From positions 1 through 64,000 of the forward strand of contig NZ_JACCCY010000002.1 in the NCBI RefSeq assembly GCF_013409575.1: 64,000 bases of DNA, written 5' to 3'. A program made the translations under genes and the position numbers. This DNA is from Macellibacteroides fermentans (GTDB lineage: Bacteria; Bacteroidota; Bacteroidia; Bacteroidales; Tannerellaceae). This document shows, one piece after another, positions 1-64,000 of this stretch. Under the pieces are notes generated by a model that had not been told where the DNA came from, did no database searches, and saw nothing but the letters and a program-made list of their open reading frames with translations. The stretch's first letter is position 1. Every line of letters starts with the position of its first letter.

Positions 1-54
1 GACAATCAGATGTGGCCTTTACCTAAATACAGAGAGTTATTGTTTATCCGATAA
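1..54 (+). CDS. 3' end of an unidentified CDS (partial)
   Basis: The window opens in a reading frame of 17 sense codons ending in TAA at 52-54. The terminator hairpin at 60-93 follows directly, which supports a real gene end. The visible C-terminus contains MWPLPKYRE, a W-P-L/I-P pattern that resembles the end of RagB/SusD-type outer-membrane nutrient-binding lipoproteins. That resemblance is weak over so few residues. What lies upstream is outside the window. Confidence 0.45.
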   Translation, partial: DNQMWPLPKYRELLFIR

Positions 55-59
55 TAAAG

Positions 60-93
60 AAAGGGGAGTCTCAATATTACCGGACTCCCCTTT
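60..93. terminator. Bidirectional rho-independent terminator
   Basis: AAAGGGGAGTC (60-70) pairs with GACTCCCCTTT (83-93), an 11-bp stem with a 12-nt loop and T/A-rich flanks on both sides. It sits between the plus-strand gene ending at 54 and the minus-strand gene ending at 97, so it can serve both. Confidence 0.8.
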
Positions 94-96
94 TAT

Positions 97-981
97 TTAC
101 CATTTAATATATTTTGCTTTCATGATAAAATCGTAATCGTACTTTATCGCTTCCAGGGGAGTCATATTGTATTTCTCCTGTTCTACATAATAATCTTCCA
201 AACCTGCTTTCTTTGCAACAGCAAACAATGCTTTGAAATCAACTTTTCCTTTACCCATCTCTGTACTACCATCGCCATCCAGGTTTGCATCTTTCAAATG
301 CCAGTTAGCGAAACGACCGGGGTATTTCTTGACATACTCATGGCACTGAAAACCGCCATGAACCATCTGGGCCGTGTCGATCTGGAAAGTAACCAGCTTG
401 TTCTCAGTGTAATCCAGCAATACATCATATGGAATCTTACCCTCAAGCATTTTAAACTCCTCGATATGATTATGGAAAGCAAAGCGTAGTCCGTTGTTGC
501 GTGCAATTTCTCCCACTTTGTTAAACTGATCGGCCAGCCTTTTTACATCATCAATTGTTTTTATATCTTTTGCAGGATATCCTGCCTGAACAATCCACTT
601 ACATCCTGCTTCGGCTGTATCGGCCGCATTCTGTTTCCAAAAATCCCATCCTTTGGTATCACCCATTGGAAGCAGTCTGCTTCCGGTGTGCGATCCGGTT
701 AAGGAAGCGCCTAAATCAGAAAGGTATTTCTTAAATTCGGAAGGAGTTTTTCCATAAAACTTACCGTTACGATATCCTGCTGCTTCCAGCCGCTTATATC
801 CGATTTCAATTACTTTGCGGATTGTTCCGTCAAAATCCTTTTGCAAATCATCCCGTACGCTATACAATTGTAAACCGATGGCTTTTTCTTTAGGTGCCGA
901 TGCAGCCATAAGATCGTTCGGTAAAACACTCAGGGCAGTTAGCGCCACACCTGTTTTTAAAAAATCTCTTCGTGTAATCAT
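97..981 (-). CDS. Exported sugar phosphate isomerase/epimerase-like TIM-barrel protein
   Basis: This 294-residue protein of the xylose-isomerase-like TIM-barrel family begins with a twin-arginine signal: RR at residues 4-5 within TRRDFLK, then a hydrophobic stretch ending near AAS-A at about 27-29. It should therefore be folded in the cytoplasm and exported. Family-like features are the start GLQLYSVRDD, the FHNH segment in mid-protein, and the acidic residues of YYVEQEKYN near the C-terminus, which in this fold bind the metal. The substrate is unknown; Bacteroidetes relatives often sit in carbohydrate-use loci. It is divergent from the MATE gene. A near-consensus TACCTTTA box lies at 1020-1013 on the minus strand. 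Confidence 0.85.
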   Translation of the reverse strand: MITRRDFLKTGVALTALSVLPNDLMAASAPKEKAIGLQLYSVRDDLQKDFDGTIRKVIEIGYKRLEAAGYRNGKFYGKTPSEFKKYLSDLGASLTGSHTGSRLLPMGDTKGWDFWKQNAADTAEAGCKWIVQAGYPAKDIKTIDDVKRLADQFNKVGEIARNNGLRFAFHNHIEEFKMLEGKIPYDVLLDYTENKLVTFQIDTAQMVHGGFQCHEYVKKYPGRFANWHLKDANLDGDGSTEMGKGKVDFKALFAVAKKAGLEDYYVEQEKYNMTPLEAIKYDYDFIMKAKYIKW

Positions 982-1032
982 ATTAAATTTATTTCAGTTA
1001 AGTCGGAAGCCATAAAGGTAGAAAATATATTC

Positions 1033-1040
1033 TACTTTTG
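1033..1040 (+). promoter_or_regulatory. Bacteroidetes -7 box for the MATE gene
   Basis: TACTTTTG matches the TAnnTTTG consensus and lies 21 nt before the ATG at 1062. An in-frame TTG at 1038 is part of this box and so cannot be the start codon. Confidence 0.7.
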
Positions 1041-1061
1041 CATGAAAAATTATCATATAGA

Positions 1062-2411
1062 ATGCAAGGGACTAAAAATCTGACAAGCGGACCCATTCAC
1101 CGGCAACTTTTTAATTTGGCTGTACCTATTATGGGTACCTCCTTTGTGCAAATGGCATACAGCCTCACGGATATGGCCTGGGTGGGACGTCTTGGAAGCG
1201 AATCGGTTGCCGCTATCGGATCGGTAGGTATCCTTACATGGATGACAAACTCTATTTCGTTATTAAACAAGGTAGGATCTGAGGTGAGTGTCGGACAAAG
1301 TATCGGTGCTCAGAATGCCCCGGATGCCCGCAGCTATGCATCTCATAACCTCACTTTGTCTCTTATTATCTCAATTTGCTGGGGTCTGATCCTTTTTGTC
1401 TTCGCAGAGCCTGTCATGCAGATTTACAAATTGGAACCGGCTATCACAGCAAAGGCTGTCAACTACCTGCGTATTGTTGCTACGGCCTTTCCTTTTATAT
1501 TTTTATCAGCTTCTTTTACAGGAATCTACAACGCATCCGGACAGAGTAAGATTCCCTTTATGATTAGCGGAATAGGCCTTTTGCTGAATATGATACTGGA
1601 TCCGCTTTTTATCTTCGGGTTCGGGTGGAATACGGAAGGAGCAGCTATTGCCACTTGGGTTTCTCAAGCAACAGTGCTTGGATTATTTATCTACCGGCTT
1701 AAGAAAAGAAAAGAGGTGCTGGGTGGTTTTGCTTTCTTTACGAAGCTGGAAAGTCGTTTTGTAAAACGCATCTTCAAATTAGGATTGCCGGTAGCCATAT
1801 TGAATACACTATTTTCAATAATAAACCTTTTTATGGCTAGAACCGCCTCATTATATGGCGGACATATCGGCTTGATGACTTTAACGGCGGGTGGACAGCT
1901 GGAGGCCATTGCCTGGAATACGTCGCAAGGATTCAGTACGGCACTCAGTGCCTTTGTGGCGCAGAACTATGCCGCGGGAAAGAACGACCGGGTTTTAGGT
2001 GCTTATGCGACTACTCTTAAGATGACAGCTGTCTTCGGAACATTTTGCACGTTGTTGTTTGTGTTTTGGGGCAGCGAACTTTTCTCATTGATTGTTCCCG
2101 ATCCTCAAGCCTATAAAGCCGGAGGTGTCTTTTTACGGATTGATGGTTATTCCATGTTGTTCATGATGCTGGAAATCACCACACAAGGGCTTTTCTACGG
2201 AACCGGCAGAACCATCCCTCCTGCAGTAATAAGCATTGGATTCAATACGCTACGTATTCCGCTGGCCATGCTGCTGGCTTCCATAGGTATGGAGATTACA
2301 GGAGTTTGGTGGGCAATTAGTTTAACAAGCATTGCAAAGGGAATAACCTCGGCAGCTTGGTTTGCTGTATTAAAAAGGCGGATACTCGTTACAAAGGGAG
2401 ACGATGACTAA
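1062..2411 (+). CDS. MATE family multidrug/metabolite exporter
   Basis: This 449-residue polytopic inner-membrane protein has the length and 12-helix pattern of MATE (MatE) cation-coupled exporters. The N-terminal signature is visible: GPIHRQLFNLAVPIMGTS, then DMAWVGRLG and an alanine/glycine-rich first bundle. The second half repeats the fold, as shown by GLPVAILN and GFSTALSAFVAQNYAAG. Substrate cannot be read from sequence. I chose ATG 1062 because the upstream in-frame TTG belongs to the -7 box. The gene ends 23 nt inside the convergent glycosyltransferase gene. Confidence 0.9.
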   Translation: MQGTKNLTSGPIHRQLFNLAVPIMGTSFVQMAYSLTDMAWVGRLGSESVAAIGSVGILTWMTNSISLLNKVGSEVSVGQSIGAQNAPDARSYASHNLTLSLIISICWGLILFVFAEPVMQIYKLEPAITAKAVNYLRIVATAFPFIFLSASFTGIYNASGQSKIPFMISGIGLLLNMILDPLFIFGFGWNTEGAAIATWVSQATVLGLFIYRLKKRKEVLGGFAFFTKLESRFVKRIFKLGLPVAILNTLFSIINLFMARTASLYGGHIGLMTLTAGGQLEAIAWNTSQGFSTALSAFVAQNYAAGKNDRVLGAYATTLKMTAVFGTFCTLLFVFWGSELFSLIVPDPQAYKAGGVFLRIDGYSMLFMMLEITTQGLFYGTGRTIPPAVISIGFNTLRIPLAMLLASIGMEITGVWWAISLTSIAKGITSAAWFAVLKRRILVTKGDDD

Positions 2412-3543
2412 TCCGGTATACCCAGTTGGTGGCAAAACGACGGAAGTTAGTCTTTACATAAGGCTCCATCAATAAATCACTTCTGAATTCTCTCATGATA
2501 AGCCAGGAGGACTGATTTACCCAATGCCGGAAAGTTTCGTTTGAACGGTGTGTGTCTGATAACGTGAGCAACTTATCCAGATCAAAGGTGCTGTTTGCCA
2601 CTCCCGCGCCCGAAATCATCGCATCATGGGCATTACATACCTGCTCAATGTGAGTCGGCACCATTAATACCGGTTTGTTCAGGTACATAGCCTCACATAC
2701 AGATTCAAACCCGGCTGTTGTGGCATATGCCTTGGCGCCAGCCATATATTGTACAAACTTTGCATCGTCCAATTGATGGAAACACAGTTTCTCATCTATT
2801 TCCACTGTTTGAGGGGCTCCCTTTTTATCCCAAAAAAAGTGCATGCAAACCTGTGGATGAGTTGTATGCCAAGCCTTCACCTCTTCACTGAATCCACTGT
2901 TCAGTATATATCCATGCAGATAATCACCCTGGGTGACTTTTGCTTCAATCACTTCATTCCTCAGGAGAGGCGGTACAACAACAATCCCTTTACGAGGAAC
3001 TTCCCTCATTTTACGAAAAGAAAGTGCCAGCTTTTTTCTTGAGCCGATGGCTGTAACTTTGGTGAAGAATTTTAAAGAAGCCAGCGATATTTTGTTTAAT
3101 TCAGGAAATTCAAACTCGGGATGCAGGAACATATATTGGTGAGCAATGCAAATCATAATTGCCTTTGGGCGAAACAATAAGTACGTGAGTCCCGTCAGCA
3201 TCTCATAAAAATTGACAACAACATCCGCTTTCGTTTCTTTGATCATCTCATTGATATAGGCGATGCTACGTAAATACTTATGACCGCGGCACACGTTGTA
3301 TCCCACGCTTCTTAGAATAGTAACCTGTTTGTTTTTGGCCGAAGGAAGAAAGTTGGGACTTTCAAACGGAAAAACAGGCACGCCAATCTTATCACAAAAG
3401 AAACCTGGAAGCTGGCGGGAAGGACTTTTGCCTACTAAAACGCCAACAACTTCGTGCCCCTCATTATGGAGCATCTGCTTTAAAGAAAGAGCCTGTGTAA
3501 GGTGACCTCTTCCTTCTCCCTGAATCACAAAGAGAACCTTCAT
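2389..3543 (-). CDS. MurG/UGT-like glycosyltransferase
   Basis: This 384-residue protein has the GT-B architecture of nucleotide-sugar glycosyltransferases. The N-terminus VLFVIQGEGRGHLTQAL is the glycine-rich GHxxP-like loop. The C-terminal half contains YATTAGFESVCEAMYLNKPVLMVPTHIEQ, the donor-binding segment typical of UGT/MurG relatives. Acceptor and sugar are unknown. Its start overlaps the stop of the upstream phosphoesterase as ATGA (3540-3543), so the two are translationally coupled and probably act on the same lipid or envelope glycan. Its 3' end overlaps the MATE gene by 23 nt on the opposite strand. Confidence 0.8.
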   Translation of the reverse strand: MKVLFVIQGEGRGHLTQALSLKQMLHNEGHEVVGVLVGKSPSRQLPGFFCDKIGVPVFPFESPNFLPSAKNKQVTILRSVGYNVCRGHKYLRSIAYINEMIKETKADVVVNFYEMLTGLTYLLFRPKAIMICIAHQYMFLHPEFEFPELNKISLASLKFFTKVTAIGSRKKLALSFRKMREVPRKGIVVVPPLLRNEVIEAKVTQGDYLHGYILNSGFSEEVKAWHTTHPQVCMHFFWDKKGAPQTVEIDEKLCFHQLDDAKFVQYMAGAKAYATTAGFESVCEAMYLNKPVLMVPTHIEQVCNAHDAMISGAGVANSTFDLDKLLTLSDTHRSNETFRHWVNQSSWLIMREFRSDLLMEPYVKTNFRRFATNWVYRISHRLPL

Positions 3544-4340
3544 ATTACTTCGGGATAAAGTATTTTATTACTCCAGGTATCTTCCGATACTTGTTGCCTG
3601 CTATTATACTTAACAATCTTCCAGTCGCCAAGTTCATTTTGAACCAATGCTGTCATACTTTCCACCCAATCGCCCGAATTCAGGTACCGGATATCACCAT
3701 ACCATCTGTCGGCTGCCTGATGGATATGTCCGCATATTATGGCATCTGCCTTTTTCGATACGGCTAAAGCAACCAGTTCCTTCTCGAAATCCGAAATATA
3801 AGAAACCGCACTTTTCACCTTGCTCTTTATCCGTTGCGAGAGAGAGAAATAGGGCTTTCCCGATTTTTCCCTCTGCCTGTTATAAATCTTATTTACCCAC
3901 AAAAGAAAAGTATAACCGATATCTCCAAGTCGGGCAAGCCATCTCATGTGTGTGGTAACCGAGTCAAATATATCTCCGTGCGTCACGTAGTATTTTTTAC
4001 CGAAACTATGGAAAAGATACTCTTTTACAATGGAAACATTGTAAAAAGTCATCGGAGCCAGATGATCCAGAAAATCGTCGTGATTACCGCGCACATAGAT
4101 TATCTCCGTACCTTGTTTTTCCATCATTTTCATCAGAACTTTAAAAAAATCGGTATGTTTGTTTTTCCAGCGCTTCCCTTGTTTCTGTAACTGCCAGCCA
4201 TCAATGATATCTCCGTTCAGAATCAACCGGTCGCAGTTTACATGTTTCAGAAAATTGGTGACCTCTTCTGTTTTTGAATGTTCGGAGCCTATGTGGATAT
4301 CCGATAAGACAATGGTAGGATAGTAAGTTCTTAATTCCAT
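3540..4340 (-). CDS. LpxH-like UDP-2,3-diacylglucosamine diphosphatase / metallophosphoesterase
   Basis: This 266-residue calcineurin-like phosphoesterase carries the dimetal motifs in order: SDIHIGS near residues 13-19, NGDIIDGW near 41-48, GNHDD near 84-88, a late THGD, and CGHIHQA. The motif spacing resembles LpxH and its Bacteroidetes homologues, which remove UMP from UDP-diacylglucosamine in lipid A synthesis. The exact substrate is inferred, because this broader family also includes non-LpxH enzymes. It forms a two-gene operon with the overlapping glycosyltransferase downstream. Confidence 0.75.
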   Translation of the reverse strand: MELRTYYPTIVLSDIHIGSEHSKTEEVTNFLKHVNCDRLILNGDIIDGWQLQKQGKRWKNKHTDFFKVLMKMMEKQGTEIIYVRGNHDDFLDHLAPMTFYNVSIVKEYLFHSFGKKYYVTHGDIFDSVTTHMRWLARLGDIGYTFLLWVNKIYNRQREKSGKPYFSLSQRIKSKVKSAVSYISDFEKELVALAVSKKADAIICGHIHQAADRWYGDIRYLNSGDWVESMTALVQNELGDWKIVKYNSRQQVSEDTWSNKILYPEVI

Positions 4341-4423
4341 AGTGTATTTATTAGCTACACAAAAGAAACAGATCTTTATTACAGGCGCATATCAACCGGA
4401 TGAAAATAAGATTAAGCTTAAGA

Positions 4424-4458
4424 AAAAGGAGAGACACTCTCCGCGTGTCTCTCCTTTT
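4424..4458. terminator. Terminator after the EF-G paralogue
   Basis: AAAAGGAGAGACAC (4424-4437) pairs perfectly with GTGTCTCTCCTTTT (4445-4458), a 14-bp stem with a 7-nt loop. Read on the minus strand it ends in TTTT and follows the EF-G-like stop at 4490. Confidence 0.85.
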
Positions 4459-4489
4459 ATGGCAGGATATCCGAAGTCCCTGATAGTTG

Positions 4490-6646
4490 TTAATCTTCGG
4501 CCTGACTTGCTTCGTAAGCTTTCAGCAACTTATCCTGTACATCGGCAGGAACAAGTTCGTAGCTGGCAAACTTCATTGTAAACGAGGCTCGTCCACCGGT
4601 AATGGAACTTAAGGACGTAGAATACGAAGACATCTCTTTCAAAGGTACGCGTGCAGATAATTTTTCGTAACTCTTTTCACTGCTCATACCCATAATCATG
4701 GCACGTCTTCCTTGCAAATCGCCCATTACATCACCTAAATAATCGGCAGGCACCGAAACTTCCACATCATAAACAGGTTCCAGAATTTTAGGACCGGCTT
4801 CTTTAAATGCGGTACTGAAAGCATTTCGTCCTGCAAGCATGAAGGAAATTTCATTACTGTCAACCGGGTGCATCTTGCCGTCGTAAACCAAAACTCTTAC
4901 ATCGCGGGCATACGAACCGGTAAGCGGACCTTGTTCCATACGGGCCATAATTCCCTTCAGGATTGCCGGAAGGAAACGGGTTTCAATTGCACCACCCACG
5001 ATACAGTTCACAAATACAAGCTTTCCACCCCAATCGAGATCTATAACCTGTGTATCGCGAACGTTCATTTTAAACTCCTGACCGTTGAATCTATAGGTGT
5101 CCGGAGCCGGCATGCCTTCAAAATACGGTTCAACAATCAGATGAACTTCACCAAACTGTCCGGCACCGCCCGATTGTTTTTTATGACGATAGTCGGCTCG
5201 CGACGATTTGGTAATGGTTTCACGATAAGGAATTTTGGGTTCCAGAAATTCGATAGGAAGTTTATCATTGTTTTCGATACGCCATTTGAGTGTACGAAGG
5301 TGGAATTCTCCCTGACCCGAAACGAGCAGCTGTTTCAGCTCCTTGCTTTGTTCAACAATCCAAGTAGGATCCTCGGCTTTCATGCGAGTCAGAATCTCAC
5401 TTAGCTTTTCTGTGTCAGCTTCATTTACGGCCTTGATAGCTCTCTTATATTTGGGGTTCGGGTATTTTATGAAGTCGAATCGATAATCGCAGCCTTTACC
5501 ATTCAATGTATTTCCGGTACGCACATCCTTCAGCTTAACGGTGGCACCTATGTCACCCGCTACCATTTCCTCTACTTTATTACGTGTTTGTCCGGCTACT
5601 GAGAAAATTTGTGCAATTCTTTCCTTAGAACCACGGTTGGCATTCACCAAGTCGTCAGACTCCTTCACCTTTCCGGACATAACCTTGAAATAGGAAACCT
5701 CGCCAATATGGGGCTCAACAGTCGTCTTAAAGAAGAACAAGCTGGCAGGACCATTTACTTCGGGCGCCACTTCGTCGCCATCCGTTGTAACCATCTTGGG
5801 CATTTTATCTACGCAAGGAACCACATTGCCTAAAAACTCGAGTGTACGACGTACGCACATATCACGTCCGGCACACACACAGAATACTGGAAACATCCCA
5901 CGGGATAATAATCCCTGTCGGATTCCTTCCCTCATTTCGTCTTCAGTCAGCGTTCCCTGTTCGAAGAATTTCTCCATCAAACTCTCATCATTTTCAGCCG
6001 AGGCCTCTACCAATGCCTGATGGAATTCCATGGCTTTATCCATTTCCTCATCCGGTATATCAAGAACTTCCGGAACGCCCCCTTCGGGCTTCCAGCGATA
6101 TAATTTCATTTTCAGCACATCCACAACCTGATTGAATCCCGATCCGCATACCACAGGATACTGGATAGGAACAACCTTGTTTCCGTAACGGTCTTTCAGC
6201 TGAGCCAGCACATTGTCGTAATCTGCTTTTTCCTGATCAAGCTGGTTTACCACGAAGATTACCGGTTTAGACAGCTTCTCCGTATAGCGGAAATGGTTGA
6301 TTGTACCTACCTCAACCCCGTATTGTGCATTCAGTACAATTACGGCTGTATCGGTAACGCTGAGAGCCGAAACTGCACCACCGATAAAGTCGTCCGAACC
6401 CGGACAATCGATAAAATTCAGTTTCCTACCTTGCCATTCAACACTGAAAACGGTCGAGAAAACAGAGTAACCATACTCTTTCTCAACCGGAAAATAATCT
6501 GATACGGTATTTTTCGCATCAACTGTACCGCGACGTTTTATTACCCCACCCTCGAAAAGCATTGCTTCTGCGAGAGTGGTTTTCCCAGAGCCCGAACTTC
6601 CCAGAATTGAGATGTTCTTAATTTCGTTTGTTTGGTATACTTTCAT
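4490..6646 (-). CDS. fusA2: EF-G paralogue of the Bacteroides EF-G2 type, catalytic His replaced
   Basis: This 718-residue protein has full five-domain EF-G architecture. The P-loop is GSSGSGKT (16-23) and G4 is NQLD instead of NKMD. The G3/switch II motif reads DCPGS (80-84) where EF-G has DTPGH, so the residue that activates GTP hydrolysis is Ser84, not His. Switch I is also altered: EYGYSV stands where EF-G has ERGITI. The domain IV region YRHKKQSGGAGQFG is conserved, so ribosome binding is expected. From memory, B. thetaiotaomicron EF-G2 supports translocation without GTPase activity, is induced on carbon limitation and aids gut colonisation; this gene looks orthologous. Canonical fusA is not in the window. 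Confidence 0.85.
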   Translation of the reverse strand: MKVYQTNEIKNISILGSSGSGKTTLAEAMLFEGGVIKRRGTVDAKNTVSDYFPVEKEYGYSVFSTVFSVEWQGRKLNFIDCPGSDDFIGGAVSALSVTDTAVIVLNAQYGVEVGTINHFRYTEKLSKPVIFVVNQLDQEKADYDNVLAQLKDRYGNKVVPIQYPVVCGSGFNQVVDVLKMKLYRWKPEGGVPEVLDIPDEEMDKAMEFHQALVEASAENDESLMEKFFEQGTLTEDEMREGIRQGLLSRGMFPVFCVCAGRDMCVRRTLEFLGNVVPCVDKMPKMVTTDGDEVAPEVNGPASLFFFKTTVEPHIGEVSYFKVMSGKVKESDDLVNANRGSKERIAQIFSVAGQTRNKVEEMVAGDIGATVKLKDVRTGNTLNGKGCDYRFDFIKYPNPKYKRAIKAVNEADTEKLSEILTRMKAEDPTWIVEQSKELKQLLVSGQGEFHLRTLKWRIENNDKLPIEFLEPKIPYRETITKSSRADYRHKKQSGGAGQFGEVHLIVEPYFEGMPAPDTYRFNGQEFKMNVRDTQVIDLDWGGKLVFVNCIVGGAIETRFLPAILKGIMARMEQGPLTGSYARDVRVLVYDGKMHPVDSNEISFMLAGRNAFSTAFKEAGPKILEPVYDVEVSVPADYLGDVMGDLQGRRAMIMGMSSEKSYEKLSARVPLKEMSSYSTSLSSITGGRASFTMKFASYELVPADVQDKLLKAYEASQAED

Positions 6647-6793
6647 GCTATAAGGTATTAATTAGGTTTAACAATAAATCCTCTAAACAAGTATTTTCTA
6701 ACGAGTCCGCAAATTATTAAAAGCAAGTGGGATAACCAATTATTATTAGCTGTTTGAGAACATAGTTATTCAGCACAAGTTTCTTTTTTTTGT

Positions 6794-6801
6794 TATATTT
6801 G
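6794..6801 (+). promoter_or_regulatory. -7 box for hemW
   Basis: TATATTTG fits TAnnTTTG and lies 21 nt before the ATG at 6823, which argues against any longer N-terminus for hemW. Confidence 0.65.
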
Positions 6802-6822
6802 CAAGGAAACAATACATTGAAA

Positions 6823-7950
6823 ATGGCAGGCATTTATATACATGTTCCATTCTGCAGCAAACGTTGTACGTACTGCGATTTTTTTTCCAGCACCAACATG
6901 CAAAACAAGGAGACCTATGTAGACTCGGTTGTAAAGGAGCTGGAGCTTCGCAAGGAGTATCTTTCAGGCGAGGGGATAGGAACAATCTATTTTGGGGGAG
7001 GAACTCCCTCGCAACTGGACATACGGGCGTTCGAACGTATCTTTGAAACAATATCCCGGCTGTATCAGATCGATGACGATGCCGAAATTACACTTGAAGC
7101 AAACCCCGACGACATGACTCCGGGTTACGTAGAGGGTATCGCCACGCTTCCTTTCAACCGGGTGAGTATGGGGGTACAAAGTTTCAAGGACGAGGATTTG
7201 CACTTTTTAAACCGTCGGCACGACAGCAGACAGGCATTTAAAGCCATTGCATTATGTAAGGAGAACGGCTTTACCAATCTCAGTATTGATCTGATATACG
7301 GACTGCCCGGTCAGTCGATGGAGGATTGGCAGTTCAACCTTGCGGAAGCCATCCGGCTGGATATTCCGCACTTGTCATCCTACCACCTGATTTACGAAGA
7401 GGGAACGCCTCTGTTCAGGCAGCTTCACGCCGGAAAGGTAAAGCCGGTAATGGAAGAGCTGAGCGTGGCGATGTTTACCGAGCTGATCGATACATTGGCA
7501 GACGCCGGTTACGAACAGTACGAGATATCCAATTTTGCTAAAAATAAACTTTATTCCCGCCACAACAGCTCCTATTGGAAAGGTATCAAATATCTGGGAG
7601 TAGGGCCCTCCGCCCACTCATTCGACGGCAAGACCCGTCAGTGGAACGTGTCGTCGATGACTAAATACTTTAAAGGGATCGCGGCCGGATTTCCCGATGT
7701 GGAAATGGAGGAGCTTGACACGAAAACCAGTTACAACGATTTTATCATCACCGGATTACGAACCATGTGGGGCGTTGATCTGCATGAACTTCAAAAACTA
7801 TATGGCGAAGAGCTGCTTACCTACTGTATGAAACAAGCCGCTCCTCATTTGAAGAACGGCTTGCTGGTAAATGCGGATTCTGTATTGAAGCTAACCCGCC
7901 AGGGTATTTTTATTTCCGATGGAATAATGAGTGACCTGTTGTATGTATAG
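6823..7950 (+). CDS. hemW: Radical SAM heme chaperone HemW
   Basis: This 375-residue radical SAM protein has the CxxxCxxC cluster motif CSKRCTYC near its N-terminus, followed by FGGGTPSQL (the SAM-binding GGGTP), EANPDD, and the HemW signature HNSSYWKGIKYLGVGPSAHSF. HemW binds heme and delivers it to respiratory proteins; it was long annotated as oxygen-independent coproporphyrinogen oxidase but lacks that activity. The start was set at ATG 6823 because upstream in-frame codons fall in the promoter. It converges with the DPP11 gene with 2 nt between the stops. Confidence 0.88.
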   Translation: MAGIYIHVPFCSKRCTYCDFFSSTNMQNKETYVDSVVKELELRKEYLSGEGIGTIYFGGGTPSQLDIRAFERIFETISRLYQIDDDAEITLEANPDDMTPGYVEGIATLPFNRVSMGVQSFKDEDLHFLNRRHDSRQAFKAIALCKENGFTNLSIDLIYGLPGQSMEDWQFNLAEAIRLDIPHLSSYHLIYEEGTPLFRQLHAGKVKPVMEELSVAMFTELIDTLADAGYEQYEISNFAKNKLYSRHNSSYWKGIKYLGVGPSAHSFDGKTRQWNVSSMTKYFKGIAAGFPDVEMEELDTKTSYNDFIITGLRTMWGVDLHELQKLYGEELLTYCMKQAAPHLKNGLLVNADSVLKLTRQGIFISDGIMSDLLYV

Positions 7951-7952
7951 AT

Positions 7953-10112
7953 CTATTTCTGCAGATCCATTTCATCAATCAGGTACCCGGCATCCCCGTA
8001 TTTGTCAATCAGGAACAATACATAGCGAATATCAACGATAATACTTCGTTGGTATTCGGGCAGGTATTGGATATCACCACCAACTCCTTCCCAGTTACGG
8101 TCGAAGTTTAATCCGATAAGCTCGCCCCGGCCGTTCAAAACCGGACTTCCGGAATTTCCTCCCGTGGTGTGGGTGTTGGCCGTAAAGGCAACAGGCATAC
8201 CCTCTTCCTGAGAGCCGTAAGGGGCGTAGTTCTTCGCTTCATAAAGCTGTTTCAATTTATCCGGAACCACAAACTCCCAGTTGGTGGGATCTTCTTTTTC
8301 CATCACACCTTCCAGCGTGGTCTTGTAACCATAGTTAACAGCATCCCTTGCGTTGTAGCCACGAACCTGTCCGTAGGCCAGACGAAGTGTGGAGTTGGCA
8401 TCCGGAAACAGGTTCTTTTCTCCCTGCATCTCCATAATACCCTTAACGAATGTCTTGTGCGCAGCAGCATAGCTGTCGTCAAAACCATCCAGGGCAGCCT
8501 TTAATGCAATCTTTTCAGCTTTTACAGATTTGGCAAATTTAATCATCGGATCTGCCTCAAGCGCTTTAACCGTAGGGTTGTTCATAAAGCGGTTGAAGTT
8601 CCTGTCGCTTCCAAAGATAGATTCTGCAAACAGGTAGTCTATAAACATGTCTGTATTACCCTCGAATTTTTTCTCGCAATCGATCAGACATGCCGGTTGC
8701 ATAATCAAAGGAATTTCGGCAGCATAGGCCTTAAGCAAAGCTTTGGCTATCTTTTTATCCACCGCAGCCGAGTAATCCTTGTTGTTGAAGCGCTTGTATG
8801 CCATGTTCAGCAAGGTGAGCTGTTCCTTGATTGCCTTCTGGTCTTTCTTTTTCAGCGCATCGATAATCGGATCCACTTCGGTTGGAATACCGGTGAACTC
8901 GATACCCCGTATCAAAGCCTCATCCAGCATCCAGCTTCTGAAACGTAAATCCTTCCGGTCGGTTACAATCTGCTTCAGGGCCTGCATGGCTTCAATATAT
9001 TCGGGTTTGTTGTTCTGCTTCGACCAAGCCGTCAGCTTGTCCTGTACATCCAGCTTCACCTTTTCAAAATTACGCTTGTTGATGGCCCAGTTGCTGCCGA
9101 TGGCATTCTTATGCGCATTGGTGGAGCTGGCGTATTTGCTGGCATACTGAATCCGTACCTGCGGGTCGCGCATCATCTCTTCCAGCATTACTTTCTGACG
9201 GATGTCGCGTATTTTGATACGTACGGAATTGTCTATATCCCTTCTTTCGGCCACTTCCCACGACGTATAGAACTTGTTTGTACGTCCGGGAAATCCCAGA
9301 ATCATGGCAAAGTCGTTCTCCTTTACACCGTTAAGGGAAATTTTCAGCCACTTTTTAGGCTTGAGCGGAACGTTGCTGGGTTTGTATTCCGAAGGATTGC
9401 CGCTGGCATCCGCATACACCCTGAATACAGAGAAATCGCCCGTGTGGCGCGGCCACATCCAGTTGTCGGTATCCGCTCCAAACTTTCCGATGGAAGAGGG
9501 AGGAGCACCCACCAGACGTACATCGCTGTACTTCTTGGTTGTAAACATATAATATTTGTTGCCGCCGTAGAAAGGTTTGATCTCCACGCCGGTTCCGGGA
9601 TTATCTTGCAAGAACTTTCCACCCACCTTCTTTTCCGCCAGTTTGTTCAGATACGATGGCGAAAGATAATTCATCCCATTTGGGTCAGGATCGGCTTCCA
9701 GCGCTTTGGTAACGTATTCTGTAACATCGTCAATCTTATCGATCAAGGTGACTGTAAGTCCCGGATTGGGAAGCTCCTTCTCTTTGGAAGAGGCCCAGAA
9801 TCCGTTGGTAAGGTAATCGTTCTCGAGCGAACTGTGTTGTTGTATCTGGCTGTACCCGCAATGGTGATTGGTTAGCAATAAACCCTGATCCGAAACAAAT
9901 TCGCCGGTACATCCGCTGCCAAAGATAACAACCGCATCTTTCAGCGAAGACGAATCGGGATTGTAGATGTCATAGTCCTCTACCTGCAATCCCAGTTTTT
10001 TCATCTCTTCCAGCTTTTGCTGCCTAAGTAACGGAAGCAACCACATCCCTTCGTCTGCAACAACCGGCAGCGAAAGAGTTGTAATCGCCAAGAGCAAGAG
10101 GATTTTCTTCAT
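7953..10112 (-). CDS. dpp11: S46 family dipeptidyl peptidase, DPP11 type (Asp/Glu-specific)
   Basis: This 719-residue exported serine peptidase has a signal peptide (MKKILLLLAITTLSLPVVA). It has the chymotrypsin-like fold: His in LLLTNHHCGYS and the nucleophile Ser654 in GGNSGSP. Eighteen residues after that Ser is Arg672 (LNFDRNWE). In Porphyromonas gingivalis DPP11 the matching Arg673 sets preference for Asp/Glu at P1, while DPP7 has Gly there. The specificity call rests on that single position. It would release acidic dipeptides in the periplasm. It is the last gene of a probable Smr-CYTH-DPP11 operon, with 27 nt to CYTH. Confidence 0.88.
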   Translation of the reverse strand: MKKILLLLAITTLSLPVVADEGMWLLPLLRQQKLEEMKKLGLQVEDYDIYNPDSSSLKDAVVIFGSGCTGEFVSDQGLLLTNHHCGYSQIQQHSSLENDYLTNGFWASSKEKELPNPGLTVTLIDKIDDVTEYVTKALEADPDPNGMNYLSPSYLNKLAEKKVGGKFLQDNPGTGVEIKPFYGGNKYYMFTTKKYSDVRLVGAPPSSIGKFGADTDNWMWPRHTGDFSVFRVYADASGNPSEYKPSNVPLKPKKWLKISLNGVKENDFAMILGFPGRTNKFYTSWEVAERRDIDNSVRIKIRDIRQKVMLEEMMRDPQVRIQYASKYASSTNAHKNAIGSNWAINKRNFEKVKLDVQDKLTAWSKQNNKPEYIEAMQALKQIVTDRKDLRFRSWMLDEALIRGIEFTGIPTEVDPIIDALKKKDQKAIKEQLTLLNMAYKRFNNKDYSAAVDKKIAKALLKAYAAEIPLIMQPACLIDCEKKFEGNTDMFIDYLFAESIFGSDRNFNRFMNNPTVKALEADPMIKFAKSVKAEKIALKAALDGFDDSYAAAHKTFVKGIMEMQGEKNLFPDANSTLRLAYGQVRGYNARDAVNYGYKTTLEGVMEKEDPTNWEFVVPDKLKQLYEAKNYAPYGSQEEGMPVAFTANTHTTGGNSGSPVLNGRGELIGLNFDRNWEGVGGDIQYLPEYQRSIIVDIRYVLFLIDKYGDAGYLIDEMDLQK

Positions 10113-10139
10113 ATAACAAGTCAGTTTAAATTATTTATT

Positions 10140-10619
10140 TTATTTCTTATTTTCCCATGTACTATACGGATGTCTGGATAACATCGAGTTGTAATAACGC
10201 ACATCACCTGTAACCTCCTCGCCAAGCCAGTCGGGACGGATAAAAACTTCCGAAGCCTCCTTCAGTTCTATCTCCGCCACTACCAATCCCTGGTTTTCGC
10301 CGTCAAACACATCCACTTCAAAGATATGATCGCCCGCTTTTACAAGGTGCCTTACCTTACTTATCGTACCCGGCTCACAAAGCGCCAACAGCTGGTATGC
10401 CTCCTCTTCCGTAATCTTCTTTTCAAATTCGTATCGGGTGGTTCCATCCACGTTGGATGCCCCTTTTATGGTAAGATAGCCCTCATCTCCGCGGATGCGT
10501 ACCCTTACGGATCGTTCCGGCGAAGAGCAGATATATCCCTGTACGATGCGTTTGGAATCGTATACTTCAGGAAAGAAGTCGCCCCTGACCAAAAATTTAC
10601 GTTCTATCTCTGTGGCCAT
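10140..10619 (-). CDS. CYTH domain protein (triphosphate tunnel metalloenzyme family)
   Basis: This 159-residue protein begins MATEIERKFLV, which holds the ExExK motif defining CYTH/TTM proteins. Later alternating basic and acidic strand residues fit the tunnel fold: RVRIRGDEGYLTIKG, RYEFEKKI and FEVDVFDGENQGLVVAEIEL. Characterised relatives hydrolyse inorganic triphosphate, thiamine triphosphate or make cAMP. The small bacterial type usually acts on tripolyphosphate, which is an inference here. It lies between the Smr and DPP11 genes on the same strand. Confidence 0.85.
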   Translation of the reverse strand: MATEIERKFLVRGDFFPEVYDSKRIVQGYICSSPERSVRVRIRGDEGYLTIKGASNVDGTTRYEFEKKITEEEAYQLLALCEPGTISKVRHLVKAGDHIFEVDVFDGENQGLVVAEIELKEASEVFIRPDWLGEEVTGDVRYYNSMLSRHPYSTWENKK

Positions 10620-10631
10620 ATCCGATCCGGA

Positions 10632-11678
10632 TTATTTAATTGTTACCATCGTGGCTCCAAATCCATATTCGCGAAAAGAAGCATCCTGGTAAAAATACTG
10701 TTTATATTTTGTTTTGAGTTCATTTTCAATCGCTTTTCGCAGTACGCCTTCTCCTTTTCCATGGATAAAAACAATTTTCTGACCTTTTACGCCGGCATAT
10801 TCCTTTAAGACTTCATGGAATTTATCCAGTTGATAGTTCAGAATGGCAGTACTGTCCATACCCGCAGTGGTATCCAGTAACTGTTCGGTATGCAAATCGA
10901 CCTCGATGATGGGAGCTTCTGCCTTTTTCTTTACCACAGTAGGCGTAACCTTTTCTTCCCGTACCTTTTGCTGCATGGCTTCCTGTATAGCGGCGGCCGA
11001 GATAAGCATCTGCCGTTCGGGAATATCTTGTCTGACAATGGGCGCCAGGATAGCCGGCTCATCAAAATAATCGTTATCAAGGAAACAATGCAATTTATAG
11101 AATTTTACTGTATCCAAACGCAATTCGACCGACACGGAGTTTTTCATAGCGTAGGGTTTATCCTTTTTAAATGCGATAAACTGAACACAAATCCGTTCAA
11201 GCTCGTTCAGGTCTTCTTTGCCGAACTCTTCCATGAATATCTTGGTGTTGGGTTCGATCAGGCCCTGGCTACGGCTCATCCAGCTGTTGTTTTGGCGGCT
11301 CATATAGTTGTAGAACAGGAAATAGTTGCTCTCATTCACAAAATATGCTTCGTAGCGGGTCTGCTGCATCGATTTGGGATCTATAGGCAGGTAGGCAAGA
11401 AAAACGTTGAGCCTTTCGCCTTCGGCTGTCTCTTCAACCTTCTCTGGCTGAGGTGCGGGAGCGGTTACCTGTACCTGAGGAGCCGGAGCCGACGGTCTGC
11501 CTGCACTGCTTCTGGTCATCATATTGTCGCCTACAACCACACATTCACGAATAAGAACCGGAATGTCAAATCCATCCTCATCTTCTACTATTACCTGGTC
11601 GTTTCCCTTGAATCTGCGTACAATTCCACCACCCACGCTGTTCAGGAACCGTACCTTATCGCCTATTTTAACATTCAT
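10632..11678 (-). CDS. DUF2027 and Smr domain protein
   Basis: This 348-residue protein has an N-terminal basic beta-rich domain (IGDKVRFLNSVGGGIVRRFKGNDQVIVEDEDGFDIPV), a Pro/Ala/Gln linker near residues 60-80, and a DUF2027 middle. Its C-terminal Smr domain of about 85 residues contains EVDLHTEQL and the HGKGEGVLRKAI motif. Smr domains occur in MutS2 and in stand-alone nucleases acting on branched DNA or stalled-ribosome mRNA. The role of the Bacteroidetes DUF2027-Smr fusion is not established. It is the first gene of the operon with CYTH and DPP11, and divergent from queA. Confidence 0.82.
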   Translation of the reverse strand: MNVKIGDKVRFLNSVGGGIVRRFKGNDQVIVEDEDGFDIPVLIRECVVVGDNMMTRSSAGRPSAPAPQVQVTAPAPQPEKVEETAEGERLNVFLAYLPIDPKSMQQTRYEAYFVNESNYFLFYNYMSRQNNSWMSRSQGLIEPNTKIFMEEFGKEDLNELERICVQFIAFKKDKPYAMKNSVSVELRLDTVKFYKLHCFLDNDYFDEPAILAPIVRQDIPERQMLISAAAIQEAMQQKVREEKVTPTVVKKKAEAPIIEVDLHTEQLLDTTAGMDSTAILNYQLDKFHEVLKEYAGVKGQKIVFIHGKGEGVLRKAIENELKTKYKQYFYQDASFREYGFGATMVTIK

Positions 11679-11716
11679 ACATTCGCGTTGTTAGTTATTA
11701 TCTGGACAAAGTTCAC

Positions 11717-11724
11717 TAATTTTG
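11717..11724 (+). promoter_or_regulatory. -7 box for queA
   Basis: TAATTTTG fits TAnnTTTG and lies 16 nt before the queA ATG at 11741. Confidence 0.65.
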
Positions 11725-11740
11725 CGCAGATATTAAAGTA

Positions 11741-12958
11741 ATGACTGCAAAAACTGAACAAATACGTATTGAGGAATTTAATTATCCTCTGCCCGACGAA
11801 CGGATTGCAAAATTTCCGTTAACCAAACGAGACGAATCCAAATTGCTGGTCTACCGTAACGGTAAAATAGATGAGGCTGTTTTTAAGCAATTGTCTGATT
11901 ACCTGCCGCAGGGAAGTATGCTGGTATATAATAATACCCGTGTGATACAGGCCCGCATGCTGTTTCAGAAGGAGACCGGAGCCCAGATCGAGGTGTTTTG
12001 TCTGGAACCGGTTATCCCGCACGACTATGCCCTGGTGTTTCAGCAGACCGAATCCTGCAGCTGGCTTTGTCTTGTGGGCAACCTGAAGAAATGGAAAGAG
12101 GGAGCATTGCATAAAACCATCCGGATGGATGATAAGGAAGTTGTGCTATCTGCCGAGCGGATTAAGACGACCGGCGACAGCCACCTGGTCCGCTTCTCGT
12201 GGAATAATCCGCAGGTAACCTTTGCCGAACTGCTGGATGCAGCAGGTATCCTGCCTATTCCGCCCTATCTGCACCGTGAAACCCGCGAAAGCGATCTGCA
12301 GACCTATCAAACGGTCTACTCCAAAATAAAAGGTTCGGTGGCCGCTCCAACGGCGGGACTCCATTTCACGCCCGAAGTACTGGCCGGTCTGGATGCAAAA
12401 GGCTTTACCCGCGAAGAGGTTACTTTGCACGTGGGGGCCGGAACCTTTAAACCGGTAAAGAGTGAAGTAATTGGCGATCATGAGATGCATACGGAATTTA
12501 TTTCGGTACGCCGTTCTGCCATCGAAAACATACGGACCAATTTAGGACGGGTTATCGCGGTTGGAACCACTTCTGTCCGCACACTCGAAAGTCTCTATTA
12601 CATGGGAAGGACGTTAGTCAACAACCCCGATGCAACATCCGAAGAGCTGGTAGTTACTCAATGGACGCCATACCACGATACCGAAGAGGTTACTGCCCAT
12701 GAGGCACTTACGGCCCTGTTGGATTACCTGGATCGTAACCAGACCGATACGTTGCTTTCTGCAACGCAGATCATGATTGCGCCGGGTTACGAATTCAAGA
12801 TCGTGAAGGGAATTATAACAAACTTTCATCAGCCCAAGAGCACCCTGCTGTTGCTTATTTCGGCCTTTGTAAACGGCAACTGGAAATCCATTTACAACTA
12901 TGCCCTCGATAACGACTTCCGGTTCTTAAGCTACGGAGACAGCTCCTTGCTGCTATAG
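11741..12958 (+). CDS. queA: S-adenosylmethionine:tRNA ribosyltransferase-isomerase QueA
   Basis: At 405 residues this is slightly longer than Escherichia coli QueA. It transfers and isomerises the ribosyl moiety of SAM onto preQ1 at tRNA position 34 to form epoxyqueuosine. Visible family features are LPDERIAKFPLTKRDESKLLVY at the N-terminus, PTAGLHFT, LHVGAGTFKPV, GTTSVRTLES and NFHQPKSTLLLLISAF near the end. It is followed by about 750 bp of non-coding DNA that carries the first repeat element. Confidence 0.93.
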   Translation: MTAKTEQIRIEEFNYPLPDERIAKFPLTKRDESKLLVYRNGKIDEAVFKQLSDYLPQGSMLVYNNTRVIQARMLFQKETGAQIEVFCLEPVIPHDYALVFQQTESCSWLCLVGNLKKWKEGALHKTIRMDDKEVVLSAERIKTTGDSHLVRFSWNNPQVTFAELLDAAGILPIPPYLHRETRESDLQTYQTVYSKIKGSVAAPTAGLHFTPEVLAGLDAKGFTREEVTLHVGAGTFKPVKSEVIGDHEMHTEFISVRRSAIENIRTNLGRVIAVGTTSVRTLESLYYMGRTLVNNPDATSEELVVTQWTPYHDTEEVTAHEALTALLDYLDRNQTDTLLSATQIMIAPGYEFKIVKGIITNFHQPKSTLLLLISAFVNGNWKSIYNYALDNDFRFLSYGDSSLLL

Positions 12959-13004
12959 TTTCAAGAAAGAATGAAATAAAAATATCTGAAATTTTTCAGT
13001 ACGG

Positions 13005-13378
13005 GTCATAAAACGAATTAAACGCGAAATCATCTGTCATCTCTCATTTATTGCCTTCAAACCCTTTGGTGGTCTGGGTTGTTGAGGATGACAGATGCGG
13101 ATGACGGATGCGGTTTATCTGTCATCTCTCACAGGATATTTCCGACTCCCTGCTTTTGAACTTTCCTGATTCCCCAGCCCTGCTGCTGCAGCACATAATA
13201 GAATTATTCCTTCCCCGGTAGTCTTTTAACCTTTTCCCTTAATATATCTAGCCCGAATCCTTAAGGCACTTATTCGTTTGACAGCTGTTAAACGCAAAGT
13301 CAACAGTTGGATAACTTGCATTCAACAATTGTCAAACGCAAAGTAGACAGTTGTTAAACGAATACTTCTATTAAGGGA
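13005..13378 (+). repeat. Dispersed intergenic element, copy 1
   Basis: About 375 bp that align in architecture with 63526-63896. The left module has CATCTGTCAT (13031-13040), the inverted ATGACAGATG (13088-13097) and ATCTGTCAT again (13117-13125), with the shared lead-in AAACGAATTAAA. A divergent spacer follows, then the 4 x 22-bp palindrome array. From the first CATCTGTCAT to the first palindrome is 249 bp here and 246 bp in copy 2. No coding capacity is evident. Confidence 0.8.
13272..13363. repeat. Array of four palindromes at 22-bp period (copy 1)
   Basis: Ten-base units start at 13280 (GACAGCTGTT), 13302 (AACAGTTGGA), 13324 (AACAATTGTC) and 13346 (GACAGTTGTT), exactly 22 bp apart. The array is closed by perfect inverted arms ATTCGTTT (13272-13279) and AAACGAAT (13356-13363). 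Outside these lie TTAA-centred boxes: CCCTTAAT at 13236-13243, CCTTAAGG at 13259-13266, and ATTAAGGG at 13370-13377. Confidence 0.85.
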
Positions 13379-13622
13379 AAAAATTAGAAGGTTACCGGAA
13401 ACAAATTACTTTCTCGGGGGATTGAACATTACTTCCTAAGATGCTTTTATTGCTTTACAGGAGATTGCTTCGCCTCCAATAACCTATCGAAATTTCAGCT
13501 TGACTGCCTTTGGATTAGAAGGCTAAACCAAATGGTTTGAAAACGATTCACACGCAATGTAAAATGAGTTTTGCCAAGCAGGCTTTTTTGTTGTAAATGT
13601 CATCGCTTTCAATATAAATATG

Positions 13623-13630
13623 TAAATTTG
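13623..13630 (+). promoter_or_regulatory. -7 box for the DPP III gene
   Basis: TAAATTTG fits TAnnTTTG. It gives a leader of roughly 75 nt before the ATG at 13712. Confidence 0.55.
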
Positions 13631-13711
13631 CAGTTGGTTTGCCCTTTTTTGAAACAAAGGAGCCTTGCCGCTTGTATGTTTATGTAAGATAGATAGATAA
13701 ATAAGATAGAT

Positions 13712-15763
13712 ATGAAGAAAATAATGTTATCCGTTATGACAGCAATCGCTTTTACAGCTTGTACGGGAAACAAAACGGCCAGTCCCGAAAAGGCACAGTC
13801 GTTTTCCTACGAAGTAGACAAGTTCGCCGACCTGCAGATACTGCGTTACCAGGTTCCCGGATTTGAATCCCTCACATTAAATCAAAAACAGCTCTTATAT
13901 CACCTCTCACTGGCAGCCATCATGGGGCGCGACATCCTGTTCGATCAGAACTGCAGATACAACCTGGCTGTTCGTCGCACGTTGGAGGCAATTACCGAAA
14001 ACTATAAAGGCGACCGCTCGTCGGCCGACTATAAGGCGATGGAGGTATATCTGAAGCGGGTGTGGTTCTCTAACGGTATCCACCATCACTACGGTGAGGA
14101 AAAATTTGTACCGGGCTTCTCGGAAGAATTTTTTGTATCAGCTGTAAAAGGGCTGGACCCTAATGCTGTTCCTGTACGCGACGGACAAACAGTAGATCAG
14201 TTCCTTGCCGAATTGGTTCCGGTTATTTTCGATCCATTGGTACTAAGCAAACGGACGGTGCAAAGCGGAGATCAGGACCTCATTCTTGCTTCGGCCAACA
14301 ACTATTACGGGGGTGGTATAACCCAGCACGAGGTTGAGGCCTTTTACGATAAGATGAAGGATCCGAAAGACGAAACTCCTATTTCTTACGGATTGAACAG
14401 CCGTTTGGTGAAAGAGGATGGCAAAATAGTGGAGAAGGTTTGGAAAGTAGGCGGCCTTTACACCCAGGCCATCGAGAAGATTGTGGCTGAATTACAGTTG
14501 GCTGTACCTTTTGCCGAAAACGAAAATCAGAAGAAGGTGATCGAAACATTGATCTCTTATTATAAAACCGGCGACCTGAAGGAGTTTGATGCCTATGCCG
14601 TATTGTGGGTGAAGGATACCGTTTCGGAAGTCGACTTTATCAACGGATTTACAGAAACCTACGGCGATCCGCTGGGCATGAAGGCCAGCTGGGAGTCAAC
14701 CGTCAACTTCGTAAACAAGGAAGCTACCAAACGTACGATTGTTATAAGCAACAACGCGCAATGGTTTGAAGACAATTCGCCGGTGGACAGCCGCTTCAAG
14801 AAGAAAGAGGTAAAGGGTGTTTCTGCCAAAGTGATTACCGTGGCGATGCTGGGTGGCGATTGCTATCCTGCAACTCCTATCGGAATCAACCTGCCTAATG
14901 CCGACTGGATCAGAAAGGATCATGGTTCCAAATCGGTTACCATCGAAAATATTACCGAAGCATACGATAAAGCTTCGCAGGGAAGCGGTTTCAACGAAGA
15001 GTTTGTTTGGAGCGACAAGGAGCGTGAGGCGATCAAGACTTACGGATTCCTGACAGACAACCTGCATACCGACCTGCACGAATGTCTGGGTCACGGTTCG
15101 GGTCAGCTGCTGCCGGGTGTTGCTTCGGATGCACTTAAGGCGTACAGTTCTACACTGGAAGAAACCCGTGCCGACCTGTTCGGATTGTATTACATAGCCG
15201 ATCCTAAATTGGTGGAACTGGGACTTGTTCCCGATGCTGAGGCATACAAGGCGGAGTACTACAAATATATTATGAACGGACTGATGTCGCAGCTGGTTCG
15301 CATCGAACTTGGCAAGAACGTGGAAGAGGCGCATATGCGTAACCGCCAGCTTATTGCCAAATGGGCGTTCGAACAGGGTAAGGCAGACAATGTAATTGAG
15401 CTGAAGAAAAAAGAGGGTAAAACCTATGTAGTGGTGAACGATTATGCCAAACTGCGTGAACTCTTTGGAAAGCTGTTGGCCGAAGTACAACGTATCAAGA
15501 GCGAAGGCGACTTTGCCGCCGGAAAGCAACTGGTGGAAGATTATGCCGTAAAGGTGGATCCCGAATTACATGCCGAGGTATTGAAGCGTTACGCTGCACT
15601 TAACCTGGCTCCTTACAAAGGATTTGTAAATCCGGTGATGAAACTGGTTAAGAACGAAAAAGGGGAGGTAACCGATGTTACGCTCGACTATACCGAAGGG
15701 TATACCCAACAGATGGTGCGCTACGGAAAGGAATATTCTTTCCTTCCTACTTACAACGACTAA
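13712..15763 (+). CDS. Dipeptidyl peptidase III (M49 zinc peptidase), lipoprotein
   Basis: This 683-residue member of peptidase family M49 releases dipeptides from peptide N-termini. The zinc motif HECLGH (456-461) is the HExxGH variant found in Bacteroides DPP III, whereas human DPP III has a longer HELLGH-type motif. The second zinc site, EETRAD, lies near residues 483-488. The N-terminus KKIMLSVMTAIAFTACTG carries a lipobox (FTAC), so it is probably membrane-anchored. The gene ends 6 nt before the DNA-repair gene and may be co-transcribed with it. Confidence 0.92.
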   Translation: MKKIMLSVMTAIAFTACTGNKTASPEKAQSFSYEVDKFADLQILRYQVPGFESLTLNQKQLLYHLSLAAIMGRDILFDQNCRYNLAVRRTLEAITENYKGDRSSADYKAMEVYLKRVWFSNGIHHHYGEEKFVPGFSEEFFVSAVKGLDPNAVPVRDGQTVDQFLAELVPVIFDPLVLSKRTVQSGDQDLILASANNYYGGGITQHEVEAFYDKMKDPKDETPISYGLNSRLVKEDGKIVEKVWKVGGLYTQAIEKIVAELQLAVPFAENENQKKVIETLISYYKTGDLKEFDAYAVLWVKDTVSEVDFINGFTETYGDPLGMKASWESTVNFVNKEATKRTIVISNNAQWFEDNSPVDSRFKKKEVKGVSAKVITVAMLGGDCYPATPIGINLPNADWIRKDHGSKSVTIENITEAYDKASQGSGFNEEFVWSDKEREAIKTYGFLTDNLHTDLHECLGHGSGQLLPGVASDALKAYSSTLEETRADLFGLYYIADPKLVELGLVPDAEAYKAEYYKYIMNGLMSQLVRIELGKNVEEAHMRNRQLIAKWAFEQGKADNVIELKKKEGKTYVVVNDYAKLRELFGKLLAEVQRIKSEGDFAAGKQLVEDYAVKVDPELHAEVLKRYAALNLAPYKGFVNPVMKLVKNEKGEVTDVTLDYTEGYTQQMVRYGKEYSFLPTYND

Positions 15764-15769
15764 TTTTTT

Positions 15770-16432
15770 ATGCAGGAAACAATTCAACAGATACGAAAAC
15801 AACTCCGTTTGGCAATGAACGGAGTTGTTTCTTCCAGTATGCGTGACAAGGGAATGGACTACAAGATGAATTTCGGTGTGTCTGTTCCTAAGATAAAGGA
15901 GATTGCGTCTCAATACGAACCCAGCGAAGCGCTTGCCTCGTTGTTGTGGGAACAGGATGTACGCGAGCTGAAAATTATGGCAACACTGCTTTATCCTGCC
16001 GACGCCTTTACTGCCGAAGCAGCCAACCGGTGGGTAAGCGAGCTGAAACACCTGGAGATTGCAGAGCAACTTGTTGCCAACTTATTGCCTAAACTTCCGT
16101 TTGCCGAAGTATTGGCAACGCAATGGATTACCGATACCCGCGAATTTGTATCGGTTACGGGCTATCTTTTATTGGCACGTTTATGTACCCTGGGCAACCA
16201 GCTTACAGATTCTACTGCCGGTTTGATGGTGAATGCTGCGGCAAGTGTAGTGGAGGAGGGGCTTTCGCGCAGGCAGCGTGCCGCCAGTCTTGCACTGAAA
16301 CGCTATGGTAGACAGTCGCAAACGCAGGCTGCATCGGTTTTGCGTGCGATAGAAGGGCTGCAAGCGAGCGGAGAAGCCGGCAAACTAGAAATATATAATG
16401 ATATTAAATTTGAATTTGAATATTACGCCTAA
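15770..16432 (+). CDS. AlkD-like DNA alkylation repair protein (HEAT-repeat fold)
   Basis: This 220-residue helical protein resembles the AlkC/AlkD DNA glycosylase-like superfamily. It has repeated amphipathic helices, including NFGVSVPKIKEIASQYEPSEALASLLWEQDVRELKI, where the WxxxxxE/R pattern is typical. AlkD excises alkylated bases from DNA. Several Bacteroidetes homologues lack proof of activity, so only the family is assigned. It begins 6 nt after the DPP III stop. Confidence 0.78.
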   Translation: MQETIQQIRKQLRLAMNGVVSSSMRDKGMDYKMNFGVSVPKIKEIASQYEPSEALASLLWEQDVRELKIMATLLYPADAFTAEAANRWVSELKHLEIAEQLVANLLPKLPFAEVLATQWITDTREFVSVTGYLLLARLCTLGNQLTDSTAGLMVNAAASVVEEGLSRRQRAASLALKRYGRQSQTQAASVLRAIEGLQASGEAGKLEIYNDIKFEFEYYA

Positions 16433-16458
16433 GCTTTTTGCTTTTAAAATAAATGCAC

Positions 16459-16466
16459 TAACTTTG
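16459..16466 (+). promoter_or_regulatory. -7 box for the Fur-family gene
   Basis: TAACTTTG fits TAnnTTTG. A TTTG at 16437-16440, 18 nt upstream, is close to the expected -33 box. The ATG is at 16492. Confidence 0.65.
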
Positions 16467-16491
16467 CGATTGCGTGATGAATAAGCACTAA

Positions 16492-16962
16492 ATGGATAAA
16501 ATCTCAGCGTTACAAAAACGAGAACTGTTTACCGAATATCTTACGAGGAAAGGCCACCGAAAAACACCCGAAAGGTATGCTATTCTGGATCATGTCTGTG
16601 CAATAAACGGACATTTTGATGTAGAAATGCTTTACCAGAGTCTGGAAGGAGCCAATTTCCACGTAAGCAGGGCTACGTTATATAATACGATTGAGTTGTT
16701 GGTGGATGCACGCTTGTTGGTAAGACACCAGTTTGGTACGCAGGGAGTGCAGTATGAGTGTGCCGAGAAGGCGGCGGGCCATTTTCATCTGGTTTGTTCG
16801 CACTGCGGAAGGATTCAGGAATATAAAGACCTGGCCTTAAAGGCTTCGGTGCTTTCAAAGAAATTTACCAAGTTTACACCGGAATATTTTTCGATGTATA
16901 TATTTGGCCTCTGCAGTAAGTGTAAGTATGCACTTAAAAGGAAAGAAAAGAAAGAATATTAA
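16492..16962 (+). CDS. Fur family metal/peroxide-responsive regulator
   Basis: This 156-residue Fur-family repressor has an N-terminal winged helix (RKTPERYAILDHV, then VSRATLYNTIELL as recognition helix). The family metal site is GHFHLVCSHCGRIQEY, and a second CxxC (CSKCK) near the C-terminus forms the structural zinc site. Whether it senses iron (Fur), zinc (Zur) or peroxide (PerR) cannot be decided from the motif alone. It precedes purA on the same strand with a 110-nt gap. Confidence 0.88.
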   Translation: MDKISALQKRELFTEYLTRKGHRKTPERYAILDHVCAINGHFDVEMLYQSLEGANFHVSRATLYNTIELLVDARLLVRHQFGTQGVQYECAEKAAGHFHLVCSHCGRIQEYKDLALKASVLSKKFTKFTPEYFSMYIFGLCSKCKYALKRKEKKEY

Positions 16963-17072
16963 CGACTATATTATAGTAAGGTGAAACGAGCATGTAAACA
17001 ACTTTCTACGCCAAAAGCGGTGAATAAAACAGTTAGCGAGTTCCATGCCTACATATTAAAAATTTTATTCGT

Positions 17073-18344
17073 ATGAAAGTAGATGTTTTATTAGGATTGC
17101 AATGGGGAGACGAAGGCAAAGGTAAAGTTGTCGATGTGCTTACTCCGCGATATGATGTGGTAACACGTTTTCAGGGAGGTCCCAATGCAGGACATACATT
17201 GGAGTTCAATGGTGAAAAGTATGTCCTCCGGTCCATTCCTTCCGGGATATTCCAGGGAGGAAAAGTAAACATTATAGGAAACGGGGTTGTTCTGGATCCT
17301 CTATTGTTCAAACAGGAGGCAGAGGCACTTGCTGCCAGTGGCCACAACCTGAAGGAAAGACTCTATATCTCTAAAAAAGCTCATCTTATTCTGCCTACCC
17401 ACCGCATGCTGGATGCCGCTTACGAAGCAGCCAAAGGCGCCGGTAAAATCGGTACCACAGGAAAAGGGATTGGACCTACCTATACCGACAAGGTAAGCCG
17501 TAACGGTGTACGTGTGGGAGATGTGTTGCATAATTTCCAGGAGAAATATGCTGCAGCCAAGGCTAAGCACGACGCTATTCTACGTTCATTAAATTATGAA
17601 TATAATATTACAGACCTCGAAAAAGAGTGGTTCGACGCGGTTGAGTATCTCAAATCCTTTACGTTGATCGACAGCGAGCATGTAATCAACAATTACCTGA
17701 TCGAAGGAAAATCCGTATTGGCCGAAGGTGCCCAGGGTACCATGCTGGATATCGATTTCGGATCGTATCCCTTCGTAACCTCTTCCAATACCATTTGTGC
17801 CGGTGCATGTACCGGAATGGGTGTTGCTCCGGGCAATATCGGCGAGGTATACGGTATCTTCAAGGCTTACTGTACCCGCGTGGGCAGTGGTCCGTTCCCC
17901 ACCGAACTGTTTGACGAAACCGGCGAAGAGCTTTGCGTAAAAGGTCACGAATTCGGCTCCGTTACCGGACGTAAGCGTCGTTGCGGCTGGATAGATTTGG
18001 TTGCCCTCAAATACGCCGTGATGATTAACGGTGTTACCAAGCTTATCATGATGAAAAGTGATGTAATGGATGAGTTTGAAACAATCAAGGCTTGTGTGGC
18101 TTACGATATGAATGGCGAAGAGGTTACCGGTTTCCCCTTCGAAATCGATGAAGCAGTAAAACCTGTATATGTTGAACTGCCGGGCTGGAAGACGGATATG
18201 ACAAAAATGCAAAGTGAAGACGAATTCCCCGAAGAGTTCAATGCTTACCTGTCATTCCTCGAAGACGAGCTGGGTGTGCCCATCAAGATTGTTTCGGTTG
18301 GTCCGGACAGAGACCAGACAATCGAGCGATACACAGAAGACTGA
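17073..18344 (+). CDS. purA: Adenylosuccinate synthetase
   Basis: This 423-residue enzyme makes adenylosuccinate from IMP and aspartate with GTP, the first committed step to AMP. It shows the GTP loop GLQWGDEGKGK near residues 6-16, GPNAGHT, the GTTGKGIGPTYTDK segment, EGAQGTMLDIDFGSYPFVTSSN and VGPDRDQTI at the end. The length is normal. A terminator follows at 18353-18387. Confidence 0.96.
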   Translation: MKVDVLLGLQWGDEGKGKVVDVLTPRYDVVTRFQGGPNAGHTLEFNGEKYVLRSIPSGIFQGGKVNIIGNGVVLDPLLFKQEAEALAASGHNLKERLYISKKAHLILPTHRMLDAAYEAAKGAGKIGTTGKGIGPTYTDKVSRNGVRVGDVLHNFQEKYAAAKAKHDAILRSLNYEYNITDLEKEWFDAVEYLKSFTLIDSEHVINNYLIEGKSVLAEGAQGTMLDIDFGSYPFVTSSNTICAGACTGMGVAPGNIGEVYGIFKAYCTRVGSGPFPTELFDETGEELCVKGHEFGSVTGRKRRCGWIDLVALKYAVMINGVTKLIMMKSDVMDEFETIKACVAYDMNGEEVTGFPFEIDEAVKPVYVELPGWKTDMTKMQSEDEFPEEFNAYLSFLEDELGVPIKIVSVGPDRDQTIERYTED

Positions 18345-18352
18345 TATATAGC

Positions 18353-18387
18353 AAAATGGCAGACGTATTTCTTGCGCCTGCCATTTT
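18353..18387 (+). terminator. purA terminator
   Basis: AAAATGGCAG (18353-18362) pairs with CTGCCATTTT (18378-18387) and runs into further T residues, 9 nt after the purA stop. Confidence 0.8.
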
Positions 18388-18439
18388 TTACTTTGGCAGA
18401 CTTTTTGCAGTATGGTTAGAAACATAAAATTGAATTAAC

Positions 18440-19120
18440 ATGTATTGGATTATATTTATTGGTTTTGCTCTGCTGAGCTGGCTGGTTTCCCATCGTTTGA
18501 AAAGTAAATTCGAGGCCTATTCCAAAGTGGCTCTGCCAAATGGAATGACGGGTAAGGATGTAGCCGAAAAGATGCTGCGGGATAATGGTATATATGATGT
18601 AAAGGTGATTTCTACACCCGGACATCTTACCGACCATTACAATCCGGGAAATCATACGGTGAACCTGAGTGAGAATGTGTATTACAGTAACAGTGTAGCC
18701 GCTGCTGCAGTTGCTGCCCACGAATGTGGTCACGCCGTGCAACATGCAACCGCCTATGCTCCGCTCAAAATGCGTTCGGCCCTGGTTCCGGTGGTTAGTT
18801 TTGCTTCCAACATCGTACAATGGGTATTACTGGGTGGTATCATCATGGTACAGAGTTTCCCGCAATTGCTGCTGTTCGGAATCATCTTGTTTGCTGCCAC
18901 TACGCTTTTCAGCTTTATAACATTGCCGGTAGAGATAAACGCAAGCAGCAGGGCTTTAGTCTGGTTAAGCAGCGCAGGTATAACCAATGTGGCTACCCAC
19001 GATAAGGCCGAAGACGCACTGCGTTCTGCCGCTTATACCTATGTGGTGGCAGCTTTGGGGTCGCTGGCTACCTTGCTGTATTACATTATGATATTTCTTG
19101 GAAGCCGCAGCCGCGACTAA
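18440..19120 (+). CDS. Membrane zinc metallopeptidase (YugP/Zn_peptidase_2 type)
   Basis: This 226-residue membrane protein has an N-terminal hydrophobic segment and a zinc motif, AAHECGHAVQHA (HExxH), in the first half. Two or three membrane helices follow (VLLGGIIMVQSFPQLLLFGIILFA, then a C-terminal AALGSLATLLYYIMIF). It matches the neutral zinc metallopeptidase family of Bacillus YugP. Substrates are unknown. It is preceded by the purA terminator and followed by its own terminator, so it is probably monocistronic. Confidence 0.83.
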   Translation: MYWIIFIGFALLSWLVSHRLKSKFEAYSKVALPNGMTGKDVAEKMLRDNGIYDVKVISTPGHLTDHYNPGNHTVNLSENVYYSNSVAAAAVAAHECGHAVQHATAYAPLKMRSALVPVVSFASNIVQWVLLGGIIMVQSFPQLLLFGIILFAATTLFSFITLPVEINASSRALVWLSSAGITNVATHDKAEDALRSAAYTYVVAALGSLATLLYYIMIFLGSRSRD

Positions 19121-19145
19121 CAAGTTTGTTGTTGAAAATAATAAG

Positions 19146-19186
19146 AGGGGTTGTCCGCAAAGTCGGAACAACCCTTTTGTTTTTTT
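19146..19186 (+). terminator. Terminator after the Zn peptidase gene
   Basis: GGGTTGTCCG (19148-19157) pairs with CGG-A-ACAACCC (19164-19174, one bulged A), followed by a T-rich run. The hisS -7 box begins 15 nt later. Confidence 0.7.
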
Positions 19187-19200
19187 AGGCAGAAATGTAC

Positions 19201-19208
19201 TACCTTTG
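19201..19208 (+). promoter_or_regulatory. -7 box for hisS
   Basis: TACCTTTG fits TAnnTTTG, 29 nt before the ATG at 19238. It rules out an upstream start for hisS at 19151. Confidence 0.7.
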
Positions 19209-19237
19209 CAATCAGAATAAAAAAAAGAAAAGAAATC

Positions 19238-20596
19238 ATGCAGAAACCGTCCATTCCAAAAGGAACCCGTGATTTTTCGCCTGTAGAGATGGCGAAACGG
19301 AACTATATATTCAACACCATACGCGATGTTTACCATCTGTATGGTTTCCAGCAGATAGAAACACCGGCCATGGAGAACTTATCTACATTAATGGGTAAGT
19401 ATGGCGACGAGGGTGATAAACTGTTGTTTAAGATACTGAATTCGGGCGACAGCCTTGCCGGGATAACAGACGAAGAGCTGCTTGAACGTAACCCGTTGAA
19501 GTTTGCTGCGCGTGTTTGCGAGAAAGGCCTGCGTTACGACCTTACCGTTCCTTTTGCCCGCTTTGTGGTGCAGCACCGCAATGAGCTGAGTTTTCCGTTT
19601 AAACGATACCAGATACAGCCGGTATGGCGTGCAGACCGTCCCCAAAAAGGACGTTACCGCGAGTTTTACCAATGCGACGGAGATGTGGTGGGGTCTGATT
19701 CGTTGTTGAACGAAGTGGAACTTATCCAGATAATGGACGAAGTATATCAGCGTTTTGGGATCCGCGTCTCCATAAAGATGAACAACCGTAAGATTTTGTC
19801 GGGTATTGCCGAGATTATCGGCGAGGCGGATAAGATTGTGGATATTACCGTTGCCATTGATAAGCTGGATAAGATCGGTTTGGAGAATGTAAATGCCGAA
19901 CTCCGCAGCAAGGAACTGAGCGAAGAGGCGATTGCCAAATTACAGCCTATCATTCAGCTAAGTGGTACAAACCGCGAGAAGATTGCCGTATTGAAAGAGG
20001 TGCTTGCAGGTTCGGAAACCGGACTAAAGGGGGTTGCCGAACTGGAATTTATTTTCGACCGGGTGGATCTTCTGACGGTTAAGGCTGAGCTGGAGCTGGA
20101 TCTTACATTGGCACGGGGACTTAACTACTATACCGGTGCCATTTTCGAGGTTAAGGCCCTGGATGTACAAATTGGCAGTATCACCGGAGGGGGACGTTAC
20201 GACAACCTTACGGGTGTGTTCGGTATGGATGGAGTGTCGGGCGTTGGTATCTCTTTTGGTGCCGATCGTATATTCGACGTACTCAACCAGTTAGAGCTAT
20301 ACCCCGAAGATTCCCTGCTTACTACGCAGCTGATGTTTGTAAACTTCGGCGAAAAGGAGGAGGCTTACCTGCTTCCATTGGTTGCTTCGGTACGGGCGGC
20401 AGGAATCCGGACCGAGATTTATCCCGAACCGGTGAAGATGAAGAAGCAGATGGGATATGCCGACGCGAAGAAAATTCCTTTTGTAGCCCTGGTAGGTGAA
20501 TCGGAGATGACCGAGGGTAAAATAAACCTGAAGAATATGATAACCGGCGAACAAAAACCGGTAACAGTACAAGAACTGATCGAAGCATTTAAATAA
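19238..20596 (+). CDS. hisS: Histidyl-tRNA synthetase
   Basis: This 452-residue class II synthetase charges tRNA-His. Visible features are the N-terminal [13 protein letters not shown], class II motif 2 ([32 protein letters not shown]), the histidine-binding [27 protein letters not shown] (motif 3 region), and a C-terminal anticodon-binding domain. The start at ATG 19238 is fixed by the -7 box; the frame is open further upstream but runs through the promoter and terminator. Confidence 0.95.
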
Positions 20597-20602
20597 AATG
20601 GG

Positions 20603-20623
20603 AAGGCGCACTTGTTGCGCCTT
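20603..20623 (+). terminator. hisS terminator
   Basis: AAGGCGCA (20603-20610) pairs with TGCGCCTT (20616-20623) and continues into a T run, 6 nt after the hisS stop. Confidence 0.85.
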
Positions 20624-20671
20624 TTTTTTATTTCCTTTGTTGACTTGAAATTAATTTCCCCTAAACGAATT

Positions 20672-22111
20672 ATGAATATGAAGACCTGGATTTCTTTGTT
20701 TGTCGGACTTGCTGTCCTTTCTTCCTGTAAATTTCAGCGGAGTGCCGACTGGGTTACCTCTACAGAGAAGGCTCCCTGGGAAGTGCAGCCCGATTTGAGG
20801 GCGCTGTCTCTCGATTCTGTTGCATCGGTGGATGCGGTGATCGATCTTGACGGGAAGCAACAAAAGATGGAGGGCTTTGGAGCCTGCTTCAACGAATTGG
20901 GCTGGATTTCGCTAAGCCGCCTCGATCCGTCGCAACGAGAGGATATCATGGAGGAGCTGTTTTTTCCCGACTATGGAGCGAACTTTACGTTGTGCAGAAT
21001 GCCGATCGGGGCTAACGACTTTTCCCGCGACTGGTACTCGTACAATGAAACGGACAGCGATTTTGTGATGAACAATTTTACCATTGCCAACGACTTGCAG
21101 ACGTTGATTCCATTTATCAAGAATGCTCAGAAGTATAATTCCCAACTGGCATTGTGGGCCTCGCCCTGGTGTCCGCCTTCGTGGATGAAGTATAACAAGC
21201 ATTATGCCTGTGCATTTACAGGTGCGGAGGTAGATACCCTGTACCGGAATGGTTTGCCTGCCGACAAGGTGGGGTATCAGGGGTTGGATATGTTTGTACA
21301 GGATTCGGCTTACCTGGAGGCTTATGCCTTGTATTTTACCAAATTTATCGAGGCTTACAGGTCTCATGGTATCGAAATATCGGCCGTAATGCCGCAAAAT
21401 GAATTCAATTCTGCTCAGATTTTTCCAAGCTGCTGCTGGACGGCAACCTCGCTGGCTCATTTTATAGGTAATTACTTAGGTCCGGCTATGAAAGACCTGG
21501 ATGTGGATGTGCTGTTCGGTACAATGGAACGTGCCGATGAATCGATGGTGGATACGGTGCTCACGGATCCGCTTGCCGGCGAATATATAAAAGGGGTGGG
21601 TTTCCAGTGGGCCGGTAAAGGGGCCATCAAGGGAATTCACGAACGTTATCCGGACCTTACGTTGTATCAGACCGAACAGGAATGCGGTGATGGGAAAAAC
21701 GATTGGAAAGGGGCTGTGTATTCGTGGAAGTTAATGAAACATTATCTCGATAACGGAGCTTCTGCCTATATGTATTGGAACATCTCCCTCGAAAAAGGGG
21801 GAATCAGCCGCTGGGGATGGGCTCAAAACTCTTTAGTCGTTGTAGATCCGTTATCTAAAACCTATACATATACTCCGGAATATTACGTACTGAAACATGT
21901 GAGTCATTATGTACAACCCGATGCACGCAAACTTACGGTGTCTGGCAGCTACGGCAATATAATGGCTTTCCGTAATCCCGACCGGAGTCTGGTTATTGTG
22001 GCAGCCAATGAAGAAGATACGGATAAAACCGTCTCTATCCAGGTGCAAGACATGGTTTTTATGCCAACACTTAAGGCACACTCCTTCTCGACGATACAGA
22101 TAAAGCAGTAA
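20672..22111 (+). CDS. GH30 family glycoside hydrolase, lipoprotein
   Basis: This 479-residue protein is a GH30 (glucosylceramidase/beta-1,6-glucanase fold) enzyme. After a signal with lipobox (VLSSC near residue 17) it shows MEGFGACFNELGW, MPIGANDFS, CPPSWMK, the acid/base Glu in VMPQNEFNS, and the nucleophile Glu in YQTEQECGDGKNDW. The last pattern resembles subfamily GH30_3 beta-1,6-glucanases, which is inferred rather than proven. It would act on surface-exposed or periplasmic glucan. ATG 20672 is chosen (ATG 20678 also possible), because the longer frame starts inside the hisS terminator. Confidence 0.87.
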   Translation: MNMKTWISLFVGLAVLSSCKFQRSADWVTSTEKAPWEVQPDLRALSLDSVASVDAVIDLDGKQQKMEGFGACFNELGWISLSRLDPSQREDIMEELFFPDYGANFTLCRMPIGANDFSRDWYSYNETDSDFVMNNFTIANDLQTLIPFIKNAQKYNSQLALWASPWCPPSWMKYNKHYACAFTGAEVDTLYRNGLPADKVGYQGLDMFVQDSAYLEAYALYFTKFIEAYRSHGIEISAVMPQNEFNSAQIFPSCCWTATSLAHFIGNYLGPAMKDLDVDVLFGTMERADESMVDTVLTDPLAGEYIKGVGFQWAGKGAIKGIHERYPDLTLYQTEQECGDGKNDWKGAVYSWKLMKHYLDNGASAYMYWNISLEKGGISRWGWAQNSLVVVDPLSKTYTYTPEYYVLKHVSHYVQPDARKLTVSGSYGNIMAFRNPDRSLVIVAANEEDTDKTVSIQVQDMVFMPTLKAHSFSTIQIKQ

Positions 22112-22174
22112 AACAGGTCGGAGGACAGGATGTGAGTCAGCCGTAACCGTCAACCTGTCAGCTTTCGTATGTGC

Positions 22175-22210
22175 CGTTTTTGTCGGCAGACGAAAAAATG
22201 GCAGAAAGCA
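22175..22210. promoter_or_regulatory. Imperfect inverted repeat upstream of groES
   Basis: GCCGTTTTTGTC and GACGAAAAAATGGC face each other around a short GGCA loop, with outer GCTTTC/GAAAGC arms. It ends 16 nt before the sigma-54-like promoter. It could be the GH30 terminator or an upstream activator site. Confidence 0.4.
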
Positions 22211-22224
22211 TCCTTAAAATTGTT

Positions 22225-22241
22225 TTGGCACATTATTCGCA
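22225..22241 (+). promoter_or_regulatory. Candidate sigma-54 (-24/-12) promoter for groES-groEL
   Basis: TTGGCAC, five bases, then TCGCA gives the GG-N10-GC geometry of RpoN promoters, with one mismatch to the TTGCA half. The predicted start lies near 22252, about 58 nt before the groES ATG. I saw no TAnnTTTG box in this leader. Confidence 0.45.
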
Positions 22242-22309
22242 TAGATAAAGGTGTGAACGCAAAGTTTACAATACCAAATAAAATTATTAACGATTAAAAT
22301 ATCAAGATT

Positions 22310-22579
22310 ATGAACATTAGACCATTAGCAGACAGAGTGCTTATTCAGCCTGCTGCAGCAGAAGAAAAGACAGTAAGCGGAATTATCATTCCAGATTCGG
22401 CAAAGGAAAAACCTTTGAAAGGTGAAGTTATTGCAATCGGTAACGGTACAAAAGACGAAGAAATGGTAGTGAAGGTGGGTGATACTGTTCTTTACGGAAA
22501 GTATGCAGGTACTGAACTTGAACTTGAAGGAGGTAAATATCTTATCATGCGTCAATCAGATATTCTGGCTATTATCTAA
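22310..22579 (+). CDS. groES: Co-chaperonin GroES
   Basis: At 89 residues this has normal GroES length. It begins [35 protein letters not shown], with the mobile loop SGIIIPDSA that docks on GroEL. It forms the heptameric lid of the chaperonin chamber. groEL starts 36 nt downstream. Confidence 0.97.
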
Positions 22580-22600
22580 TCATATTTATTTATACTATAA

Positions 22601-24256
<1,656 letters not shown>

Positions 24257-24272
24257 TTTCAGACTCCTATAT

Positions 24273-24314
24273 AAAAAAAGAGAGGTTGTCCGTTTGGATA
24301 ACCTCTCTTTTTTT
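24273..24314. terminator. Bidirectional terminator groEL / ZIP gene
   Basis: AAAAAAAGAGAGGTT (24273-24287) pairs perfectly with AACCTCTCTTTTTTT (24300-24314), with T runs in both directions between the convergent genes. Confidence 0.88.
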
Positions 24315-24332
24315 GTCCTATAAAGTTTACTG

Positions 24333-25130
24333 CTATATAAATAGAAAGAGACTCAGTGCCATAATCACCATACCACCTACCAATCCGGAGATGGATAAGT
24401 GATGCTCTCCGTATTTCTGAGCGCTGGGCAGAAGTTCGTCTATGGAAATAAAAACCATGATTCCCGACACGGCTGCAAGTATAAAACCATTGATGGCCGG
24501 AGTCCAGAAAGGCAATAAAATAAGAAATCCGAAAAGGGCCCCTACAGGTTCTGCCATACCCGACAGGAAAGAGAGCCAAAAGGCCTTCTTTTTATTCCCT
24601 GTGGCCTGATAAATAGGTACTGATACAGCGATTCCTTCCGGAATGTTGTGTATCGCGATAGCAGCCGTGATAGGGAGTGCTATTTCCATGCTGTTTAGAG
24701 CCGACGTAAAGGTGGCGATCCCCTCCGGAAAGTTGTGTATACCGATGGATAATGCAACCAGCATACCCGTTTTTTTAAGTCCGGTTTGTTTTTTGGATAA
24801 TTCTTCCACATTGTGCATCTCATGCGGGTTTTTGTCTTCGGGAATCAGGAAGTCTATTATAGTAATCATCCCCATCCCCCCGAAAAATGCAAGCAGCAGA
24901 TAAAATGTACCGATGCGGTCGCCAAAACTCTCAATCAAGTTTAGTTTGGCCTGGGGCATCATCTCCATAAAAGAGACATAAATCATCACACCCGCCGAAA
25001 ATCCCAAAGAGGTGGCCAGAAATTTAGTGTTTGTACGCTTTGTGAAAAAGGCAAGCATACTACCGATGCCGGTCGACAAACCTGCAACTAACGTTAAACC
25101 AAATGCTATTAAGATTGTCTCTGTACTCAT
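24333..25130 (-). CDS. ZIP family metal transporter (ZupT-like)
   Basis: This 265-residue inner-membrane protein has eight predicted helices and the ZIP metal-site motifs HNFPEGIATF in helix IV and HNIPEGIAVSVP in helix V. A short His-poor loop (NPHEMHNVEEL) lies between helices III and IV. Both motifs and the length match the ZupT/GufA type that imports zinc and other divalent ions. A TAACTTTG box at 25155-25148 (minus strand) lies 17 nt upstream of the ATG, back-to-back with the ECF sigma promoter region. Confidence 0.9.
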   Translation of the reverse strand: MSTETILIAFGLTLVAGLSTGIGSMLAFFTKRTNTKFLATSLGFSAGVMIYVSFMEMMPQAKLNLIESFGDRIGTFYLLLAFFGGMGMITIIDFLIPEDKNPHEMHNVEELSKKQTGLKKTGMLVALSIGIHNFPEGIATFTSALNSMEIALPITAAIAIHNIPEGIAVSVPIYQATGNKKKAFWLSFLSGMAEPVGALFGFLILLPFWTPAINGFILAAVSGIMVFISIDELLPSAQKYGEHHLSISGLVGGMVIMALSLFLFI

Positions 25131-25147
25131 AATGAATCAATATTATG

Positions 25148-25155
25148 CAAAGTTA
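25148..25155 (-). promoter_or_regulatory. -7 box for the ZIP transporter gene
   Basis: CAAAGTTA on the plus strand is TAACTTTG on the minus strand, fitting TAnnTTTG, 17 nt upstream of the ATG at 25130. Confidence 0.6.
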
Positions 25156-25185
25156 AGAAGATTATTTTATATATTTACTGCCAAA

Positions 25186-25746
25186 ATGAACAGTATGCAA
25201 CAATATAATGAGGAGGAAATAGTGCTGCAACTTCGTGATCCCGCCACGCAACGAAATGCTTTTTCGAAGGTGGTTGGGTATTATGGAGAAAAATTGTATT
25301 GGCATATTCGAAGGTTGGTGCTGAACCATGAGGATGCAAATGATCTATTGCAAAATACATTTCTGAAGGCGTGGACCAACATTGATTATTTCAGAGGAGA
25401 GGCCCGGCTTTCCACCTGGCTCTACAAGATTGCCTTCAACGAATGCATAACATTTCTGAACAAGCAGCGGATGCAGAATAATGTGTCGATCGACAGTGAA
25501 GATGTTTTCTTGCTTGAACGCTTAAAAGGGGATATCTATTTTGATGGTGATGCAGTGCAGTTAAAATTGCAAGAGGCAATTTTAACTCTCCCCGAAAAAC
25601 AAAGAGCGGTATTTACGCTCCGATACTACGATGAGATGAAATATGAAGATATGTCAGAGATATTCGGAACCTCTGTTGGAGCCTTGAAAGCCTCCTATCA
25701 TCATGCTTTAAAAAAAGTTGAGGAGTTTTTAACAAAAGATATTTAA
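25186..25746 (+). CDS. ECF-type RNA polymerase sigma factor
   Basis: This 186-residue sigma-70 family protein of extracytoplasmic-function size has region 2 (NEDANDLLQNTFLKAWTNIDYFRGEARLSTWLYKIAFNECI, with the YKIAFN segment typical of ECF sigmas) and region 4 (LPEKQRAVFTLRYYDEMKYEDMSEIFGTSVGALKASYHHALKKV). ATG 25186 is chosen, with 25195 possible; the longer frame runs antisense through the ZIP gene. It heads a probable three-gene operon with the membrane and periplasmic proteins downstream. A TATATTTA near-match to the -7 box lies just upstream. Confidence 0.88.
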   Translation: MNSMQQYNEEEIVLQLRDPATQRNAFSKVVGYYGEKLYWHIRRLVLNHEDANDLLQNTFLKAWTNIDYFRGEARLSTWLYKIAFNECITFLNKQRMQNNVSIDSEDVFLLERLKGDIYFDGDAVQLKLQEAILTLPEKQRAVFTLRYYDEMKYEDMSEIFGTSVGALKASYHHALKKVEEFLTKDI

Positions 25747-25803
25747 ACCTTTAATGATTTATCTTGTCAAAGAAAGTGATATGCACGTTAAGTGACATGG
25801 AAC

Positions 25804-26217
25804 ATGTATAAACTAAAGAGAGATATGAAAGATATGAATAGTAACCTGGATAAATTTAAGGGCGATAACCCCTTTAAAACCCCGCAAGGGTATATGGATG
25901 GCTTGAATGATCTCATTATGAGTCAGCTTCCCGTAAAAGAATCAAAAAAAGCAATTCAGATTACTTTTGCTCAACGGGTACGTCCGTGGTTATATCTGGC
26001 TGCAGTTTTTGCAGGCTTGGGTTTATTTTTTAAAGCGGTTATCGGTCCCGATTTTATTGGAAAGCAAAATACGTCCGACAGCTTGTATGTTCAGTCCTCT
26101 GTTTCGGAAGGAACGATGTCTGCTTTATCTTCTGCAGAAGACAAGGAATACCAGGAATACATTGAGAACAAGTACGCTAATTATGTGCTTGAAGGGGAAT
26201 TAGGCTATTCTGAATGA
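25804..26217 (+). CDS. Putative membrane anti-sigma factor
   Basis: This 137-residue protein has a charged cytoplasmic N-terminus (NLDKFKGDNPFKTPQGYMDGLNDLIMSQL), a single membrane helix near residues 53-68 (WLYLAAVFAGLGLFF), and a short acidic periplasmic tail. It has no database-level signature I can name. Position directly after an ECF sigma and single-pass topology suggest an anti-sigma role, which is an inference. ATG 25804 is preferred over a GTG at 25792. Confidence 0.6.
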   Translation: MYKLKRDMKDMNSNLDKFKGDNPFKTPQGYMDGLNDLIMSQLPVKESKKAIQITFAQRVRPWLYLAAVFAGLGLFFKAVIGPDFIGKQNTSDSLYVQSSVSEGTMSALSSAEDKEYQEYIENKYANYVLEGELGYSE

Positions 26218-26257
26218 AAATAAACTTATAAAGTTATTATTTGAAAAAAAAGTTTGT

Positions 26258-26716
26258 ATGAATAGAATATTTTTTATTACATTTGTCGCGTTATCGCTTT
26301 TTATGTCTTTTTCTGTGAGTGCACAGGATACCGGAAAGCGGAAACATTTTGACAGGGAGGCATTTCAAGCGAAAAGAAATGCATTCATTATGGCCGAGGT
26401 AGGCTTAACTCCAGATGAAGCAGCTTTGTTTATACCCTTAAGTGACGAACTTAAGAAAAAGAAGTTTGAATTAGGCCGTTCCTACCGAAAGTTTGTAAAT
26501 GAAATCCGGTCAAAAAAGAATCCGACTGATGCCGAATACACCAGAGCTGTAGATGACTATCTGGATCTATGTATCGAAGAGGCTAAGTTGGAAAAAGAAT
26601 ATGCAGAGAAATTCAAGAAAATCATTTCTCCTGAAAAGCTGTTTAAATATCAGGGTGCCGAGTTAAAGTTCGCACGGGAGTATATGAGAAGTTCGAGAAT
26701 GGAACGTAAAAATTGA
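26258..26716 (+). CDS. Periplasmic Spy/CpxP-like helical protein
   Basis: This 152-residue protein has a clear signal peptide (about residues 1-22, ending VSAQ). The mature part is almost all charged amphipathic helix and includes AEVGLTPDEAALFIPLSDELKKKKFELG, a pattern like the LTxxQ-type repeats of Spy/CpxP stress proteins. It probably acts in the periplasm as a chaperone or as feedback partner for the sigma/anti-sigma pair. Family placement is by pattern only. It is the third gene of the trio. Confidence 0.6.
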   Translation: MNRIFFITFVALSLFMSFSVSAQDTGKRKHFDREAFQAKRNAFIMAEVGLTPDEAALFIPLSDELKKKKFELGRSYRKFVNEIRSKKNPTDAEYTRAVDDYLDLCIEEAKLEKEYAEKFKKIISPEKLFKYQGAELKFAREYMRSSRMERKN

Positions 26717-26789
26717 GATTTTGTTAAGAAAAATATTATCATTATTTGTGTTTTTTGTTTAGATTTAGTTTTGGCGTTTAAGTTAAGGG

Positions 26790-26828
26790 AGGGGTGGCGA
26801 CGTGAGTCGGTTCCCCTTTTGTTTTTTT
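26790..26828 (+). terminator. Terminator after the sigma/anti-sigma trio
   Basis: AGGGG (26790-26794) and CCCCT (26813-26817) enclose an inner CGAC/GTCG stem with a GTGA loop, followed by TTTTGTTTTTTT. The stem has an internal mismatch loop, so strength is uncertain. Confidence 0.55.
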
Positions 26829-26860
26829 CTCCCTTAATGATTCCGGAACAGTCAAAAAGA

Positions 26861-26902
26861 AAATCCTGTATAGTCGCCGTTAAAAGCAACTATACAGGAT
26901 TT
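26861..26902 (-). terminator. Terminator after the Ca2+ ATPase gene
   Basis: AAATCCTGTATAGT (26861-26874) pairs perfectly with ACTATACAGGATTT (26889-26902). On the minus strand the stem is followed by a T-rich stretch (TCTTTTTG). Confidence 0.8.
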
Positions 26903-26933
26903 ATATTTAACCTGTTTTGGGATATAATATACT

Positions 26934-29612
26934 TTATTTCTTCCCAAGCAGGCGGATTATCTCACCAATCCATAGTACGATGGAGGTGCCGGCGATAATA
27001 TATCCCCAGTCGGCCCAACTCAATGGAACTACACTGAACATTTGTCCCCCGAAGGTTACAATCAGATATTGTCCGATAAGAATTAGCAGTGCAACAGAAA
27101 GGAACCCTTTGCTTTCCTTCAATTCGGCGAAAGCCGACTTATTCGTGCCGAATGCTTTGGCGTTGAACATATTCCAGAACTGAAGCAATACGAAGATTGA
27201 GAAGAACTGAGACAGTTCGTAGGCGGTTAATTCTCCATCCGTGTGGTTGAAGTAAATCAGTACGGCCAGGAGGAATACCACAAATAAGATACCTACACTG
27301 AAAATACGGTTTGCCATTCTGCGGGAGATGATAAAGTCGCCTTTCGGTCCGCTTTTACGGGGTTTGTTCTTCATCACCCGTTCGTTGGGCGGTAGCGAAG
27401 CCAGAGCTCCGGCGGCAAACGTATCCATAATCAGGTTTACCCATAACATCTGCGTAACAGTAAGAGGCGATTCGGTGCCGAGGAAAGATCCTACCAACAC
27501 AATCACACAAGCAACAACATTGATTGTAAGCTGGAACAAGATGAATTTCTGTATGTTCTGGTACAATGAACGTCCCCACATCACAGCACGGGTGATACTC
27601 ATAAATGAGTTGTCGATGATGGTGATGTCGCTCGCCTCTTTGGCTACCGATGTTCCGTCACCCATAGATAATCCAACCTGAGCTGCCTTTAATGCTGGGG
27701 CATCATTGGTTCCATCACCCGTAACGGCCACAACGGCATCTTTCTGCTGGAGCAATTGAACCAGACGCTGTTTGTCGGTCGGTCTGGCGCGGCACATAAT
27801 TTTCAGATCTAGTACCCGGTCTAAGGCCTCCTCGTCGGTCAGCGCCTCAAATCCCGGACCGGTTATTATGTTGCGTTCCGTATCATTCTCATTCCATATA
27901 CCTACCTGGCGGCCAATCTCTTTGGCTGTACCCGGAGTATCGCCGGTAACAATCTTAACATCGATACCTGCATTCAGACAGCTTTTAACAGCGTCGGGAA
28001 CATCCGAACGTACCGGATCTGAAATAGCCACAAAACCAAGGAAAGTAAGATCTGCGTTTTTAAGACGGCCATTTTCAAAGAATGATTCCACTTGCTCGTC
28101 TTCCACCAGCTGATAGGCGAAACCAAGGGTACGCATGGCCTGATTCTGGTAATCAAGCAGCTGTTTTTCGATGGAAGCTTTGCAGGATTCGACAGAAGCG
28201 TAACTTCCGTTTATCGCCACCCGGTTACAATTCTGCAACACAATCTCGGGAGCACCCTTTACGTATAGTACATTTCTGCCCAGTTGAGGCGATTTAACCA
28301 ACGTTGCCATATATTTCCGCTCGGTGGAGAAGGTGAGTTGTTCAATTACTTTTGCCTCTTCACGCAGCGACTGATAATCTTCCTTGTTGCTGTTTAACCA
28401 TAAAAGTAAGGCCGCTTCCGTAGGGTTACCCATAGTTTTGGGCTTTTCTTCACTCAAATCGAGAAAAGCGGTAGAGTTTACGGCGATACCCTCTTTAATA
28501 AGCCGGCTCACCTCATCGTTTGCCAGTTTCTGATCTGCCAGATTAAAGAAATTGGTCTGATAGATCTGCATCTGATTTTGAGTAAGCGTTCCTGTTTTAT
28601 CTGTACAGATTACCGTAGTAGCCCCCATTGTTTCACAGGCGTGCATCTTGCGTACCAGATTGTTGGTCTTCAACATCCGGTTCATGCTCAAAGCCAGACT
28701 TAAAGTTACACTCATCGGTAATCCTTCGGGAACCGAAACCACAATCAGTGTAACTGCAATCATGAATATATTCAGAATCTCGCCTACCATATCCATCAGC
28801 GGAAGGTCTGGAGTGTTTATAAATAGCTTGATAACCAGTCCGAAGAAGGTCAATCCGGCAATGGTATATCCTGCCTTGCTGATAATCTTAGCCAGACCGG
28901 CCAGCTGGATCTGTAAAGGTGTCTGCACATTGTTGTCGATCTGAGATCCTTCGTACACCTTACCGTATCCGGTATTGTCGCCCACCTGATCAACAATCAT
29001 GATACCGTGACCGTCAACTACCGTTGTTCCGCGCATTACGACATTGGAGGGATAGGTTGCTTCCGTATCAAATTCGGCTTTGTCCACCGTTTTATCAATA
29101 ATTGGTTCACCTGTAAGCGTCGATTCGTTTATCTGAAGCGAGATAGCCTCCTGTAAAGTTCCATCGGCAGGAACCTCTTCGCCTGTCTGTAAAATAACGA
29201 CATCCCCTACAACCACCTCTTTACGTGGAATTTCAGTAATGGATCCGTCGCGGATCACTTTAACCATGATGTCGTCGTTTACCGTATTCAAAATATCGAA
29301 GGCTCGGTTCGCCTTGAGTTCAAAAAAGAAGGAAACGCAGCTGGCAAGTATGATTGCAAAGAAAATGCCGATGGGCTCCAGAAAGGCACTAAAGCCTTTG
29401 GCTTCAGGTCCCCAGCAGTGTACACCTGCAATAATAAGCGATAGTGCCCATGCAACCAGTAAGATGCGAATAATAGGGTCGTCGAACTTTTCCAGAAATT
29501 GGCTCCATAAAGAGGCTTTGGCCGGAGGTGTGAGTACATTTTCGCCGTTTGCCTCGCGACTGGCGATAACCTGCTCTTTTGTCAGCCCTTGAAAATGCTG
29601 TTTTGTATCCAT
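26934..29612 (-). CDS. Calcium-translocating P-type ATPase, PMCA type
   Basis: This 892-residue P2-type ATPase pumps Ca2+ out of the cytoplasm. The phosphorylated Asp338 lies in CTDKTGTLT. Other hallmarks are the TGE loop (STLTGEP), the helix-IV motif VSVPEGLPMSVTL with its ion-binding Glu, the nucleotide-binding KGAPE, and the hinge TGDGTNDAPALKAA. It has ten predicted helices and normal length. It stands alone with its own terminator. Confidence 0.93.
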   Translation of the reverse strand: MDTKQHFQGLTKEQVIASREANGENVLTPPAKASLWSQFLEKFDDPIIRILLVAWALSLIIAGVHCWGPEAKGFSAFLEPIGIFFAIILASCVSFFFELKANRAFDILNTVNDDIMVKVIRDGSITEIPRKEVVVGDVVILQTGEEVPADGTLQEAISLQINESTLTGEPIIDKTVDKAEFDTEATYPSNVVMRGTTVVDGHGIMIVDQVGDNTGYGKVYEGSQIDNNVQTPLQIQLAGLAKIISKAGYTIAGLTFFGLVIKLFINTPDLPLMDMVGEILNIFMIAVTLIVVSVPEGLPMSVTLSLALSMNRMLKTNNLVRKMHACETMGATTVICTDKTGTLTQNQMQIYQTNFFNLADQKLANDEVSRLIKEGIAVNSTAFLDLSEEKPKTMGNPTEAALLLWLNSNKEDYQSLREEAKVIEQLTFSTERKYMATLVKSPQLGRNVLYVKGAPEIVLQNCNRVAINGSYASVESCKASIEKQLLDYQNQAMRTLGFAYQLVEDEQVESFFENGRLKNADLTFLGFVAISDPVRSDVPDAVKSCLNAGIDVKIVTGDTPGTAKEIGRQVGIWNENDTERNIITGPGFEALTDEEALDRVLDLKIMCRARPTDKQRLVQLLQQKDAVVAVTGDGTNDAPALKAAQVGLSMGDGTSVAKEASDITIIDNSFMSITRAVMWGRSLYQNIQKFILFQLTINVVACVIVLVGSFLGTESPLTVTQMLWVNLIMDTFAAGALASLPPNERVMKNKPRKSGPKGDFIISRRMANRIFSVGILFVVFLLAVLIYFNHTDGELTAYELSQFFSIFVLLQFWNMFNAKAFGTNKSAFAELKESKGFLSVALLILIGQYLIVTFGGQMFSVVPLSWADWGYIIAGTSIVLWIGEIIRLLGKK

Positions 29613-29811
29613 TTATACTTTATTAATTTCTATATAATACAGGGAACAAATTTCGTAAAGTTATTCGTATCTGCAAAATGACAACCCTTAAATCCATTAA
29701 AATATCTTTTGTTTTTTTATAGGGTATATTTCATTCTTTATTAACTAAACCTAAACAAAACAGGGTGCTAAATTGTCTTATCTTTATAGTAATATTGAAA
29801 ATATAAGAGGT

Positions 29812-30309
29812 ATGAAAAAGAAACAATTACTTTTTGTATTGATGGTTGGTTTGGTTGTCCTCGGCGGATGTGCAACCACTCAATCGGGAAAGGAATCAAA
29901 AGAGCTTACTGAAACGCGGGTGAAAGAAAGTGTAGACAACAGAGCTTTCAAGATATCCGTTGATCGGGTGGTACCCATGTCCGGTCGATCCAGGAATGTA
30001 ACAAGCAACTATTCGCTGACTGTAAGAAACGATTCGGTGTTTTCTTATCTCCCTTACTTCGGACAAGCATACAGTTTACCTTATGGCGGAGGAGTGGGTA
30101 TGACCTTTGATGCGCCACTTACGGAGTATAACCAGCGATATGATAAGAAGAACAATGCGGAGATCACATTCCGTACCCGGTCGGCTGATGATACGCATAC
30201 TTTCCGGATACAGATTTATCCCAATGCTTCAGCCACAATTCAGGTAACGAGCATAAACCGACAGGGAATTACGTACTATGGAACCGTCGATCTTAAAGAA
30301 GGGGAGTGA
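29812..30309 (+). CDS. DUF4251 lipoprotein
   Basis: This 165-residue Bacteroidetes-restricted protein has a lipoprotein signal (LFVLMVGLVVLGGC) and a beta-rich DUF4251 domain. The domain is marked by ESVDNRAFKISVDRVVPMSG and by PYFGQAYSLPYGGGVGMTFDAP. Its function is unknown; it is probably periplasmic and membrane-anchored. ATG 29812 is chosen because the signal peptide starts there. Its 3' end overlaps the convergent radical SAM gene by 17 nt. Confidence 0.82.
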   Translation: MKKKQLLFVLMVGLVVLGGCATTQSGKESKELTETRVKESVDNRAFKISVDRVVPMSGRSRNVTSNYSLTVRNDSVFSYLPYFGQAYSLPYGGGVGMTFDAPLTEYNQRYDKKNNAEITFRTRSADDTHTFRIQIYPNASATIQVTSINRQGITYYGTVDLKEGE

Positions 30310-31225
30310 AGGTGCGCCCTTGATAGGCTCCGCGTTCTTCCATTCTTTTCAGGACTTTTGCTGTGAACTCATAGTTCTTTAATCCCCAATCGGGTGCAAT
30401 CAGCAGCTCTTTAGGGGATTGGGATACAAAACGTTCGATGGTGATGGCGGGATTCATCCGTTCCACAAAATCAATTACCAGATCGATGTACTCGTCGACA
30501 GTAAACAGATGGAAATCTTCCGGATTTTCACGGTACTCCAATGCCATTTTAGTCTTCCGGATCAGCTGAAGCTGATGCAGTTTAACAGTGGTGAGCGGCA
30601 AGGCGGATACCACATCGGCATGATGCAATATCTCTTCGCGGGATTCGCCGGGCAACCCCAAAATCAGATGGGCACCAGTGTAAATCCCTTTGGCTGCAGT
30701 CCTCCGGATGGCCTCTTCCGATTCGGCATGGGTATGTCCGCGGTTGATACGCTCCAGCGTTTTATCCAGGGTGCTTTCCAGTCCGTATTCAACCATTACA
30801 AATGTCTTCCGGGATAGTTCGGCAAAGTAATCCAACAGCTCATCCGGCATGCAATCCGGGCGTGTTCCTACAATCAGTCCAACTACATCCGGATAACGTA
30901 AGGCATTTTCGTAAATAACTTTAAGCCTTTCGAACTCATCGTATGTATTGGTATAGGCCTGGAAATAGGCCAGGTATTTCATGTCGGGATATTTGCGTCC
31001 AAAAAACTGTACGCCTTCTCCCAGTTGTTCTTTTATTCCTTTGTCGGTGTGACAATAATCCGGGCTGAATGTCTGGTTATTGCAATAGGTACAACCTCCC
31101 CATCCTTTTGATCCATCGCGGTTCGGGCAGGTAAATCCGGCGTTCAATGATATTTTTTGTACCTTGTACGGGAACAGATCCCGCAGGAAATCGCCTAAGT
31201 CGTTATACGGTTTACTATTTTTCAC
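30293..31225 (-). CDS. Radical SAM protein of the YhcC/TIGR01212 family
   Basis: This protein of about 310 residues has the cluster region AGFTCPNRDGSKGWGGCTYC, which has the spaced Cys pattern of TIGR01212, and the later GLPGESREE. Its substrate is unknown. Start choice is unusual: a -7 box (TATCTTTG, 31237-31230 minus strand) lies 4 nt before an in-frame GTG at 31225-31223, whose product starts KNSKPYNDLG, where family members begin. Upstream ATG codons (31270, 31249) lie before that box. A leaderless GTG start is therefore likely. Confidence 0.82.
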   Translation of the reverse strand: MKNSKPYNDLGDFLRDLFPYKVQKISLNAGFTCPNRDGSKGWGGCTYCNNQTFSPDYCHTDKGIKEQLGEGVQFFGRKYPDMKYLAYFQAYTNTYDEFERLKVIYENALRYPDVVGLIVGTRPDCMPDELLDYFAELSRKTFVMVEYGLESTLDKTLERINRGHTHAESEEAIRRTAAKGIYTGAHLILGLPGESREEILHHADVVSALPLTTVKLHQLQLIRKTKMALEYRENPEDFHLFTVDEYIDLVIDFVERMNPAITIERFVSQSPKELLIAPDWGLKNYEFTAKVLKRMEERGAYQGRTFTPLL

Positions 31226-31229
31226 AATG

Positions 31230-31237
31230 CAAAGATA
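31230..31237 (-). promoter_or_regulatory. -7 box for the radical SAM gene
   Basis: CAAAGATA on the plus strand is TATCTTTG on the minus strand. It lies immediately upstream of the GTG chosen as start. Confidence 0.6.
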
Positions 31238-31270
31238 GAAAATAGTCATTGTATTGCGGTGCCTTTTCAC

Positions 31271-31278
31271 TAACTTTG
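31271..31278 (+). promoter_or_regulatory. -7 box for the DPP IV gene
   Basis: TAACTTTG fits TAnnTTTG. It lies 28 nt before ATG 31307 and rules out the ATG at 31280, only 1 nt after the box. Confidence 0.65.
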
Positions 31279-31306
31279 CATGATATTATTAAAAAAGAAA
31301 AAATTC

Positions 31307-33481
31307 ATGAAAGGATTGAGACTATGTTTGTTGCTTTCATTGGTGATGGTTGGAAGCCTCTCTGCACAGAACGGAAGCAAACAGGTTAGCTTGAAAGATA
31401 TAACAGACGGTAAGTTCCGTCAGGTGTCGGCAATAGGTGATATGCGTTCCATGCCCGATGGCGAACATTATACGGCCATGAACAGCGAACGCTCCATGAT
31501 TATCAAATATTCGTATCGTACCGGAAATCCGGTGGATACCCTGTTTAATGCGAAAACCGCCCGCGAATGTACCTTCAAGGACTTTGAGGGGTATATGATC
31601 AGCAGTACCGGACACCGTATTCTGGTATGGCGCGACAGCGAACCGATCTACCGCCGTTCATCTAAAGCCGTAATTTACGATTACGATGTACGACGTAATT
31701 TTGTTAAGCCTCTTACCGAGTCTGCCAGTAAGCAGATGATTCCTATCTTCTCCCCAGACGGCAGGATGTGTGCTTATGTACGCGACAATAATATCTGGAT
31801 TAAAAAATTTGATTTTGATACGGAAACCCAGGTTACCAAAGATGGCGAGTTAAATAAAATACTGAACGGAACAACCGATTGGGTGTACGAAGAAGAGTTT
31901 GCAGTAACAAACCTTATGGCCTGGTCGCCCGACAATGAGTATCTTGCCTTTGTAAAAACGAACGAAACTGAAGTGCCTCAATACCACATGCAGATGTTCA
32001 ATAATGAGCTGTACCCCGGTTTTTACACCTATAAGTACCCCAAAGCAGGCGAGAAAAATTCCGTTGTCACTCTTCATTCCTATAGTGTGTCTACGAAAGA
32101 CATCAAGGAATTGAAACTGCCTGTGAATGAAGAAACGTATATCCCCCGTATCACTTTCACAACCAAAGCAGATCAGTTGGCAGTTATGACCCTGAACCGT
32201 ACCCAAAACGTGTTCAATATGTATTATGCCAATCCGAAAAGTGGTGTATTCAGACTGGTTTTAAGGGAAGAGAACAAGGCTTATGTTGATTCCGAATATC
32301 TATCCTCCATCCAGTTTTTTGAAACAGGATTCACCTATTTGAGCGAGCAGGACGGATATGCGCATATTTATCTTTATTCTCCTACGGGCGTAATGCAGCG
32401 TCAGGTAACCAAAGGCAACTGGGATGTAACCCGTTTCATCGGCATGGACGAGGCAACAAAGACCATCTATTACCAGTCGGCCGAAGAGAGTCCGCTGCGC
32501 AGATCGGTTTATAAGATAGATGCCAAAGGTATAAAAACTAAACTTACACCGCTGTCGGGTACTAACAGTGCCGACTTTAGCGCTAATTTTGCCTATTATG
32601 TGAATAAGTATTCCAATGCAAATACACCCATGCAGATTTCTGTGCATGAAGCAAAAAAGGGTACCACCCTTCGTGTGCTGCAGGATAATAAAGCGCTGAA
32701 AAACCGTTTGGCAGAACTTTCATATGCTAAGAAGGAATTCTTTACCATACAGACCGAATCTGGTTACGAGTTGAATGCATGGCGGGTGAAGCCGGTCGAC
32801 TTCGACGAAAACAAGAAATACCCGGTGCTTATGGTACAATACAGCGGTCCGGCTTCGCAGGAGGTAACGGATAGCTATGGATTTGATTGGGAATACTACC
32901 TTGCTGCCAGGGGAATTATGGTGGTAAGTGTGGACGGACGCGGTACCGGAGCCAGAGGCGAAGGATTCCGTAAATGTACCTATATGAAAATGGGATTGCT
33001 TGAAAGTCAGGATCAGGTTGAAGCTGCCCGGGCTCTGGGTAAGCTTTCGTATGTGGACAAGAACCGGATCGCTATCTGGGGATGGAGCTTTGGGGGATAC
33101 AATACCCTGATGTCCATGAGTACCGGCAACGGAACATTCAAGGCTGGTATTGCTGTGGCTCCGCCGACCGACTGGAAATATTACGATACCATTTATACCG
33201 AGCGTTTTATGCGTACGCCTAAAGAAAATTTTGAAGGCTATGCGGCAACCTCGCCTATTAAACTAGCAGATAAATTGCAGGGAAAATTGCTTCTGATTCA
33301 CGGATCGGCCGACGACAACGTACATGTTCAGAACAGCATGGAGTATGCCGAAGCTTTGGTGCAAGCCAACAAGCAATTTGATATGCATATTTACAAAGAT
33401 AAAAATCACAGTATATATGGCGGTAACACCCGTTTCCATCTGTATACAAAAATGTCTGAATTTTTATTTAACAACCTTTAA
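31307..33481 (+). CDS. Dipeptidyl peptidase IV (S9 family)
   Basis: This 724-residue exported serine peptidase cleaves Xaa-Pro (or Xaa-Ala) dipeptides from N-termini. The signal peptide is GLRLCLLLSLVMVGSLSAQ. The beta-propeller domain contains the substrate-binding double Glu (DWVYEEEF). The alpha/beta-hydrolase domain has nucleophile Ser594 in GWSFGGY, Asp in HGSADDNVH and His in KDKNHSIYGG. All catalytic parts are present. lipA starts 4 nt after its stop, suggesting co-transcription. Confidence 0.93.
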   Translation: MKGLRLCLLLSLVMVGSLSAQNGSKQVSLKDITDGKFRQVSAIGDMRSMPDGEHYTAMNSERSMIIKYSYRTGNPVDTLFNAKTARECTFKDFEGYMISSTGHRILVWRDSEPIYRRSSKAVIYDYDVRRNFVKPLTESASKQMIPIFSPDGRMCAYVRDNNIWIKKFDFDTETQVTKDGELNKILNGTTDWVYEEEFAVTNLMAWSPDNEYLAFVKTNETEVPQYHMQMFNNELYPGFYTYKYPKAGEKNSVVTLHSYSVSTKDIKELKLPVNEETYIPRITFTTKADQLAVMTLNRTQNVFNMYYANPKSGVFRLVLREENKAYVDSEYLSSIQFFETGFTYLSEQDGYAHIYLYSPTGVMQRQVTKGNWDVTRFIGMDEATKTIYYQSAEESPLRRSVYKIDAKGIKTKLTPLSGTNSADFSANFAYYVNKYSNANTPMQISVHEAKKGTTLRVLQDNKALKNRLAELSYAKKEFFTIQTESGYELNAWRVKPVDFDENKKYPVLMVQYSGPASQEVTDSYGFDWEYYLAARGIMVVSVDGRGTGARGEGFRKCTYMKMGLLESQDQVEAARALGKLSYVDKNRIAIWGWSFGGYNTLMSMSTGNGTFKAGIAVAPPTDWKYYDTIYTERFMRTPKENFEGYAATSPIKLADKLQGKLLLIHGSADDNVHVQNSMEYAEALVQANKQFDMHIYKDKNHSIYGGNTRFHLYTKMSEFLFNNL

Positions 33482-33485
33482 AACA

Positions 33486-34331
33486 ATGGCAGAACATATA
33501 AGAAAGCCGGACTGGCTTAAAATACGTTTGGGTGGAAATGAAACTTTCACCCAAACCAAACGTATAGTCGAATCACATGGTTTACACACCATATGCACCA
33601 GTGGTAAATGCCCGAACATGGGTGAATGCTGGGGGAGGGGTACGGCTACTTTCATGGTTGGAGGAGAAATTTGTACCCGTTCGTGCAAGTTTTGCAATAC
33701 GCTGACAGGGAAACCATTGGCGTTGAATCCTGAAGAGCCGGCAAACGTAGCTAAGTCTATTCAGTTGATGAAGTTGAAACATGCTGTAGTTACGTCGGTC
33801 GACCGCGACGACCTGCCCGATCAGGGTGCGGGTCACTGGGTGAAAACCATTCAATCCATCAAACAACTGAACCCGGAGACTACGCTTGAAGTCCTGATTC
33901 CCGATTTTCAGGGAAACCTGGAGTTGGTTGATCTGGTTATCGAAGCGGCTCCCGAGATTATTTCTCACAATATGGAGACCGTCAGACGGCTGACTCCCCA
34001 GATACGGAGTGCCGCCAAATACGATGTGAGTCTGAAGGTCTTAAACCGCATAGCGACTAAAGGAACTGTTGCCAAGACAGGTATAATGGTTGGTCTGGGT
34101 GAAACCGATGAGGAGGTCTACACCCTGATGGATGATGTGCGTGCTGCCGGGGTATCTGTACTTACAATCGGACAATACCTGCAACCATCACGTAAACATA
34201 TTCCGGTTTCAGCCTATATCACTCCCGAACATTTTGAAGAATATAAATCGATAGCTTTGTCAAAAGGATTCACCCATGTTGAGAGTGGTCCACTTGTACG
34301 TTCATCTTATCATGCAGAAAAGCATGTATGA
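33486..34331 (+). CDS. lipA: Lipoyl synthase
   Basis: This 281-residue radical SAM enzyme inserts two sulfurs into protein-bound octanoate. It has both clusters: the auxiliary motif CTSGKCPNMGEC and the radical SAM motif CTRSCKFC. The frame is open further upstream within the DPP IV gene, but the ATG 33486 start (AEHIRKPDWLKIRL) matches the family N-terminus. The C-terminal RSSYHAE serine-containing motif that ligates the auxiliary cluster is present. Confidence 0.95.
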   Translation: MAEHIRKPDWLKIRLGGNETFTQTKRIVESHGLHTICTSGKCPNMGECWGRGTATFMVGGEICTRSCKFCNTLTGKPLALNPEEPANVAKSIQLMKLKHAVVTSVDRDDLPDQGAGHWVKTIQSIKQLNPETTLEVLIPDFQGNLELVDLVIEAAPEIISHNMETVRRLTPQIRSAAKYDVSLKVLNRIATKGTVAKTGIMVGLGETDEEVYTLMDDVRAAGVSVLTIGQYLQPSRKHIPVSAYITPEHFEEYKSIALSKGFTHVESGPLVRSSYHAEKHV

Positions 34332-34482
34332 AGCAATAACCTTTATCTGATTATGTTTGTTATATAATCAACGGAGAAATGAATAAGCGCTAATTCCAGT
34401 GCGCACTATAGGATAAAAACCATATACTTCATTATCCCTTAATTAGATAAATGGAAAATGTTAAGATGAACACAAGTGAGTT

Positions 34483-35667
34483 ATGAATAGAATAGAAACT
34501 AGAAAAAGTTTAGATAATCAGGCTTGGGGATTATTGCCAATGTTATTATTTATGTTTATTGATAATTTTATTGATTATCACTATTCATTTATAATTGCCT
34601 TGACGCTAAGTTTTGTATCCATGTACCTTTATACGGCATTGATGAAAAGGAAGACGTATCAATTCCTATTGTTGGTTTCATCCATCTCATTGATATTGTT
34701 TTCTGTATTTCTTTATTTGCCTTTAGGTAAAGCCCTCTATCCTTATTCGTCGCTTATCAGCGAACTGACCATGGTGATGGTTCTCACATTTGTGGGTTTC
34801 TCCCGGCGTTCGCTGTTGCGAAGAGTAAGAAATTCGGGTCATCCCTTGTTCCATCGTACTTTGTTACGTTCGTCGCTGAATGAATTTATTTTTTTGGCGC
34901 AGGTAGTGCAAAATATGTTTATCCTTCATCTTTTTGTAATTCTTATTTACAATGTGTTGCCTTATGACTGGCATACTCCGGGCAGAACTGTATTTTTGTA
35001 TGATCAGCTTGGTGTTATAATCGGTGTTTGTATTTTTTCGTATGAGCATGTACGTGTAAAAATAATGAAAGGAAGTCTGAGGAAAGAGATGTGGATTCCT
35101 GTACTTAACAATGAAGGAAAAGTTGTTGGTTGCATTGCTCGGTCGGTAAGCCGAACAGTTAAAAAGAAATACTATCATCCCATTGTACGTGTGGCTGTAA
35201 TCCATGATGGAAAGTTATACTTGACCAAGCGTTCCCCTGATAGCTATGTAGATCCTGATACGTACGATTATCCATACGAACGCTATGTTTTATATCGTCA
35301 AAAGATTGAGCATAGTGCGCAGGATGCCATAGGCCGACTGAAAGGCAAACCCGGTGTTTCGGTGCGATTCTTAATCCGCTATAAGTACGAAGATGAAAAG
35401 ATTAGACACCAGGTTTCACTTTATGTGGTATGTGTTCACGACGAGAAGCTGATGTCCGAGTATGTGCGTGAAGGAGGCAAACTCTGGCTTACGGCTCAGA
35501 TTGAGGAAAATCTTTCCAAAGGGGTATTTAGTGGTTACTTTGAGAAAGAATTTCCATACCTGCAGAACACCATCCTGTTTGCTGAAAACTTCTGCTGTCA
35601 GCAACCTACTTCCTTTTGTGAAGAAAATATAGCCGAAGAATCAATGGAGAGTGCAAGTATGGTTTGA
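34483..35667 (+). CDS. Polytopic membrane protein with degenerate Nudix-like C-terminal domain
   Basis: This 394-residue protein has about six hydrophobic helices in residues 15-195. A cytoplasmic domain follows from about 205, starting WIPVLNNEGKVVGCIARSVSR, then HPIVRVAVIHDGKLYLTKRSPDSY. That order (PV..G..G....R, then HP.V.VAV...G.LYL.KR) is the first half of an Idi/Nudix fold. The segment expected to hold the Nudix box (GX5EX7REUXEEXGU) instead reads YERYVLYRQKIEHSAQDAIGRL, without the Glu ligands, so hydrolysis is unlikely. Function is unknown. An 11-codon ORF at 34451-34486 overlaps its start as ATGA. Confidence 0.7.
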   Translation: MNRIETRKSLDNQAWGLLPMLLFMFIDNFIDYHYSFIIALTLSFVSMYLYTALMKRKTYQFLLLVSSISLILFSVFLYLPLGKALYPYSSLISELTMVMVLTFVGFSRRSLLRRVRNSGHPLFHRTLLRSSLNEFIFLAQVVQNMFILHLFVILIYNVLPYDWHTPGRTVFLYDQLGVIIGVCIFSYEHVRVKIMKGSLRKEMWIPVLNNEGKVVGCIARSVSRTVKKKYYHPIVRVAVIHDGKLYLTKRSPDSYVDPDTYDYPYERYVLYRQKIEHSAQDAIGRLKGKPGVSVRFLIRYKYEDEKIRHQVSLYVVCVHDEKLMSEYVREGGKLWLTAQIEENLSKGVFSGYFEKEFPYLQNTILFAENFCCQQPTSFCEENIAEESMESASMV

Positions 35668-35688
35668 TGCCTCGGCCAATAAATCCGT

Positions 35689-36393
35689 CTATTTATAGAT
35701 AAGAAATATAGTAGGCTTCTTTGATAGGTCCGGAATCTTGCCGGCCCATTCTTTTACCGGTTTTGTTTTAATATATTCATCCTCGCAGGTAATGTTTGAC
35801 GCGATACATAATTTGGTGGAAGGGCGGCAGGTGCGAACCAGCTCTTCTGCCAATTTGTTATTCCGGTAAGGCGTTTCGATAAACAACTGTGTTTCGTGCT
35901 CGCTGTAAATACGCTGTTCAATTTGCTTGATTTTATTGGTGCGTGCAACGGCATCGATCGGAAGGTAACCGTGAAAAGCAAAACTCTGGCCGTTAAAACC
36001 CGAAGCCATCACAGACATTATGATAGACGAAGGTCCCACCAACGGAACTACCGGATAGTTCTTGCGTTGTGCAACGGCGACCACATCGGCTCCCGGATCG
36101 GCTACAGCCGGACAACCCGCCTCCGAAATTACACCCACAGACAATCCTTTACTGAGCGGCAGCAGGTAATCTGCAACCATTTCGGGAGAAGTGTGTTTAT
36201 TCAACTCATAAAAAGTAAGCTCGTCGATTACAATCTCCGGGGCCGTTTTCTTTAGGAAACGACGGGCTGTACGTACATTTTCCACAATAAAATGGTTGAT
36301 AGACCGAATAATATCTTTGTTATATTCCGGCAAAACCTGCCGGTGATCTGTATCACCCAGTGGAACCGGGATAAGAAAAAGTGACGCTTGCAT
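35689..36393 (-). CDS. Tetrapyrrole-methylase-fold SAM methyltransferase (RsmI-related)
   Basis: This 234-residue protein of the RsmI-related methylase family begins MQASLFLIPVPLGDTDHRQVLP. It contains GVISEAGCPAVADPGADVV and the GPSSIIMSVMASGFNGQSFAFHGYLP segment, both like RsmI, which 2'-O-methylates C1402 of 16S rRNA. It is shorter than full RsmI, and Bacteroidetes often carry both, so the substrate is uncertain. ATG 36393 is chosen because a TACTTTTG box (36416-36409, minus strand) lies just upstream; the longer frame crosses it. Confidence 0.83.
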   Translation of the reverse strand: MQASLFLIPVPLGDTDHRQVLPEYNKDIIRSINHFIVENVRTARRFLKKTAPEIVIDELTFYELNKHTSPEMVADYLLPLSKGLSVGVISEAGCPAVADPGADVVAVAQRKNYPVVPLVGPSSIIMSVMASGFNGQSFAFHGYLPIDAVARTNKIKQIEQRIYSEHETQLFIETPYRNNKLAEELVRTCRPSTKLCIASNITCEDEYIKTKPVKEWAGKIPDLSKKPTIFLIYK

Positions 36394-36408
36394 ACCTATA
36401 TTTTTTTG

Positions 36409-36416
36409 CAAAAGTA
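36409..36416 (-). promoter_or_regulatory. -7 box for the RsmI-related gene
   Basis: CAAAAGTA on plus is TACTTTTG on minus. A near-consensus TAATTTTA at 36418-36425 on the plus strand serves the divergent methyltransferase gene, so the two promoters nearly abut. Confidence 0.6.
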
Positions 36417-36442
36417 CTAATTTTACCCCAAATATACGTGCA

Positions 36443-37822
36443 ATGGCATTTCCACCGGAATTTATTACGAGAACAAAGGCAATATTGGGAGCCGAATACG
36501 AGCAATTGGAAGAGGCATTATCAGCCGATGCGCCAGTCAGCATCCGCATGAACCGAAAAAAGAGTGACTATACTCCTGCAGGCGAACCCGTACCGTGGAG
36601 CCATACGGGATACTACCTTCCGGAACGATTGTCCTTTACATTCGATCCGCTTTTCCATGCCGGTCACTATTATGTGCAAGAGGCCTCTTCCATGTTTCTG
36701 GAGCAGGCCGTCCGTCAGCTTATAAACGAACCCGTAACTTGTCTGGATCTCTGCGCATCTCCTGGGGGCAAATCTACCCTTCTGCTTTCTACATTGCCGG
36801 AAGGAAGCCTTCTTGTGAGCAATGAAATAATACGGACGCGTAGTCACATCCTGGCCGAGAATCTCAGTAAATGGGGATATCCCGCCTCAATTGTTACCAA
36901 TAACGACCCCACAGAGCTGGGCGAATTAACCCATTTTTTTGATGTGATTGTAACCGATGTTCCTTGTTCCGGAGAAGGAATGTTTAGGAAAGATGCCGGC
37001 AGCATGGACGAATGGAGTCCGGCTAATGTAGAATTATGTGCCGGCAGACAGCGCCGGATACTAAACGATGTATGGAATGCCCTTAAACCCGGTGGGCTCC
37101 TGATATATAGTACCTGTACATACAACACAGAAGAGGATGAAGAGAATGTGCAGTATATTGTCGAACAACTGGGTGCCGAACCTGTGTCATTGGATATACC
37201 GGACACGTGGCAAATTTCGGGTCCGCTTAAATACAACCATCCTGTTTATCGTTTCTTCCCCCATAAAACCAAAGGAGAAGGATTCTTTCTGGCCGTTTTG
37301 CGTAAAGACGAGGGCGAAATAATCCGTCCGCGCCAGTCGAAAGACAAAAAAGGGAAAGATAAAACGAAAGCCCCAGCGGTTCCTGTTCAGGCAGAAACGT
37401 GGATACAGCATAAGGACCAGTATCAATTTGAAGTGCGAGGCGAGACTGTACGGGCCTTTCCTAAAGAATATTACCCACTGTTACAACAACTGTACAGCTT
37501 ATTGAAGGTGATCGGTGCTGGCATAACACTGGGTGAGGTAAAAGGCAAAGACCTTATACCGGATCAGTCCTTAGCACTTTCGTATCACCTAAACCGGGAG
37601 GTATTCAGCAGTTGTGAAATAAATTGGGAAGAAGCTATCAGGTACTTGCGTAAAGAGGCTCTTGTCTTGCCTCCGGATCTACCCAGAGGATATGTGTTGC
37701 TTACCTATAAAGGGGCTGCTCTGGGATTTGTAAAACATCTCGGTAACAGAGCCAATAACCTATATCCGCAGGAATGGCGAATTCGTTCGGGTTATCTGCC
37801 AGATAAGGTCAGACTACTCTGA
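36443..37822 (+). CDS. RsmF-like rRNA (cytosine-C5) methyltransferase
   Basis: This 459-residue Rossmann-fold RNA m5C methyltransferase of the NOL1/NOP2/Sun family has the SAM motif CLDLCASPGGKSTLLLS and the two catalytic Cys motifs PCSGEGMF (motif IV) and STCTYNTEEDEENV (motif VI). A basic Lys-rich linker near residues 290-310 leads to a PUA-like C-terminal domain of about 130 residues, as in RsmF/YebU. The likely target is 16S rRNA, inferred from architecture. Its stop abuts the convergent ppk1 stop. Confidence 0.87.
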   Translation: MAFPPEFITRTKAILGAEYEQLEEALSADAPVSIRMNRKKSDYTPAGEPVPWSHTGYYLPERLSFTFDPLFHAGHYYVQEASSMFLEQAVRQLINEPVTCLDLCASPGGKSTLLLSTLPEGSLLVSNEIIRTRSHILAENLSKWGYPASIVTNNDPTELGELTHFFDVIVTDVPCSGEGMFRKDAGSMDEWSPANVELCAGRQRRILNDVWNALKPGGLLIYSTCTYNTEEDEENVQYIVEQLGAEPVSLDIPDTWQISGPLKYNHPVYRFFPHKTKGEGFFLAVLRKDEGEIIRPRQSKDKKGKDKTKAPAVPVQAETWIQHKDQYQFEVRGETVRAFPKEYYPLLQQLYSLLKVIGAGITLGEVKGKDLIPDQSLALSYHLNREVFSSCEINWEEAIRYLRKEALVLPPDLPRGYVLLTYKGAALGFVKHLGNRANNLYPQEWRIRSGYLPDKVRLL

Positions 37823-39913
37823 TCATCGCTGTTTATCCAGAGCATACCGGTCTCTCAGGTAGTTGTAAATACATACCTGGGCCCGTGTCTTTACGGGATT
37901 ATCGTCACGTTTATAGATATTGTTCAAGTGTTGGTCTATGCGGCAAGCCTTTACATTATCCTTCAGTTGAATACGAAGGATATCGATAATCTCCTCTTTG
38001 TGTATCGGATCCAGAATAGGGAAAGCTGTCTCGATGCGGCGGTTCAGGTTCCGTTGCATCCAGTCGGCCGACGTCATATACAAATCTTCTGCACCGTCGT
38101 TGTAAAAATACCAGATGCGGGAATGTTCCAGAAACATATCTACAATCCGGGTAATACGTATGTTTCTACTATAAGGCTGGTCAGGCACGAGGCAGCAGAT
38201 GCCACGTACAATCAATTCAATCTCCACTCCCTGCTCGCTGGCATTGTAAAGCTCATTGATCATGTTCTTGTCGTGCAGTCCATTCATCTTCAAAATAATC
38301 TTTCCCTTTCTGCCCTCATTAACATGTTGTATTTCGCGGCGTATCATTTCAGTAAGGGTGGGTACCATATTGAATCGGGCTACCAGTAAGTGCGAAAAAG
38401 TAGCTTCGCATATCCGTCCTTCCAGTATGGCAAAAACCTTGTTGATGTCGTTCACCAGCTCTGTCTGCGCAGTAAGGAGTGCAATATCCGAATAGATCTT
38501 AGCCGTTTTCTCATTGAAGTTTCCGGTACTCAGATAAGCCAGATGCTTTCGCTGCAAGCCCTCTCTGGTATCCTTCCGAATAATAATGGCAATCTTGGCA
38601 TGAACCTTCAGTCCGGGAATACTGTAAATGATCCGGATGCCCGCCTGTGTCATCTTTTCGGCGGTCAGCATGTTATTCTCCTCGTCAAAGCGAGCCTTCA
38701 GTTCAACAAATACAGTCACCTTTTTCCCATTCTGCGCCGCGCTGATAAGTGTATTTATCACTGCCGAATTTTCGGCAACGCGGTACTGTGTAATCTTTAT
38801 CTCATCCACTTTCGGATCGAAAGCCGCTTCCATCAGCAGACGGATCAGGTAGTCGAACGACTGATATGGGAAGTGAAGCAATACATCCTGCTTTTTGATA
38901 GCTTTTATAACCGATCCGATTTCGTCCAGGTAAGGAATTCGCATGGGTAACAATGGCTTGCTCTCCAGCTCTTTTCCCCTTGGATTGGGTAATTTATTCA
39001 GATCCTGCAAATTAAGATAACGCCCGCCCACTACAAGATCGTCGGGAACAATCCCAAATGCGTCACAAATAAACGAAAGGAAGTCGGAAGGCATAGCCCG
39101 GTCGTACATGAACCTGCTAAGTGCCCCAATTTTACGTTTCTTGACTTTCTTACGTATCTTCTCCAGTATATTACCTGCCTTTTCGTCTTCAATATAAATA
39201 TCCGCATCCCTCGAAATCTTGATGCTATAACAACTGTCTATTATATATCCCGGAAATACACTCTGCAGGTTGGCCCTGATTATATCGTCTATAAACATTA
39301 CGTAATGCTTTCCCTCGTGTTCGGGGAGTTCGATAAATCGGGGTACTTTGGCATAGGGAATCTTCATCAGCGCATAGTAATATTCCGGAACATAGTCCGG
39401 ATCATTGAGCCGCTTACTGCGTTTTATCATACGGATGACCAGGTAAAGCCGGCGGTCGCGGATAAAGGTCCGTATCTCACCAGCCTGTATCATTACGGGC
39501 GATAGAAATGGAAATACCTCTTCGTTAAAGAAGTTATGAACAAATTCCTCGTGAAACGGCTGGGGTACACAGTTCTGATAGAGAAAGATATTCTCTTTAT
39601 TCAGTGCCGGAAGCACCTGCTCCGTAAAGATACGGTAATATTCGCGCTGCTGTCTGTTTACCTCCTGCGTAATCTCCTCCAAAGTCTGTTCCGCCTCAGC
39701 ATAACTTTCATCGGCATACTGCTTTTTCATGATTACACCCCGGTGTTCTGCTACCCTTATTTCGTAGAATTCTTCCAGGTTAGAGGAATAGATGGACAAA
39801 AACTTTATTCGTTCATACACAGGAAGAGTTTCATCTTCCGCCTCCAGTAGTACCCGGTAGTTGAAAGACAGCCAGCTGATATCCCGTTTAAAGTATTTGT
39901 ATGAATTTTCCAT
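37823..39913 (-). CDS. ppk1: Polyphosphate kinase 1
   Basis: This 696-residue enzyme makes inorganic polyphosphate from ATP. It shows the N-terminal YFKRDISWLSFNYRVLLEAED, the two PLD-like catalytic histidines His438 (GLKVHAKI) and His457 (KHLAYLSTGNFNE), 19 residues apart as in E. coli PPK1, and GICCLVPD. ATG 39913 is the family start; the longer frame upstream crosses the divergent promoter region. Confidence 0.94.
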   Translation of the reverse strand: MENSYKYFKRDISWLSFNYRVLLEAEDETLPVYERIKFLSIYSSNLEEFYEIRVAEHRGVIMKKQYADESYAEAEQTLEEITQEVNRQQREYYRIFTEQVLPALNKENIFLYQNCVPQPFHEEFVHNFFNEEVFPFLSPVMIQAGEIRTFIRDRRLYLVIRMIKRSKRLNDPDYVPEYYYALMKIPYAKVPRFIELPEHEGKHYVMFIDDIIRANLQSVFPGYIIDSCYSIKISRDADIYIEDEKAGNILEKIRKKVKKRKIGALSRFMYDRAMPSDFLSFICDAFGIVPDDLVVGGRYLNLQDLNKLPNPRGKELESKPLLPMRIPYLDEIGSVIKAIKKQDVLLHFPYQSFDYLIRLLMEAAFDPKVDEIKITQYRVAENSAVINTLISAAQNGKKVTVFVELKARFDEENNMLTAEKMTQAGIRIIYSIPGLKVHAKIAIIIRKDTREGLQRKHLAYLSTGNFNEKTAKIYSDIALLTAQTELVNDINKVFAILEGRICEATFSHLLVARFNMVPTLTEMIRREIQHVNEGRKGKIILKMNGLHDKNMINELYNASEQGVEIELIVRGICCLVPDQPYSRNIRITRIVDMFLEHSRIWYFYNDGAEDLYMTSADWMQRNLNRRIETAFPILDPIHKEEIIDILRIQLKDNVKACRIDQHLNNIYKRDDNPVKTRAQVCIYNYLRDRYALDKQR

Positions 39914-39943
39914 AGTTAGACACTTGTTGTCCGTAAATATAGG

Positions 39944-39951
39944 TACTTTTG
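39944..39951 (+). promoter_or_regulatory. -7 box for the YfcE-like gene
   Basis: TACTTTTG fits TAnnTTTG, 19 nt before the ATG at 39971. Confidence 0.6.
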
Positions 39952-39970
39952 TGATAACAACGATACGGAA

Positions 39971-40465
39971 ATGATTAAAATTGGACTTCTTTCGGATACA
40001 CATGCCTGGTGGGACGACCGCTATGTAACTTATTTCTCCGGGTGCGACGAGATTTGGCATGCAGGAGACATCGGTTCAGAAACCCTTGCCTTGCAGCTAG
40101 CCTCAATTAAGCCATTCCGGGCGGTGCATGGAAATATAGACGGATATCCGCTTCGTATACAATACCCCCGGGTGCTTCGGTTTAAGGTTGAGGAGGTTGA
40201 GGTACTGATTACACATATCGGAGGATATCCCGGCCGTTATGCTCCGGAGATTAGGGAAGAGCTGTTCTCCAATCCACCCCAACTTTTTATTGCAGGCCAT
40301 AGTCATATCCTGAAAGCTCAGTATGACCCCAAACTTCAATGCATGCACCTTAATCCAGGAGCCGCCGGTAAGAGTGGATTCCATAAGGTCCGTACATTGA
40401 TGCGTTTTGTAATAGACGGTAAACAACTAAAAGACCTCGAAGTAATAGAACTTGGTAACGAATAA
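39971..40465 (+). CDS. YfcE/MJ0936-type metallophosphoesterase
   Basis: This 164-residue minimal calcineurin-like phosphodiesterase carries the metal motifs LLSDTHAW, WHAGDIG, VHGNIDG, THIGGYPG and AGHSHI in order. Relatives hydrolyse phosphodiesters in vitro; physiological substrates are unknown. It is followed after 4 nt by the acyltransferase gene, so they are probably co-transcribed. Confidence 0.88.
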   Translation: MIKIGLLSDTHAWWDDRYVTYFSGCDEIWHAGDIGSETLALQLASIKPFRAVHGNIDGYPLRIQYPRVLRFKVEEVEVLITHIGGYPGRYAPEIREELFSNPPQLFIAGHSHILKAQYDPKLQCMHLNPGAAGKSGFHKVRTLMRFVIDGKQLKDLEVIELGNE

Positions 40466-40469
40466 ACAT

Positions 40470-41045
40470 ATGGATAACTTTAAGGCACACGAAACCGCCG
40501 TGATCGACCCGGGTTGCATAATCGGCGAAGGAACTCAAATCTGGCATTTTAGCCACATTATGACAGGGAGTAAACTAGGTATGAACTGTAACATCGGTCA
40601 GAATGTGGTTGTTTCGCCCGGTGTTATTCTTGGAAATGGAGTAAAAGTTCAGAACAATGTATCCATCTACACAGGTGTAACGTGCGATGACGATGTTTTT
40701 CTCGGACCATCGTGCGTGTTTACCAATGTGATTAATCCGCGTAGTTTTATCAGCCGGAAAGATGAATTTAAAGCAACGCATGTCGGCAAAGGAGCAACTA
40801 TCGGGGCCAATGCTACCATTGTCTGTGGCAATAATATTGGGAATTACGCACTGGTGGGTGCCGGCGCAGTGGTTACCCGTCCGGTCCCCCCCTTTGCTCT
40901 GGTAACCGGTAATCCAGCCAGACAAACAGGTTGGGTGAGTAAATACGGCCACAAACTGGACTTCGATTACAACGGACGGGCCTGTTGTCCCGAAAGCGGT
41001 GAGTGGTATCGCTTTTCCGATGGAGTTGTTATAAGTGAAGGATAA
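40470..41045 (+). CDS. Left-handed beta-helix acyltransferase (WbpD/WlbB-like)
   Basis: This 191-residue hexapeptide-repeat protein has many [LIV]Gxxxx turns (IIGEGTQIWHF, LGMNCNIGQNVVV, LGNGVKVQNNVSIY, DDVFLGPSCVFTN, IGANATIVCG, LVGAGAVVT). The N-terminal pattern IWHFSHI and the NPRSFISRKDEF insert resemble UDP-3-amino-sugar N-acetyltransferases of the WbpD/WlbB type used in surface polysaccharide synthesis. The sugar is not certain. ATG 40470 is preferred to a TTG at 40452. No other polysaccharide genes adjoin it. Confidence 0.85.
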   Translation: MDNFKAHETAVIDPGCIIGEGTQIWHFSHIMTGSKLGMNCNIGQNVVVSPGVILGNGVKVQNNVSIYTGVTCDDDVFLGPSCVFTNVINPRSFISRKDEFKATHVGKGATIGANATIVCGNNIGNYALVGAGAVVTRPVPPFALVTGNPARQTGWVSKYGHKLDFDYNGRACCPESGEWYRFSDGVVISEG

Positions 41046-41073
41046 TATTCTAGAAGGTACAGTCTCCTTTATT

Positions 41074-41117
41074 TTTCAAAGATATATGATTGCAACTCCA
41101 AACATATATCTTTGAAA
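41074..41117. repeat. Perfect 15-bp AT-rich inverted repeat
   Basis: TTTCAAAGATATATG (41074-41088) and CATATATCTTTGAAA (41103-41117) pair without mismatch around a 14-nt loop. The stem has only three G-C pairs and no T run of note after it, so it is an unusual terminator if it is one. Confidence 0.75.
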
Positions 41118-41410
41118 GCAATTTTCATATAGATTTATCAATTATTCCTCTTGATAAATTCTTAACTACATTTGATATAAAAAGTCACGAGAAACCATAC
41201 AAAAAGTATATACATTTTGCATTAAAAGTCCCCACAAATATTCTCTATTATTTTCTGAAAAGAAAATTAATTTAAATACACCCGAAACTTAAACAGAAGA
41301 GATTCCTTTTTCTTTTGTCATTGCTTTTTGATTATTCTATTGCAAAGACGTAAAATAATCAAATAAATATTGTTTAACTTTTGGTATATGATATATATAC
41401 GAAATAGTAA

Positions 41411-41418
41411 TATATTTG
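41411..41418 (+). promoter_or_regulatory. -7 box for the S41-like peptidase gene
   Basis: TATATTTG fits TAnnTTTG, about 95 nt before the ATG at 41514. The AT-rich context raises the chance of a random match. Confidence 0.45.
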
Positions 41419-41513
41419 CCCAATTACTAAATCAACTTGTTAAGTAAAAGCATCTGCTACATTCTAATGAAGTAGAATCAGAATAAGTTATTACTAATAT
41501 TATAAATGTCAAA

Positions 41514-43385
41514 ATGAAAATCAAAGATATAAAAAGGGATGTACTAAAGAGTGTTTTGTTTTTTACGTTATGTATTGTTCCGCTATCTGGTATAGGCAAT
41601 ACTAACACATCCTGGGATAATAAAACACTTTCTAACGAAGAAATTGAGCGAATTCACGGATTATCCCGTATATATGGATATGTGAGATATTTCTATCCGA
41701 ATGAAAATCTTAAAAGTCTTGATTGGTTTAAATTTTTAATATATTCTATTTCACAGATTGAACAGAGTAAATCTGATGAAGATTATAATCAAATACTTTA
41801 TAAACTGTTTACACCGATATGTCCTCAAATCAGGATAAATGAATTAGGTAACCTATCTTTAAATAAGATGGATATTAGTCAGTCATTTTATATTGTAGAA
41901 AACAAAAATGAATCCAGTGGAATTGTTAGTAATATTAGGCATATTTCAGAGTTTAGAAGCTTTTATCCAAGTCCAGATTCTATTTATAAATATAAAATAA
42001 ATTCTAAACTAATTGTTGGATTTCCAATTGCAGTTTCCAGTTTACCCCTAAAATCAAAGGAATTAACATCTTTGATATCAAAAACGAATCGGATTAAATT
42101 AAAACTTTTTTCCAAATCATTATTGGGGACCTTGGTGTCCGGAGGCTCAGAGTTATCTTTTATTAAATCTTACGAAGCCCGATTGGCTAATGAAATAATG
42201 AGATACAATATTGTTCAGCATTTTTATCCTTTTTATTTCGAAGACAAATTAAACGAATCATGGGAAATATCATTTCAAGAATATTACAACAAAATTGCAA
42301 ATTGTAAGAATTTAAAAGAGTATTATGATCATGTATGTAATTTATTAAGTCTGTTGAAGGATTCGCATGCCGATCCTAATTTTTCTGTTTCAATGGGTTT
42401 GGCGGCTACTTATGCTTCTTCCTACTACCCGGAAATAGAAACAGTCCTACATGGTAATAAATTGTATGTTAAGAATGTAGGTGAGTCAAATAGACAAAAG
42501 ATTCAAGCAGGTGATATTATTACAAGCATTAATAATGAGAGCGTAGATGATGTAGTTGCTAATAAGTTGAAATATATTTCATATTCAAGAAAGGAAACTG
42601 GTCTAAAAAAAATATTTGCAAGTAAATTATTTGAAAGCTATAAAAAAGATTCAATAATAACATTAGCTTTAGTAAATAATCGTTTTGACAATCAATCTGT
42701 GTCTTTAACTACTAATTTGGCAAATCCTTATCACCTGGATACGGTTTTTATAAAACATTATAATGATTCGATCTTTTATATTAATCTTTGCTGCATAAAT
42801 GGTAAATATGAAACTATTAAAGAACGTATAAGTGAAATAAATAATAATAAAGGAATAATATTTGATTTGAGAGGCTATGCTCAACCCTATGCTTTAAGTA
42901 TTATCGCTAATATTATTGATACTACGGTATCTTTGGGAAATTTAAAACAGCCGGTTACCTATTATCCTGATCATTTAAGGGAAAGCTATATCTCTGCCGA
43001 GAAATGGCACATAGCCCCTTTTAATTCAAATTTGAGTGACGAATATGCCAAACTATATCAGTATCAACCTCCTGTTAATACCAAACTGAAGGGACCTTAT
43101 GTTTTTCTTATGGATGCTTCTTCTATAAGCTTCACAGAAACATTACTTGATATTGTTAAGGCATATAAATTAGGTCCAATAATTGGAGAGAACTCTGCTG
43201 GATGTAATGGAGATTTGATGTTTACTAAATTACCAATAGCATCATTCACAATGACTGGATGGAAGTTTATAAACAGAGATAATACCCAACATCACAGTGT
43301 CGGAATTATACCTGATAAATTTGTAACTAATTCAAGTCTGGTTGATCTGCAACTAGACACGGCGATTAAATATTTGCTGAAATAG
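41514..43385 (+). CDS. S41 family (tail-specific protease-like) exported peptidase
   Basis: This 623-residue protein has an N-terminal hydrophobic export signal (residues about 10-28). Two related helical segments follow: GLSRIYGYVRYFYPNENLKSLDW near 50-75 and NIVQHFYPFYFEDKLNESW near 230-250, the latter ending in LLSLLKDSHAD. A PDZ-like part follows (KNVGESNRQKIQAGDIITSINNESV), then the S41 core GIIFDLRG, VFLMDASSISFTET (Ser of SFTE as probable nucleophile) and GPIIGENSAG. It is more AT-rich than the flanking core genes and stands without recognisable partners. Substrate is unknown. Confidence 0.72.
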   Translation: MKIKDIKRDVLKSVLFFTLCIVPLSGIGNTNTSWDNKTLSNEEIERIHGLSRIYGYVRYFYPNENLKSLDWFKFLIYSISQIEQSKSDEDYNQILYKLFTPICPQIRINELGNLSLNKMDISQSFYIVENKNESSGIVSNIRHISEFRSFYPSPDSIYKYKINSKLIVGFPIAVSSLPLKSKELTSLISKTNRIKLKLFSKSLLGTLVSGGSELSFIKSYEARLANEIMRYNIVQHFYPFYFEDKLNESWEISFQEYYNKIANCKNLKEYYDHVCNLLSLLKDSHADPNFSVSMGLAATYASSYYPEIETVLHGNKLYVKNVGESNRQKIQAGDIITSINNESVDDVVANKLKYISYSRKETGLKKIFASKLFESYKKDSIITLALVNNRFDNQSVSLTTNLANPYHLDTVFIKHYNDSIFYINLCCINGKYETIKERISEINNNKGIIFDLRGYAQPYALSIIANIIDTTVSLGNLKQPVTYYPDHLRESYISAEKWHIAPFNSNLSDEYAKLYQYQPPVNTKLKGPYVFLMDASSISFTETLLDIVKAYKLGPIIGENSAGCNGDLMFTKLPIASFTMTGWKFINRDNTQHHSVGIIPDKFVTNSSLVDLQLDTAIKYLLK

Positions 43386-43548
43386 GATTAAACTATCATA
43401 TATGAATCTTTTTAGATTTCTCTGAATAGGTTTTTAGTGTGATTGTATTAAATGAAGAGTTGTTTCCGACTATCATTAATATATTATCAAACAATTGTTA
43501 ATAATAACCAATCATTACTAATACTCTTTTTGTTAAGGAATAACCAAT

Positions 43549-43556
43549 TATCTTTG
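43549..43556 (+). promoter_or_regulatory. -7 box for the 43.6-kb barrel gene
   Basis: TATCTTTG fits TAnnTTTG, 55 nt before the ATG at 43612. Confidence 0.5.
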
Positions 43557-43611
43557 TGAATTATCAATTATCATTTGTCCTTTTATTTATTAATTATATA
43601 CCAACTAATCA

Positions 43612-44226
43612 ATGAAAAAGATGAAACGTATTTTATTCCTTTTATTCCTGACATGTAGTGTATGTTTGGTTACTGCGCAGAAACAAGTAAAATCGGGTTT
43701 ACTTATTAATGGAGGTTCGGGTACTGTTAATCCGAATTTTAAATTGCCTTTAGAAGATGGAATAAAGTTTACTGAAGCAGATTATAAAATGAATTTATCA
43801 TTAGGCTATAGATTTCGCTTTCTAAATTCTTTCTCAGTACCTTCTGTTTTTATTGATTGGGATAGTTATATTGGAATGAAGTCATGGAACTCAAAGTATA
43901 GAAGATCGTTTTTGGAACCGCCTACAAAAGAAATATCAACACAATATTATTTTATAAGTACCGGAGCATCTCTAAATTACAGACTTTATAAAGGTCTGAG
44001 CCTTGGCGTTGGCTTAGAACCTTCTTTTGTGTTTTTTCAGGAAGGAGAAGATAATACGAGAAAGTTTGACGCACCTCTTCTCGGGAAACTTGCCTATGAT
44101 TTTGGATTTATGGAAATAGGCGTAAATTACAAACATGGGCTTACGAACATGATTAAATCTGATCTAATCAATTCGGGGAAATTCCGAGATTGGCAAATAT
44201 CCATATTTATTCCGTTAAGCAAATAA
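43612..44226 (+). CDS. Small outer-membrane beta-barrel-like protein
   Basis: This 204-residue protein has a signal peptide (MKKMKRILFLLFLTCSVCLVTAQ). Its mature part is rich in alternating aromatic/polar strands and Gly/Tyr turns: NLSLGYRFRFLNSF, YFISTGASLNYRLYKGLSLGVGLEPSFVFF, and FMEIGVNYKHGLTNM. This pattern fits an eight-strand OmpA/PorT-like barrel. No specific family or function can be assigned. It is AT-rich like the S41 gene upstream. Confidence 0.6.
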   Translation: MKKMKRILFLLFLTCSVCLVTAQKQVKSGLLINGGSGTVNPNFKLPLEDGIKFTEADYKMNLSLGYRFRFLNSFSVPSVFIDWDSYIGMKSWNSKYRRSFLEPPTKEISTQYYFISTGASLNYRLYKGLSLGVGLEPSFVFFQEGEDNTRKFDAPLLGKLAYDFGFMEIGVNYKHGLTNMIKSDLINSGKFRDWQISIFIPLSK

Positions 44227-44234
44227 ATAAAGAA

Positions 44235-44269
44235 GTAAGTAAGAATCGATACAGTTCGATTCCTTACTT
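44235..44269. terminator. Convergent terminator hairpin
   Basis: AAGTAAG-AATCGA (about 44236-44249) pairs with TCGATT-C-CTTACTT (44256-44269, one bulge). It lies between the barrel gene and GH53 and overlaps the GH53 stop codon. Confidence 0.6.
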
Positions 44270-45304
44270 AAATGCATCCAGGGCTTGGGTTGGTCTGCCG
44301 TTATCACCCCAACAGCTGAGGGCATATTTGCTCCAGCTGCGAGCTCCCTGGGGTTCCCAATAAAAGACACCTTTTCCTTTGTTTGAGGGAACTTCAGTGA
44401 CTTTACTTATTACGGCTTTAAGCATGTCGTAAGTATTCTGAACCTTGGTGTCTTCGCCACCTACTTCTACAACCATAACATCCTTATGGAAGCGACTTAC
44501 CATGTCGTTCATATTGTTGCCTAAATCGTCGATCGACAATGTATAGTCGGGTTTACCTTCTAGCCAGTAGGGGTAGTAAGACATCCCGATTATATCATAT
44601 TTAGCTCCGTATTTTGTGGCATTGTCGAACCACCAGCGAAAACGTTCGTTGTTATTGCCCTGATCCACATGGAGGATCACCTGCGAAGAGGGTGAAACCT
44701 CTTTAACGGCATCATAGCCTTTGTTTAGCAGTTCCACCAGTTGAGGCCAGTTATCGGTACTTCCTTCCGGATAAACCATTCCGGAGGGAATTTCATTCCC
44801 TACCTGTACCCATTCGGGGGTCACTCCTGCCTCTTTAAGTGCTGTCATCACATCGGCGGTATAGGTGTACAAAGCCTCCTTCAATTGCTCGAAGTTCAGC
44901 CCTTCCCATGCTTTAGGCTTTGTTTGATGCGCCGGATCGGCCCAAGTGTCGCTGTAGTGGAAATTAATCATAATACGCATTCCTGCTTTTTGAGCCCTGA
45001 CAGCCATTGCAACGGTTTCATCTTTGCTGCAATGCCCGCTGTGAGGGTTATCTGATGGATCCACCCACGTACGGAGACGCACGGAATTTATCCCGTGATC
45101 TTTTAATATCTGGATACAGTCCTCTTTAACCCCGTTGTCGTTATAAAAAATATATCCGCTTTTTTCCATTTGGGGAAGCCAGCTGATATCAGCCCCTTTA
45201 GCAAAGGCACTGCTATCAGAGTCGGTTTTTCCTTCCACTTTGTTACAGCTCATCAACGAAATAAGCCCGGCTACAAGGAGCCAAAGTTTTGCTTTCTGCT
45301 TCAT
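44264..45304 (-). CDS. GH53 endo-beta-1,4-galactanase, lipoprotein
   Basis: This 346-residue GH53 enzyme cleaves beta-1,4-galactan side chains of pectin (type I arabinogalactan). A lipoprotein signal (LISLMSC near residue 20) is followed by GADISWLPQMEKSG, SVRLRTWVDPSD, MINFHYSDTWADPAHQTKP, the acid/base Glu in VQVGNEI, and the nucleophile Glu in VVEVGGEDT. It is probably surface or periplasmic. Its start overlaps the stop of the TlpA-like gene by 4 nt. No SusC/SusD pair adjoins it, which is unusual for a galactan-use enzyme. Confidence 0.92.
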   Translation of the reverse strand: MKQKAKLWLLVAGLISLMSCNKVEGKTDSDSSAFAKGADISWLPQMEKSGYIFYNDNGVKEDCIQILKDHGINSVRLRTWVDPSDNPHSGHCSKDETVAMAVRAQKAGMRIMINFHYSDTWADPAHQTKPKAWEGLNFEQLKEALYTYTADVMTALKEAGVTPEWVQVGNEIPSGMVYPEGSTDNWPQLVELLNKGYDAVKEVSPSSQVILHVDQGNNNERFRWWFDNATKYGAKYDIIGMSYYPYWLEGKPDYTLSIDDLGNNMNDMVSRFHKDVMVVEVGGEDTKVQNTYDMLKAVISKVTEVPSNKGKGVFYWEPQGARSWSKYALSCWGDNGRPTQALDAFK

Positions 45305-47481
45305 GGTTGTTTTGTTAAATACTTTGGTAATTCAAATTCAAAGTTATGCATTTGAAAGTCATCATTCCATACTTTACCCTCTTTATTAATAACAATATAA
45401 CGTGGGATACCGTTGAATTTAAACAATTGTCGGAGATAATTCATTTCATCTGCACTAATCCGATGAATATTTTTCAACTCTTGTTCGGCTACAAATTTAT
45501 CGTAGTCGTTACGGGGAGATGTCCGGTCGTCGGTTATAAAAACAAAATCAAAATCCGGATTTCCAGCGTATTTGGCTCGCGTATCTTTCATGTTTTTGAT
45601 ACCACCAACACACGGTCCGCAGGTAGTTGCCCAGAAGTCAACAAACAGAACCTTCCCTTTCAGAGGATCAATAATTTTACGAAAGATGTTTGTTCCTTTA
45701 CCTTCCGGAAGGTCATAGGCTGTTTTTTCATCCGACGGAAAAACTAAACCATAGATCCGTCTGGCTTCATTTTTAAGGAATGGATTGGTAATCCCTTCAG
45801 AAAAAGTAGTTAAGTATATGTCGGCATACTCTTTTTTAAATTTTTTGAGTGAGTAATTCAAGGAACGAACTTTGGCAATTTCATATACAAGATTTGGTTC
45901 CAGATGAAGACTATTAACCAGCAAAGAATCTTTGGTTCTCCATTGGATAAGTTCTTTTTCATGCTCTGAAACATCCTTTATTCCCTCCTTTCTATAGGAA
46001 TCCAATTGTGTTTTGACTTTTTTATAGATTGCCTGGGTAAAATCTTCTTTCTTTTTATATTCGGCCTCTATTTCCGGAGTTATTTCAACAAATCTTAATT
46101 CATCCAGCCAAATTATATGCTTTGTTTCTTCAGGTGTAAGCAGATGATCTTCTTTTATATTTTTCAAATACTGGTAAAAGCTAATTGATGGAGTGACATA
46201 TCGTTTGTAAAATGATTGCGAAAGAGGGGTACAATACTCGAAACGGTTTATGAAAGTACTGAATTCCGGAGATATCAATAATTCTTCATTCTGAAGGTCA
46301 ATTGCTTGCAGAAAATCATAGAAATCCGACGGTAGAGGTGTTTGTAAGGCCGCATTTTCTTTGTTTGCTCTAGCGCTGTAACTTCGGTTACTTTCATAAT
46401 CAAACAAGTAGCTTGCCCACGTTAGCAGAATGTTGTTTTTGAGTATACGCACAGCTTTAGGAGATAAGGATTTTTCTTTTGCTGATAAATCCAGATTAGA
46501 CAAATTCTCATCCTTCAAAGCTATTTGCTGCTTTAGTAATTCATTTGGATCCAGTTTATCTCCCATTTCGTACAGTTGTCTGTAGTCCGGAAGTTTAAGG
46601 GTGAAGCTGTTTAACTCCCTATTTAATGATGCTAAAGAACCAAGATATTCGATTCTTTTATAAATATAAGGCATATTCCTTTTCCTGTCAGCTTCAAGAA
46701 ATTCGGTCCAATCCAGAATCAATCCAACCGTTTCTCCTGGTTCAATGTAAAAAGGAATCCAGCTTTGCCTGAATGTTATGTTGGTGCAAATAGGATGATT
46801 AATTTCAAAGTCGGCTTTAAAATAACCATCGGAATCGATTTGGGCAACTATGGGATAGTCTTCGCGAGTTAATACATTGCCAATATAAAGAATACCGGTT
46901 GTGAATCCTGCTCGCGGATCATAGCCCTTTATGTATCCTCTCAAGCGGGCAGTATCTTTACGAAAGAAGGGTGGGTTTTCTGCAGGACTTTTCTTTGGAC
47001 TCTCTACTTCTGTTTTAACTTTGCGAATCATTTGTGCCGATTTCAAATCTTTTGTATTATCCGGGCGGGCTTTTTTGTCAAGGTTGATTCCGAAGAAATC
47101 AGGAGTTTCGCCTTCACCGAAATTGATTTTCTTTACAGATTTATTGATTGGAGGAAAAATAAGGACCAATGTTGTATCACCTGATTCAGGCATATAAGTC
47201 TCCTTTCCGAACTCAGTTCCCTCAATTCCAGTAGCAAGAAGTTTTTCACCGGAGGGATCAGCCTGAATATAGGCATCACGTCCAAACTTTATCCACCATC
47301 CAGGAATAAATGTACAATGTAATGTAAGTCGGGTTTCCTTATTGGTAAGCTGTACTTGCTCAATATGGTAAATTCCGACTTTTGTAAAATCGACCGATGG
47401 GTTTGTTATCTTTCGGTTTTTTGCCGGTAAAAGGGTTGCAATACAAAGAATAGCAAGGGAAAGTGCAATTACTCTTTTCAT
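45301..47481 (-). CDS. Large exported TlpA/thioredoxin-like protein
   Basis: This 726-residue protein has a signal peptide (MKRVIALSLAILCIATLLPA). The N-terminal half is beta-rich with unknown identity, a middle section is strongly helical and charged, and the C-terminal 150 residues form a TlpA-type thioredoxin fold with the active site VDFWATTCGPC. Such proteins reduce or oxidise periplasmic disulfides; the long N-terminal part may bind a partner, which is inference. It is co-transcribed and translationally coupled with GH53, though a functional link is not obvious. Confidence 0.75.
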   Translation of the reverse strand: MKRVIALSLAILCIATLLPAKNRKITNPSVDFTKVGIYHIEQVQLTNKETRLTLHCTFIPGWWIKFGRDAYIQADPSGEKLLATGIEGTEFGKETYMPESGDTTLVLIFPPINKSVKKINFGEGETPDFFGINLDKKARPDNTKDLKSAQMIRKVKTEVESPKKSPAENPPFFRKDTARLRGYIKGYDPRAGFTTGILYIGNVLTREDYPIVAQIDSDGYFKADFEINHPICTNITFRQSWIPFYIEPGETVGLILDWTEFLEADRKRNMPYIYKRIEYLGSLASLNRELNSFTLKLPDYRQLYEMGDKLDPNELLKQQIALKDENLSNLDLSAKEKSLSPKAVRILKNNILLTWASYLFDYESNRSYSARANKENAALQTPLPSDFYDFLQAIDLQNEELLISPEFSTFINRFEYCTPLSQSFYKRYVTPSISFYQYLKNIKEDHLLTPEETKHIIWLDELRFVEITPEIEAEYKKKEDFTQAIYKKVKTQLDSYRKEGIKDVSEHEKELIQWRTKDSLLVNSLHLEPNLVYEIAKVRSLNYSLKKFKKEYADIYLTTFSEGITNPFLKNEARRIYGLVFPSDEKTAYDLPEGKGTNIFRKIIDPLKGKVLFVDFWATTCGPCVGGIKNMKDTRAKYAGNPDFDFVFITDDRTSPRNDYDKFVAEQELKNIHRISADEMNYLRQLFKFNGIPRYIVINKEGKVWNDDFQMHNFEFELPKYLTKQP

Positions 47482-47735
47482 GGTTTACATATTAAAGTTG
47501 AAAATAAATATAGATTCAATGCTTAAAAATAATCTCTACTTTCTTTATTGAAGAAAGTTTCTTTACAAATATATATAATTATTTAATTTATATTAGTTGA
47601 TTAACTTTTATTTTGTAATTCTAGGTAACAATTAATTTATGATCATTTGACTCGGGGATGATGATTTAAATGTTATTTGAAAATGAAATATTAAAGAGAG
47701 ATATTCGTTATTTATTGTATAAAGACATATGTGAT

Positions 47736-48371
47736 ATGAAAAAAGTAATAGTTTGTCTTCTGCTAGCCCTGTCAAATTTTTCTTTGCTCTCCTCTCAGGT
47801 GATTAAAATTGAAAATGGTCTTTCAATTTCATCAATGAATTCTACTAAATTCAATTTGTTGAATGATAATCTTTATACATATTCGGTATTTGTAGGATGT
47901 GACTATCTGGAGCATCGTTATTTTTATCTATCAAGCGGAATTGGCTACATTCAGAAAGGAGGGGTAGATAATGTTATTCAATTAGATGAAAATACTCACC
48001 CACTGAATACTATTTCGATGAAAGGGAAATGGGATTATCTGCATTTAAACACAAGTTTTAGAATTAAGTATCCTTTTAAGAAAAACCATTTATATATAGG
48101 TGCCGGACTAAAAGCAGATGTTCGGACAAGTTCGACAGATAGCAATCACTCTTATTTGCATGAGGGTTATAAAATGGCATCAATTATTCCAGGAATGAAA
48201 ATTGAGATGGGATTTAATAGAGAGATGAAGAGACTGATTATAGGTGTCAATGCATCCTATTTGATTGATTTCAAAAATGCTGGGAAAAGTATTCTTCTCA
48301 TTGATGGAGCACACAATAACCTTAGTGCATCAAATGCCTTATTGTCGTTTACTTTAGGATATAGGTTGTGA
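47736..48371 (+). CDS. Outer-membrane beta-barrel-like protein
   Basis: This 211-residue protein has a signal peptide (MKKVIVCLLLALSNFSLLSSQ). It resembles the OMP_b-brl/PorT-like class: YSVFVGCDYLEHRYFYLSSGIGYIQKGG, KWDYLHLNTSFRIKYPF, HLYIGAGLKADVR, and a C-terminus NALLSFTLGYRL with a terminal aromatic/basic strand. Function is unknown. ATG 47736 is chosen over upstream starts because the signal peptide begins there. It is AT-rich. Confidence 0.68.
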   Translation: MKKVIVCLLLALSNFSLLSSQVIKIENGLSISSMNSTKFNLLNDNLYTYSVFVGCDYLEHRYFYLSSGIGYIQKGGVDNVIQLDENTHPLNTISMKGKWDYLHLNTSFRIKYPFKKNHLYIGAGLKADVRTSSTDSNHSYLHEGYKMASIIPGMKIEMGFNREMKRLIIGVNASYLIDFKNAGKSILLIDGAHNNLSASNALLSFTLGYRL

Positions 48372-48436
48372 TTGAATTGGTTGAACCAATTATGGAAGGC
48401 TGATTGAGATAGGTAATGAAGGGGGGGTGAAATAAG

Positions 48437-48466
48437 AAAGCGGATTCCGCTAACAGAATCCGCTTT
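48437..48466. terminator. Convergent terminator between barrel gene and nadC
   Basis: AAAGCGGATTC (48437-48447) pairs perfectly with GAATCCGCTTT (48456-48466). Confidence 0.82.
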
Positions 48467-48486
48467 TAAGTATGTGTTTGTATTTA

Positions 48487-49326
48487 TTAGAAAGCCTTCA
48501 AACTCATGTCCAGACTCTTTACAGAGTGGGTGAGGGCACCAACCGAGATATAGTCGACGCCACATTCTGCATAGTCACGCAGTGTTGCGAAGGTGATACC
48601 TCCCGACGATTCGGTCTCGAAACGGCCGGCAATACGGCGAACCGCCTCCTTGGTATTTTCGATGTTGAAATTGTCAAGCATGATACGGTCAATACCACCT
48701 ACACGCATGGCCTCTTCAAGCTCGTCGAAATTACGTACTTCAATCTCAATTTTTAAATCCTTGCCTTTTGCTTTCAGGTAATCCTGGGCACGGGTAATTG
48801 CCTGAGTGATTCCACCGGCAAAATCAACGTGATTATCCTTAAGTAAAATCATATCGAAAAGTCCGATGCGGTGATTTACGCCTCCGCCAATCTTTACAGC
48901 CTCTTTCTCTATCATTCGCATACCCGGAGTTGTTTTACGGGTATCCAGTACACGTGTTTTGGTTCCTTCCAGCGCTTTTACGTACTTACGGGTAGTGGTG
49001 GCAATACCGCTCATTCGCTGCATAACGTTCAGCATCAGGCGTTCGGTCTGCAAAAGCGATTGAACTTTACCTTCAACCGTCAGCGCAATGTCTCCCACCT
49101 TCACTTCCGTACCGTCCTGGATAAATACAGTAACCTTCAGACTTGGGTCGAAATGATGAAAAATACGTTTTGCCATTTCAACACCTGCCAAAACACCGTC
49201 TTCTTTAATGATTAACTGAGACCTGCCCATGGCGGTTTCAGGTATACAGGAGAGGGTAGTATGATCGCCGTCGCCCACATCTTCGGCAAAAGCCAACTTA
49301 ATAAGTTCGTCTATCAATTGATCCAT
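48487..49326 (-). CDS. nadC: Quinolinate phosphoribosyltransferase (decarboxylating)
   Basis: This 279-residue NAD-biosynthesis enzyme converts quinolinate and PRPP to nicotinate mononucleotide. It shows LAEDVGDGDHTT near the N-terminus, the TRKTTPGMR basic loop, GGGVNHRIGLFDMILLKDNH, IEIEVRNFDELEEA, MLDNFN and GGITFATLRDYA. It is the second gene after the DUF4783 gene, 5 nt apart. Confidence 0.95.
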   Translation of the reverse strand: MDQLIDELIKLAFAEDVGDGDHTTLSCIPETAMGRSQLIIKEDGVLAGVEMAKRIFHHFDPSLKVTVFIQDGTEVKVGDIALTVEGKVQSLLQTERLMLNVMQRMSGIATTTRKYVKALEGTKTRVLDTRKTTPGMRMIEKEAVKIGGGVNHRIGLFDMILLKDNHVDFAGGITQAITRAQDYLKAKGKDLKIEIEVRNFDELEEAMRVGGIDRIMLDNFNIENTKEAVRRIAGRFETESSGGITFATLRDYAECGVDYISVGALTHSVKSLDMSLKAF

Positions 49327-49331
49327 ATATG

Positions 49332-49703
49332 CTATTCTATTCTGATTGATTGAATTAAAATTGAATCACCTGCAATTTTGTAGGTAATGTTCACGCGGTA
49401 ACTAAACTGACCGCAAGACAGTTTTCCAACATAAAAGCCGGTAGTCTTCTTTTCCGCCTGATGCACCACCGTAAAGCCGCTGGGCTTATTGGCAGAAAAG
49501 AAATTGGACAATAATTGGATGGCTTCCGAGCCCGGACAGCTTTTCGTTAGCGAAGGCAGTGACAGGTCCACCTCTTTGTCCATATTATTTTCCAGAGCAG
49601 AGGCATTCCCGTTGGTAAAAGCTGTAGCAATAGGATTCACATTTGCGGCATAAAGACCCAGTGAAAGAACCAATAATGCCAACATCATAGTTATTCTTCT
49701 CAT
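49332..49703 (-). CDS. DUF4783 exported protein
   Basis: This 123-residue protein has a signal peptide (MMLALLVLSLGLYAA) and a small NTF2-like DUF4783 domain. Residues visible include NPIATAFTNGNASAL, LSNFFSANKPSGFTVVHQAEKK and GQFSYRVNITYKI. DUF4783 is a Bacteroidetes family of unknown function. ATG 49703 is used because an upstream in-frame TTG at 49736 is the tail of a TACCTTTG -7 box. It is followed by nadC on the same strand. Confidence 0.8.
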   Translation of the reverse strand: MRRITMMLALLVLSLGLYAANVNPIATAFTNGNASALENNMDKEVDLSLPSLTKSCPGSEAIQLLSNFFSANKPSGFTVVHQAEKKTTGFYVGKLSCGQFSYRVNITYKIAGDSILIQSIRIE

Positions 49704-49733
49704 ATGCTTTCTTCCTTTTTGCGTTATAGCGTA

Positions 49734-49741
49734 CAAAGGTA
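49734..49741 (-). promoter_or_regulatory. -7 box for DUF4783-nadC
   Basis: CAAAGGTA on plus is TACCTTTG on minus, fitting TAnnTTTG, 30 nt upstream of ATG 49703. Confidence 0.65.
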
Positions 49742-49789
49742 TGTATTTTTAGTGTAACTTAGCCCCTTAAACAGGTTAAATATAGGTAG

Positions 49790-50263
49790 ATGAAGATTTC
49801 ACTTATTGTAATTGGTAAAACGGATGCCTCCTATTTTGTGGATGCAATTAACGAATACAAGAACAGATTGGTTCATTATATCCCTTTCGAGATGGAGATT
49901 ATTCCGGATATAAAGAACGTAAAGAATTTAAGGGAAGAACAACAGAAGGAGAAAGAAGGCGAGCTGATTTTAAAGATGTTACAGCCCGGAGATTACCTGG
50001 TTTTGCTTGATGAACATGGTAAGTCTTTTACCTCCATGGAGTTTGCAACCTACCTCGAGCGGAAGATGCATGTAGTATCCAAGAGGTTGGTCTTTGTGAT
50101 TGGAGGACCTTATGGATTTAGCGAGGCAGTCTACAAAGCCGCTTCCGAAAAGATATCGCTTAGCAAAATGACCTTTTCACATCAAATGATACGGCTTATT
50201 TTTGTGGAGCAGATTTACCGGGCCATGACCATCCTTAACAACGAACCCTATCACCACGAATAA
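49790..50263 (+). CDS. rlmH: 23S rRNA (pseudouridine1915-N3)-methyltransferase
   Basis: This 157-residue SPOUT methyltransferase has the normal RlmH length. It shows KISLIVIGKTD at the start, the YLVLLDEHGKSFTS segment, the SAM-knot motif FVIGGPYGFSEAV, and LSKMTFSHQMIRLIFVEQIYRAMTI with the family C-terminus YHHE. It methylates the pseudouridine in helix 69 of 23S rRNA. It is divergent from DUF4783-nadC. Confidence 0.95.
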   Translation: MKISLIVIGKTDASYFVDAINEYKNRLVHYIPFEMEIIPDIKNVKNLREEQQKEKEGELILKMLQPGDYLVLLDEHGKSFTSMEFATYLERKMHVVSKRLVFVIGGPYGFSEAVYKAASEKISLSKMTFSHQMIRLIFVEQIYRAMTILNNEPYHHE

Positions 50264-50277
50264 AGACAAAAACTAAA

Positions 50278-50322
50278 AACCGGTCCGCATCCCCTTTCAA
50301 TCGAAGAAGTTGCGGACCGGTT
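50278..50322. terminator. Convergent terminator rlmH / aroC
   Basis: AACCGGTCCGCA (50278-50289) pairs perfectly with TGCGGACCGGTT (50311-50322), a 12-bp stem with a 21-nt loop followed by CCTTTTT. Confidence 0.82.
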
Positions 50323-50344
50323 CCTTTTTCCTGTTAACTATCAA

Positions 50345-51418
50345 TTATCCTCTTGTCTTCTGTATAAGCAGATAGTCTAGAATAGTCATAGCCGCCATAG
50401 CCTCCACGATGGGTACGGCTCTGGGTAAAACACACGGATCATGTCTTCCTTTGGCTTTCAGAATCGTATCTTCGCCAGTTTTGGTAACGGTTTGCTGTTC
50501 CATCAGAATGGTAGCCACCGATTTGAATGCAACCCGGAAGTAGATATCTTGTCCATCTGATATACCACCTTGTATTCCGCCGGAATAGTTGGTATGGGTA
50601 TTGAATTTACCGTTGTCGTTATAAAACCGGTCGTTCCGTTCGGAGCCACGGTAAAGCGCAGCCTCGAAGCCATCACCATATTCAAATCCCTTAACGGCAT
50701 TGATGCTCAGCATGGCACTTCCCAAAGCCGCATGGAGCTTCCCGAAAACCGGCTCACCCAATCCTACCGGAGTACCTTTAATAACACACGTAATAACACC
50801 ACCGATGGTGTCACCCTGCGATTTTACCTCGGCAATCAACTCCTCCATCTCGGCCGCTTTTTGCGGATCCGGACAACGAACCGCATTGCTTTCGGTAAGA
50901 CTCAGGTCGTAAGCCTGGTACGATTTATCCAGTTTAAGAGAGCCTACCTGCGAAGTGAAAGCCTGAATGTGAACACCCTCCTGCATAAGTACAAGTTTGG
51001 CAATAGCACCAGCCACGCAACGGGCGATGGTTTCGCGGGCCGACGAACGTCCCCCTCCACGATGGTCGCGTATGCCGTATTTGGTCTGGTAGGTATAATC
51101 GGCATGCGATGGCCGGAATACCTCTTTCATATTGTCGTAATCGGCCGAATGCTGGTTGTCGTTCCAGATAATAAATCCGATGGGAGTACCTGTGGTTTTC
51201 CCCTCAAATACACCCGAGAGGAATGTCACCTCATCGGCTTCCTTCCTGGGAGTCGTGATTTTGGACTGCCCCGGTCTGCGTCTGTTCAACTCGTTCTGGA
51301 TAAAGGTCATATCCAGTTCAATACCAGCCGGACAACCGTCTATAACTCCGCCTATACCGGCTCCGTGCGATTCGCCAAACGAAGTTAACCTGAATAAATT
51401 TCCGAAAGTGTTCATCAT
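50345..51418 (-). CDS. aroC: Chorismate synthase
   Basis: This 357-residue FMN-dependent enzyme forms chorismate from EPSP. The signatures are [19 protein letters not shown] near the N-terminus, [14 protein letters not shown], and [19 protein letters not shown] near the C-terminus. The length is normal. It appears to be the only aro gene here. Confidence 0.96.
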
Positions 51419-51440
51419 AATCCGTAGTATGGTAATTAAA

Positions 51441-51463
51441 AAGGGCAGCCTTACGGTTGCCCT
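51441..51463 (-). terminator. slyD terminator
   Basis: On the minus strand AGGGCAACC and GGCTGCCCT form a 9-bp stem (one G-T pair) with a 4-nt loop, followed by TTTTTAATT. Confidence 0.75.
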
Positions 51464-51481
51464 CTAGTAACTATTTCTTAA

Positions 51482-52087
51482 TTAGTGACAGCCGCAACCG
51501 CTTCCGCAACCGCCTTCTTCCTTTTCTTCACCGCTACCGCAGCCACAACCGCCGCTACCGCAGCCGCCGCCTTCGCCGCTACCACAACCGCAACCACCTG
51601 CAGGAGCAAGTAATTTAGCCAGTTCTTCTGCAGTAGGCTCATGTACGTCAAGTACTTCACCTGTAAAATGCAAAGTTTCGCCAGCCAATGGGTGGTTAAA
51701 GTCCATCTTGATTGTATCTTCTCCAACTTCCAGTACAGAACCGTTCAAACGGTTACCGGTAGAATCCATCATAGGAACTGTGTTACCTTCCTGAATCATT
51801 TCGTCGTCGAATTTACCATCCACTTCAAAGATATGTTTTGGAAGATCAAGAACATGTTCTTCATCATATTCGCCATAGGCATCGGCAGGAGACAGAGAAA
51901 AGTCAAACTTTCCGCCAACTTCCAGACCAGCCAAAGCTTTTTCGAATGCAGGGAGCATGGAGTCCGTGCCAAAAATAAAGCTAAGAGGGGCTTCAACAGA
52001 TGCTCTTTCCATCAATTCCTGTTCTCCGCCTTCACCAACGTTAAGGTCGTAAGTAACCGAAACGAACTTATTTGCTGCAATTTTCAT
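51482..52087 (-). CDS. slyD: FKBP-type peptidyl-prolyl isomerase SlyD with Cys/Gly-rich tail
   Basis: This 201-residue protein has the SlyD fold: an N-terminal FKBP part (VSVTYDLNVG, PLSFIFGTDSMLPAFEKALAGLEVGGKFDFSL), an inserted chaperone flap (EYDEEHVLDLPKHIF), and the C-terminal FKBP strand MDFNHPLAGETLHF. From residue 161 it carries a 41-residue tail almost wholly of Gly, Cys, Ser and Glu with eight Cys in CG/CGC steps and one final His. SlyD tails usually bind nickel or zinc through His and Cys; here Cys dominates. A TATCTTTG box lies at 52131-52124 (minus strand). Confidence 0.88.
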   Translation of the reverse strand: MKIAANKFVSVTYDLNVGEGGEQELMERASVEAPLSFIFGTDSMLPAFEKALAGLEVGGKFDFSLSPADAYGEYDEEHVLDLPKHIFEVDGKFDDEMIQEGNTVPMMDSTGNRLNGSVLEVGEDTIKMDFNHPLAGETLHFTGEVLDVHEPTAEELAKLLAPAGGCGCGSGEGGGCGSGGCGCGSGEEKEEGGCGSGCGCH

Positions 52088-52123
52088 TTGTTTTTATTTT
52101 AATGTATATTCAAAAAATGTTTG

Positions 52124-52131
52124 CAAAGATA
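52124..52131 (-). promoter_or_regulatory. -7 box for slyD
   Basis: CAAAGATA on plus is TATCTTTG on minus, fitting TAnnTTTG, 36 nt upstream of the ATG at 52087 and just after the PatB-like stop. Confidence 0.6.
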
Positions 52132-52136
52132 CTAAA

Positions 52137-53309
52137 TTATTTTTGTTCAACCGCTTTCTTTAATCGGTTCAACGACTCTTCTATAACAGAACGGGGGCAT
52201 CCAATGTTCATGCGCATGTAGCCTTCACCCTCCTTGCCGAAAATGCTTCCGTCGTTCAACGCCAGACCTGCTTTATCTTTGAACAACCTCGTAAGTTCGG
52301 GTTGCGACAAGCCAAGACCTTTGCAGTCGAGCCAGATCAGGAAAGATGCCTGGGGCTCGTAGGCTTTTATCTGCGGGAGTTTGTTTTTAAGGAAATTATC
52401 TACAAAACGCACATTTTCCATAATGTAGGTCCGCATCTGTTGCAACCATTCCGCTCCGTACGTATAAGCCGCTTTGGTGGCTTCGTAGGCAAAAATAGTG
52501 CCGTCGTTGTACTCACCCGCTTCCAGAAAACCGTAAAACTCTTTGCGCAGTTCCGGATTGGGAACAATGGCATACGAAGTTACAATGCCTGCAATATTAA
52601 AGGTTTTGCTTGGAGCCATGAATGTGATGCTGATGTTGGCAGCAGTTTCGGAAGCATTGGCAAAAGGCAGGTGCGGATATTGCGGGTAGGTGAGTTCAGC
52701 ATGAATCTCGTCCGAGATCACCAATACACCATGACGTGCGCAGATATCTGCCAACTTCGACAAGGTTTCCTTGTTCCAAACAATTCCGGCCGGATTGTGA
52801 GGGTTGCAAAGAATCAATACCTTGCATCCTTCTATAACCGATTCAAGCTGTTCGAAATCCATCTGATAAACCCCTTCTGTAAGTTTCAGCGGATTGTATA
52901 CAACGGTACGCTTCATCTTCTCGGGAACCAAACGGAACGGATGGTACACAGGCGACTGAATCAGAACCTTATCGCCGGGATTTGTGAAACATTGCAGCGC
53001 AAAAGCAATCCCTTTAACGATTCCCGGAATATAGGAGAGAGATTCTCTGCTTATTTTCCAATTATGCTTATAGTCAACCCAATTGATAATGCTGTTGTAA
53101 TAATCATCGTCGGCAAATGTATACCCGAACACTTCATGCTTGCATCGCTCCTTCAGAGCGTTGACAATAAAATCGGGGGTGCGGAAATCCATATCCGCCA
53201 CCCACAGAGGTGTAAGGTCCGGATTGCCGTAGCGTGCCTTCAAGGAATCTACTTTTATACAATTTGTACCTCGCCTGTCAACAATTTCATCAAAATTATA
53301 TTGTTTCAT
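52137..53309 (-). CDS. PatB/MalY-type PLP aminotransferase (cystathionine beta-lyase)
   Basis: This 390-residue fold-type I PLP enzyme has TPLWVADMDFRTPDFI near the N-terminus, which is the PatB/MalY signature. It also has NPHNPAGIVW, ISDEIHAELTYP, and the PLP-lysine motif APSKTFNIAG. Members cleave cystathionine or cysteine C-S bonds; MalY also acts as a regulator in E. coli, but nothing here suggests that. A TATCTTTG box at 53386-53379 (minus strand) lies upstream. Confidence 0.9.
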   Translation of the reverse strand: MKQYNFDEIVDRRGTNCIKVDSLKARYGNPDLTPLWVADMDFRTPDFIVNALKERCKHEVFGYTFADDDYYNSIINWVDYKHNWKISRESLSYIPGIVKGIAFALQCFTNPGDKVLIQSPVYHPFRLVPEKMKRTVVYNPLKLTEGVYQMDFEQLESVIEGCKVLILCNPHNPAGIVWNKETLSKLADICARHGVLVISDEIHAELTYPQYPHLPFANASETAANISITFMAPSKTFNIAGIVTSYAIVPNPELRKEFYGFLEAGEYNDGTIFAYEATKAAYTYGAEWLQQMRTYIMENVRFVDNFLKNKLPQIKAYEPQASFLIWLDCKGLGLSQPELTRLFKDKAGLALNDGSIFGKEGEGYMRMNIGCPRSVIEESLNRLKKAVEQK

Positions 53310-53378
53310 ACGTCTAATAATTAAGTAAAGGAGACATACAATCGCAGTTAATACGATTCATAATCTCATTAAACCGGC

Positions 53379-53386
53379 CAAAGATA
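53379..53386 (-). promoter_or_regulatory. -7 box for the PatB-like gene
   Basis: CAAAGATA on plus is TATCTTTG on minus, fitting TAnnTTTG, 70 nt upstream of the ATG at 53309. Confidence 0.55.
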
Positions 53387-53562
53387 CAAATTAATTGTTT
53401 TCTGCTTAATGATTTAACAGACATCCTGTCTTTTTAACTCCCTGTTAGTATCCTTTTAGCTTCTATATCGGGGCAAAGAGAGCTGTTTTTATATTAAAAT
53501 GGAATATAAAAGAGTGGTATTATTTATAAATGAAAGAAAAAGTAATAAAAAATGATGAATTC

Positions 53563-53593
53563 TTTGTAAGAACAAAATATTGTTCTACATTTG
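53563..53593 (+). promoter_or_regulatory. ilv operon promoter (-33 and -7 boxes)
   Basis: TTTG (53563-53566), a 19-nt spacer, then TACATTTG (53586-53593) is a full Bacteroidetes-type promoter. The predicted start falls near 53599, about 25 nt before the leader-peptide ATG. Confidence 0.8.
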
Positions 53594-53624
53594 CGCCATC
53601 GTAATATAGATTAAAAAGCGAAAT

Positions 53625-53687
53625 ATGATTAACAGCATTCTACATAGCATTATTCTCGTGGTGGTTCTTCTAGTCATTAGAAGATAA
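53625..53687 (+). CDS. ilv leader peptide (attenuator control ORF)
   Basis: This 20-codon ORF (stop 53685-53687) contains ten consecutive Ile/Leu/Val codons (IILVVVLLVI at residues 9-18) and 13 Ile/Leu/Val residues in all. It lies between a strong promoter and a terminator ahead of ilvD, the classical layout in which ribosome stalling on scarce charged tRNA controls antitermination. It is too short for ordinary gene calls. No protein function is implied beyond being translated. Confidence 0.88.
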   Translation: MINSILHSIILVVVLLVIRR

Positions 53688-53760
53688 GAGAAAGGTGTGT
53701 AAAGAATTGCGTGTTGTAAGAAATTCTTAAAGCCTTTCTCCGTTGAGAAGGGCTTTTTTT
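53688..53760 (+). terminator. ilv attenuator: antiterminator and terminator
   Basis: The terminator is AAAGCCTTTCTC (53729-53740) paired with GAGAAGGGCTTT (53745-53756; one G-T pair) around CGTT, followed by a T run to 53760. The antiterminator is GAGAAAGG (53688-53695), directly after the leader stop, complementary to CCTTTCTC (53733-53740), the left arm of the terminator. An upstream alternative pairs TCTTCTA (53666-53672) with TAGAAGA (53678-53684) and TTCTC (53653-53657) with GAGAA (53688-53692), which would sequester the antiterminator when the leader is not blocked by a ribosome. Confidence 0.85.
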
Positions 53761-53791
53761 ATAAACAGAAAAGGAAAGGAAACGAAGGATA

Positions 53792-55624
53792 ATGAAAAAT
53801 CAATTAAGAAGTTCATATAGTACTCAGGGCCGCAGAATGGCTGGAGCACGGGCCTTATGGCGTGCCAATGGTGTGAAAGAAGAGCAATTTGGCAAACCAA
53901 TTATCGCAGTTGTCAATTCATTTACCCAATTTGTACCTGGTCACGCCCACCTGCATGAAATTGGTCAGCAGGTAAAAAAGCGGATCGAAGCATTGGGCTG
54001 CTTTGCTGCCGAATTCAACACCATCGCCATAGACGACGGAATCGCTATGGGACACGACGGGATGTTGTATTCCCTTCCTTCCAGAGACATCATTGCAGAT
54101 AGTGTGGAGTATATGGTTAATGCCCACAAGGCCGATGCCATGATCTGCATCAGCAATTGCGATAAAATTACTCCGGGTATGCTGATGGCCACCATGCGGC
54201 TGAATATCCCAACCATCTTTGTGTCCGGCGGACCAATGGAGGCGGGCGAGCTGGATGGTCAGGCGTTAGACCTGATCGATGCCATGGCAGATGCAGTGGA
54301 CGAGACCGTGAGCGACGAACGGGTAAAACGAGTGGAACATGCCGCTTGTCCCACCTGCGGAAGCTGCTCGGGTATGTTTACCGCCAACTCCATGAACTGC
54401 CTCAACGAGGCACTTGGACTGGCACTGCCGGGTAACGGCACCGTTGTGGCAACCCATGCAAACCGGAAACGATTATTTGAAGATGCGGCCGATCTGATTG
54501 TAGAGATGGCCTATAAATATTACCGCGATGGAGATGCAACGGTATTACCCCGTTCCATTGCGACACGTACGGCATTCTTAAACTCCATGGCGCTGGATAT
54601 AGCGATGGGAGGATCAACCAACACAGTATTGCACCTTTTGGCTATCGCCCACGAGGCTGAGGTGGACTTCACCATGAAAGACATCGATGCCTTGTCGCGT
54701 ACAACACCGGTTATATGTAAGGTAGCTCCCAGTTCGTCGTACCATGTTCAAGACGTAAACCGTGCTGGAGGAATTATGGCCATCATGCAGGAGCTTATAA
54801 AGGCCGGTCTGGTGGATGGCAACGTACACCGTGCCGACGGACGAACATTGAGCGAAGCCGTGGAGGCGTTGAGCATAACCAAAGCCAATCCCGATCCTAA
54901 GGCTGTAGATCTGTACAAGAGCGCTCCGGCAGGAAAATTCAACCTGGTAATGGGTTCTCAATCTTCTTCCTATAAGACATTGGATACCGACCGCCAGCAG
55001 GGATGCATCCGCGATGTGGAGCATGCCTATGTAAAAGATGGCGGATTGGCCGTGTTGTACGGAAACATTGCCGAAGGCGGATGTGTTGTAAAAACAGCCG
55101 GTGTAGATCCCAGCATATTTAAATTCAACGGACCAGCCAAAGTATTTGATTCGCAGGATGCCGCTTGCGAGGGTATTTTAAGAAATCAGGTAGTGGCCGG
55201 CGATGTGGTGGTGATAACCTACGAAGGGCCCAAAGGCGGACCGGGTATGCAGGAGATGCTTTATCCTACCACCTATATAAAAGCAAGACATTTAGGAAAA
55301 GAGTGTGCGCTGATAACCGACGGACGTTTTAGCGGAGGAACCTCCGGCTTGTCCATCGGCCATATCTCTCCCGAAGCTGCGGCAGGCGGAGCGATTGGAC
55401 TGGTTCGTAACGGCGACACGATCGAAATCAATATCCCCGAACGATCCATTCGGGTAAAACTATCAGACGAAGAGCTGGCAGCACGCAGAAATGAGGAGGA
55501 GGCACGCGGCCCCAAAGCCTTTACACCGCCTGCTCGTCAGCGTACGGTATCCAAGGCTTTACGAGCCTATGCTAAAATGGTAAGCTCCGCCGATCAGGGA
55601 GCGGTTCGAATTGTAGAAGATTAA
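53792..55624 (+). CDS. ilvD: Dihydroxy-acid dehydratase
   Basis: This 610-residue Fe-S dehydratase makes the 2-keto acid precursors of valine and isoleucine. It shows [15 protein letters not shown] (cluster Cys), [34 protein letters not shown] and [22 protein letters not shown]. It is the first structural gene of the operon, 31 nt after the attenuator T run, so its expression should follow leader translation. Confidence 0.96.
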
Positions 55625-55652
55625 AAACGCAGAACAAAGAAGCTATAATGGT

Positions 55653-57356
55653 ATGGAGACAAAAAAAATAACCGGATCGGAAGCCTTTTTGCGCACATTG
55701 ATTGCCGAAGGCGTTGATACTATTTTCGGGTATCCCGGGGGGGCTATTATTCCAGTATATGATTGCTTGTATGATTTCAGAGATCAGATAAGACATATTT
55801 TGGTGAGACACGAACAAGGGGCGACCCACGCAGCCCAGGGCTATGCCCGTGTGAATGGCAAAGTGGGCGTAGCGATGGTAACCAGCGGTCCGGCTGCAAC
55901 CAATGCCATAACAGGTATTGCAGACGCCATGATGGACAGCACACCGATTGTAGTTATCACCGGTCAGGTTGCCTCACCTTTGTTGGGAACCGATGCGTTC
56001 CAGGAGACAGATGTGGTAGGTATTACACAACCTATAACCAAATGGTCGTATCAGATACGCAAACCCGAAGAGATTGCCTGGGCTATTTCAAGGGCATTCT
56101 ATATTGCATCGACAGGCCGTCCGGGTCCGGTTGTAATCGACTTTGCCAAAGATGCACAGAATGCATTGGTAGACTATACCTACGAAAAGGTAGATTACAT
56201 CCGCAGCTATCAGCCTGTTCCCGACCTGGATATGGACCTGATTGCCGAAGCGGCTGAGCTGATCAACAATGCAAAGAAACCCTTTGCACTGGTAGGACAG
56301 GGCGTTGTGCTTGGTCATGCTGAAAAAGAGTTGATGACATTCCTGCAGAAGGCAGACATACCAGCTGCGGCAACTGTACTGGGGCTGTCGGCCATGCCTA
56401 CGGATTTCCCGCTTAATAAAGGGATGCTGGGTATGCACGGGAATGTTGGTCCGAATCGTAAAACAAACGAATGCGATGTGCTTATTGCTATCGGTATGCG
56501 TTTCGACGACCGGGTTACCGGCGATCTTAAAACCTATGCCAAACAGGCAAAAGTAATCCACTTTGATATTGATATTTCCGAAATAGGGAAGAATGTTATT
56601 CCCGCCGTGCCGGTGCCGGGCGACGCCAAGGAAACGCTGGCAGCCATCACCGAATTTGTAAAACCAGCCAAACACACCGATTGGGTAAATTCGTTTATCC
56701 CGGACGAGCAGGAGGAAGACGAAAAGGTAATTCAGGACGAGCTATATCCCAAATCAGGCAAATTGCGCATGGGCGAGGTTATCCGCAAGGTATCCGAAGC
56801 AACCAACAACGATGCGATTCTGGTTACCGATGTAGGTCAGAACCAGATGATGGCCGTTCGTTACTTCAAATACAAACAGACCCGCAGCGTGGTTACCAGC
56901 GGCGGACTAGGTACGATGGGATTCGGATTGCCTGCCGCCATAGGTGCCAAAGTGGGAGCACCCCACCGCGAAGTATGCATGTTTACCGGCGACGGAGGCA
57001 TGCAGATGACAATCCAGGAGCTGGGAACTATCATGCAGGAAAAGCTGAATGTTAAGATGATCATCCTGAATAACAATTTCCTCGGGATGGTACGTCAGTG
57101 GCAGGAGCTGTTCTATAAAGAGAGATATTCGGCAACCATTATGGAAAACCCCGATTTTGTGGCGATCGCCTCGGCTTACCGGATTGCAGCCCGCCAGGTT
57201 GAGAAACGCGAAGAGCTGGACGATGCCATCCACGAAATGCTTTCGCACGACGGACCCTACCTGCTGGTAGCCGAAGTGGAAGAGAGGGGCATGGTATATC
57301 CTATGGTTCCTGCGGGAGGTTGCGTTACGAATATAATCATGGGTGACAATCAATAA
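55653..57356 (+). CDS. ilvB: Acetolactate synthase large subunit
   Basis: This 567-residue TPP enzyme condenses pyruvate with pyruvate or 2-ketobutyrate. It has FGYPGGAIIPVYD, the catalytic-Glu region VRHEQGATHAAQGYAR, the FAD-domain GLGTMGFGLPAAIGAK, and the TPP/Mg motif GDGGMQMTIQELGTIMQEKLNVKMIILNNN. It lies 28 nt after ilvD and 15 nt before ilvN. Confidence 0.96.
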   Translation: METKKITGSEAFLRTLIAEGVDTIFGYPGGAIIPVYDCLYDFRDQIRHILVRHEQGATHAAQGYARVNGKVGVAMVTSGPAATNAITGIADAMMDSTPIVVITGQVASPLLGTDAFQETDVVGITQPITKWSYQIRKPEEIAWAISRAFYIASTGRPGPVVIDFAKDAQNALVDYTYEKVDYIRSYQPVPDLDMDLIAEAAELINNAKKPFALVGQGVVLGHAEKELMTFLQKADIPAAATVLGLSAMPTDFPLNKGMLGMHGNVGPNRKTNECDVLIAIGMRFDDRVTGDLKTYAKQAKVIHFDIDISEIGKNVIPAVPVPGDAKETLAAITEFVKPAKHTDWVNSFIPDEQEEDEKVIQDELYPKSGKLRMGEVIRKVSEATNNDAILVTDVGQNQMMAVRYFKYKQTRSVVTSGGLGTMGFGLPAAIGAKVGAPHREVCMFTGDGGMQMTIQELGTIMQEKLNVKMIILNNNFLGMVRQWQELFYKERYSATIMENPDFVAIASAYRIAARQVEKREELDDAIHEMLSHDGPYLLVAEVEERGMVYPMVPAGGCVTNIIMGDNQ

Positions 57357-57371
57357 TCGGGAGGAATTGCT

Positions 57372-57938
57372 ATGGCAGATAAAACATTATATACCGTTAC
57401 TATATTTTCTGAGAACACCGTGGGGTTGCTTAATCAGATTACGATTATCTTTACCCGCAGGCAGTTGAACATCGAAACATTGTCTGTATCCCCTTCGGCT
57501 TTGGAGGGTATCCATAAGTTCACAATCACCACGTTCTCGGACGAGTACACCATCGACAAGGTGGTTAAGCAGATCGATAAGCGGGTAGACATACTGAAGG
57601 CCTTTTACAATACCGACGAAGACCTTGTGTTTCAGGAAATCGCCCTGTATAAGCTAAGCACAGAGCTGTTCCTTAAAATGGGATCTGTAGAAGACCTGAT
57701 ACGCAAGCACAATGCCCGTATCCTGGAGATCAACGAGGTATGTGTCGTTTTGGAAAAAACCGGACATTATGCCGAAACAAAAGCCCTGTTTAAGGAGCTG
57801 AGCGAAATGATCGGCGTGTTGCAGTTTATCCGTTCGGGCAGAATTGCCATCAACAAGAGCAAAGTAGAACGGTTGAGCGACATGCTGGCCCTGATGGAAA
57901 AGAAAAAACAAGAAAAAGAGAAGGCAACGAATGAGTAA
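57372..57938 (+). CDS. ilvN: Acetolactate synthase small (regulatory) subunit
   Basis: This 188-residue ACT-domain protein (TLYTVTIFSENTVGLLNQITIIFTRRQLNIETLSV) has a C-terminal ALS small-subunit domain and a charged Lys/Glu tail. It binds IlvB and gives valine feedback control. Its 3' end overlaps the thioesterase gene by 8 nt, indicating translational coupling. Confidence 0.93.
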   Translation: MADKTLYTVTIFSENTVGLLNQITIIFTRRQLNIETLSVSPSALEGIHKFTITTFSDEYTIDKVVKQIDKRVDILKAFYNTDEDLVFQEIALYKLSTELFLKMGSVEDLIRKHNARILEINEVCVVLEKTGHYAETKALFKELSEMIGVLQFIRSGRIAINKSKVERLSDMLALMEKKKQEKEKATNE

Positions 57939-58665
57939 GATCGGAGAATTCCATTTTGTATCTGAATCCTATTTGCTCGATTTCAGAGGACGGGTAACCA
58001 TCCCGATGATGGGTAATTACCTGCTTCATGCCTCCAGCACCCATGCCGAACAAAGAGGCTTTGGCTTTAACGCCATGGCAAGTCAGGGATGTGCCTGGGT
58101 GCTTTCGAGGATGGTGATAGAGATGAAATCCTATCCCACCATGCTTCAGCCCTTCTCCATTACAACCTGGGTGGAAGATGCGAATAAACTCTTCACAAGC
58201 CGTTGCTTTGCCATCCGCAATGCAGAAGGCGAGGCGATGGGCTATTGCAGAACACTTTGGGCGGCCATCGATCTGGAGAGCCGTAAACCCACCGATTTGG
58301 CGCGCCTGGATAATAACCTGCATTCATTTATTGTGGACGAACCCTGTCCCATCGAAAAACCCGGTAAGATACAGGCGGCAGAGAAAGACACGGAGGGCGA
58401 ACCCTACAAGGTACGTTACAGCGACCTCGATGTGAACGGACATTTCAACAGCATCAAGTACATCGAGCACCTGCTGGATATGTTTGACCTGTCGATGTTT
58501 GCAGATAAAGAGGTGAGCCGTTTCGAGATTGCCTACATGGCAGAAGGAAAATACGGAATGGAAATGTTCCTTCATAAAAAAGAGATAGATCCCCTGCGGT
58601 ATGTAACCTCCATCTGCGATAAGGATGGAAAGGCGATATGCCGGGCGGAGATAACCTGGAAATAA
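57931..58665 (+). CDS. Acyl-ACP thioesterase (FatA/FatB-like)
   Basis: This 244-residue double hot-dog protein begins FHFVSESYLLDFRGRVTIPMMGNYLLHAS. It contains WVLSRMVIEMKSYPTMLQPFSITTWVED and the second-domain segment VRYSDLDVNGHFNSIKYIEHLLD, which carries the Asn/His catalytic pattern NGHxNs of acyl-ACP thioesterases. It would release fatty acids from ACP. Its place between ilvN and ilvC is notable; homologues occupy the same slot in Bacteroides, from memory. A link to branched-chain acyl groups is inference. Confidence 0.88.
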   Translation: MSKIGEFHFVSESYLLDFRGRVTIPMMGNYLLHASSTHAEQRGFGFNAMASQGCAWVLSRMVIEMKSYPTMLQPFSITTWVEDANKLFTSRCFAIRNAEGEAMGYCRTLWAAIDLESRKPTDLARLDNNLHSFIVDEPCPIEKPGKIQAAEKDTEGEPYKVRYSDLDVNGHFNSIKYIEHLLDMFDLSMFADKEVSRFEIAYMAEGKYGMEMFLHKKEIDPLRYVTSICDKDGKAICRAEITWK

Positions 58666-58703
58666 GAAATAAATTTGGTTTTTAATTTAAAAATAAAGAA
58701 AAC

Positions 58704-59750
58704 ATGGCAGTAATGAATTTTGGCGGTGTAGAAGAAAACGTAGTTACCCGCGAAGAATTTCCATTGGAAAAGGCAAGAGAAGTATTGAAAAATGAAACAA
58801 TCGCAATTATCGGTTACGGAGTTCAGGGTCCGGGTCAGAGTCTGAACCTGCGCGACAATGGCTTCAATGTAATTGTTGGTCAGCGTAAGGAATCAAAAAC
58901 ATGGGATAAAGCCGTAGCCGACGGATGGGTACCGGGCGAAACCCTTTTTGATATCGAAGAGGCATGTCAGAAAGCCACCATCATCCAGTATCTGCTTTCG
59001 GATGCCGCTCAGATCGAGGTCTGGCCAACTGTAAAGAAGCACCTTACTCCGGGCAAGGCCTTGTATTTTTCTCACGGATTCGCCATCACTTACAAGGAAC
59101 GTACCGGAATCGTACCTCCTGCCGATGTGGATGTAATCCTGGTTGCTCCTAAAGGATCTGGAACAAGTCTGCGCCGTATGTTCCTTCAGGGACGCGGTCT
59201 GAATTCAAGCTACGCTATTTTCCAGGATGCTACCGGCCGTGCACACGACAGAGTAGTAGCTTTGGGTATCGGCGTTGGTTCGGGTTACCTGTTTGAAACC
59301 ACATTCAAACGCGAAGTATATTCAGATTTAACCGGCGAGCGCGGTACATTGATGGGTGCTATCCAGGGTATCTTTGCTGCACAGTACGAAACACTACGTG
59401 CCAACGGCCACACTCCATCCGAAGCATTCAACGAAACCGTAGAAGAACTTACCCAGAGCCTTATGCCTTTGGTAGCCGAAAACGGAATGGACTGGATGTA
59501 TGCCAACTGCTCTACAACTGCACAACGCGGTGCATTGGACTGGTGGAAAAAGTTCCGCGATGCAAGCAAGCCTGTATTTGAAGAACTTTACAGCGAAGTA
59601 GCTAAAGGAAACGAAGCACAACGCTCTATCGATACAAACAGCAAACCCGACTACCGCAAAGGTCTTGAAGAAGAATTGAAAGAACTTCGTGAAAGCGAAA
59701 TGTGGCAGGCTGGTATGGTAGTTCGTAAACTACGTCCGGAAAACAACTAA
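58704..59750 (+). CDS. ilvC: Ketol-acid reductoisomerase
   Basis: This 348-residue NAD(P)H enzyme converts acetolactate to dihydroxyisovalerate. It has the Rossmann motif IAIIGYGVQGPGQSLNLRDNG, the cofactor-specifying loop VGQRKESKTW, and VAPKGSGTSLRR. The C-terminal metal-binding knot includes DLTGERGTLMGAIQG and ETVEELTQSLMPL. It is the last gene of the ilv operon; a terminator follows at 59772-59809. Confidence 0.95.
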   Translation: MAVMNFGGVEENVVTREEFPLEKAREVLKNETIAIIGYGVQGPGQSLNLRDNGFNVIVGQRKESKTWDKAVADGWVPGETLFDIEEACQKATIIQYLLSDAAQIEVWPTVKKHLTPGKALYFSHGFAITYKERTGIVPPADVDVILVAPKGSGTSLRRMFLQGRGLNSSYAIFQDATGRAHDRVVALGIGVGSGYLFETTFKREVYSDLTGERGTLMGAIQGIFAAQYETLRANGHTPSEAFNETVEELTQSLMPLVAENGMDWMYANCSTTAQRGALDWWKKFRDASKPVFEELYSEVAKGNEAQRSIDTNSKPDYRKGLEEELKELRESEMWQAGMVVRKLRPENN

Positions 59751-59771
59751 TCGGATTTATCCATCATAATA

Positions 59772-59809
59772 AAAGCCCGGAAGTATTCGAAAGAATACAA
59801 CCGGGCTTT
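59772..59809. terminator. Terminator ilvC / carboxylase operon
   Basis: AAAGCCCGG (59772-59780) pairs with CCGGGCTTT (59801-59809) around an inner GTATTC-GAAA-GAATAC hairpin. It lies between convergent operons and can serve both. Confidence 0.85.
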
Positions 59810-59833
59810 ATTCATTTATGCGATATTGCCGCC

Positions 59834-61366
59834 TTATAAGGGCATGTTGCCATGCTTCTTGGGCGGATGGGTAACACTCTTGTTTTGTGTCATCTCCAGC
59901 GCCTGAATCAATTTATAGCGAGTCTGCTTCGGCAGGATAATCTCGTCGATGTATCCCAACTCGGCTGCCCGGTAGGGATTGGCAAATTTTTGGGTGTATT
60001 CGCTCACCGCTTCGGCTTTCGCCTCCTCATTTTCGGAACGGTACAAAATATTAACAGCCCCCGAAGCCCCCATCACGGCAATTTCTGCCATGGGATAAGC
60101 CAAGTTCACATCGGCACCGGTCTGCTTGCTGGACATTACGATGTAGGCCCCACCGTAAGCCTTGCGGGTAATAAGCGTAATTTTAGGAACAGTAGCTTCG
60201 GCATAGGCATACACCACTTTGGCACCGTGACGGATTATACCGTTGTGCTCCTGGTTGGTTCCCGGCAAGAAGCCCGGAACATCCTCGAAGGTAATGAGGG
60301 GAATATTGAAACAGTCGCAGAAGCGGATAAAGCGTGCGGCTTTGTCGGATGCATCAATATCCAGCACCCCGGCATAATAGGCCGGCTGGTTGGCAACAAT
60401 ACCCACGGAACGTCCACCCATACGGGCAAACCCAATCACCACATTCTTGGCAAACGAAGGCATCACCTCGAAGAAATAATGATCGTCCACCACCGGCTCT
60501 ATAATATCCTTGATGTCGTAAGGGATGTTCGGATCGTCGGGTATCACCTGCTGCAGCGACTCCTCTTCCCTCCGTATATCGTCGTTGCAAGGACGAACAG
60601 GCGCATCTTCCATATTGTTGGATGGCAGAAAACTGAGCAGCTCCCGTATGGAAGTCAGCGTCTCCTCTTCCGTATCATTCATGAAATGAGCCACGCCGCT
60701 TTGAGAAGTATGGGTATAGGCACCCCCCAGATCCTCTTTAGTAACCTCTTCGTGCGTTACCGCCTTCACCACATCCGGACCGGTAACAAACATATGGCTC
60801 TTCTCCTTTACCATAAAGATAAAGTCGGTCAGCGCCGGCGAGTAGCAGGCACCTCCGGCACACGGTCCCAGAATGGCCGATATCTGCGGAATCACACCAG
60901 ACGAAAGCGTATTCTGATAAAAGATGGAAGCATATCCTGTAAGACTCTCCACCCCTTCCTGTATACGCGCCCCTCCGGAATCGTTCAACGCAATAACCGG
61001 AGCACCGTTCTTCAGGGCCAATGTCTGTACCTTAAGTATCTTATTGGCATTCGATGCACTAAGCGAACCACCCAATACGGTAAAATCGTAGGCATATACA
61101 AAAACCAGTCGTCCATCAATTTTACCATGACCGGAAACAATCCCGTCGCCGGCAATTTTGGATTTCTCCATGTTAAAGTCGGTGCAGCGGTGAACCACAA
61201 ACTTATCCATTTCCACAAATGACCCTTTATCCAGCAACAGATCAATACGTTCGCGGGCAGTTAGTTTACCGGCTTCATGCTGTTTATCAATCTTACTCAA
61301 GCCTCCACCAAGCGAAGCCGCCTTGTCGAGTTCAATAAATTCCTTGTATCGTTTTTCGTTTTCCAT
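59834..61366 (-). CDS. Acyl-CoA carboxylase carboxyltransferase subunit (MmdA/PccB type)
   Basis: This 510-residue carboxyltransferase transfers carboxyl between biotin and propionyl-CoA (or methylmalonyl-CoA). It shows [44 protein letters not shown], the oxyanion region [16 protein letters not shown] and, in the second crotonase-like half, [25 protein letters not shown]. In Bacteroidetes this class serves propionate/methylmalonyl metabolism; substrate assignment is from family only. It is the last gene of the operon, 1 nt after the biotin protein gene. Confidence 0.9.
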
Positions 61367-61367
61367 C

Positions 61368-61886
61368 TTATTCTTCCGTCTTATTAATTTCGAGCGTAAT
61401 CAACACCTGATCGTTTGTAACAGTGTCTCCTTCTTTAACCAGTACCTCCTTAACACAACAGTCGGAGTTAACCTTATAATTGCTTTGCATTTTCATGGCC
61501 TCAATCACCACAACCGTATCGCCGGCCAACAGATTGTCGCCTTCCTTAACAAGCACCTTCACCACTTTGCCGGGCATCGGTGCGATTATTTTGTTATCCG
61601 GTTTGTTTTCGTCTTTGCGTCTCATGCGCAGATACTTGGCCTGGGTATCCACAATCTCTACCGGATACGAAGAGAAGTAGGTACTCACCTTATATGAGCG
61701 GCCGTTTTCTGCCCGGATAAGTTCGGCATTATAGGATTTTCCTTCATGCAGGATGGAGCAATAACCATTTTCTACAATCATTATATCCACCTCAAACTCC
61801 TTACCGTCTATTGTAAGTAACACCTTGTTACCCTCTTTGCTTTTCAGTTCTACTTCAGCAACCCTGTTTCCGATATGTATCTCCAT
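61368..61886 (-). CDS. Biotin carboxyl carrier protein
   Basis: This 172-residue protein has a C-terminal biotinyl domain with the biotinylation site Lys132 in EAMKMQS. A basic linker with RMRRKDENK and [25 protein letters not shown] precedes it. The N-terminal 90 residues ([22 protein letters not shown]) resemble the carrier-linking domain of propionyl-CoA carboxylases. It carries the carboxyl group between the AccC-like and carboxyltransferase subunits encoded on either side. Confidence 0.92.
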
Positions 61887-61896
61887 AGTGTTTCGT

Positions 61897-63411
61897 TTAA
61901 ATTCTTAATACTCCCTTTTGCATACCAAACTCTTTCCACCGGCTGATAGGCCGGTTGTCGGCAGCCTGCGAGGGTTTATTTTCATCCAGGTTCATCAGGT
62001 AATCGATGTAGGCCGCAATCAAGGCAATATTTTCAGATTTTTCTTTGTTGATGCTTACGCCCTTAATTAAAAAGTCTGCGTTGGTCTCAATAAACTTGGT
62101 ATCGTAGGTACCCTGTTCGAAGTCGGGCGTATCCAACAGATGACGCAGGTAGCTGATATTCGTCTTAATGCCCGTAATTTTATATTCGTGAAGCACACGC
62201 TTCATCCGTTCGATGGCAAACTTACGTGAAGTAGCCCATACAATCAGTTTACCGATCATCGGGTCGTAATACACCGGAATTTCGTAACCCTCGTAGGCAT
62301 AACTGTCAATCCGTACACCGATGCCCGTAGGCTCGGCAAGCTGACGAATAATTCCCGGCGAAGGCATAAAATTGTTTTCGGTATCTTCTGCACAAATACG
62401 GCATTCGATGGCATGTCCGCGCTGCACGATATCTTCCTGCCGCAAATGCAAACGCTCTCCGTTAGCCACCCGTATCTGCTCCTTTACCAGATCTACACCC
62501 AGCACCTCTTCGGTGATGGGATGTTCAACCTGCAGGCGCGTATTCATTTCAAGAAAATAGAAATTATATTCGTTATCGACCAGAAACTCGATTGTTCCCG
62601 CATTTACATAGTTTACTGCTTTGGCAGCGGCTACGGCTTTTTTACCCATTTCATCGCGCAGGGCGGGAGTTATAAAAGGAGAGGGCGACTCTTCCACCAT
62701 CTTCTGGTTTCGTCGCTGGATGGAACACTCACGTTCGCAAAGGTGTATAATGTTTCCGTAATTGTCTCCCAGAATCTGAAATTCAATGTGATGAGACTTT
62801 TCAATGTATTTTTCTACATACACAATTTCGGAACCGAACGACGAAAGAGCTTCCGAACGGGCTGCCAGAAAGGCTTCGGCGGCTTCACTCTCTTCACGTA
62901 TCAGCCGCATCCCTTTGCCACCGCCACCCATGGAGGCCTTCAATATAACCGGAAATCCAATCTCTTTACAGATACGGATGGCCTCTTCCGGACTGTCTAT
63001 CTGCCTTTCTATACCCGGAACAACCGGTACGCCGGCTTTAATCATTTGCTTTCGGGCCGATATCTTATCACCCATCGCTTCCATGGATTCGGGAGCCGGA
63101 CCGATAAAAATGATTCCGGATTCGCGTACTTTACGTGCAAACTCTGCATTTTCTGATAAAAAACCATATCCGGGATGGATGGCATCGGCACCACATTTAA
63201 GAGCAACCTCAATAATCTTAGGTATATTAAGGTAACTTTCCTGCGAAGCAGCCGGACCGATGGGATAGGCCTCGTCGGCATATAAAACATGTCTCGATGA
63301 ACGGTCGGCTTCCGAAAAAACAGCAACCGATTTAATATTCATCTCTCTGCAAGAGCGCATTATACGAATGGCAATCTCTCCACGATTGGCTATTAAAATC
63401 TTTTTTATCAT
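61897..63411 (-). CDS. accC: Biotin carboxylase subunit
   Basis: This 504-residue ATP-grasp enzyme carboxylates biotin using ATP and bicarbonate. It shows KKILIANRGEIAIRIMRSCRE, HPGYGFLSENAEFAR, the glycine-rich loop MGGGGKGMR, RECSIQRRNQK, and the C-terminal EMNTRLQVEHPITEEV. It is about 50 residues longer than E. coli AccC, as in propionyl-CoA carboxylase alpha relatives. It is the first gene of the three-gene operon. Confidence 0.94.
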   Translation of the reverse strand: MIKKILIANRGEIAIRIMRSCREMNIKSVAVFSEADRSSRHVLYADEAYPIGPAASQESYLNIPKIIEVALKCGADAIHPGYGFLSENAEFARKVRESGIIFIGPAPESMEAMGDKISARKQMIKAGVPVVPGIERQIDSPEEAIRICKEIGFPVILKASMGGGGKGMRLIREESEAAEAFLAARSEALSSFGSEIVYVEKYIEKSHHIEFQILGDNYGNIIHLCERECSIQRRNQKMVEESPSPFITPALRDEMGKKAVAAAKAVNYVNAGTIEFLVDNEYNFYFLEMNTRLQVEHPITEEVLGVDLVKEQIRVANGERLHLRQEDIVQRGHAIECRICAEDTENNFMPSPGIIRQLAEPTGIGVRIDSYAYEGYEIPVYYDPMIGKLIVWATSRKFAIERMKRVLHEYKITGIKTNISYLRHLLDTPDFEQGTYDTKFIETNADFLIKGVSINKEKSENIALIAAYIDYLMNLDENKPSQAADNRPISRWKEFGMQKGVLRI

Positions 63412-63430
63412 GTTCCTAACACTCTTTATT

Positions 63431-63450
63431 ATTCAACCAACTAGTTGAAT
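63431..63450. promoter_or_regulatory. Inverted repeat in the accC leader
   Basis: ATTCAAC (63431-63437) and GTTGAAT (63444-63450) form a 7-bp inverted repeat with a 6-nt gap, 20 nt upstream of the accC ATG. It could be an operator or an mRNA hairpin. Confidence 0.4.
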
Positions 63451-63525
63451 TCAGTTTGACATTACTATATATAACAAAGTATAGACGAAAATGGGTTAGA
63501 AGAAATTGAATTTTCATCCGTGCCG

Positions 63526-63896
63526 GCTATGAAACGAATTAAATGCAAAAACATCTGTCATCTATCATTTTTTGGCTCAAAACCCTTTATTGAAGCGGAG
63601 TTTGAAAATGACAGATGCTTTTTTCATCTATCATTCATCTGTTATCTGTCATTCGCTGTAAATCGGCTTTTTATCTTTTAAAAATCAGATATAAATACAT
63701 GCAAATTTTTGATACGATAAAACAACTTTAAATATTAAGCCAAGATATTCAAAAACAACGATATACAATGATTTTTACTTAAGTGAACTAATCGTTTGAC
63801 AATTGTCGAAATGCATTACGACAATTGTCAAAAACGATTACGACAATTGTCAAAATACATTCTGACAGCTGTCGAACGATTCCTTTACTTAAGTAA
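63526..63896 (+). repeat. Dispersed intergenic element, copy 2
   Basis: Same order as copy 1 at 13005-13378. The lead-in AAACGAATTAAA is followed by CATCTGTCAT (63552-63561), inverted ATGACAGATG (63608-63617) and ATCTGTCAT (63644-63652). A divergent spacer follows, then the 4 x 22-bp array. The left modules of the two copies look about 70% alike by eye over roughly 90 nt, while spacers differ. Confidence 0.8.
63777..63894. repeat. Array of four palindromes at 22-bp period (copy 2)
   Basis: Units start at 63798, 63820 and 63842 (each GACAATTGTC, perfect palindromes) and 63864 (GACAGCTGTC, also perfect), exactly 22 bp apart. Arms AATCGTTT (63790-63797) and GAACGATT (63874-63881) are inverted, and perfect ACTTAAGT palindromes bound the whole at 63777-63784 and 63887-63894. 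Confidence 0.9.
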
Positions 63897-64000
63897 TCAA
63901 ATTTAGTTCCTTAAGTAATAATTTTTTTTCCCTTATGGATGTAATAATGTACTTCGTTACCTAACATTCGCTCATATTGGGATTCAACTTAAGTACGTTA

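Follow-up and report, generated by a model that had tools for sequence, protein, structure and literature searches.

A probable ribosome-mediated attenuator ahead of the ilv operon of Macellibacteroides fermentans and its conservation among Bacteroidales

How might a member of the Bacteroidales adjust the synthesis of branched-chain amino acids to their supply? The 64-kb stretch of Macellibacteroides fermentans DNA analyzed here (the window) raises this question because a row of ilv genes on its forward strand is preceded by a short open reading frame (ORF) dense in isoleucine, leucine, and valine (ILV) codons and by a predicted intrinsic terminator. The row begins with ilvD (53792-55624), which encodes dihydroxy-acid dehydratase (NCBIfam TIGR00110 and NF009103, both over cut-off) and is the first gene of a putative operon, followed on the same strand by ilvB (55653-57356), ilvN (57372-57938), a gene for an acyl-ACP thioesterase (57931-58665; Pfam PF01643 and PF20791), and ilvC (58704-59750), with the three further ilv genes assigned through NCBIfam. 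The spacing of these genes suggests that all five (53792-59750) are co-transcribed. The thioesterase gene thus lies within the ilv row, sharing a few nucleotides with the 3′ end of ilvN and with ilvC as its next neighbor. A preliminary description had read the region ahead of ilvD as a ribosome-mediated attenuator, and on the sequence evidence set out below we are highly confident that it is a classical transcription attenuator of the ilv type.

The leader can be read from the sequence part by part, always on the forward strand. A putative Bacteroidetes-type promoter (53563-53593) is composed of TTTG at 53563-53566, a 19-nt spacer, and TACATTTG at 53586-53593. Behind it lies the leader peptide ORF of 20 codons, MINSILHSIILVVVLLVIRR (53625-53687, from the ATG at 53625 to the end of the TAA at 53687), which contains ten consecutive ILV codons at 53649-53678 (ATT ATT CTC GTG GTG GTT CTT CTA GTC ATT); no Shine-Dalgarno-like site was seen when the sequence before its start was inspected. 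Directly 3′ of the stop codon follows strand 2 (GAGAAAGGT, 53688-53696), which is supported by its pairing with strand 3 and by its spacing and whose first eight nucleotides (GAGAAAGG, 53688-53695) are the exact complement of CCTTTCTC at 53733-53740. The latter belongs to strand 3 (GCCTTTCTC, 53732-53740), which is common to the antiterminator and the terminator and is supported by sequence, alignment, and co-variation. The predicted intrinsic terminator itself (53729-53759) has a stem of 53729-53740 and 53745-53756 and then a T run, with a computed energy of -15.9 kcal/mol, and is kept in the alignment discussed below. Altogether, the 160-nt leader RNA folds better than its shuffles (z of -3.29; 1 of 200 shuffles as good). 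Promoter, 20-codon leader, ten ILV codons, complementary strands, and a terminator before ilvD are all where the preliminary description had placed them. Its further statement that all parts of classical attenuation are present holds for the parts that it named; it had left unnamed strand 1 of a putative protector hairpin, which probably lies inside the leader codons (53641-53657) according to RNAalifold, pairing counts, and an energy test.

If these parts act as their arrangement suggests, then RNA polymerase would start at around 53600, judging from the position of the promoter, and the leader peptide would be translated by a ribosome. With charged Ile, Leu, and Val tRNAs in ample supply, this ribosome would reach the stop codon and cover strand 2, so that the terminator helix between strands 3 and 4 forms and transcription ends before ilvD. 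Should any of the three amino acids run short, the ribosome would instead stall in the ten-codon run, and even at the last ILV codon its leading edge should just clear strand 2. The latter would then be free to pair with strand 3 as an antiterminator, and the polymerase would continue into ilvD-ilvB-ilvN-thioesterase-ilvC. If the leader were not translated at all, strand 1 would probably pair with strand 2 as a protector and the terminator would form, which is the least certain step of the proposed mechanism.

Among the relatives of the window, IlvD matches at 81% to a Tannerellaceae metagenome-assembled genome and at 90% in two genomes of the window's own genus, and the best named relatives are Tannerellaceae. 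Regarding the leader region, a Parabacteroides distasonis record covers 79% of it with an identity of 75% and likewise has ilvD as the next gene. The leader itself is without a gene entry in that record, and annotation may therefore well miss such leaders, in line with what the preliminary description had expected of the one studied here, though this is a single named record and its gene table is incomplete.

For a systematic comparison, we used a detector that requires a short ORF (8-45 codons) in which I, L, or V account for 7 or more of 10 residues, followed at a distance of 10-70 nt from the stop codon by a terminator. Within the window, it matches the leader site alone on the forward strand and one site on the reverse strand (51609), which lies inside a coding gene and is probably spurious. 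Upstream regions of ilvD were gathered in three sets (80 loci, 30 loci, and 19 stretches), from which we dropped 25 non-Bacteroidota loci by their titles, two copies of the window, one L107 duplicate, and L089 (identical to L001), as well as four loci with less than 300 nt upstream before counting. Leader and terminator are found in 71 of the resulting 97 Bacteroidota upstream regions (window included), with near-identical relatives kept so that these are not 71 independent events, while the detector matched only 1 of 1940 dinucleotide shuffles. The density of ILV residues reaches at least 8 of 10 in 61 of the 71 positive loci. As a control, 163 regions in front of other ORFs (250 aa or longer) in the Bacteroidota loci of the first set gave four matches (L009, L014, L019, and L048), all of which are ilvD's own leader and terminator seen via another in-frame start; with the same detector, leader and terminator were found at none of the other 159 upstream regions. 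This stricter rule took the place of a more permissive one (6 or more ILV residues out of 10 and a terminator within 90 nt), which had given 73 of 101 non-self loci, L089 included. Of the 69 loci with enough upstream DNA, 61 have the promoter motif TAnnTTTG no more than 75 nt ahead of the leader, compared to 5.7% of shuffled segments. Comparison with related ilvD upstream regions, which the preliminary description had called for, found the ILV-rich ORF, the switch helices, and the terminator conserved and did not show the absence from relatives that would have spoken against its reading.

The detector is negative in 26 of the 97 ilvD upstream regions, including eight titled Prevotella or Prevotellaceae, four of Bacteroidaceae from rumen or omasum, and four from the window's own family (L114, L116, L118, and L127). 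In L003, L020, and L079, the ILV-rich ORF is present and the terminator is absent by the detector rule. Outside the order, leader and terminator precede 4 of 20 ilvD-type genes, which had been hand-picked from 60 matching genomes. In more distant loci (L265, L266, L268, L269, and L270), the ilvD-type gene is preceded by an ORF in which ILV residues make up 8-9 of 10 and which has no terminator by rule; such terminator-less ILV-rich ORFs in distant genomes are possibly another form of leader control. The Labilibaculum sp. locus L046 has two ILV-rich leaders between approximately 350 and 50 nt before ilvD, MQFNSVIIISVIIRVLLDTIRG and MLSFKVVIIVIIISIVIIRM..., each with its own terminator, which from their sequences seem to be two attenuators in series, and one relative carries a tandem pair of ilvD-like stretches (G004:C5:1142110-1145686).

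Beyond the presence of the parts, an attenuator of this kind rests on the pairing of strand 2 at the end of the leader with strand 3, i.e., the left arm of the terminator. This helix is better than in shuffles (p≤0.05) in 59 of the 71 loci and not significant in the other 12, with strand 2 placed by the best helix, a choice that leans towards the attenuation model. For the 20 loci with arms that do not contain CCTTTCTC, pairing of strand 2 with its own arm averages 19.8 versus 14.3 with swapped arms (sd 0.81; permutation p 0.00005), and the own arm is the best or second best partner in 12 of these 20 loci.

Pairing was also assessed in an alignment, A1, of 24 hand-chosen sequences out of the 71 (the window with 21 further members of its family as well as L001 and L103) that excludes near-identical rows (e.g., L083 and L093) and divergent family members (e.g., L102, L108, and L111). 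In A1, 84% of the antiterminator cells are paired (98% for the 2:3 helix and 65% for the inner loop helix) compared to 44-62% in slid versions, and the terminator reaches 96% compared to 33-73%. No double-sided changes of the 2:3 helix occur within A1, and the co-variation of this helix therefore rests on the more distant loci. The computed energies are -15.9 kcal/mol for the terminator, -16.5 kcal/mol for the antiterminator stretch, and -13.7 kcal/mol for the protector stretch. For ribosome-free RNA of 53601-53742, folding yields the antiterminator and not the protector as the form of minimum energy, while a fold extended to 53760 gives protector plus terminator as the best form; computed energies of this kind do not decide the order in which the helices form in the cell.

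Evidence for a ribosome comes from the distance at which strand 2 is held. The start of the last ILV codon precedes that of strand 2 by a median of 12 nt (IQR 12-14, sd 2.4, n=59), with 9-17 nt in 55 of the 59 loci and a full range of 5-17 nt; in the window, the last ILV codon starts at 53676 and strand 2 at 53688, i.e., 12 nt further on. The distance of strand 2 to the stop codon is far more variable (sd 8.0, n=59). Eight loci even have a leader that is translated through strand 2, with its stop 11-26 nt past the start of this strand, and their ILV spacing still amounts to 9-16 nt. According to a passage of one study, the cover of a ribosome reaches up to 12 nt past the stop codon (PMC4833913). 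With a reach of about 12 nt, the ribosome would therefore just clear strand 2 when stalled at the last ILV codon and would cover this strand once it has arrived at the stop codon.

Codon usage is another feature that sets the leaders apart. GTC makes up 47.5% of their Val codons compared to 15.5% in ilvD of the same loci, and CTA makes up 22.1% of their Leu codons compared to 3.3% (58 loci); the values for 11 genes of the window are 2.8% for GTC and 2.6% for CTA. This bias may in part be of use to the protector. Taken together, the conserved ORF, helices, and terminator, the co-variation of the switch, and the footprint spacing in many Bacteroidales support the original reading of the locus in terms of ribosome-mediated attenuation.

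The protector hairpin is a more delicate matter. Across the 24 sequences, RNAalifold pairs UACAU at 53641-53645 with 53697-53701 and UUCUC at 53653-53657 with GAGAA at 53688-53692, along with a small inner hairpin. In A1, 97% of the protector cells are paired compared to 38-62% in slid versions, a figure that is biased towards the model because this structure was derived from A1 itself. Compensatory changes are seen at one pair from A-U to G-C (five sequences) and at another from C-G to U-A (four sequences), yet the count of protector pairs with double changes is not above that of shuffles, 137 of 500 of which reach it. In an energy test with strand 3 absent, the mean probability of strand 2 being unpaired is 0.23 for native leaders and 0.36 for synonymous recodings, and for 36% of the 59 loci the native value falls into the lowest tenth, while no locus has it in the highest. 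A contiguous 1:2 helix compared with synonymous recoding comes out at p≤0.05 in only 2 of 59 loci (median p 0.30). With two of three tests in favor, a protector strand inside the leader codons is likely on balance, and the energy test and the alignment point to a bulged form.

A pair of terminator and antiterminator is compatible with any attenuator, and a real switch of this kind might also be thrown by a protein, a small molecule, or a T-box-like uncharged tRNA with the ORF as a by-product. We consider this improbable because no Rfam family at all, T-box and riboswitch families included, reaches its gathering threshold in the whole window and because the ILV-rich ORF stays in frame, with two gap sites of 3 nt each inside the leader in A1 and gaps of 1-6 nt after the stop. 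The enrichment of GTC and CTA, the closer tie of strand 2 to the last ILV codon than to the stop, and the existence of sister operons having leaders with their own cognate codons (see below) speak against such a switch as well.

An ORF that is conserved in frame could also encode a functional small hydrophobic protein, e.g., a membrane peptide or a type I toxin, with the terminator being simply the end of its gene. The peptide is indeed hydrophobic and its order LH-IILVVVLLVI is well preserved in the window's family, but the leader peptides of other Bacteroidales are dissimilar, with ILV content as their main common trait, and the preserved Leu-His codons fall in strand 1. Considering also that the terminator arm co-varies with the strand at the leader's end and that the detector is negative at 159 other genes, this explanation appears very improbable to us. 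The least credible of the explanations, to which we give almost no weight, is that the locus primarily makes a promoter-proximal small RNA, i.e., that the terminated leader acts in trans and attenuation is secondary. It would find some backing in weak Rfam matches of the same stretch to GibS (24.6 bits, threshold 115) and BTnc231 (16.9 bits, threshold 80.4), but with E-values of 0.2 and 0.34 these are far under threshold and stand among 16 sub-threshold matches mostly to unrelated families. We have discarded both as evidence; an additional role of the leader in trans, besides attenuation by a translating ribosome, is still conceivable.

Seen from its sequence and that of its relatives, the element is real and conserved and very probably a working attenuator of classical design with an ordinary mechanism. 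At the level of architecture, it resembles the leaders of enterobacterial ilvGMEDA and ilvBN in its ILV-dense leader peptide, alternative helices, intrinsic terminator, and downstream biosynthetic operon. It differs from them in belonging to another phylum, in its Bacteroidetes-type promoter, in the lack of a Shine-Dalgarno-like site, and in the operon order of ilvD-ilvB-ilvN-thioesterase-ilvC. Outside Proteobacteria, leader ORFs or hairpins before an ilv operon are described for the ilvBNC attenuator of Corynebacterium (PMC10272879, PMC11857589), an actinobacterial system.

A close relative in kind within the phylum is Bacteroid-trp (RF01692), which comes from Weinberg et al. 2010 (PMC2864571) and is described by Rfam as a tryptophan peptide leader. 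It is likewise a predicted leader-peptide cis-regulatory RNA in Bacteroidetes, with Trp codons and another sequence, and the ilv leader matches it neither at threshold nor among the matches at E 10. Passages of a 2021 transcriptome study of Flavobacterium psychrophilum (PMC9723704) report strong indications that leader peptides attenuate amino acid operons; these concern the same phylum and the same type of operon in a flavobacterial species, though these passages name no operon and hold no analysis of co-variation or spacing. A 2020 map of Bacteroides thetaiotaomicron mentions small ORFs reminiscent of leader peptides (PMC7366714). The view of the preliminary description that such attenuation is rare in accounts of this phylum is therefore apt in that it has hardly been studied there and too strong in that the kind is already known through RF01692 and PMC9723704, as far as could be seen by prediction only. 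Among the matches listed in open-licence literature, titles and the starts of abstracts name no ilv attenuator in Bacteroidota. The group of Lopatovskaya et al. 2010 and Lyubetsky et al. 2007 reportedly predicted attenuators widely and may therefore have priority for Bacteroidota. The locus offers a concrete and testable candidate for how a major gut phylum controls the synthesis of branched-chain amino acids.

Similar leaders precede other amino acid operons, in the window's own genome those of hisG, trpB, leuA, and pheA. Each sister gene was sought in 20 genomes, with loci mainly being those over the family's cut-off, and we examined 16 of 17 hisG, 14 of 30 trpB, 17 of 30 leuA, and 15 of 16 pheA loci with thresholds of 4 H, 2 W, 6 L/I, or 5 F/Y of 10 residues. 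Leader and terminator with cognate codons are present in 13 of 16 loci for hisG (MKLNTMHHHHHHYNGQ in the window's genome), 11 of 14 for trpB (NTYWWRF), 12 of 17 for leuA (SIIIISLIDILLWERTRK), and 12 of 15 for pheA (FSFTYSFYYFYFSR), all of these being counts without a shuffle control. A significant strand 2 (p≤0.05) is present in 10 of 13 hisG, 11 of 12 leuA, and 11 of 12 pheA leaders and in none of the 11 trpB leaders. Counted from the start of the last sensor codon, it begins after 13-15 nt for pheA (10 of 12), 16-19 nt for leuA (10 of 12), and 18-23 nt for hisG (12 of 13), i.e., the spacing is at least that of the footprint and has no single fixed value. The GCCTTTCTCAC arm that is also found before ilvD recurs in 9 of 12 leuA terminators. 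When the leaders of the window's own genome were compared to Rfam (E 0.1), only that of trpB matched, namely to Bacteroid-trp RF01692 with 73.1 bits (threshold 49) at L172 2725-2856 on the reverse strand.

With ilv, leu, his, phe, and trp leaders in one genome and strand 2 of the ilv leaders at footprint distance from the sensor codons, we think it likely that leader-peptide attenuation is the standard and old form of control of Bacteroidales amino acid operons. If this is true, transcription and translation would have to be tightly coupled, at least on the leaders, in a phylum that initiates translation largely without Shine-Dalgarno pairing. To our knowledge, such coupling has been little studied in this phylum. 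The ilv leader and its sisters could serve as a ready assay of it in bacteria that are not known to rely on Shine-Dalgarno sites and, more generally, as a useful starting point for work on coupling and on amino acid control in this order.

The region upstream of thrA looks different. No ilv-type leader with a T-run terminator was found in 12 stretches, and another element was seen there, comprising a short ORF (...AYYTWALMTPWGV... in L243, L245, and L248) with an inverted repeat resembling GACCCCCTGGGGGG that is built from its Thr-Pro-Trp-Gly codons. Comparison of L239, L243, and L246 to Rfam at E 0.1 gave no match. The pattern of ORF and inverted repeat is matched by 4 of the 12 stretches, and the element lies at approximately 195-306 in L243, 160-232 in L245, 159-219 in L246, and 298-355 in L248. 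In the window's own genome (L239, approximately 96-150, reverse complement), a variant can be recognized by eye in which the ORF stops inside the repeat.
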